Positions 1 through 34,817 of a stretch of 34,817 bases of DNA are shown here, piece after piece (the stretch's first letter is position 1; each line of letters starts with the position of its first letter). The notes beneath the pieces were generated by a model. That model saw nothing but the letters and a program-made list of their open reading frames with translations. It made no database searches and was not told the DNA's origin. Origin of the DNA: Candidatus Dojkabacteria bacterium. GTDB taxonomy: Bacteria; Patescibacteriota; Dojkabacteria; B142; JAFGMG01. The DNA lies in assembly GCA_016927655.1 (NCBI GenBank), contig JAFGMG010000001.1, positions 1 to 34,817 on the forward strand, written 5' to 3'. Made by a program: the position numbers and the translations under genes.

Positions 1-83
1 AGAGGTGCATGAGTGGTTTAAATGGCAGTCCTGGAAAGACTGTGAGCCCTTGGGCTCCGCAGGTTCGAATCCTGTCCTCTCCG
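1..83 (+). tRNA. tRNA-Ser(GGA), 5' end truncated by window edge
   Basis: agaggtg...cctctcc acceptor pairing, anticodon loop CTGGAAA (GGA), long class II variable arm, T-loop GGTTCGAATCC. Confidence 0.93.
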
Positions 84-130
84 TATTAATAAAAATGAAC
101 ATCGTCCAAAACTACATCTCAGCTTAATAA

Positions 131-895
131 TTGGAAATGGCAGAGATAATTAGTGAATACCATGAAGTCACTGCCGACAGCCCTTTAAACTATTTGGGGA
201 TATTCGATATTCCAATGAGTGGATCCCAGGCGCAGCTAATTCATAGTATTACAAGGAATTTCACCGTTGGAACTGGTGAAGATGGCCTTTTTAACTTCAA
301 TACTGAAGGAGCAAATGATTTTCTGGAACAAGCAATATTTAAAGATGGCGAAAAAATTCCTTTTGGAGAAGCTGTCGAAATTCTTTCTTCCTCTGCTGTT
401 TTTAATAAGGGAAATACATGCCCCTTATCAGAAGGGACAATAGCCGTGATGAAGAGCTGTAAAAGTGGAGATTTCATCCAGACCGTATTAGATGGAAAAG
501 CAACTTGTATTGAGCTGCCTCTTTGGCTAAGCTTAGCTGCAAATACATATTACCAGGGTGAAATTGCAAATGAGTTAGTTCCATATATTCGTGCAGAAGA
601 ACGCAAGGGAGGGCCATTATTTGGGATCGCTCATTTAGGATTTGCCTGGAGACCCGTTGATTCCGAAAAAATAAATATTACGGTTTACCCAGGATTTACT
701 GCTTCAATGAATACTAGTTTTTCAGACCGTTTCGAAAGTGCGAAAGCGTTTATTACGGAAAGAGATGCAGAACTTGAAGATGAGGAAGAAATAACTAGGC
801 TGGCTTTAATTTTAACTAATGAAATTATGCTTGCATCAGCTGCATTGAGTAAAAATATTCGAAGGAAGCAAGAGCAGGAAGGCTACCCGGCTTGA
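131..895 (+). CDS. hypothetical protein (254 aa)
   Basis: Long ORF after tRNA-Ser; no recognised motif. Confidence 0.7.
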   Translation: MEMAEIISEYHEVTADSPLNYLGIFDIPMSGSQAQLIHSITRNFTVGTGEDGLFNFNTEGANDFLEQAIFKDGEKIPFGEAVEILSSSAVFNKGNTCPLSEGTIAVMKSCKSGDFIQTVLDGKATCIELPLWLSLAANTYYQGEIANELVPYIRAEERKGGPLFGIAHLGFAWRPVDSEKINITVYPGFTASMNTSFSDRFESAKAFITERDAELEDEEEITRLALILTNEIMLASAALSKNIRRKQEQEGYPA

Positions 896-934
896 CTTAG
901 ACAAACAGCTACCTGTAGTATTGCAATTAAATCT

Positions 935-1549
935 ATGAAAAAAATCCAAATCCTATATATCCACGGCGGGGATACCTTTAAGACCCACAAAGACTATATC
1001 AACTTCTTGAAAACCCGGGAAATTTCTATCAAGGAGAGAATCAGATGGTCTGGGGAGTATCTTACAAAAGCACTAGGCGATGATTTCCAAATCATCAGAC
1101 CTCGAATGCCTTTACAAGACAATGCAAAATATGAAGAATGGAAAATACAATTTGAAAGATATCTTCCTTTCTTAAGCGGAAAAATTATTCTAATCGGTGC
1201 ATCTTTAGGTGGAATTTTTTTAGCCCAATATTTATCAGAAAATAAATTGCCCCAAAAAGTGTTATCGGCTTACCTGATCTGTCCGCCATACGATGATTCG
1301 CTCACCGGCGAAGATTTAGATGGCGGTTTCAAACTTAAAGAAAATCTATCTCTTCTTGAAAAAAATACGCAAAATCTCTACTTGCTGTTTTCAAAGGACG
1401 ATGATGTTGTCCCAATTGCTCACGCAGCAAAATACAAAAAGAAATTAAATAATGCAAAATTTGTAATCTTTGAAAGCAAAAACGGACATTTTGTAATAGA
1501 AGAATTTCCAGAAATTGTTAAAATGATAAAAAAGGATATCGATATTTAA
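935..1549 (+). CDS. alpha/beta hydrolase family protein (RBBP9/YdeN-like)
   Basis: ILYIHGGDTF start, nucleophile elbow GASLGG, late D (KDDDVVP) and H (NGHF). Confidence 0.75.
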   Translation: MKKIQILYIHGGDTFKTHKDYINFLKTREISIKERIRWSGEYLTKALGDDFQIIRPRMPLQDNAKYEEWKIQFERYLPFLSGKIILIGASLGGIFLAQYLSENKLPQKVLSAYLICPPYDDSLTGEDLDGGFKLKENLSLLEKNTQNLYLLFSKDDDVVPIAHAAKYKKKLNNAKFVIFESKNGHFVIEEFPEIVKMIKKDIDI

Positions 1550-1577
1550 ATAATTATATCCATTATAGTAATTTATT

Positions 1578-2204
1578 ATGCGAAAGAACCTCATTCTTTT
1601 ATTTATCATAGCATCTACCTCTCTGTTATTTTCTCAAAAAGCTCATGCAGATTTGATCGTTCCGGGGACAAAATCTGTAGATTGGTGCTACGAGATTTCA
1701 AATATTGATGACTATCCAAATTATGTTTTTGTCTACAATGAAGAAAGAGTATCTGACTTTGGTGTGATAAATCAAGGAGACTGCTTTATTTTCTACAAAA
1801 TTGGTCTGGCTGGCATTTACGCCATCCCGAAGGCGGACTTTGATGAAAGTGAACTTGATGAAGATTTTTTTGCAGAAAATAATCCAAAACTAATCAGATC
1901 AAATATCCAGCTTGATCCTTACGGCTCAGTCCAATGGGATGATCCACTGGATAAAGTGGTTATCACTCTCGAAATCTTGTCTTTAGATCCAACCAGCCTC
2001 GATATCCAAAAATCTAATGTGACTTATTCATATTTAGACGGCACATCAGAGGAAAAACCTTTTCAATCTCAAGATGCGATACCAGAGCCATCAAGATCCA
2101 ATTTTCTACCTGGCTGGTTTATGGACTCCTGGTTTATAATACTGCCGGTAACAGCGATCATTGGCATCGGTGCAGTTCTTCTGATTCGGAAGTACAAAAA
2201 ATGA
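1578..2204 (+). CDS. secreted protein with C-terminal membrane anchor, unknown function
   Basis: Signal peptide (MRKNLILLFIIASTSLLFSQKAHA), C-terminal hydrophobic segment followed by RKYKK. Confidence 0.7.
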   Translation: MRKNLILLFIIASTSLLFSQKAHADLIVPGTKSVDWCYEISNIDDYPNYVFVYNEERVSDFGVINQGDCFIFYKIGLAGIYAIPKADFDESELDEDFFAENNPKLIRSNIQLDPYGSVQWDDPLDKVVITLEILSLDPTSLDIQKSNVTYSYLDGTSEEKPFQSQDAIPEPSRSNFLPGWFMDSWFIILPVTAIIGIGAVLLIRKYKK

Positions 2205-2518
2205 ATTTGATATTTTTAAATATTCTGGCTTTAATAGTCACTGTTCTTATCGAATTTGTAATTCTGTGGATTTTCATCAGAAAGGACTTCTTTAAAATAT
2301 TTCTATTTACTCTTTTGATAAATTCTTTTACTTTACCTGCCGCGACTTATTTTTATAATTATATTTATCAAAATTTCTTTATTATTGAAATTGCGGTTTT
2401 CTTAGCTGAAAGCGTTTTCATAATGCTGCTGTTGGAAATAAAATTCCCGAAGGCGTCACTGATTTCACTTGTTGCAAATTCCGCAACAGCTATGTTAAGC
2501 TTTATTCTAATAGATTAA
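2201..2518 (+). CDS. small multi-TM membrane protein
   Basis: Hydrophobic ORF; ATGA 4-bp overlap with the upstream gene suggests translational coupling. Confidence 0.65.
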   Translation: MNLIFLNILALIVTVLIEFVILWIFIRKDFFKIFLFTLLINSFTLPAATYFYNYIYQNFFIIEIAVFLAESVFIMLLLEIKFPKASLISLVANSATAMLSFILID

Positions 2519-2546
2519 ATTATTTCGTTACGTTAGGATTAAACTA

Positions 2547-3272
2547 ATGAAAAAAATCTCATTATTTCTATCAATTCTTTTCTCTATCGCCCTTATGCAA
2601 GTCATTGCAGCAACGTATACCCTCCAAGATGTACAGGAGCATGATACTCCTGATGACTGCTGGATGATTTTTGAAAGCTCCGTTTACAACTTTTCTACCA
2701 GCCATCTCGATGATCATGCAAAAAAATTCCTTGATATAGATAGCTGGTGTGGAACTGATATGACCTTGGATTTCAAGACGAAGGCAGGTATAGGAGAGGA
2801 TCACAAAGAGAGAGTTTATACTGATCTGGCAAATTATTATGTCGGTGACTACTCTGATACAACAGTCAGCACACCAGGGAACGAACAAGACTCAGACTCT
2901 ACAACAACAATTGAAAGACAAAATCCATACAATTTCTGGGCACCTGCACTTATCGCATTCGTCTCATATATGACTTATTGGGGTTTTAGCAAATGGAGCG
3001 CCACAAAAAAAATCAAAATTTTCGATAAAAGAATTTTTAATTTTACATTTAATACTTTTATGCTGCTTGGACTTATACCATCAGTATTATTTGGATTCAT
3101 AATGATAGCTGCATATTCGTACTCCAGCATCAAAGATATTGATTTCGACTTTTTGTACTGGCATGTGGAGCTTTCGGTAGCATTTGGAGTTCTGCTGGTG
3201 ACGCATTTTTTTACTAGGTTTAAACTTTATCTAGTACCATTGAAGTTGCTTAGGCGAGGATCCATATTATAA
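2547..3272 (+). CDS. cytochrome b5-like heme-binding domain membrane protein
   Basis: Signal/TM, b5-like TLQDVQEHDTPDDCWMIFESSVYNFSTSHLDDH...EDHKERVYTDLANYYVGDY, then C-terminal TM helices. Confidence 0.7.
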   Translation: MKKISLFLSILFSIALMQVIAATYTLQDVQEHDTPDDCWMIFESSVYNFSTSHLDDHAKKFLDIDSWCGTDMTLDFKTKAGIGEDHKERVYTDLANYYVGDYSDTTVSTPGNEQDSDSTTTIERQNPYNFWAPALIAFVSYMTYWGFSKWSATKKIKIFDKRIFNFTFNTFMLLGLIPSVLFGFIMIAAYSYSSIKDIDFDFLYWHVELSVAFGVLLVTHFFTRFKLYLVPLKLLRRGSIL

Positions 3273-3541
3273 ATTAATTGTAGGCCAAATTCCTCCCTTT
3301 CAAGGTCATTCCCGATTTTGATAAATTCGGTTTCATATTTTAATGCCTCAAGAACTATCATAAGAGTTGAGAGGTTTACAGATCTGCCACTCTCAAGTTT
3401 CCAAATCGTTTTTTTGCTCAATCCAATCAATTTAGATAGATCCCTTACAGAGAAATGTGTAATTCGTCTTAAGTATTTTAACTGTTCTCCCAGTTCTGAT
3501 TGCCGGATCATGGCATCAAGACGGAGCCTTTTTTCGCTCAT
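3227..3541 (-). CDS. XRE/Cro-type helix-turn-helix regulator (HipB-like architecture)
   Basis: FSVRDLSKLIGLSKKTIWKLESGRSVNLSTLMIVLEAL matches the HTH_3 pattern. Confidence 0.85.
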   Translation of the reverse strand: MSEKRLRLDAMIRQSELGEQLKYLRRITHFSVRDLSKLIGLSKKTIWKLESGRSVNLSTLMIVLEALKYETEFIKIGNDLEREEFGLQLIYNMDPRLSNFNGTR

Positions 3542-3563
3542 AGTTAACTATAGATATTGTATA

Positions 3564-3686
3564 GGTGTCTTACTATCGGTAATCTTTTTTATTATATCAA
3601 AAAATGGTCTTGGGAATAGCTATCTAGAAAGAATTCCCAATAATAAAATTGATGCCGGGGGAAAAGGTTACCGATAGTAAGACACC
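3564..3686. repeat. 123-bp inverted-repeat element with perfect 19-bp ends and inner 8-bp hairpin
   Basis: ggtgtcttactatcggtaa (3564-3582) is the reverse complement of ttaccgatagtaagacacc (3668-3686); inner ttgggaat (3610-3617)/attcccaa (3633-3640). Confidence 0.9.
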
Positions 3687-3726
3687 ATGCAGAATATTCT
3701 GCCCTCACAATAACAAACCCGCTATG

Positions 3727-4572
3727 TTATAAAATAAAAAAACCCTCTTTCTGCTGGATCGCATCTATCAGAGGCTCAAATTTGTTCTCTATAACCCATT
3801 GAAGAGAAGTGCTCGTACTCACACCAATCTTACCTGCAATATAGCTCGCATAGTTTGGATCGCCCGGAGCGTACTTACTAAAGACATATGACAATGAACA
3901 ATCCCCATCAGCGCATTCGCCATATGCAGTATGCGTTGCAGCAGCAATTGCTTTCATGTAAGCTTTTAGACCATTCCTACCATCCTGATATGTTGAGAAT
4001 ATCATGTATGTCCCGCCCCTGGAATCAATTCTCTCTCCACATGGTTTTGGACCACCATGCTTAGTAATATAACTAATGCGGGCACTTGAGTATCTGATAT
4101 TACCAGGATTGTTGTTCTGACACGACCAGCCAAGATATCCCTCCTCTTTTCCAGGCTCAACTCTGCAAGCCCAATGGCCATCATTAATATTGCATGGTAC
4201 GCAGTTTTGCGTACTGACAGGACAAGTCCCATTTGTCAGTGGAGGTGGTGAAGCCGGAGGACTCTGTGTTTGACCTGAAGCTGGCTGCGAAACTGCCGCT
4301 GCTTCGTTTTGCGTCTTGATCAAATCATCGCCAAGCATCTCGACTTTTTCTTCCAAACTATCACTTACAAGTGTGTCATTTTCCAAACCATCCTCCTCGT
4401 ACTGCGGCAAGCTCACGCGAACTGTTTCGGAATTTTCATTTTGTGCGCTTGAATTATTGCCATAAAAATCCAGTTTTGAGATTGTTAAAATCAAAAAATA
4501 CCCAGAAATTATCACTCCTACAAGAACTAGGAAAATAATGCCAAGAAACTGTTTGCTGATCAAACTTTTCAT
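3727..4572 (-). CDS. membrane-anchored lysozyme/transglycosylase-like protein
   Basis: N-terminal TM, Pro-rich linker, NNPGNIRY motif and downstream pattern as in phage P5-like muralytic domains. Confidence 0.5.
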   Translation of the reverse strand: MKSLISKQFLGIIFLVLVGVIISGYFLILTISKLDFYGNNSSAQNENSETVRVSLPQYEEDGLENDTLVSDSLEEKVEMLGDDLIKTQNEAAAVSQPASGQTQSPPASPPPLTNGTCPVSTQNCVPCNINDGHWACRVEPGKEEGYLGWSCQNNNPGNIRYSSARISYITKHGGPKPCGERIDSRGGTYMIFSTYQDGRNGLKAYMKAIAAATHTAYGECADGDCSLSYVFSKYAPGDPNYASYIAGKIGVSTSTSLQWVIENKFEPLIDAIQQKEGFFIL

Positions 4573-4616
4573 ATTACAAATTTAACCTGTTTATACACAC
4601 AAGTCAAAAGCAATAT

Positions 4617-4624
4617 GCTATAAT
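4617..4624 (+). promoter_or_regulatory. extended -10 promoter (TGCTATAAT) upstream of RRM gene
   Basis: tgctataat about 78 nt before the GTG start. Confidence 0.5.
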
Positions 4625-4701
4625 AGCATCGCTGCGAAAAATTAGTGTAAGCGAGTTTCCACTTCCTTATCCGTAGTTTTATACTTTTTAGTTTTTTTAA
4701 T

Positions 4702-4974
4702 GTGGGAAATAAATTATTTGTAGGTAACATCTCATGGGGTGCTACACAAGAAGACCTGGAGAACTTGTTCGGTCAGGCTGGGACACTTGTCGAGGTTAAA
4801 TTAGTCATGGACAGAGAGAATCCAAGCAGACACAGAGGATTCGCTTTTGTTACTATGTCAACAGAAGAGGAAGCACAGGAGGCTATCAAAAAATTCAATG
4901 GATATGAACTTGATGGAAGAGAATTGAATGTTAGCATTGCAAAACCTCAGAAACCAAGAGAAGATAGATTCTAA
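4702..4974 (+). CDS. RNA recognition motif (RRM) RNA-binding protein
   Basis: RNP2 LFVGNI and RNP1 RGFAFVTM; GTG start. Confidence 0.95.
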   Translation: MGNKLFVGNISWGATQEDLENLFGQAGTLVEVKLVMDRENPSRHRGFAFVTMSTEEEAQEAIKKFNGYELDGRELNVSIAKPQKPREDRF

Positions 4975-5000
4975 GGTTTAAACTAAATACAAGTTTAGAA

Positions 5001-5029
5001 AGAGCGGAAATAAATCCGCTCTTTTTTTA
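5001..5029 (+). terminator. intrinsic terminator of RRM gene
   Basis: agagcgga-aataaa-tccgctct followed by a T-run. Confidence 0.9.
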
Positions 5030-5086
5030 TTCGGATAAATATTCTTCATATATTCCACTCAGCAAATTATAATTCTGCCTAATCTG

Positions 5087-5401
5087 CTAATGTACTTGGT
5101 ATGGATCGAAGTCCCTTCTTCTAACTTCATTTAATCTGGCAAGATTATATTGATTAAGACCTTCTGCGTACCAAGGGAAATCATAAAATCTCTGCAGGAA
5201 ATATAATGCTGCTGCAGGACCGCTTGCAAAAGTACCTTCTTTTGAAGTTGCACACATATTTATATTTTCCATCCAGGTTATAATTTTTTCAATGACCCTG
5301 ATCTCAATTGGTTCTGCAACTATGCCTGTCCAGCCTTCGAATCTACTTATCGCCATATGTAAATGTCTGTCAATCTCAAAGGCCCCTTCTTTTTCAGTCA
5401 T
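5087..5401 (-). CDS. hypothetical protein (104 aa)
   Basis: ORF immediately downstream of thrS on the same strand; no motif recognised. Confidence 0.55.
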   Translation of the reverse strand: MTEKEGAFEIDRHLHMAISRFEGWTGIVAEPIEIRVIEKIITWMENINMCATSKEGTFASGPAAALYFLQRFYDFPWYAEGLNQYNLARLNEVRRRDFDPYQVH

Positions 5402-5412
5402 ACAACAGAGAA

Positions 5413-7215
5413 TTACATTTCTAATATTAAATCACGCTTCTCGATTTTATCCTCTAGCTTGTCTACGAATTCATCAAGCTTCATCACCACGTTTTTCTGC
5501 TCGTCCCTATATCGAATTGATACTTTTTCTTCTTGTTCTTCTCTTTTACCGATTATTACCATGTACGGAATCTGCATTTTCTGCGCATCACGGATTTTTG
5601 ACTGCATCATGTCATCGCGTTTGTCATTTAATACCCGAATACCTTCAGCTTTCAATTTTTCCTCAATCTTATCAGCATAGGTATGATTATCTTCACCAAT
5701 AGGGATAATTACAACCTGCTCAGGTGAGAGCCACGCCGGAAATTTACCTGCAGTATGTTCGATCATCACAGAAGTAAATCTTTCAATCGATCCCATAATC
5801 GCTGCATGCAGCATCACAACTCTTTCTTTTTCTGCATTTTCATTAATGCATGTCAGATCAAAGCTCTCGGGCATATTCATATCGAGTTGAATCGTAGCTA
5901 CCTGCCACTGCCTGCCAAGAGAATCCTTCGCCATGAAGTCTATTTTTGGCCCGTACATTGCGGCTTCTCCTTCCACTATTTCAAATTCAACCTTCCTCTC
6001 TTTCGCAAGTTCTTCCAAAATATTTTCAGCCTTTTTCCAAGTTTTGGAGTCTCCAAGATATGCTCCAAAATTTTTAGGATCATGAAAAGATAGCCGGACT
6101 TTTAATTCGAACCCAAATTTAGAATAAAACTCATCAACAATATCCCAGATTGCAAAAAACTCGCTCTTTACTTGATCAAACCGACAAAACACATGAGCAT
6201 CATCCTGGGTTATACATCTAACCCTTGAAAGACCTGACAATTCTCCACTTTGTTCATCGCGGTAGACCATAGTAGTTTCTGCATACCTTTGCGGTAAATC
6301 ACGATAACTTCTTTGAACATGAGCATATATTTGTGTATGATGCGGACAATTCATCGGTTTCATCGCAAATTCATGTCCTTCGCGTGTTTTGATTTTAAAA
6401 AGTTCATTTGCAAATTTCTTCCAATGACCGCTTTTTATATACAAATCCTTTTTTGTGATGTGAGGAATCGCGACTTTCTGATAACCCTTTGCCTTTCTTA
6501 ATTCCCATACAAATTTATCTAATTCTTCTCTGATAATTGTCCCTTTTGGAGTCCATAGCGGCAGACCGCCGCCTACAAGTTCCGAAAAAGTAAATAAATC
6601 AAGTTCTTTCCCAATTTTTTTATGATCCCGTTTCTTGACCTCCTCTAGAAAAATTATATGCTCATCCAATTCTTTCTGAGTCTTAAATGACGTACCGTAT
6701 ATTCGAGTGAGCATTTTATTTTTCTCGTCGCCTCTCCAATAGGCACCAGCAACTGAAAGAAGTTTTATCTTCCCAATCTGCCCGGTACTTCCAATGTGTG
6801 GTCCTTTGCAGAGATCGACAAAAACTTCTTTTCCATCATTATCTATATTTGCATAAATTGTTACCATCTTGTCACCTTTGGCCTCTATCTCATCCAGCCA
6901 TTCCTGCTTGTAAGGATTGTCCTTGAATAATTCTCTTGCTTCGCTGATAGAAATTTCTCTTCGTTCAATTTTTTGATTCTCTTTAATGATTTTTCTCATC
7001 TCCTCCTCAATCTTAGGGAAATCTTCCTCACTCACTGCGAAATTCTCTGGCGAATCGAAATCAAAATAGAACCCTTCTTCGATTGCCGGCCCCATTGCCA
7101 TTATAATTTTGTCTTTACCGTAGATATTCTGCATTGCCTGCATAAGGACATGCTCTGCACTATGCCGCATTTTAAACAATTCCGACTCCTCGTAATTTTT
7201 ATCCATAATTTTCAT
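5413..7215 (-). CDS. thrS: threonyl-tRNA synthetase, without N-terminal TGS domain
   Basis: HSAEH editing motif, CKGPHIGSTG, MKPMNCPHH, YRDEQSGELSGLSRVRCITQDDAHVFC, C-terminal anticodon-binding domain. Confidence 0.97.
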   Translation of the reverse strand: MKIMDKNYEESELFKMRHSAEHVLMQAMQNIYGKDKIIMAMGPAIEEGFYFDFDSPENFAVSEEDFPKIEEEMRKIIKENQKIERREISISEARELFKDNPYKQEWLDEIEAKGDKMVTIYANIDNDGKEVFVDLCKGPHIGSTGQIGKIKLLSVAGAYWRGDEKNKMLTRIYGTSFKTQKELDEHIIFLEEVKKRDHKKIGKELDLFTFSELVGGGLPLWTPKGTIIREELDKFVWELRKAKGYQKVAIPHITKKDLYIKSGHWKKFANELFKIKTREGHEFAMKPMNCPHHTQIYAHVQRSYRDLPQRYAETTMVYRDEQSGELSGLSRVRCITQDDAHVFCRFDQVKSEFFAIWDIVDEFYSKFGFELKVRLSFHDPKNFGAYLGDSKTWKKAENILEELAKERKVEFEIVEGEAAMYGPKIDFMAKDSLGRQWQVATIQLDMNMPESFDLTCINENAEKERVVMLHAAIMGSIERFTSVMIEHTAGKFPAWLSPEQVVIIPIGEDNHTYADKIEEKLKAEGIRVLNDKRDDMMQSKIRDAQKMQIPYMVIIGKREEQEEKVSIRYRDEQKNVVMKLDEFVDKLEDKIEKRDLILEM

Positions 7216-7238
7216 TTAATAACTAAATATAGATTAAC

Positions 7239-7415
7239 AAAAAAAGACCCTTTTGAATAATAATTTTCGTTACTATTCAAAAGGGTCCGGTTAAATTCAG
7301 ACGGTTCCACCTTGTTATTTCACTTTTAGTGAATCTATTCTGTTGTGGTACTCACTTAGATTTGTAGCTCCAAGCTGCTAACTGAAAGGGTCTCACTGTT
7401 CCTTTCTCCCTGATG
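7239..7415 (-). promoter_or_regulatory. T-box riboswitch leader of thrS with intrinsic terminator
   Basis: Minus strand: AAGG-TGGAACC-GTC...GAC-CCTT antiterminator (7313-7281) with the 7-nt T-box bulge; competing terminator GACCCTTTTGAATA/TATTCAAAAGGGTC + T7 (7287-7239); candidate Thr specifier ACC at 7349-7347. Confidence 0.9.
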
Positions 7416-7423
7416 TGTTTATT

Positions 7424-7591
7424 TTACTTTATTTTTTCTTCTTCGAAAAGCTCGTGCTTTCCGGTTTTCTTATCAAATTTCTTCACTCCAACTTTGTCGG
7501 TTGTGTTTACTCTATTCTTCTGTGAAACATAAAACGTTCCGGTATTTTTGTTTCGAAGTTTGATAAGTTGTCTGTTTCCCTTCTTTGCCAT
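7424..7591 (-). CDS. rpmG: 50S ribosomal protein L33 (55 aa)
   Basis: Own translation: MAKKGNRQLIKLRNKNTGTFYVSQKNRVNTTDKVGVKKFDKKTGKHELFEEEKIK; missed by the 60-aa ORF cutoff. Confidence 0.92.
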   Translation of the reverse strand: MAKKGNRQLIKLRNKNTGTFYVSQKNRVNTTDKVGVKKFDKKTGKHELFEEEKIK

Positions 7592-7674
7592 TGATTACCG
7601 CATAAAAATATAACGCTGAATGATAACATTTATTGCCCCATTTTCACAACTCTTGGTGTATTATTATCTAATAT

Positions 7675-7914
7675 ATGAGAATAAAAGTTAAAGTAAAAAC
7701 CAGGAAAAAGGAGTCTAAACTGATACTGCTAGAGGATAATTCATATATCGCGTCTCTGAAATCAAGTCCTACGAAGAATATGGCGAACAAAGAATTGATC
7801 GATTTAGTAGCTGAGAATTTTAACGTCCCAAAATCACTGGTCAAAATCAAAGTCGGCCACTACACCCCATTAAAAGTATTGGAAATTTCGGATCAGAAGG
7901 GGCTGGGGTTGTAA
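7675..7914 (+). CDS. DUF167/YggU family protein
   Basis: VKVKTRKKESK...ANKELIDLVAENFNVPKSLVKIKVGHYTPLKVLEI pattern. Confidence 0.85.
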   Translation: MRIKVKVKTRKKESKLILLEDNSYIASLKSSPTKNMANKELIDLVAENFNVPKSLVKIKVGHYTPLKVLEISDQKGLGL

Positions 7915-7930
7915 AGATAAAAATGGCACT

Positions 7931-9550
7931 TTAACCAAAATCCTGAATAGCTCTCCTAATTTCCACAGACAGCGAATCTGGTTTATCTGTCTCTCCAGAA
8001 ATATAATTAGCTAGTGAATTTGGGTTCAATTCTCCTCTATCATTTAAACCTCCATAGGCATTTAGTGTTTCCCACATAAGCCACGAGAATTGCTTTTCTC
8101 GTTCAAAGTTAAAAGGAATATATGGATCATCCAACTTGTACTGAATTTCACTCCCAGAGATATCCTGCTTTGCCTGCCTAGTACGGAAGATCCTTCGGAC
8201 CTTGTCTCTAAAGCTCACCCACGCTGTTGCTACAGTGTCAATATCCTCCTTTTCCTCAGGATCAGATATATCTGATTGCCGAACCCTTTCGTATGCACAA
8301 TAGGCCACCAATAAGGGCCTAATCAATCCGAAAGCATTTTTCAGAGCCTCTACCCCCATATAATCACAAGCATTTAACTGCAATAGTCCTTTGTTTGAAT
8401 CTTTTCCTAATCCCTCCATATTCTCCTGATCAGCTCTTTGTATTCCTATATATTTAGTGGTCCCCGACCCCATAAGATATAACTTCTTACTTGGTTCGAA
8501 TTTATAACGTCCTGTAGCCTCCTCGATAATCTGAGGTAAACCAGCAGCAGTAAGTCCATGGCCTACCAAACCAGATGCATATAAAGCTTGTCCCAGTAGG
8601 TTCTGATCTTGCGTCGGGCTTCCGGCACTGCCAAATTCTTCAACATAGGGTAAACCGTTTTTGCTATCTGTCAAAGTCATATGCATTCCTATTCCAGCAA
8701 CTGCTAAGACTTCCGGATCGGAAGGCAAAAAGCCAAGATCAGTCAGCAAACCGACTTCCCAAGAAGTAAAAACTCCTGTTTCATCTGGTCTTAATGCAAA
8801 TTCAGTCGATTGCGGAACATATTTACCATCCCTTGTGGTTGCACTAGTAATCCCATCGTCATGTGCATTGATCCCAAATCTCTTCAATGTCTTTGCTCGT
8901 TGACTATAGGCGACCTTATTCTGCAATAAGGCCTCTCTCTGTTCTTTGAAAGCTTCTTTTGCAAAACCTGATCTTCCGGAAACTTCTTTTAGTTCTTTAT
9001 ATTCAGTAATTTCTTGCGCTGTCATTTTTACAGAATCATAAGGCACCTCAAGCTCAATCCCCATCGTTGGTTTTATGCTATTGAATCGTGGGTATTCTCC
9101 AGACTCAGAAAGCTTTTCCATTACCTTGTCAGAAATAGTGGCTCTCTTTTCTCTCCATCCCTCAAAACTGAAATTATTTTTGATTTCTTCAGCAAGGAGC
9201 AGGGAAAGTAGACCCACGCCGCTAAACGCTCTTAGATAATCTTCCCTCTTATCCTTTTCTGTATTCCTTATTCCATATAAGTGCAACATCATCTCAATTG
9301 TAGCTAATTCATAGGTAAATGAATCCCCATACAATTTCGGTAATTGAACGATATCAGCCTCTAAATCATCAATTCTTGATGCATTTTCAATCCTGTCAAT
9401 AATACCCGGGAGTTTACTTTCTAGCTCAACGACTGGGTCAGATACCTCCCACCAATCTATACCACTTGGTTTTTCACTAGGGAATAACTCATCCCAAAGT
9501 CCATACAACCTACCAATGGTTCCTTCTTCTGCTCTTACTTCTGGAAGCAT
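7931..9550 (-). CDS. hypothetical protein, possible amidoligase/glutamine-synthetase-fold (COOH-NH2 ligase) relative
   Basis: MGIELEVPY, QSTEFALRP, GIGMHMTLTD resemble GvEiEf / ElvSP / GlHvHv motifs. Confidence 0.4.
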   Translation of the reverse strand: MLPEVRAEEGTIGRLYGLWDELFPSEKPSGIDWWEVSDPVVELESKLPGIIDRIENASRIDDLEADIVQLPKLYGDSFTYELATIEMMLHLYGIRNTEKDKREDYLRAFSGVGLLSLLLAEEIKNNFSFEGWREKRATISDKVMEKLSESGEYPRFNSIKPTMGIELEVPYDSVKMTAQEITEYKELKEVSGRSGFAKEAFKEQREALLQNKVAYSQRAKTLKRFGINAHDDGITSATTRDGKYVPQSTEFALRPDETGVFTSWEVGLLTDLGFLPSDPEVLAVAGIGMHMTLTDSKNGLPYVEEFGSAGSPTQDQNLLGQALYASGLVGHGLTAAGLPQIIEEATGRYKFEPSKKLYLMGSGTTKYIGIQRADQENMEGLGKDSNKGLLQLNACDYMGVEALKNAFGLIRPLLVAYCAYERVRQSDISDPEEKEDIDTVATAWVSFRDKVRRIFRTRQAKQDISGSEIQYKLDDPYIPFNFEREKQFSWLMWETLNAYGGLNDRGELNPNSLANYISGETDKPDSLSVEIRRAIQDFG

Positions 9551-9580
9551 CTGTATTTTATTTATCTTAAATATAAATAA

Positions 9581-10048
9581 TTATTCGACGAAATATTTTC
9601 TCAGTTTTTCTGCATATGGCTTGCGTTCCTCCGGGAAAGCTACATAACTTTCTGCCATTCCTTCATGGAAATTATCACCTTCGAACCTTGGAATTATATG
9701 CATATGATAGTGGAATGCATGCTGATCACTTGCTGGTTCATTGTTTTGTCTTATCATTATTCCTCCACAGTTCCGAATCTCTTTCATTGCTATTGCGACT
9801 TTTTTGGCAACTTGCATGATACGATTTGCCTCTTTTTCCGATAGATCATAAAGATTTTCGTAGTGTTTGAGAGGAAATACGATCACATGCCCTTCATTTC
9901 CTTTGATGAACTTTGAGTTCACAACTGCCATCACAAGATCGTCGCGGTAGAAAATATCGTCCTGCTTCATCATGGTATCTTCATTTTCAATACCATCCAC
10001 CGCAAGACAAATTGGACATTTATAGTTTTTCGGAGCGTGGTTGTGCAT
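9581..10048 (-). CDS. HIT family (histidine triad) hydrolase
   Basis: HAFHYHMHIIPR triad, CPIC zinc-type N-terminus; start set to MHNHAPKNYKCPIC rather than the longer ORF start. Confidence 0.92.
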   Translation of the reverse strand: MHNHAPKNYKCPICLAVDGIENEDTMMKQDDIFYRDDLVMAVVNSKFIKGNEGHVIVFPLKHYENLYDLSEKEANRIMQVAKKVAIAMKEIRNCGGIMIRQNNEPASDQHAFHYHMHIIPRFEGDNFHEGMAESYVAFPEERKPYAEKLRKYFVE

Positions 10049-10068
10049 TATATCGATCTGAAGTCTGG

Positions 10069-10140
10069 AGCGGATAACGGGAATCGAACCCGTGTCTTCA
10101 GTTTGGAAAACTGACATAATAGCCGCTATACTATATCCGC
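10069..10140 (-). tRNA. tRNA-Gly(UCC)
   Basis: GCGGATA/TATCCGC acceptor, anticodon loop TTTCCAA, GGGTTCGAATCCC T-arm. Confidence 0.95.
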
Positions 10141-10196
10141 ATCTATTAGAGACATTCGCATTATACCAAAGATTGTTAATATAGTAGAATATTCTC

Positions 10197-11258
10197 ATGA
10201 AAAAGTTAGTCTGGACAATTGCATTATTAGTTACTCTTATCAATATTTCTCTTTCTGCGTACTTTTACATAAACCTCAAGACAGCAGCTTTAGAGACTGG
10301 GCAGCTTGAGCAGAGCCTCACAACCGACTCATTAGTCAATCTTGACTATCTGAGCCTTTCAAGCGTCCAAAAACAAGGCACTATGTTCATGGTTTCTATC
10401 CCTGATACAGTATTATCTGATAAATCTGTTCAATTTTTAAAATCGAATAAAATTTCCGGCGTGATTTTGATGCCGGACAATATTGAGAATGAAGCGCAAG
10501 TCAAACAATTGACATTAGATCTTAAAACTAAAGTTGACGATCGATTACTCATTGCGATCGATCAGGAAGGCGGCACAGTAGTTAGAATTCCCTGGGATAA
10601 ATATGCGAGAACTTCAGCAAGAACCCTGGGGAATGTAAATAAAACTCAAGATACCTACGAAATAGCCAAATACCGCGCTCAGCTTCTCAAAGACCTCGGA
10701 ATAAATCTGATCTTAGGTCCAGTTGCCGATGTAGCGGATTCAAACTCTTTTATGTATTCCAGAAGCTATTCAAATTCACCTCAAATAGTCGCCAGTCATG
10801 TTGAAGCAGAGATCAAAGCATATCATGAACTCGCACTACTCACAGCAGTCAAGCATTTTCCAGGACATGGAGATACCACCACAGACTCATACCAGGAATT
10901 CCCATATATCAGCAAATCTATCGAAGAACTCCAGGTCAACGAATTTATCCCTTTCCAAAAAGCAATTGAAATGCAAACAGACTTTGTAATGACGGGACAC
11001 ATTGTAAATAGTCAAATTGATTCGGCTCCTGCATCAATTTGCGAAAAATACGCTGCTATATTAGAGGAAGATCTTGGATTTGAGGGAATAATTATTACAG
11101 ATGATCTAAAAATGACTGGCGATATCGATGGAGGAATCAACTGGGGCATAAATCTCTTAATTGAAAACCAAAGTGCAATACAGAATAGATTATCACTGAT
11201 CGAACCAGAAGAAAAGTATGTCAAAAAAGTACTTGAACTCCGGTATGAAAAACTTTAG
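10197..11258 (+). CDS. glycoside hydrolase family 3 (NagZ-like) protein, membrane-anchored
   Basis: IDQEGGTVVRI, KHFPGHGDTTTDSY, ITDDLKMTGDI; N-terminal TM. Confidence 0.92.
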   Translation: MKKLVWTIALLVTLINISLSAYFYINLKTAALETGQLEQSLTTDSLVNLDYLSLSSVQKQGTMFMVSIPDTVLSDKSVQFLKSNKISGVILMPDNIENEAQVKQLTLDLKTKVDDRLLIAIDQEGGTVVRIPWDKYARTSARTLGNVNKTQDTYEIAKYRAQLLKDLGINLILGPVADVADSNSFMYSRSYSNSPQIVASHVEAEIKAYHELALLTAVKHFPGHGDTTTDSYQEFPYISKSIEELQVNEFIPFQKAIEMQTDFVMTGHIVNSQIDSAPASICEKYAAILEEDLGFEGIIITDDLKMTGDIDGGINWGINLLIENQSAIQNRLSLIEPEEKYVKKVLELRYEKL

Positions 11259-11304
11259 ACTTTAAAACTTCTAAGAAATTTAAATTTTTTATATATAAAT
11301 AACT

Positions 11305-12711
11305 ATGCAAAAATTTGATAAAAAAATACTAGATAATGTTTTTCATGCTTATGACGTCAGAGGAAAGGTTCCTGAAGAACTTGACGAAGAATTTTTCGAA
11401 GCACTTGGGAAAGCTTTTGTTAAATACCTTAACGCTAAAAAAATTGCAGTTGGCAGGGATATTAGAGAGACAGGTGTAGCCTTTCAGAAAGCATTTATCA
11501 AAGGTGCGACAAGCCTGGGCTGTGATGTAGTAGATGTTGGCGAGATTGCAACAGAAATGATTTACTTTGCAACAGGTAGTGACCTCAGTTTTGACGGTGG
11601 AGCAACAATCACGGCTTCACACAATCCTCCTGGATGGAATGGTTGCAAAATGGTAAGCAAAGGGGCTTCAGCGCTTAGCTCTGATAAAGGACTTCCAGAA
11701 ATTGAAAACTTGGTAATGGAAAATGAATTCGAAGAATCAGAAAAGCCTGGGACCGTAACTGAAGAAAACTTTTATCCTGCTTTCAAAGAAAAAGTTTTAA
11801 GCTTTTTCGAAGGAACTGAAATCAAACCTATGAAAATTGTTGTTGATGCGGGTAACGGAATTGGAGGGAAACTTTTTGATTATATTTTTGGTGATCTGAA
11901 CCTTGATGTGACGCGAATGTATTTCGAGCCAAACGGTAATTTCCCAAATCATATACCAAATCCAATTGAACTGGAAAATGTTCATGAAATCATGGCCAAA
12001 ACCCAAGAGCTGCAAGCTGACATAGGGATTGCAATAGATGGAGATGCCGATCGATCCTTCTTTGTAGACAACAAAGGAAGAAACCCAGATGGCGTTTACA
12101 TTGGATCCATTTTTGCAGAATATTTTCTAAAACGTAATCCAGGGGATACAGTGATTTTGGACCCTAGAGTAATTGGTCCAGTAGACGACGCTGTTGAGAA
12201 ATACGGTGGCACTGGTGTACGGTGCAAAGCCGGTCATTCATTTTTCAAACAGAAAATGAAGGAGGTCGATGCAATTTTTGGTTCTGAGAACAGTTCTCAC
12301 TTCTTTTTCAGAGATTTCTATCATGCAGATAGTGGAATGATAACTATTGCAATTATGCTTAAACTTCTTTCTGAAGGATTAGATTTTGATGAAAAATTGG
12401 ACGAGCTATATAAAAAATATCCAAAATCTGGAGAGGTAAATTACGAGGTCAACGATGTACATTCAACTATTAAAAAAGTAGAACAGTATTGCAGGGACAA
12501 ATATGAAAATCTAGCATTTGACTATATAGATGGAGTTTCGGCTGAGGCGAAAGACTGGAGATTCAATCTACGCCCATCGAATACACAGCCACTCATCAGG
12601 TTCAACCTCGAAGGTAAATCCAAGGATAAAGTTATTGAAAAATTTAGAGAGATTGAAAAAGTTATTGGGGGAAAAAGAGACAATATGCCTGTCCTGAAAG
12701 AATTGCAGTAA
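11305..12711 (+). CDS. phosphomannomutase/phosphoglucomutase
   Basis: TITASHNPPGWNG phosphoserine motif, DGDADR metal motif, RPSNTQP. Confidence 0.96.
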   Translation: MQKFDKKILDNVFHAYDVRGKVPEELDEEFFEALGKAFVKYLNAKKIAVGRDIRETGVAFQKAFIKGATSLGCDVVDVGEIATEMIYFATGSDLSFDGGATITASHNPPGWNGCKMVSKGASALSSDKGLPEIENLVMENEFEESEKPGTVTEENFYPAFKEKVLSFFEGTEIKPMKIVVDAGNGIGGKLFDYIFGDLNLDVTRMYFEPNGNFPNHIPNPIELENVHEIMAKTQELQADIGIAIDGDADRSFFVDNKGRNPDGVYIGSIFAEYFLKRNPGDTVILDPRVIGPVDDAVEKYGGTGVRCKAGHSFFKQKMKEVDAIFGSENSSHFFFRDFYHADSGMITIAIMLKLLSEGLDFDEKLDELYKKYPKSGEVNYEVNDVHSTIKKVEQYCRDKYENLAFDYIDGVSAEAKDWRFNLRPSNTQPLIRFNLEGKSKDKVIEKFREIEKVIGGKRDNMPVLKELQ

Positions 12712-12722
12712 AAATGACCAAC

Positions 12723-14636
12723 TTAAAGGCTCGAGACTTTTTTCACTTTTTCTTTAGTCTTTATCGTATCAGCGAGTTTTGTGCCAATCCCCGTTGCTCC
12801 CATTTTTATAACTTCTTTTATATCAAAATCTTTTTCCAATGCGTTTCCAATTACATATGTGTCAGCTTTATGATCAGATGCTGTTTTCAAACTTGCTTTG
12901 AGTATTTCCTTTATACCTTCAATTGGTGTCTCGCCTGATTTGTAAAAACCAATAGTATTTTCAACAATTTGATCCAAGTTATAAATCAATCCATCTGTAC
13001 TTGCTTCAATAATATCCCCGACAACCATAGCGCTAGCAGCATTATCTATTACTGCTAAAATTTTGAGTGTTGAGGAACGGCGAAGTTTCGCAAGTGCAAT
13101 TTTTTTCTTGATTTCCATGTATTCCTTTTCATTTCTGATTCCTGTAACAGCAATCCATAAATTCTTCATATGCTTTTTATTTCTCACTTTTCTAACAGCC
13201 TCCAGTTCAATTTCCAGAGAAGAAGCATTAGTATTCAGCTGATAAACAACATTTTCGTGCGAATGAGACAACACATCTTCCAGGTATCGGATTAATTTTT
13301 CAGAGACTCCAGCGTTTTTATCTGATAAACTCTGCCCCGCAAAAAAATCCTTTCCGCTTCGATTAATTAAAAGATCAAGATTTTTGTGATATCTGACATA
13401 ATCAGGTAAATTCCAGTCAGTCCCGGCAACTTCAATGATTGTCTTTATTTCTTTTTCGGTATCGATTTTTGTAATATCAATTTCAGGCAGTTCGGATTCA
13501 TTGACCTCATCAGCATCATCGATAGTAGATGCCTGATCAACCTCAGCTTCCTCACCTAACTCTTCAACCATTTGCGGCTCTTCATTGATTTCCAATTGTT
13601 CTGGCGCTGCTTCTTCAATCTCGCTTTCGATTTTCTTTTTCAGGTCGTCAAGGTGACTACCAGATTCCGAGAGTGCAGTAACTATTTCAATCTCTCGGAC
13701 CTCTATTAATAATATCTTTCCAAGCTCAAGCTGAAAAACTGCCTCAAAAGGATAATCAATTATTTTTTTTAGCAGTTTTGTGTATTCGATTACATGCTGG
13801 ATATTTTTATCAGACAGTTTTTGTCTGGATTTCCATACATTAGAAATTTTTAGCTTATTCTCCTGATAATTTCTCTTTGTGAGCTTATAAACAGCCATCC
13901 AGCTTTGCTCTACAACACTTTTCTCTAGTATTTCCTCATTTTCAATATTGCAGACATATCTGTCACCAACCAGCTCTCCTCGCAAAAATGGCTCAACTGT
14001 GCCTAAAATTGCATTTATTTCAATTTGATTTGACTGCAGAAGAGGATTTTTTGTTGTAACCACAGCAGATATTTCCGCAATTGGCGATTTCATAATCAAC
14101 AAGCCCATACTCAGAGGACCTTCATACTGTATTCTTTCCCAGTAAATTAGTGATTTTTCCGAAAATATACTTGCCCAATTGGATTTGATATCATTCAAAA
14201 AATCCTCGAATCCAAAAGAGAAACTGCTCTCTATTCCTTTGATCTCCATAGAAGCCTCAAGGTGTGAATTGACAGGTGAAGGAAAAATTCTCAAGGGAGC
14301 CTGCCCAAGCCCGGCAAGTTTTCTGTAATACATTTTTAATTCACTTCTAATGCTGTTTGGAATTGGAGCATCTACAATCTGCCTTTGTATTCTTTTCGCA
14401 ATTCTTGCAGCTGAATCCTGAGATGTTTCCATTCTTGCCAATTGCTCAAGAATTCTATCAACAAGATCGTTTTCAATTAGAAACGTATCAAAAGCCTGGG
14501 TAGTTAGAACAAAAACCTGGGGGATACTTATCATTCCGTCCATCAATCGTTTATACTCCAGTACTCTCATTCCAATAATATCAGCTAAATCTGATGTCAC
14601 ACTTTCCAAGCTGTAAATGTTTTTTGTATCTTTCAT
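12723..14636 (-). CDS. PEP synthase/PPDK-like protein, degenerate, appears to lack the phosphohistidine domain
   Basis: N-terminal PPDK_N-like pattern (IPQVFVLTTQAFDTFL...GELVGDRYV...AVFQLELGKILLIEVREIE), acidic linker, C-terminal PEP-utilising-barrel-like pattern (LEIELEAVRKVRNKKHMKNLWIAVTGIRNEKEY). Confidence 0.65.
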   Translation of the reverse strand: MKDTKNIYSLESVTSDLADIIGMRVLEYKRLMDGMISIPQVFVLTTQAFDTFLIENDLVDRILEQLARMETSQDSAARIAKRIQRQIVDAPIPNSIRSELKMYYRKLAGLGQAPLRIFPSPVNSHLEASMEIKGIESSFSFGFEDFLNDIKSNWASIFSEKSLIYWERIQYEGPLSMGLLIMKSPIAEISAVVTTKNPLLQSNQIEINAILGTVEPFLRGELVGDRYVCNIENEEILEKSVVEQSWMAVYKLTKRNYQENKLKISNVWKSRQKLSDKNIQHVIEYTKLLKKIIDYPFEAVFQLELGKILLIEVREIEIVTALSESGSHLDDLKKKIESEIEEAAPEQLEINEEPQMVEELGEEAEVDQASTIDDADEVNESELPEIDITKIDTEKEIKTIIEVAGTDWNLPDYVRYHKNLDLLINRSGKDFFAGQSLSDKNAGVSEKLIRYLEDVLSHSHENVVYQLNTNASSLEIELEAVRKVRNKKHMKNLWIAVTGIRNEKEYMEIKKKIALAKLRRSSTLKILAVIDNAASAMVVGDIIEASTDGLIYNLDQIVENTIGFYKSGETPIEGIKEILKASLKTASDHKADTYVIGNALEKDFDIKEVIKMGATGIGTKLADTIKTKEKVKKVSSL

Positions 14637-14664
14637 CTGGCAGTTTTAATTCCTTTTCATTTTA

Positions 14665-16299
14665 TTATAGGACAATTCTTTTTCGCGGTCGAGAGTAAAG
14701 TTTTGAAATGACTAGACTCATCAAAAAGACTGTAAAAGCAATAAGTCCAAAAACTGACAATTCATTTCCCATATCAATCAATATACTGCACCTTTCCAAA
14801 TTATCAACACGCATGTCTTTACTAAATTTTTCATTTCCAATCGAATACACAAGATCAAATCCTTCTAGATATTCCTTCTTTGCAAATTCATATTCGGCGC
14901 TTTTACCTGGCAATACACCTTCTGTCAAACCTCTGTCTGAATCAATTTTCAATATCTGATCTGAATTATTTTCAATATTTACAATTAGATTTTTTTCTTC
15001 ACAATTTAGGCTTCCCGGATTTATGCTTATATTTGCTTCTTCATCTATACCTAATAGAAATTCGGCAATATTTGCGATTTGATATTTCGGCATATCCAAA
15101 TCCAGAATTTTTAGACTATCTGAACTGTCTATGTTTATTATCTTTATACGATCAGTATTTATAGTACGATATACCGCCATATCTTTTACTATAAAGTTAT
15201 TTGGATCTATCCCAACAATTTGATCTCCATCTGCAATTTCAACCCAGCAGACAGGACTCAGTTCATCAGAAGCGGAGTCCATCAAATTCAGTCCAAGAAC
15301 AACCCTTGCCTTGAGGTTATTTTTATTCAATATATCACTAAAAACCGCACAGAGATTTCTATTATCTCCAATCAAAGGACTACTTTTCAAACTCTGAACA
15401 TTCTGATGTTCTTGAAACTCGTAATTTTGCTTTAGAAATTCAAGGATGTCTAATACTTTCTCGTCAAAGCTTTCCTTTTTAGACTTAAAGCTTACATTTA
15501 TACCAAATGATTCAGGCTCTTTCTCAAAGGCCCTGCTTTTTTCAATATTTCTAATATCAAGGATTAGTTTCCCCTTAAATACTATCTCGGCAGTATCATC
15601 CAGCAGAAAAAAGCTATTCCCGGATTCATCAAAATAAATCCTATTTAACCCAGTATAGCTTTCTAATTTAATCTGCTGCCGGTCATCAATGATAAAAAAC
15701 GGAAAATACTTTTCATTTTGATCAGCTTTAACCTGGAATTTTGCGAAAAATGACAAATAAGTAAAATCCCCCCAAAGAACGTATAAATTTTCATTCTCAT
15801 TAAACTCTGCTGATTTATAAACTGGTTCAGCCCAATTCTGCGGGTATTTGATTAGTCTTTGGAATTGCTCAATCTGGATTTCAGTATCAAGTCTGGGGAT
15901 TTCTATACTTTTGTATGAATCATTTTGCTTGATTAAACTAGGGGCAGATAATTTGAAACTGAATTCTACCTCATCTCCGGGTGCTATCGGTGCCTGAGCA
16001 AAATCAACCACAATTTTCTGCCCATCAACAATAGGAATTCCCTTTCCCGTAGAATTAACAATAGAGAAACCTTCCAGCCCTGGACTAAATTCGAAATTCT
16101 GCAGAAACTCACTCTTGTAATTGTTTTGGAGAGTAAATCTGTAATCAATATAACTGGAAGAATCTGATAGCTGGACAATTTGCACTATCGATAATCCGAC
16201 ATCCTCACCCTTTTCTTCAGCTGCAATTTCTACTACGAAGTATGTCCCAATTAGAATAGAAAAAATAATTCCTAATGAGACTTTAAGAATAGTTCGCAT
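14665..16299 (-). CDS. membrane-anchored transglutaminase-like domain protein
   Basis: Signal peptide, C-terminal TM, NLCAVFSDILNKNNLKARVVLGL...VCWVEIADGDQIVGIDPNNF; overlaps gltX 3' end by 17 bp. Confidence 0.6.
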   Translation of the reverse strand: MRTILKVSLGIIFSILIGTYFVVEIAAEEKGEDVGLSIVQIVQLSDSSSYIDYRFTLQNNYKSEFLQNFEFSPGLEGFSIVNSTGKGIPIVDGQKIVVDFAQAPIAPGDEVEFSFKLSAPSLIKQNDSYKSIEIPRLDTEIQIEQFQRLIKYPQNWAEPVYKSAEFNENENLYVLWGDFTYLSFFAKFQVKADQNEKYFPFFIIDDRQQIKLESYTGLNRIYFDESGNSFFLLDDTAEIVFKGKLILDIRNIEKSRAFEKEPESFGINVSFKSKKESFDEKVLDILEFLKQNYEFQEHQNVQSLKSSPLIGDNRNLCAVFSDILNKNNLKARVVLGLNLMDSASDELSPVCWVEIADGDQIVGIDPNNFIVKDMAVYRTINTDRIKIINIDSSDSLKILDLDMPKYQIANIAEFLLGIDEEANISINPGSLNCEEKNLIVNIENNSDQILKIDSDRGLTEGVLPGKSAEYEFAKKEYLEGFDLVYSIGNEKFSKDMRVDNLERCSILIDMGNELSVFGLIAFTVFLMSLVISKLYSRPRKRIVL

Positions 16300-17776
16300 T
16301 TTGCAGCCTTCTTAATATTTCATCTTTACCTAGAATCTTGAGTGCCTCAAAAAGTGGAGGAGAAAAAGGGCTGCCGACTATAGCAATTCTTAGCACCATA
16401 AATGGGTCACCTGTTTTTAATCCATGTTTTTCTGCTATTTTTTTCATTCCCTCAACCCATTCTTCTTGCGCCCATTCTTTCGAATTTTCATCTAAACTTT
16501 TATGAAATTCAAGAACGTCTTCACCGATCCTACTTAACTTCTCTGCAAATTTTTCAACTTGCTTTATTTTCCAATTAATGTCTTTCCGCGCTTTATAGAA
16601 AAATTGGATTCCCTCCACCACCTCCAGAAGAGTTTTTGCACGATCCTTCACGAGTTCTAGTTTTGCTGGAAGAGCATTATCTCTACCTACAAAGTCTTTC
16701 AGCTCGTTTTCAATTTCTGCATATTTCTCCAGCCAATTCTCTAAAACTATTTCCAGTTCCTCCGGATTCATCGTAGAAATGTATTTTTGATTAAACCAGA
16801 GCAGCTTATTCCTATCGAAAACAGCATTCGTCTTCTGGCGGTCTTCTAGTTTATACATGTTAATAAATTCTTCGTGCGAAAATATCTCACGCTCTTTTTC
16901 ACCATGGATTCTCTCAATCGGCGCTGCCCATCCAAGAAGCATAAGAAAATTTTTGATAGCATCAACCAGATATCCCTCAACTAGAAACTGCCTTGTATTG
17001 ACATTCCCTTTCCTCTTTGAAAGCTTTCCTCCATCCGGATCAAGCACAAGTGAGCCATGAGCAAATATCGGTACATCATAGTCTAGATATTTATAAAGAA
17101 GCATCTGCTTTGGAGTACTGGGCAGCCATTCATATGCCCGCGTAATATGAGAAATATTCATTACATGATCGTCAATTACAACCGCAAGGTGATAGGTCGG
17201 GAATCCATCAGACTTTATAAGCACCTGATCATCAATATCATCTGTGTTCCATTCGACATGCCCCAGAATAGCATCATCTACTGCCACAATTTCATTTTCC
17301 GGGACTTTCAACCTGATTACATATTTTTCACCTTTTAAAATTCTCGCCTCAACCTCACTTTTAGAAAGATTTCTATGCGGCGATCTGAAGGCTTTATTTT
17401 TGTATTCAGGTTTTTTTTTCAATTCTTCAAGCTCATTGGAGCTTAAAAAGCAATAGTATGCATTCCCCTTTTTTACAAGCTCCTCTGCTGCAGTTTTGTA
17501 AATTCCGCTTTTCATTCTTTCTGATTGGATGTACGGAGCGTATTTACCTCCCTCTCTTGGACCCTCGTCCGGAGTAAGTCCAAACTCATCAAGCATAGCA
17601 TATAGCTCTTCAACTGCACCCTCCACATAACGCTTCCGGTCAGTGTCCTCAATTCGCAATATGAAATCCCCATCATTAGCTTTTGCAAGTGCGTGCGCAA
17701 AAAAGACATTATGCATACTCCCGATATGAACAAACCCTGTTGGGCTAGGTGCGAAACGTGTCCGGACATTTTTCAT
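16283..17776 (-). CDS. gltX: glutamyl-tRNA synthetase
   Basis: RFAPSPTGFVHIGSMHNVFFA and KLSKRKG motifs. Confidence 0.97.
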   Translation of the reverse strand: MKNVRTRFAPSPTGFVHIGSMHNVFFAHALAKANDGDFILRIEDTDRKRYVEGAVEELYAMLDEFGLTPDEGPREGGKYAPYIQSERMKSGIYKTAAEELVKKGNAYYCFLSSNELEELKKKPEYKNKAFRSPHRNLSKSEVEARILKGEKYVIRLKVPENEIVAVDDAILGHVEWNTDDIDDQVLIKSDGFPTYHLAVVIDDHVMNISHITRAYEWLPSTPKQMLLYKYLDYDVPIFAHGSLVLDPDGGKLSKRKGNVNTRQFLVEGYLVDAIKNFLMLLGWAAPIERIHGEKEREIFSHEEFINMYKLEDRQKTNAVFDRNKLLWFNQKYISTMNPEELEIVLENWLEKYAEIENELKDFVGRDNALPAKLELVKDRAKTLLEVVEGIQFFYKARKDINWKIKQVEKFAEKLSRIGEDVLEFHKSLDENSKEWAQEEWVEGMKKIAEKHGLKTGDPFMVLRIAIVGSPFSPPLFEALKILGKDEILRRLQNANYS

Positions 17777-17810
17777 GATTTTGTATTAAGAACTATTACT
17801 AGACACTAAT

Positions 17811-19229
17811 TTGTATACTCTATACAATGTCTCAGTGATGAAAAACTATTTCCTACCAACAAAAGAAAACAACTACACTCCGAAGCTTCTCACGCACAAG
17901 TTTATCACAATTTATACTTTTCTTTTACTAGTTTTCAATATTGCTACATCAAATGCAAAAATTTTCGCAGCATTTGCAGATGTCGATGCCGCAAGTATCC
18001 TTGAATACCATAATCAAGAAAGACTTCAAAACGGACTGAATACTTTAACGCTAAATTCCAAACTTACCGCTTCAGCTAAAGCGAAAGCCAAGGCTATGAT
18101 GGCTGCCGATTGCTGGGATCATTATTGCCCTGCAGGTAAATCCCCTTGGGATTTTATCGAAGATGCTGGATATCAGTATGTATACGCTGGAGAGAATCTG
18201 GCGGAAGGCTTTAGCGACAATAAGAAAGTCTTTGATGCCTGGATGAACAGCAAGACACATAGGGAAAATATTTTACGGCCCGACTTTGAAGAAATCGGCA
18301 TTGCAATTGAATACGGGGAATTTCAAGGTATCAGCAACAATGCCTTGATAGTGGTACATTTTGGAAGCACCTCCCTGGATACAAATCAATCAAACCCATC
18401 AGATGTTCCTGTCTCAGATTCACAGGGATTTTCAACCATAATTACGTCTCCTAAAGATGGTGCTATTCTGAATACAAATACCCCGGTAATTGAAGGCCAA
18501 AGTGAAGACGGAATAGTCAGGGTCTATAATGATAATGAATATATCTCCAATACAACTGCAGATGAAGGAATTTTTACCTACAGATTTAAACAGGATAACG
18601 CCCTGATTGATGGGAAACATAGTATCAAAGCGGAACACTCAGAAAATCTCACACATGATCAAATAGAAATTCAAATCGACACTATTTCTCCTGAGATCAG
18701 TTCTTTGAATTACGATTCTGTATTGAAAAGAGACAAACAAAATTTCGTTGTTGTTAGTCTCTCCGGAAGCCAGGATATAACCCAAATTACTACGAACTTT
18801 GAAGAAGTCGAGATATCAAAGCTCAGCGAAACAGAATGGACACTGACTATTGAATATGAAGAGTTTAGATCTGAGAATGAAATTGAGCTAACCGTTTTTG
18901 ACGAGGCAGGAAATTCAACAACAAAAACTGCAAATCTAACCTCAATCAAAGGCATTGCAAACAATCAAGTCCTTGAATTTTCCGATCCCAGTTCCAGACT
19001 GATTTTTGGGATAGACAAAGTCGGACTTAGAAGAAGTATTAATTTAGTGTTTATTCTTTTCATATTAGCTCTAATAACAGTTGATTATTTCGCACTTACC
19101 AAAATTAGTCTTGATAACAATATCCCCAAAAAACGTATGGGGCATCATTTCTCTATATTTGCCATGCTACTACTTATCACCTTAGCCGGCGGGACAACGG
19201 GAGAACTGCTAAATGGAATAAATTCATGA
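17811..19229 (+). CDS. CAP/SCP (YkwD-like) extracellular protein with Ig-like region and C-terminal TMs
   Basis: LEYHNQERLQNGLNTLTLN...GENLAEGF...AWMNSKTHRENILRPDFEEIGIA. Confidence 0.9.
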   Translation: MYTLYNVSVMKNYFLPTKENNYTPKLLTHKFITIYTFLLLVFNIATSNAKIFAAFADVDAASILEYHNQERLQNGLNTLTLNSKLTASAKAKAKAMMAADCWDHYCPAGKSPWDFIEDAGYQYVYAGENLAEGFSDNKKVFDAWMNSKTHRENILRPDFEEIGIAIEYGEFQGISNNALIVVHFGSTSLDTNQSNPSDVPVSDSQGFSTIITSPKDGAILNTNTPVIEGQSEDGIVRVYNDNEYISNTTADEGIFTYRFKQDNALIDGKHSIKAEHSENLTHDQIEIQIDTISPEISSLNYDSVLKRDKQNFVVVSLSGSQDITQITTNFEEVEISKLSETEWTLTIEYEEFRSENEIELTVFDEAGNSTTKTANLTSIKGIANNQVLEFSDPSSRLIFGIDKVGLRRSINLVFILFILALITVDYFALTKISLDNNIPKKRMGHHFSIFAMLLLITLAGGTTGELLNGINS

Positions 19230-20044
19230 TAAAAATCGGGCAAAATACAAAACAATTACTTTTTGCGACAATTATCACTCTTGCAATTACATTAATTGTT
19301 AACGCAAAAAACTCTGGTAATGGGAATGCTATCTATCCGGCAATTCTTCTTAGTAGTGTTATCCTTGTCATACAAGTATTTGTGATTTACAAAAGAGCCA
19401 GCCAAAAGCTCAAACAACTGCAAATCCCTGCTGTTAACAGGTACAAAGATTCTCTCGAAATTTTTTATCATTTCGTTTTGCCAATTGTCTTTTTTATAGA
19501 TCTATGCCTGTTTATCTATTTTAATACTGTTTACTTGCTGACTCCAGTGCTTCTTATTTTCTGCTTTATTGTATTTCTGGTACTTTTTATTAATATCCGT
19601 GCATATTTTGAAGATAAATTTAAAATCGAACTTTCAACACATTTTATATATTTCTTTATTATTAATTTTACTTTATTTAGTTTTTGTATTGCTATCCTAT
19701 CCATCAGCTATTCATATTCCCTGCCGATTATTTTAGTTTGTATTTTGGTTGCGGTGTTTTCTTCTGCCACTTTATATTTTAGTCATCTTGAATCGGCAAG
19801 GCTTGACTTTAGATTACTTCTTTTAATTGCACTTTTCGGCTTTGTTTGCGGTATCATTTCAGCTATATTATTCCATGAATTCAGCTCTATTCTTCGAACT
19901 TCTTTCATTGTTGCGTCTTTGTTTTATTTTCTAAACTCACTTATTACCCATAAAAAGGAAGGTACTCTTGAAGCAGCTGTTGTATTTGAATATTTGACAG
20001 TGCTGGCACTAGGCTTTACCGTCTTATTTGGAATAAATCAGTGA
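19226..20044 (+). CDS. polytopic membrane protein of unknown function
   Basis: Highly hydrophobic ORF with multiple TM segments; ATGA overlap with upstream CAP gene. Confidence 0.7.
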   Translation: MIKIGQNTKQLLFATIITLAITLIVNAKNSGNGNAIYPAILLSSVILVIQVFVIYKRASQKLKQLQIPAVNRYKDSLEIFYHFVLPIVFFIDLCLFIYFNTVYLLTPVLLIFCFIVFLVLFINIRAYFEDKFKIELSTHFIYFFIINFTLFSFCIAILSISYSYSLPIILVCILVAVFSSATLYFSHLESARLDFRLLLLIALFGFVCGIISAILFHEFSSILRTSFIVASLFYFLNSLITHKKEGTLEAAVVFEYLTVLALGFTVLFGINQ

Positions 20045-20100
20045 CTATCTCTTTCTCTCTTCGTTTGGGTATTTAATACTAATTTTTACCAAAATCGCCC

Positions 20101-20424
20101 ATGAAGCGACTCTTCATTACCGGTAGAAATGTTCGTCTCACCAAGCCCATCAAGAATTTCATCAAGACAGAGCTGAGTAAACACCAGCGTGTAGCAAAGA
20201 AGTACACATATCTGAAAGTAGAAATTCTTAAGGAAGGATCGAGTCTGGATGACATCAGAATCAAAATCTCTATGTCAATTGAAAGCAAATATATAAAAGT
20301 TGAACAGCGCGGGAAAAATTTCTATTCTTTATTTAATAACCTGCAAAAAAGTTTATTTGAAGAGATTTTGAAACTAAAAGAAATTCAAATCAGAAAAGAT
20401 CGGGTACAAGCAATACAGAGCTAA
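20101..20424 (+). CDS. hpf: ribosome hibernation promoting factor-like (S30AE/YfiA) protein
   Basis: FITGRNVRLTKPIKNFIKTELSKHQRV...YLKVEI short HPF-type fold pattern. Confidence 0.75.
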   Translation: MKRLFITGRNVRLTKPIKNFIKTELSKHQRVAKKYTYLKVEILKEGSSLDDIRIKISMSIESKYIKVEQRGKNFYSLFNNLQKSLFEEILKLKEIQIRKDRVQAIQS

Positions 20425-21149
20425 CCTACCTTTTTGGCAATTAGTACTATTCTGTGGCTGTCTGAGCCTATGCGTCCATTTTCTTTCGCGCATGAGATCA
20501 ACTTCAGCTCCTGTGCTTCTGAAGCATGGTATATGCTAATATCACTTCCATCAGCAACCGAAATTGATACTACTTTGTATGTATATTGAGTGCCGTCATT
20601 GAAGTTTAAATACAAATAATCGTTTGTTTTTACTTTATCAAGATTCCAGCAGGATTTTGGGCTGACCTGCCCGAAATACCTTCTGTGACAGAGGAATATT
20701 GCTTCACCTTCAGCTGGATGATTACTAGGATAATACCAAGCCCCTTTGTCTATGCCTGTATCTGCATTATTACTTATTACTACAGGGGAGTTGTATTTAA
20801 TGCTAGGAATTTGTATCGATTTCATTGCGGGTAAACTTGAGAATTCCGGAATTGGGAAATTATAATTGTAGATCGGCACTTCTACTTCAGCTTCACTTTC
20901 CGGTTTCTGTTCCTCGAGCAGGTCTTCAGGAGCTGGCTGCTGTACTGCAGGAACTGCAAAATTGTAATCGTATTTTTGATCGACAATGTCAACTTCTCTA
21001 TCGGGACTCAGAGCATTTACTTCCCCGAAACGGAGTGTTTCAAATGACTGGACCAAAGAATACACCACTCCTATCAAAGCAGCGATAGATATAAAAATTA
21101 CCAGTAAAATTGTAAACACTATCCCTCTATTCTCGCCAAGCATTTGCAA
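20421..21149 (-). CDS. sortase family transpeptidase
   Basis: N-terminal TM; IQIPSIKYNSPVV, catalytic H (FLCHRRYFG), C (LKLISCA), R (SHRIVLIA). Confidence 0.85.
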   Translation of the reverse strand: MQMLGENRGIVFTILLVIFISIAALIGVVYSLVQSFETLRFGEVNALSPDREVDIVDQKYDYNFAVPAVQQPAPEDLLEEQKPESEAEVEVPIYNYNFPIPEFSSLPAMKSIQIPSIKYNSPVVISNNADTGIDKGAWYYPSNHPAEGEAIFLCHRRYFGQVSPKSCWNLDKVKTNDYLYLNFNDGTQYTYKVVSISVADGSDISIYHASEAQELKLISCAKENGRIGSDSHRIVLIAKKVG

Positions 21150-21273
21150 AACTATAAGATGTATTTCAAACGTGCTCCTAAATACATGGAAACGTTATAA
21201 TTATAGCTGTTTTACACATATTTTGTCCATACTATAGGTTGTATTATCAGCTATTTATGTTATATAATCGGGT

Positions 21274-22584
21274 ATGAAAATCAAACGAATTCTTCTAACA
21301 TATACGGGGCTGGTCATTGCAGGAGCATTGATACTAATTAGCGTATTCATCGCCAGAGGTGCAGATGTGAGAGCTGACGCATGTGGTGGTTGTCCTGCAG
21401 GCTGGCTTTGCTGGCACTCAACAAATGGAGCAAGTCCTGGGTCTGACTTCTGCTTAGCACCAGATGGATTCGGAGGGAATGCAACATACCCGACTTGCAA
21501 CCTTGGATCTCCAGGACTTCCAGAATGTGATGGAATTCCACTAAATGACGGGCAAACAACATTTTGCACTCAAAGAGCAGGCGATAATCCTTATATTTGT
21601 GCACCAGGAAGCGCAAGCACTTGTACTTTTAATGGCGGACAGCCATGCGGATGCGATTACAACGCCTGCAGACAAAAATGTTTAACTGAAAACGCGGGGC
21701 AACCTGCCGGAACATATTTTACACGTGACAGATGTACTAATTGCGGACAAATATTCGCATGTTCATGCACTATAGATAATCCACCACCACCACCTCCTCC
21801 TCCGCCACCACCCCCAGAGGATGAGTGTCCGTATAGCAGCACACAAGCTAGAGTGCACGCAAATATTGCAGAACCATGGGTAAAAGAATTAACGCTTGGA
21901 TCTTGTCCAGAAACAGTCATTGTCGGCTCCTTCCATGACCATAGCGGACAATTTGCTACAGATACAAAGATTCGAGTTGTCGGCGCGAATTTGAATATCG
22001 GACTTCCGAATGAAGGGACTTTCAATGCCGTTACGGATACTTACACAGTATATGTGAAAACAAAAATCCCTGGAACAAATGACTACTACACAGAACCCGC
22101 TTGTAACGGTGTCGCAACAGTTATCTGCCCTAGAGATAATGATGCCAACCCAGCCTTTAGAATCACAAAAGTCGCCACAAACGATGATGGACCTTATGAA
22201 ATAGGCGAAGTTGTGCGATTTAGAGTACAGATCGAAAATATTGGCGACGAAACGCTAAGATCAATAGCCTACAGAGACGTATACGATAATAGATATTTGA
22301 GATTGCTTTCAGTAAGGGGTTTTTCTCCAATCTATCCATCAGGTATCAATATGATTGGAAGTTTCACCACTACCCAAAACGGCAATATTACAACCATTGC
22401 AAATTCAGATATTACTGCTCAACTTGGAGATTTGCAGCCAGGACAGATGATATACTTTAACTACGAGTTTAGAGCTTTAAACCCAAGTAACAGGGTCTGT
22501 AATGATGTCTTTGCAAGACCGGAAGGCTTATCTGAAAAACAAGCCCGGGATTGCGTCGGGATCACAATTTCTACCGACCTCTAA
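21274..22584 (+). CDS. secreted Cys-rich protein with polyproline linker and DUF11-like C-terminal domain
   Basis: Signal peptide, about 22 Cys in N-half, PPPPPPPPPPPP tract, AFRITKVATNDDGPYEIGEVVRFRVQIENIGDETL. Confidence 0.75.
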   Translation: MKIKRILLTYTGLVIAGALILISVFIARGADVRADACGGCPAGWLCWHSTNGASPGSDFCLAPDGFGGNATYPTCNLGSPGLPECDGIPLNDGQTTFCTQRAGDNPYICAPGSASTCTFNGGQPCGCDYNACRQKCLTENAGQPAGTYFTRDRCTNCGQIFACSCTIDNPPPPPPPPPPPPEDECPYSSTQARVHANIAEPWVKELTLGSCPETVIVGSFHDHSGQFATDTKIRVVGANLNIGLPNEGTFNAVTDTYTVYVKTKIPGTNDYYTEPACNGVATVICPRDNDANPAFRITKVATNDDGPYEIGEVVRFRVQIENIGDETLRSIAYRDVYDNRYLRLLSVRGFSPIYPSGINMIGSFTTTQNGNITTIANSDITAQLGDLQPGQMIYFNYEFRALNPSNRVCNDVFARPEGLSEKQARDCVGITISTDL

Positions 22585-23194
22585 ACGGAAAGGTGGCTAT
22601 TGTTGAATACCGGGGACCGTTTTTCTCAAGAACACTTTTAATTATATGTGCTTCACTAATTTCAAATTCTAAAGGAGGTGTTTCAAAGTTCTCAAGTATT
22701 TCGCCCACTTCTTTGACATAGCTTTTACTGATGTCCTTCTCCACTCTTGCAATTGTAATATGAGAGGTAAAAGTCTTCCTGTCAGCCCGAGTTATGACAT
22801 CCCGAAAAGCCAATTTTTTTATTTCTTCGTTTACCTTAGCTTTGATTTCTAAAACTTCAGAGGTATCGTCAATTTTCAGATATAAAATTTTCGGTTTTGA
22901 CTGTTTCGAGAATCCAAACTGAACACCGCTGACCTTGAGCTTAAACGGAGAATACTGCCTGAAAACTGCGGGGAGGACTTCCTCTAAACGTTCAAAGCTT
23001 TGACTAGATACATTGTTGCCCAAAAATTTGACCGTTAAATGTAGCTGCTCCAGGTCAGAAAATCTTAGTTTGTATTCCTGAACCTTCAGTTCACGTTTGA
23101 CATCTCTTGCTAAGTTCCTGATTTCTTGACTGACTTTAAATCCAAGAAACAACCTTAGACCACTTTTTCGTTTTTTCTTAAATTTGCGTTCCAT
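22571..23194 (-). CDS. thpR: RNA 2',3'-cyclic phosphodiesterase (2H/LigT family)
   Basis: HLTVKFLG and HITIAR 2H motifs; start placed at MERKFKKKRKSG. Confidence 0.88.
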   Translation of the reverse strand: MERKFKKKRKSGLRLFLGFKVSQEIRNLARDVKRELKVQEYKLRFSDLEQLHLTVKFLGNNVSSQSFERLEEVLPAVFRQYSPFKLKVSGVQFGFSKQSKPKILYLKIDDTSEVLEIKAKVNEEIKKLAFRDVITRADRKTFTSHITIARVEKDISKSYVKEVGEILENFETPPLEFEISEAHIIKSVLEKNGPRYSTIATFPFRGR

Positions 23195-23249
23195 AGGTGT
23201 ATAATAACAACATCTAGTATAAAATAACAACCATGTGTTAAACTACCCC

Positions 23250-26168
23250 ATGATTAAAAGACTTTTCAAAAATATATTTGACTCAAATGATAAGGCGCTA
23301 AAAAGCGCCGAACCGACATTAAAAGTTTTTAAAGAAAAAACAAGCGAGCTTGAAAACAAAGACCTGGAGCAGCTAAGAGAGATCGTCGGGAAGTATCAGA
23401 AAGATCTAATTGAACTCAATAGAACAATTCCAGAAGAAAGCAAGCAATCCCTGAAAGTACTTCCAAAAAAAGAGAAACTTACCAAAGAAGAATTGGCAAT
23501 ACAAGATTATCTTTTGAAAATCTCTCCTGAATTTTTTGCAATTATTAATCAAATATACAAAAGGAAAATTGGTATTACTTTTCATGACGTACAAATACTC
23601 GCAGGGACTATATTATCTCAAGGACATAAACTGACAGAACTAAAAACAGGAGAAGGGAAAACTATGGTATTCCAGCTTCCGGCATTTTTGTATGCCTTAG
23701 CCAAAAGAGGCTCTCACGTTGTCACAGTTAACGACTATCTTGCAAGGGTTGGCGGCGAATACGCCGGTCAGATTGCAAAACATATTGGGCTAAGTGTGGG
23801 TATTATCACACCTCAGGCAAGTTACAGATTCATCGATGATGCTGAGGTCAAAAAGCTCAAAGGAGAAGACGAATACAATGAGATGAAAAATTATTATAAA
23901 GAGAATGAGGGTATCACCATTTCAAACATGCGCGGGTTTAACTTGCTCGAGTGTGATAAAAGAGATGCATATAACTGCGATGTGGTATATGGAACAAACA
24001 ATGAATTTGGCTTCGATTATTTACGCGACAATATGGCCAGGAGCCTTGAAGACATTAAACAAAAAGAATTATATTTTGTGATTATCGATGAGGCCGATTC
24101 TATTTTAATTGATGAAGCAAGAACACCTCTGATTATTTCTTCGCCATCGACAACATCAGATGATCTTTATGAAAAATTTGCGCGGGCAGTTAAGAGATTA
24201 AAGAAAGAAGAAGATTATGAAGTTGATGAGAAGGCTCATTCTGCCACTCTTACTGAAAATGGGATTGCAAAAATGGAGAAAATTCTTGGAGTAAAAAACA
24301 TTTGGGAAGATTATCAATTTGCACATCATCTTGATAACTCCCTAAAAGCTATGGCGCTTTATAAAAAGGACATTGATTATCTGCTCAAAGATGGACAGGT
24401 TTTAATAGTTGATCAATTTACAGGAAGAGTTTTAGCCGGCAGAAGATATTCTGAAGGTCTTCACCAGGCGATTGAAGCAAAAGAGGGTGTGGAAATTAAA
24501 AAGGAATCTAAGACTTTAGCGACCATTACTTTTCAGAATTTCTTCAGATTGTATAAATTCATCTGCGGTGGTTCCGGGACAATCATGACCGAGGCTGAAG
24601 AATTCTTCAAGATATACGAACTTGATTCTGTCGAAGTGCCGACAGACAAGCCTGTTATCAGGAAAGATCAGAATGATAGAGTGTACAAAAACAGAACCGC
24701 GAAGTTTCAAGCAGTTGCAGAAGAAATTAAAAGAGTTCATGCAAAAGGCCAGCCAGTTTTGGTTGGCACAACCTCTATTGAAGATTCTGAATATCTAAGC
24801 GAGCTTGTCGAGAAAATTGGAATAGAACATGAGGTTCTAAATGCAAAACATCATGAACGTGAAGCTCATATAGTTTCTAGAGCCGGCTTCAAAGGTGCAG
24901 TAACTATCGCAACTAACATGGCAGGACGTGGAACGGACATTCCACTAAAAGACCGTGTACAAGACCTTGGAGGACTTTATGTAATCGGTACTCAAAGACA
25001 CGAATCAAGAAGAATCGATAATCAGCTTCGGGGAAGATCAGGACGTCAGGGAGACCCAGGAGAAAGCAGATTTTTCATTTCACTTGACGATGATATTATG
25101 CGTATCCAGGGAGGTCAGATTGTCCAGAGATTGATGGAAATGACCAAAATTCCAGATAATATGCCAATTGAAGCAGGACTAATCGGGAGATCAATCGAAA
25201 GTGCCCAGAAGAAGATGGAAAATATGCATTTCGATTCCAGAAAGAGAGTCGTTGAATACGATAATGTGATAAATCAGCAAAGAGAAATTTTTTATGCGAA
25301 AAGAAGATCGTATCTAAATAAGACCGAGAATGCAAAAGGGATTTTTCTTTCGAACAATCAAATAACACAAAAAGAAGAATCTGATCCAGCAGTTCTTAAC
25401 GCTCAAGAAGACGCAAAGAAAATGATTAATAAGAGTTATCTAGGAGAACTCGACAATATCTTCAACATCCACTTTTTAGATGACAGGCAGGATAAAATTG
25501 ACATTGAAAAACTATCAAAGGACTTTCTTGATTTTGCTCCCGATAGTTCGATTGCGTCTGCGATTATTGACTTGCGTTTAAAGAATAAACTTGATGATAA
25601 AGAAGTCCAGAGTTTTCTTGTTGAAAATCTTCAGGGGAAAGATATGTCCAGCTCAAAAGAATTCTTATGGAATATTCTTAAAAAGCTTTTAGTCAGCAAG
25701 GAGAAAGAACTTGGCCTTGAATACTTCGAAGTTCTAAAGCAGCTATATCTTGAAACTATGGACCACACTTGGACAGATCATCTAGAAACTATGCAAGATC
25801 TACGTGAAGGTATTGGTCTTCGAGGATACGCTCAAAGAGATCCTCTCATCGAATATAAAAATGAAGCCTATAAACAATTTGAACTCTTCGTTTATCAAAC
25901 GGATTCACAAGTAACTAGAAGATTGCTTAAAGTAAATAAAGTTGTCAAAAGCCAAGCAAGCATCTCACTTGATAATTCTAAACAGATCTCCGATATTTCT
26001 GAAGGAAGCAGAGAGATGATCAATTCCATAAGGAACGTTCTTAAAAATAATGCCGCAATTTCGCAATCATCTTCCTCACCTGCTAAAAAAATAAATATTG
26101 GCAGGAATGATCCATGCTATTGTGGCAGCGGAAAAAAGTATAAGAAATGTCACGGTAAAAATATTTGA
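23250..26168 (+). CDS. secA: preprotein translocase subunit SecA
   Basis: ELKTGEGKTM Walker A, VYGTNNEFGFDYLRDNM, IIDEADSILIDEARTPLIIS, C-terminal SEC-C CYCGSGKKYKKCHGK; start MIKRLFKN chosen. Confidence 0.97.
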   Translation: MIKRLFKNIFDSNDKALKSAEPTLKVFKEKTSELENKDLEQLREIVGKYQKDLIELNRTIPEESKQSLKVLPKKEKLTKEELAIQDYLLKISPEFFAIINQIYKRKIGITFHDVQILAGTILSQGHKLTELKTGEGKTMVFQLPAFLYALAKRGSHVVTVNDYLARVGGEYAGQIAKHIGLSVGIITPQASYRFIDDAEVKKLKGEDEYNEMKNYYKENEGITISNMRGFNLLECDKRDAYNCDVVYGTNNEFGFDYLRDNMARSLEDIKQKELYFVIIDEADSILIDEARTPLIISSPSTTSDDLYEKFARAVKRLKKEEDYEVDEKAHSATLTENGIAKMEKILGVKNIWEDYQFAHHLDNSLKAMALYKKDIDYLLKDGQVLIVDQFTGRVLAGRRYSEGLHQAIEAKEGVEIKKESKTLATITFQNFFRLYKFICGGSGTIMTEAEEFFKIYELDSVEVPTDKPVIRKDQNDRVYKNRTAKFQAVAEEIKRVHAKGQPVLVGTTSIEDSEYLSELVEKIGIEHEVLNAKHHEREAHIVSRAGFKGAVTIATNMAGRGTDIPLKDRVQDLGGLYVIGTQRHESRRIDNQLRGRSGRQGDPGESRFFISLDDDIMRIQGGQIVQRLMEMTKIPDNMPIEAGLIGRSIESAQKKMENMHFDSRKRVVEYDNVINQQREIFYAKRRSYLNKTENAKGIFLSNNQITQKEESDPAVLNAQEDAKKMINKSYLGELDNIFNIHFLDDRQDKIDIEKLSKDFLDFAPDSSIASAIIDLRLKNKLDDKEVQSFLVENLQGKDMSSSKEFLWNILKKLLVSKEKELGLEYFEVLKQLYLETMDHTWTDHLETMQDLREGIGLRGYAQRDPLIEYKNEAYKQFELFVYQTDSQVTRRLLKVNKVVKSQASISLDNSKQISDISEGSREMINSIRNVLKNNAAISQSSSSPAKKINIGRNDPCYCGSGKKYKKCHGKNI

Positions 26169-26684
26169 GTATCACTTTACGTAACACCGTCAATAATCAG
26201 TTCGTACTTTGGCATTTTAGACAGGTAAACATTCTTACAGATTGTATATATAAGTATTTCAAGTGACACTATGTTCTAATTTTTTGTTCTTTAACAAATC
26301 CCGACGAATAGACGAAACCGCAACACCAGAGGGCTTAAATTCTTGCATTGATCTACGTCTATGTCTTAGAATTTAGTTTTTCGTATCACTTATACAACAC
26401 GAAGTATATACAGAATTCCGTATATCTGTATATATGTGAATATTGCGTACTTTTTATTGTTTGTATATAATTTTTATTCGAGTATACAATACTACCCGCC
26501 ACCCTTTACTGACATGATAGAATGGGGCGATATAATGCTAAGATATTAATATGTACATATTGATTATTAGAATTCTGCTAAACAACAGGGGTTTATCTAT
26601 AATAAATGCGAAGGATATAATTTACAATGGCTAAATTTTTTGCTAATGTATAAATAAATACATATTAGATAACCGTTAGACAGC

Positions 26685-26712
26685 TTGACAATTGGGCGTA
26701 TTCATATATAGA
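26685..26712 (+). promoter_or_regulatory. sigma70-type promoter of the Zn peptidase gene
   Basis: TTGACA-N16-TATAGA, 28 nt before ATG. Confidence 0.6.
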
Positions 26713-26740
26713 CCGTATTCTATTTATTAAAATAATATAA

Positions 26741-27424
26741 ATGTACTTTGATCCACTTTATCTACTAATACTTGCACCTGTTTTGTTATTCTCCTTTTTT
26801 GTCAGTATTTTGTTTAAGTTTTGGTCAAATCGGTATATTCAGACACCAAATAGTAGAAATATTACAGGGCTTGATGCAGTACAAATTATGACGAATCAGT
26901 ATCAAAATCCTATTTCAATAAATCAAACACCGGGTGACTTCAGTGATAATTTTAACCCTCGAAATGATATTTTGACTCTTTCTAGAGTCGTTGCAAATAG
27001 ACCAAGTATCGCTTCGGTCGCAATTGCAGCACACGAGTATGGACACGTTAGGCAGAAATTCGAGAAAAATCCATTGATGTTGCTTAGAAGCCTCGTCGTC
27101 CCTGTAGTGAATATTGGAACAAATCTTGGGTATATTTTGATAATAATCGGGCTGCTCCTGGCACTTACCAATCTAGCCTGGATGGGATTTATTCTTTTCT
27201 CACTTTCAACGCTTTTTGCACTTCTCACCCTGCCGATAGAAATTGATGCAAGCACAAAAGCTCTAGGCATGATAAAAAATTTAAATCTACTATCAGATCA
27301 GGAAATTCCTGCAGCAAAAAGAATATTGTTTGGAGCCTCTCTAACTTATTTCGCTGCATTGTTCAGCTCTTTAGCAAATCTTTTGTATTTTGCTATCCGA
27401 ATCCAGGGCTCGTCTAGAGATTAG
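26741..27424 (+). CDS. YugP-type zinc metallopeptidase
   Basis: AAHEYGHVRQ (HExGH), PIEIDASTKAL, multiple TM. Confidence 0.88.
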   Translation: MYFDPLYLLILAPVLLFSFFVSILFKFWSNRYIQTPNSRNITGLDAVQIMTNQYQNPISINQTPGDFSDNFNPRNDILTLSRVVANRPSIASVAIAAHEYGHVRQKFEKNPLMLLRSLVVPVVNIGTNLGYILIIIGLLLALTNLAWMGFILFSLSTLFALLTLPIEIDASTKALGMIKNLNLLSDQEIPAAKRILFGASLTYFAALFSSLANLLYFAIRIQGSSRD

Positions 27425-27462
27425 AAAGAAGCGACTACTCTTTATTATCCTATAGTTTTCAT

Positions 27463-27470
27463 GCTATAAT
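27463..27470 (+). promoter_or_regulatory. extended -10 promoter of rnpB
   Basis: atgcTATAAT 6 nt before the rnpB 5' end. Confidence 0.6.
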
Positions 27471-27476
27471 GACCAT

Positions 27477-27875
27477 GCACCAGTTGGGATGATTACCTCG
27501 TTTAAAGCTCTGCTTATAAATGGGGAGGAAAGTCCGAACATCGCTCATTGATAATATCAATGTAAATAGCACCTTGGATACCTTGGATTGAAGAATCTTA
27601 GGAGATACAAGGCAGGGAGTGATCTCTGGAACGGGCCACAGAAATATACCGCCTCGAGCATAGCCTCAAGGTAAGGGTGAAAAGGTGAGTTTTGTTTCTC
27701 TCTTAAGAAGAAACGAAGCTAACGGGTAAGAGCCCACCGCCATTTGAAGTAATTCAAACGGGCTAGGCAACCTCTGCTAGATGCAACCAAGTAAGTTTTG
27801 GGCAATAGATAAATTATCATCAGCTTGAATTACTTGATAATTCAAGCCAACAGAATTCGGCTTATCAACTGGTGC
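27477..27875 (+). ncRNA. rnpB: RNase P RNA
   Basis: P1 GCACCAGTTG/CAACTGGTGC, GAGGAAAGTCCGAACATCGC, ACAGAAATATACCGCC, GGGTGAAAAGGTGAG, GGTAAGAGCCCACCG, CAGAATTCGGCTTAT. Confidence 0.96.
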
Positions 27876-27878
27876 TTA

Positions 27879-28448
27879 TTAAATATCAATTTCAATAGTT
27901 TCACTGAAGGTTCCTTCATCATCGCTTACAAGAGCGGTGGCTTTGTAGCTGCCATTTGCAAGTGTGATTTCTATTTCACTTGGGTTTAAAGAGGAAACAG
28001 CCTGCTCAACATAATTTCTTGCCGAACCGTCATCTGATTGAATAGTCCATACAACATCAAATGTCTGTCCAGGATCTCCCCATTCCTTCCCTTCAATTAT
28101 TGGTAAAGCCCTTAACCTAAGTTCTGATGAAGTTAAATTCGAAGAAAGAACTTCATATTCAATTTGAATATCGACTTTTCTCTCTGCTTCTGTAATCACG
28201 CCAGTATCCTTTGACACAGAATCGTAATAGATAACACCAATAATTGATGATGCCATTAAAAACACCGCAACAAACTGAAGAAGCGGCTTATTTAAAAATC
28301 CTTGTTTCGAAGCTGAATTCTGATTTAGATTTAAACTCTTCAACACCGTTTTAAATACGAAATAAGTCCCAATAAATAGATATAATGCAACTACAAGAAA
28401 CACCCAAAGCGGAAGGGTTAAACTAAATTGTGATAATAAAGTTTCCAT
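27879..28448 (-). CDS. two-TM membrane protein of secretion operon, unknown function
   Basis: Last gene of PrgI/VirB4 cluster; two N-terminal TM segments plus extracellular beta-type region. Confidence 0.65.
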   Translation of the reverse strand: METLLSQFSLTLPLWVFLVVALYLFIGTYFVFKTVLKSLNLNQNSASKQGFLNKPLLQFVAVFLMASSIIGVIYYDSVSKDTGVITEAERKVDIQIEYEVLSSNLTSSELRLRALPIIEGKEWGDPGQTFDVVWTIQSDDGSARNYVEQAVSSLNPSEIEITLANGSYKATALVSDDEGTFSETIEIDI

Positions 28449-30440
28449 TTATAGGCGCGGTACTTGATTAGATGAAGCAGACTGCTGCAGCTGCTGTGAT
28501 TGCTGTGCTGGCTGAGATGGCTGAGATGGCTGTGGAGATTGTGCTGCTGGCACTTGAGCCTGTTTCTGTGTCTGCTCCGCCTTTGCCAGTTTGGCTGCTT
28601 GGGCCTGCTCTGCTTCTTTAGCCTGCTGCTCCTTTTGCATCATTTCAATCGGGTTTGTAGTAATCAAATTGTGTTCGTTTTCACTAGCAATTACCTGCGT
28701 TGCAACGTGGTTGGATCCAGCAAAAAACAATCCTTCTCCAATACCGGCTGAAAGCAGGTAATTTTTCTCTCCTGAAGTTAGATAAAAGACTTTTTGGATA
28801 CGATCAACAGCCGCCGGGGATTGTTTTAGAAGTACCTGCAAAGCTGAGTTTGTCACAACTGCTTTCCCATAATCATTATCCAAAAAGTCCTCCACGTCCT
28901 GAGTAATAGTGGTAACGCCGAGCGCGTACTTTCTGGCGCGTTTTGATATCGAGTGCAGGAATTTTGCTGCATCTGGGTATCTCATCAACCACCAAGCCTC
29001 ATCAATCACCAGAAGTCTCTTTCTTCTTTCCCTTTTAATTCTCGTCCAAATATAATCAAGCATCATATACATGGCAATAGGCCTTAGATCCTCTGATAAA
29101 TCCCTTATGCTGAAGACCGTAAACGTGTTTTTTATTTCAATATTGCTTGGCTGGTCAAAAATACCTGCTGCACTACCTTTTACATATCTTTCTAATCTGC
29201 CTGCCATCTTATGAGCATCCGGCTCAGCCATTGCCTGTAGGATTTTATACAAATCGGATAAAAGCGGGGCAGGTCTTCTTTGAGTCGCCGGATCCGGAGT
29301 AATCCCTTTTTCTTTATATGTCAGAATTATTGCTCTATCAAGAATTGCGCTTTCTTCAGGAGTAAGGTTGCCTCCAAGCATAATTTTGAATAACCCATTT
29401 AGAGATAGAATTTTGAAACGCAACTCATCTTCATCTTTCTGATAAATTCCCGACAGTTCGAATGGATTGAGTTTTTGAGCGCCATCTTGGGAAAATGAAA
29501 TATAATCTCCTCCAATTGCTGTGCAAAGCTTCTCATACTCACGTTCAGGATCAATGATTATTATTTCAGTCCCAAACATAAGGCTTCTCATTGCTTCCAG
29601 CTTCACAAAATAACTTTTTCCAGCTCCGGAGGTTGCAAAGACGACCATGTTTGCATTGGCAAGTTTAAACCTGTCAAATATTATCAAACTATTATTGTGC
29701 TTATTTAACCCGTACAAAATACCATCCTCCATGGTCAATTCAGAACTCACAAATGGGAATGTAGTCGCAAGCGATGTTGTATCCATATTCCTTGTGACGT
29801 ATATTTCGTCATTCCCGATTGGCATCGATGTTCTAAATCCCTGCTCCTGCTGTAATGTGGCGGTTTTTATCACGACCCCAACCGAAGCAAGTGTCGATTC
29901 AATATTCCGTGAAATTTTTTCAAGCGATTTCAGATCGTCAGCTCTGATAGTAACGTATAGAGCGAAATGGAAATACTTTTCTGTTCCGCTCGCAAGCTGT
30001 TCCTGTAATTCATTTGCATCAGACAAGGCTACCTTTACACTTGGATCGGGGATCTTTCCCTCATCTAGGGCAATATTGATAGTTGCCTCAAATTCCCCGA
30101 TCTTTCTTTTCAGCCGCTCCATCACTTTCCCGGTATCTACTGGATAATAAAAAGTCGAAATATCTACCGGATGATCAAAATTGATCAACGGAGAAAGCCA
30201 ATTTGAGCCTACAAACCTTGGATAACCTGTGACGAAATAAGTCCTAAAATACTTTGAGCCGACAAGCATTTGATTGAAATCTATCTCGATTGCGGAGGGA
30301 GCGATGATGTCCTGGACATCTATCAATCCTGACGAGAATTCCTTGACTGCCTGATCTTCCTGTTGTCTATTTAGACCTTTTGATCCTGTTTGCGAGCCTT
30401 TCTGAGTATTCTTTTTTTTGCTTGAACCAAATATTCCCAT
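28449..30440 (-). CDS. VirB4/TraC-like type IV secretion ATPase with Q/P-rich C-terminal tail
   Basis: Walker A FATSGAGKSYFVK, Walker B RLLVIDEAWWLM, TQDVEDFL. Confidence 0.93.
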   Translation of the reverse strand: MGIFGSSKKKNTQKGSQTGSKGLNRQQEDQAVKEFSSGLIDVQDIIAPSAIEIDFNQMLVGSKYFRTYFVTGYPRFVGSNWLSPLINFDHPVDISTFYYPVDTGKVMERLKRKIGEFEATINIALDEGKIPDPSVKVALSDANELQEQLASGTEKYFHFALYVTIRADDLKSLEKISRNIESTLASVGVVIKTATLQQEQGFRTSMPIGNDEIYVTRNMDTTSLATTFPFVSSELTMEDGILYGLNKHNNSLIIFDRFKLANANMVVFATSGAGKSYFVKLEAMRSLMFGTEIIIIDPEREYEKLCTAIGGDYISFSQDGAQKLNPFELSGIYQKDEDELRFKILSLNGLFKIMLGGNLTPEESAILDRAIILTYKEKGITPDPATQRRPAPLLSDLYKILQAMAEPDAHKMAGRLERYVKGSAAGIFDQPSNIEIKNTFTVFSIRDLSEDLRPIAMYMMLDYIWTRIKRERRKRLLVIDEAWWLMRYPDAAKFLHSISKRARKYALGVTTITQDVEDFLDNDYGKAVVTNSALQVLLKQSPAAVDRIQKVFYLTSGEKNYLLSAGIGEGLFFAGSNHVATQVIASENEHNLITTNPIEMMQKEQQAKEAEQAQAAKLAKAEQTQKQAQVPAAQSPQPSQPSQPAQQSQQLQQSASSNQVPRL

Positions 30441-30443
30441 TTT

Positions 30444-31112
30444 TTATTGAACTGATGGCTGAACTATTCCTGATGTATAATCCCTGATATTCAATCCTAT
30501 TCTTTGATATCCAATTTTATCCGGATCATACACTTCATAGAATAACATAAGAAGCTCATTATTTGTCAGCTGTCTTGCTGTTATTCCCATTTTCTTAAAA
30601 AGTCTGACTATGTTGTCTCTCTTTGGATAAAGCTCCACCTTTGCCCTTTCAACAATTTTATCTACGTTTGTGACCTCTGGTTTCGCACCAAGGAGTTTTT
30701 TTATCAATCCCGGATCAGAAACCAGTAATGATTTATAGGGGATAGTTACAAAAAACCTTTTATCTAAAATTTCATTTTTAGTTGTTAGATTTTTTATAAA
30801 CTGTATATAGATTTCCATTTGTCTTATCAAAGCTTTCGAAACTTGTTTATTCTTATAATCAGTCAGCTTTTTAATATACTCGCTCACATCAGTTCTCACC
30901 GTTCTTATACTTATCTGGAAAGGATAATCAACACCATTGAGCAGATTCGCGAATGCAATAATCCTTGCATCTTGCTCTTCTTCAGAAAGAAGATCAAAAT
31001 TCAGAGCACTGGTTTCTAGAATCAATGCTGCAACCCCATTTTTGAGGATTACAAAATCATCAACGATCTCTTCAATATTTAAATGTTCTTGCGTTGACGG
31101 TGTTTTTGCCAT
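30444..31112 (-). CDS. VirB4 N-terminal-domain-like / TraC-family accessory protein
   Basis: Position between PrgI and VirB4; NIEEIVDDFVILKNGVAALILETSALNFDLLSEEEQDA pattern. Confidence 0.75.
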   Translation of the reverse strand: MAKTPSTQEHLNIEEIVDDFVILKNGVAALILETSALNFDLLSEEEQDARIIAFANLLNGVDYPFQISIRTVRTDVSEYIKKLTDYKNKQVSKALIRQMEIYIQFIKNLTTKNEILDKRFFVTIPYKSLLVSDPGLIKKLLGAKPEVTNVDKIVERAKVELYPKRDNIVRLFKKMGITARQLTNNELLMLFYEVYDPDKIGYQRIGLNIRDYTSGIVQPSVQ

Positions 31113-31133
31113 TTATGTCAAAATTTTTACAAA

Positions 31134-31970
31134 TTATTTATTCTTCTTCATATTTTGAATTTCCTGATACAATTTTTTCATTTCTTCTTTTAGCTGAGTT
31201 TCTCTTGCCTCCACATCACTTGTTTTCATATAAGGATTCAACTCTTGCTGCATTTCAAGAATATCTTTGATTTTTTGTTCGATTCGCTGCTCTTCTGAAC
31301 TGAAACCCAAAGGTCTGGGACGCTGGTTTTGCGTATTTGTATAGACAAAACTTCTATCCTGCCCGGTTTTTACATTTCTCTGGCCTCTTCCAATTGGATT
31401 TACTTCACCTGCTATTGATTGCTGTTCCTCTTCAACACGCCTAGGCCCCTCTTTTACCTCCGGGATAGTGTAATTTTGAGCAAATGTCTTACCAAATTCA
31501 GCATTAAAATATTGATCCAGTCTTTGCAGTTCTTTCGTCTCGTCTGCATCGATTTGCGTACTCTGCTGGTTAACCGCTTCAATTATTGGCAAAGCTCCAA
31601 ATTCTTTTTGTGTTTTTTTTGATCTACCTTCATTTTGCTTTGTTTTCTTAACCTGAGTAGATCTGAGAACCTTTGGTGTTTTCGGGCTCTTTTTCCAGAC
31701 ATATCTTTGAGATGAAAACATCGCACTAATATAGTTCGAAAACCACCTCGAGAATGGCTGGCCATTGATGGTAATAAACGTCAAAGAGAATCCGATGATC
31801 AAGGCAACCGCCATCAATGGCCAGCCGACTATCCAGGGTAATCCAATAAAATATATCACCACTGCAATTAAAATTCCCCCAGCAAGGCTGAAAAACTGCC
31901 TGATAGTCAAACTCCCAAAAAGTTTGAATTCAACGTCCATTATATTTTGCGGGATGGCGTGTTTATCCAT
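31134..31970 (-). CDS. PrgI family membrane protein
   Basis: IPQNIMDVEFKLFGSLTIRQFFSLAGG with two TM helices. Confidence 0.88.
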   Translation of the reverse strand: MDKHAIPQNIMDVEFKLFGSLTIRQFFSLAGGILIAVVIYFIGLPWIVGWPLMAVALIIGFSLTFITINGQPFSRWFSNYISAMFSSQRYVWKKSPKTPKVLRSTQVKKTKQNEGRSKKTQKEFGALPIIEAVNQQSTQIDADETKELQRLDQYFNAEFGKTFAQNYTIPEVKEGPRRVEEEQQSIAGEVNPIGRGQRNVKTGQDRSFVYTNTQNQRPRPLGFSSEEQRIEQKIKDILEMQQELNPYMKTSDVEARETQLKEEMKKLYQEIQNMKKNK

Positions 31971-32040
31971 GTCAATTTTCTACTTATCAATATATCAGTT
32001 CGCCTGCAAAGCGTCCAGATATAAAAATACCCGGGAACAT

Positions 32041-32070
32041 AAAAAAAGCGCCTCCCGGCGCTCTTTTTAT
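32041..32070 (-). terminator. intrinsic terminator (potentially bidirectional)
   Basis: agcgcc-tccc-ggcgct flanked by A7 and T5. Confidence 0.85.
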
Positions 32071-32088
32071 TAATATTTATGATATTCC

Positions 32089-32556
32089 CTACTCAATCGC
32101 AACAACTTCAAATTCTTCAGTCCCGTTTGGCATATCGACGCTAACCGAATCACCAATATCTTTGCCAAGCAATGCCTGACCGATTGGAGAACCGACAGAG
32201 ATTTTGAATTCAGATGGGTCAGCTTCACTTTCGCCAACAAGGATGTATTCTCTTTTTGCTCCATCAGATTTTCTCTTAACTACCACTTTCTCGCCAAGAC
32301 CCGCCGTAGAATCTTTCGAATCCCCTTTCATCACAACCGCATCTGCTATCATTCCTTCGAGTTCCTCTATTCTATTTTCATTAAACTCCTTATCTTCCAT
32401 TGCCGCCTTGTATGCAGCATTTTCGGATAGATCACCCTGCTCACTTGCAGCATTTAATTTTTCGGCAATTTCCTCCCTTGTTACCGTTTTTCTTTTTTCC
32501 AGCTCAGCTTTCAATTCCTGCAAGCCTTGCTGAGTCATTACTTTGTCGTCTTTCAT
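32089..32556 (-). CDS. greA: transcription elongation factor GreA
   Basis: AASEQGDLSENAAYKAAMEDKEFNENRIEELEGMI; SPIGQALLGKDIGDSV. Confidence 0.96.
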   Translation of the reverse strand: MKDDKVMTQQGLQELKAELEKRKTVTREEIAEKLNAASEQGDLSENAAYKAAMEDKEFNENRIEELEGMIADAVVMKGDSKDSTAGLGEKVVVKRKSDGAKREYILVGESEADPSEFKISVGSPIGQALLGKDIGDSVSVDMPNGTEEFEVVAIE

Positions 32557-34817
32557 TTTCTAATACTAAAATCTATAATTTTGTTCTCAATTAATTCTCC
32601 TGAGATAATTAATTTACCCCCGGAATTTATCATGTCATCTGATTGGCTAAATTCATAGCCAGCCGAACCTACTTCGATATCATAATTGACAACTAATCCA
32701 GGTGTATTTATAAGAGCAGACCTCACATTATACTCATTATCTCCAAGTGTTTCAACTGATGGCTCAAAAGTGAAGCTCAGAGTAAGTTCCTGCAAATCGG
32801 ATGTATCAAGCGAGAGGCACAATCTACCCTCTATAAAAGTTTTTGCAAGTTCCTGACTAGCTTGGATATTACTAATTCCAGATGGAGTGCATAAAACCAA
32901 CCGCTCCATGTCCTGACTGTTTGAGAAATCAAACGTCATTTCCCTTTCAATTTCTGACGGGAGGACAAGATCATCTTTAATTACAAGATTTACTGCTGGA
33001 TAGCTGCTCGAACTGATAACATTTGGATCAACGACTGGGAATATCTCAAATCGTGGTATATCTTCGGTGTCTAATTCCAGATCTCCGACATCGTATGCGA
33101 TTTGAGTGCTGCTGCTTTCAATTTGCAGCTCTTTATTTGCTAAAATATCGTCGCCGGAAATAATCAATTTATACAGAAGGGCTGGATTACCAGTCATATC
33201 AATTATCTGCAATGCGAAAATATTAGCAAGCACCTCGTTTTTCCTAGTAATCGTATTATTTTCTCCTATCAGCAACTCGACAGAGCTTGAAAAGGTGTCT
33301 TCTCTAATTAATACCTGATTAATTTCAACTTCTCCGTTTTGGGCTAATATATCTTTCAAGAAACCAGTATTCGCAAAAAAGATTGCCTGCGATTCCACTG
33401 AGAACTTTTTATCTACATATTCGTTTAGATCATCTTCAATAATTGATTTATCTGGTATAAGGAATAGATCAGCAAAAGTCACATTGTCACTGGATTTGAA
33501 ATCAGTAGAAGCCACCTGTATCATTTCTAATTCATCTTCCTCTACATTTATCTTTTCTGCTAAATCTTCTTCACTTAAAGGACTAAGTTCAATATCGCTC
33601 AACTCGCCCCCTCTGATTTGTATTATCCCAATTGCCGCTGGATAACCTCCTGATGGTGTATATCTACTGTCATCTTGTAAGACCATTGTATAAGTCTTCG
33701 TACTGTTCGATAGAAAATACTCTGAAAAATTCTGTGTAAATTTTGAAAATTTAATCGCCGTTCCTTCAAGAGAGTATACTTTCTCATACATTTTACTAAG
33801 GTCGTAACCCAGAATTTTTCCGACAGGTTTATTTCTTACTGCTTGAGAGGTAATTTCAATTTTTGTATCCAGCTGATTTGCCCTTGCAGAATCCGCAAGT
33901 ACTTTTGCAAGCATCTCTTCATCAATACTTCCAGGTCCCAGATCAAGCAAAGACTCTCCCGTTGGTCTATAAACAAGCGAATAATCAGCACCCTCAACAA
34001 GTTCGTAGAAATCACTATTTAAACTGAATGCATCGCTAATTGCCTGAATATGCAGCGATAACGCACTTAAAGAATCCTGTGTCGTTTGATAATTTTCCCT
34101 TGCCCCTAATACTACATATACCTGTTCAAACCTTGCGTGATTTTCACTAAATTCAGTGACATTCTCGGAGATATGACCTACGTCTCCTGTAATCATTTGA
34201 TAATCCTGTGTATCAATATGACGCTCAAGAGCTACATTATAGTATTCAATTAAAACAAGATTTTTAAACATCACAAAAACTGGTGCTAAAAATCCAATAT
34301 ATATCACGGAGAATACTGCCAGAACTAGAGCGTACATAACTAATTCGGACAGTGTGATTTTCTTTAAAAACCGCAATTTATGCGTAAGAGAGTCATAGCG
34401 GCTTTGAAAAGCCCTGGATACTTTTTCTCCTGCTGTGAGTTTTCTTTTTGCTTTTGATTGATCTTTAAGTTTTTCATTTGCAATTAAAATACTGCCTCTT
34501 CTTGAAAGTTCCTGTGCCTTTCTTTCTGCGATAAGTCTTGCAAGCGCGCCCTTTGGTTCATTATCATCTTCGCTTGATACATTTACATCGTCAGTGATCT
34601 CATCTTCTCTCATCATGACCCTATTTGCTTCTTGCACCAGGACCTGTTTGGCATAATCGAAAGATTGAACAAGAGCTCTGTGAAAAGAAACTCTTGGCAG
34701 CCAGCCGATAGTGGTCAAACTTTTCGCCGGCTTGTGATATCTGATCGCTGGATATTCACCAGTTGAGTTGTCGAATTTAATTTCCTGATCAAGTCCTACA
34801 AGCTCTTGAAGTTTGTA
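32553..34817 (-). CDS. DUF4012-like membrane protein, open to window edge; N-terminal segment resembles NAD-dependent epimerase C-terminus (partial)
   Basis: DDSRYTPSGGYPAAIGIIQI DUF4012-like motif, single TM; frame stays open 33 codons past the track start (TTG) to the edge. Confidence 0.75.
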   Translation of the reverse strand, partial: YKLQELVGLDQEIKFDNSTGEYPAIRYHKPAKSLTTIGWLPRVSFHRALVQSFDYAKQVLVQEANRVMMREDEITDDVNVSSEDDNEPKGALARLIAERKAQELSRRGSILIANEKLKDQSKAKRKLTAGEKVSRAFQSRYDSLTHKLRFLKKITLSELVMYALVLAVFSVIYIGFLAPVFVMFKNLVLIEYYNVALERHIDTQDYQMITGDVGHISENVTEFSENHARFEQVYVVLGARENYQTTQDSLSALSLHIQAISDAFSLNSDFYELVEGADYSLVYRPTGESLLDLGPGSIDEEMLAKVLADSARANQLDTKIEITSQAVRNKPVGKILGYDLSKMYEKVYSLEGTAIKFSKFTQNFSEYFLSNSTKTYTMVLQDDSRYTPSGGYPAAIGIIQIRGGELSDIELSPLSEEDLAEKINVEEDELEMIQVASTDFKSSDNVTFADLFLIPDKSIIEDDLNEYVDKKFSVESQAIFFANTGFLKDILAQNGEVEINQVLIREDTFSSSVELLIGENNTITRKNEVLANIFALQIIDMTGNPALLYKLIISGDDILANKELQIESSSTQIAYDVGDLELDTEDIPRFEIFPVVDPNVISSSSYPAVNLVIKDDLVLPSEIEREMTFDFSNSQDMERLVLCTPSGISNIQASQELAKTFIEGRLCLSLDTSDLQELTLSFTFEPSVETLGDNEYNVRSALINTPGLVVNYDIEVGSAGYEFSQSDDMINSGGKLIISGELIENKIIDFSIRK

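Follow-up and report, generated by a model that had tools for sequence, protein, structure and literature searches.

T-box riboswitches are described mainly as a Gram-positive trait. A survey from 2008 placed over 95% of them in Firmicutes (PMC2494555). In canonical members Stem I serves as a ruler for the distance of about 60 Å between the anticodon and the elbow of the tRNA (PMC4919913). Two T-loops with the consensus sequences AGAGA and UGxRA interlock at the tip of this stem and dock on the tRNA elbow (PMC7583486), and in the literature Stem I as a whole counts as the obligate domain for tRNA reading (PMC7583486, PMC4919913). Actinobacteria have T-boxes with a shortened Stem I, which retain the specifier hairpin and K-turn but not the double T-loop and for the most part control translation (PMC7583486). 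RNase P carries an interdigitated double T-loop as well, an elbow-docking module of the same kind that is not part of a riboswitch (PMC4919913).

The leader described here lies between rpmG and thrS in a 34,817-nucleotide stretch of DNA (the window) from a Candidatus Dojkabacteria genome of 0.91 Mb and 97% completeness. That it is a T-box riboswitch, in the broad sense of the family, is near certain, and we think it very probable that it is a 5′-truncated transcription-attenuation T-box by which thrS answers uncharged tRNA-Thr(GGU). Along the minus strand the order is rpmG, TAAAAT box, AGGGA hairpin, 34-nt linker, U-ACC-A, short hairpin, antiterminator, terminator and thrS:

7424-7591, minus strand: rpmG (ribosomal protein L33; TIGR01023, PF00471), the upstream gene adjoining the switch
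7421-7426, minus strand: predicted promoter -10 box TAAAAT (5/6 to TATAAT), 9 nt before AGGGA and overlapping the rpmG stop codon; -35 weak; similarly placed in most of 37 related leaders
7407-7411, minus strand: AGGGA, first T-loop (consensus AGAGA) of the putative double T-loop motif; its A, G and final A do not vary in 20/20 aligned relatives
7401-7406, minus strand: GAAAGG, 5′ strand of the double T-loop helix, pairing with 7389-7384; two-sided changes at all 6 pairs in relatives
7391-7395, minus strand: UGAGA, second T-loop (consensus UGxRA), within an 11-nt loop (7400-7390); U, G and last A invariant in 20/20 aligned relatives
7384-7389, minus strand: CCUUUC, 3′ strand of the double T-loop helix (sequence, covariation)
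7350-7383, minus strand: 34-nt linker joining the double T-loop and the specifier; carries a small inserted hairpin (leader comparison)
7347-7349, minus strand: specifier ACC (Thr), U before and A after; ACC in 10/10 thrS leaders
7319-7333, minus strand: Stem III-like hairpin UUCACU-AAA-AGUGAA (UUCACUaaaAGUGAA), from fold and inspection; RRRxG flank absent
7310-7313, minus strand: AAGG, 5′ strand of antiterminator helix A1; 96% of cells paired in 25 relatives
7303-7309, minus strand: 7-nt T-box bulge UGGAACC, its UGGA complementary to UCCA of tRNA-Thr (sequence, tRNA end, covariance model)
7300-7302, minus strand: GUC, 5′ strand of antiterminator helix A2, partner GAC at 7287-7285 (covariance model, covariation)
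7281-7284, minus strand: CCUU, 3′ strand of helix A1, common to the terminator (covariance model, terminator overlap)
7246-7287, minus strand: intrinsic terminator hairpin GACCCUUUUGAAUA / UAUUCAAAAGGGUC, arms 7287-7274 and 7259-7246, -23.9 kcal/mol
7239-7245, minus strand: terminator U tract, U7 (sequence)
5413-7215, minus strand: thrS, threonyl-tRNA synthetase of 600 aa, the controlled gene (TIGR00418, 664 bits, cut-off 384; open reading frame list)

A preliminary description of this DNA, made from the letters alone, had proposed a T-box before thrS. Its UGGAACC antiterminator, a covariance-model match and a leader fold far below that of shuffled sequences (z -4.1, 0/200) all uphold the proposal, and AAGG-UGGAACC-GUC...GAC-CCUU and the 14-bp, U7-tailed terminator said to share its 5′ strand are present as described. 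The terminator 5′ arm is the antiterminator 3′ strand, with all 7 nt reused, and by this overlap the leader is a predicted transcription-terminating T-box with a mutually exclusive terminator. The 7-nt UGGNACC bulge and the overlapping terminator are those of the canonical transcriptional T-box (RF00230, B. subtilis glyQS type), although helix A2 of the window lacks the starting G-U pair. The same genome encodes a tRNA-Thr(GGU) with U73 and an encoded CCA (RF00005, ARAGORN), and UGGA of the bulge can therefore pair with its UCCA end; all three Thr tRNAs of the genome have U73, and the T arm of the tRNA-Thr reads ATTC, not GTTC.

Scores against known models were low. Using cmscan at gathering scores, RF00230 gave no match over the leader; the Infernal comparison that the preliminary description had suggested did return an end-to-end alignment at relaxed thresholds (21.2 bits, E 0.007 for a 301-base stretch) but fell short of the gathering score of 93. 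A covariance model built from 20 reduced leaders, with the window left out, found the leader at 34.7 bits (E 2.2e-5 in the window) and left the rest of the window at noise. Comparison with leaders from relatives, which the preliminary description had suggested for thrS, gave an antiterminator that is 96% paired in 25 relatives and double T-loop helix pairs that vary two-sidedly, and the covariation score of the whole structure was 0.55 versus 0.23 for shuffles (0/500).

The lineage proposed at the outset, Patescibacteria, held: named thrS relatives are almost all from this phylum. One of them, an Uhrbacteria record (L091), matched genome G273, which is assigned to the same phylum as the window, without a difference over the stretch compared. 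Nine other genomes of the order have 3-7 T-box matches each, none above the Rfam cut-off, and a T-box is present in all eight order members with a readable thrS leader. Leaders in the order fall into two kinds, those with a long Stem I (proS, one alaS and others) and those with the anatomy of the window (thrS, glyS, aspS, argG and one acetyltransferase gene; gene identities checked by NCBIfam for examples). The covariance model matched 26/86 genomes of the class and 16/381 of the phylum, other T-box forms included. Reading the matches individually left 37 leaders of a reduced kind, spread over 20 Patescibacteria genomes. The order accounts for 25 of them and nine further genomes of the class for 11; the last one, before glyS of G102 (L230), comes from another class. 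Most matches beyond the class proved to be T-boxes of other forms, L230 alone having the reduced anatomy, and a tyrS leader (L217) with a similar hairpin and no adjacent promoter was left out of the 37. The genes behind them are aspS (14), thrS (10), glyS (10), argG (1), alaS (1) and a RimL-like acetyltransferase (1). A search of the 37 leaders returned a U tract in 33 and the terminator/antiterminator overlap in 29, some of the misses being script errors on the antiterminator strand. The acetyltransferase leader (L193 296-434, in G009) is a reduced T-box that may be Gly-specific, and a RimL-like ribosomal-protein acetyltransferase is an unusual gene to find behind a T-box.

The first structure of the leader is AGGGA-GAAAGG-AACAGUGAGAC-CCUUUC. 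The GAAAGG/CCUUUC hairpin had been noted from the start and is real, covarying in relatives, and across the reduced class the motif is AGNRA, a covarying helix and a loop ending in UGNRA. In sequence this matches the interdigitated double T-loop at the tip of canonical Stem I, the match in the window being one of sequence consensus and helix covariation alone. Canonical T-boxes of the same order share this tip, as a comparison of L117 (AGCAAGUCAAAGUAGCUGAAAGUUUGA) with the reduced leader L195 (AGCAAUUGGGAGUAGCUGAAAGUCCCAA) illustrates. By analogy with canonical T-boxes, the hairpin would dock on the tRNA elbow. Another conserved element, GUACGCGAACCA, occurs in T-box leaders L126, L130, L137 and L191 of several order-mates, of which at least L130 and L137 are serS-like.

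Downstream of this hairpin, the reduced leaders carry a codon that matches the gene: ACC in 10/10 thrS, GGC in 10/10 glyS and GAC in 14/14 aspS leaders, with 2 cross-hits in the 40-nt span searched. The specifier lies on an A-rich strand 3′ of the double T-loop hairpin and starts 34-46 nt after AGNRA in 32/36 leaders; the distance rises to 61-64 in four thrS leaders, including that of the window, which contain an inserted hairpin. The linker of the window is longer than usual, and a small hairpin is likewise inserted in the linkers of three other thrS leaders and one alaS leader. A U precedes the specifier in 34/36 and an A follows it in 30/36. The proposal that ACC is a Thr specifier read by tRNA-Thr(GGU) thus agrees both with the 10 reduced thrS leaders and with the tRNA encoded in the same genome. 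The base of the bulge that would face the tRNA discriminator also follows the gene: A in 10/10 glyS, C in 12/14 aspS (U in 2), U in alaS and argG, and A in 7/10 thrS (G in 3). These bases fit U73 of the Gly and Thr tRNAs and G73 of the Asp tRNAs in the window's genome; should the tRNA-Thr of three order-mates (L006, L010, L011) end in U73 as well, their UGGG could pair with it only through a G-U wobble.

Where the specifier sits bears on a reading that we consider improbable, namely that the leader is of the actinobacterial type with an ultrashort Stem I, the apical loop of an AAUCUA/UAGAUU hairpin holding ACC and the first hairpin being an unrelated addition. Such an arrangement has parallels in Saccharibacteria, Uhrbacteria and Doudnabacteria, where thrS leaders (L029, L036, L062, L066, L067, L091) have a short hairpin with ACC in an apical loop, UCACCAA or UAACCAU, another form of Stem I. 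However, the AAUCUA/UAGAUU hairpin that the preliminary description placed around ACC is not conserved and is absent from the predicted fold, and specifier flanks pair no better than mismatched flanks across 36 leaders (p 0.26), on which ground a conserved hairpin around the specifier was rejected. The first hairpin, moreover, has the T-loop consensus and resembles the canonical apex of the same order. Of the other upstream hairpins listed in that description, GAAAGG/CCUUUC stands, AGCUuggAGCU is a local insertion and UUCACUaaaAGUGAA is plausible as Stem III. The canonical purine string RRRxG-Stem III-AA is absent from the window, which has AAUAG in place of RRRxG, and RRRxG was found by script in only some glyS and aspS relatives. 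The model aligned Stem III poorly, with 58% of its cells paired, and no claim therefore rests on it. Between specifier and Stem III the reduced set has ~15-40 nt, mostly A-rich, and by inspection no visible Stem IIA/B.

In the reduced class a -10 box sits about 7-13 nt before AGNRA. Hexamers with at least 5/6 matches occur 4-15 nt before AGNRA in 29/37 leaders (9.2 in shuffles; 13, 2 and 4 in spans farther away) and a perfect TATAAT in 16/37 (0.95 in shuffles; 2, 0 and 2 farther away). Since the pattern had been spotted before it was counted, the counts serve to check it and do not amount to a blind prediction; the covariance model that picked the leaders took in no promoter sequence. With the -10 box so close, transcripts are expected to start at AGNRA or a few nucleotides ahead of it, which in the window would put the start at or near AGGGA. 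The 60 nt upstream of the hairpin and the 50 nt after it gave no pairing signal in the 37 leaders (-11.04 for a leader's own strands, -11.01 for mismatched ones, p 0.72). Applied as a positive control to eight canonical T-boxes of the order, however, the test recovered Stem I (-16.1 vs -10.9, p 0.004). The best -10-like hexamers of these eight lie mostly 33-51 nt upstream. An upstream strand pairing as the 5′ side of Stem I was rejected for want of any pairing excess.

These results weigh on the quite improbable alternative of an ordinary T-box whose Stem I has diverged too far for Rfam, transcribed from a start farther upstream (within or ahead of rpmG, for instance) and forming its lower Stem I with upstream sequence. 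Canonical long-Stem-I T-boxes do exist in the same order, and the -35 of the window is weak; with no good -35 and a promoter placed at the end of rpmG, the leader of the window may also give some longer transcripts. Against it stand the lack of upstream/downstream pairing in a test that detects Stem I where it exists, the -10 boxes a few nucleotides before AGNRA, and the fact that the sequence upstream in the window is rpmG coding sequence. A degenerate remnant that has lost tRNA sensing and acts only as a constitutive attenuator is highly improbable, for in spite of low covariance scores and a short Stem III without RRRxG the leaders keep specifier, bulge base, T-loops, antiterminator and terminator overlap, and five genes have a readable, gene-matching specifier.

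We therefore favor a 5′-truncated T-box. The preliminary description had spoken of a reduced specifier region, and the absence of upstream pairing bears this out; the reduction is more specific, the 5′ half of Stem I being absent, and is common to the 37 leaders. That the Stem I 5′ strand, K-turn and specifier loop are absent from the reduced class is well supported by these comparisons, and the loss of the 5′ half would follow from a transcription start that appears to lie at the double T-loop. Sequence, conservation or covariation shows the bulge and antiterminator, the overlap with the terminator, the identity of the specifier, the fit to the tRNA discriminator, the consensus and helix of the double T-loop, and the absence of lower Stem I pairing.

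The reduced form thus shares with canonical T-boxes a codon-like specifier matched to the tRNA of the gene, the AGAGA/UGxRA double T-loop and aminoacyl-tRNA synthetase targets. Unlike them, it has no Stem I 5′ half and thus no lower helix, K-turn or internal specifier loop, and no visible Stem IIA/B domain, which is optional even in canonical ones; the double T-loop is at the extreme 5′ end, and the antiterminator ends after about 130 nt. In the window the complete canonical Stem I, with side-bulge specifier, K-turn and S-turn, is replaced by a leader with no upstream pairing and a promoter beside AGNRA. Like the ultrashort and intermediate Stem I T-boxes of Actinobacteria (ileS), the form combines a reduced tRNA-reading domain with a normal discriminator domain. 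However, the opposite half has been lost: the reduced leaders keep the double T-loop, have no conserved specifier hairpin and end in a terminator. A 5′-truncated subclass is well supported by the sequences, and we consider it probable that these leaders form a distinct Patescibacteria T-box subclass that starts at the double T-loop, carries its specifier on a free strand without a Stem I body and serves at least six genes with differing specifiers.

How such a leader would read its tRNA can be envisioned as follows. RNA polymerase would start at or a few nucleotides before AGGGA, and the double T-loop hairpin, the first structure made, would capture the tRNA elbow. The strand after it could then thread along the anticodon arm and present ACC to the GGU anticodon. 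The usual linker of ~6-16 nt together with the helix could, by our estimate, span about 60 Å, the shortest being near the limit. With uncharged tRNA, the UCCA end would pair with UGGA, the antiterminator would be held and thrS transcribed. With charged tRNA the 3′ end could not seat, CCUU would be drawn into the terminator and transcription would stop. The leader would in this way respond to tRNA charging by tRNA-dependent readthrough.

The genome and its relatives offer further observations. The leuS gene of the same genome is preceded by a second T-box match (33.3 bits), and its product (G000, L001 3-1439) is a LeuRS with a NUDIX domain (PF00293, residues 383-453) beside the editing domain. 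A second thrS (G000:C4:65977-67716, L013), 37% identical to that of the window, is without a T-box core, and in G008 and G009 two thrS copies are adjacent. Elsewhere in the window lie a class A RNase P RNA (27477-27879, plus strand; 129.5 bits, cmscan) and a minus-strand cluster (28449-34718) with PrgI-like and TraG P-loop proteins that resembles a type IV secretion or conjugation apparatus.

The reduced T-box version is apparently undescribed so far. We found no paper on T-boxes in Patescibacteria, CPR, Parcubacteria or Saccharibacteria in a search that covered the subscription literature incompletely, and the novelty of the lineage finding is for this reason less certain than the anatomy. 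Among 381 sampled genomes of the phylum, 126 have RF00230 matches at E <= 1e-4, 13 reaching the Rfam cut-off and 113 remaining below it; with nearly all matches below, annotation that relies on the threshold would miss Patescibacteria T-boxes. If our reading is true, a tRNA is recognized here by its codon, elbow and 3′ end without a Stem I body. A natural switch in which a free strand replaces the ruler would show which contacts are truly needed, and would provide a very small tRNA sensor to study and engineer.
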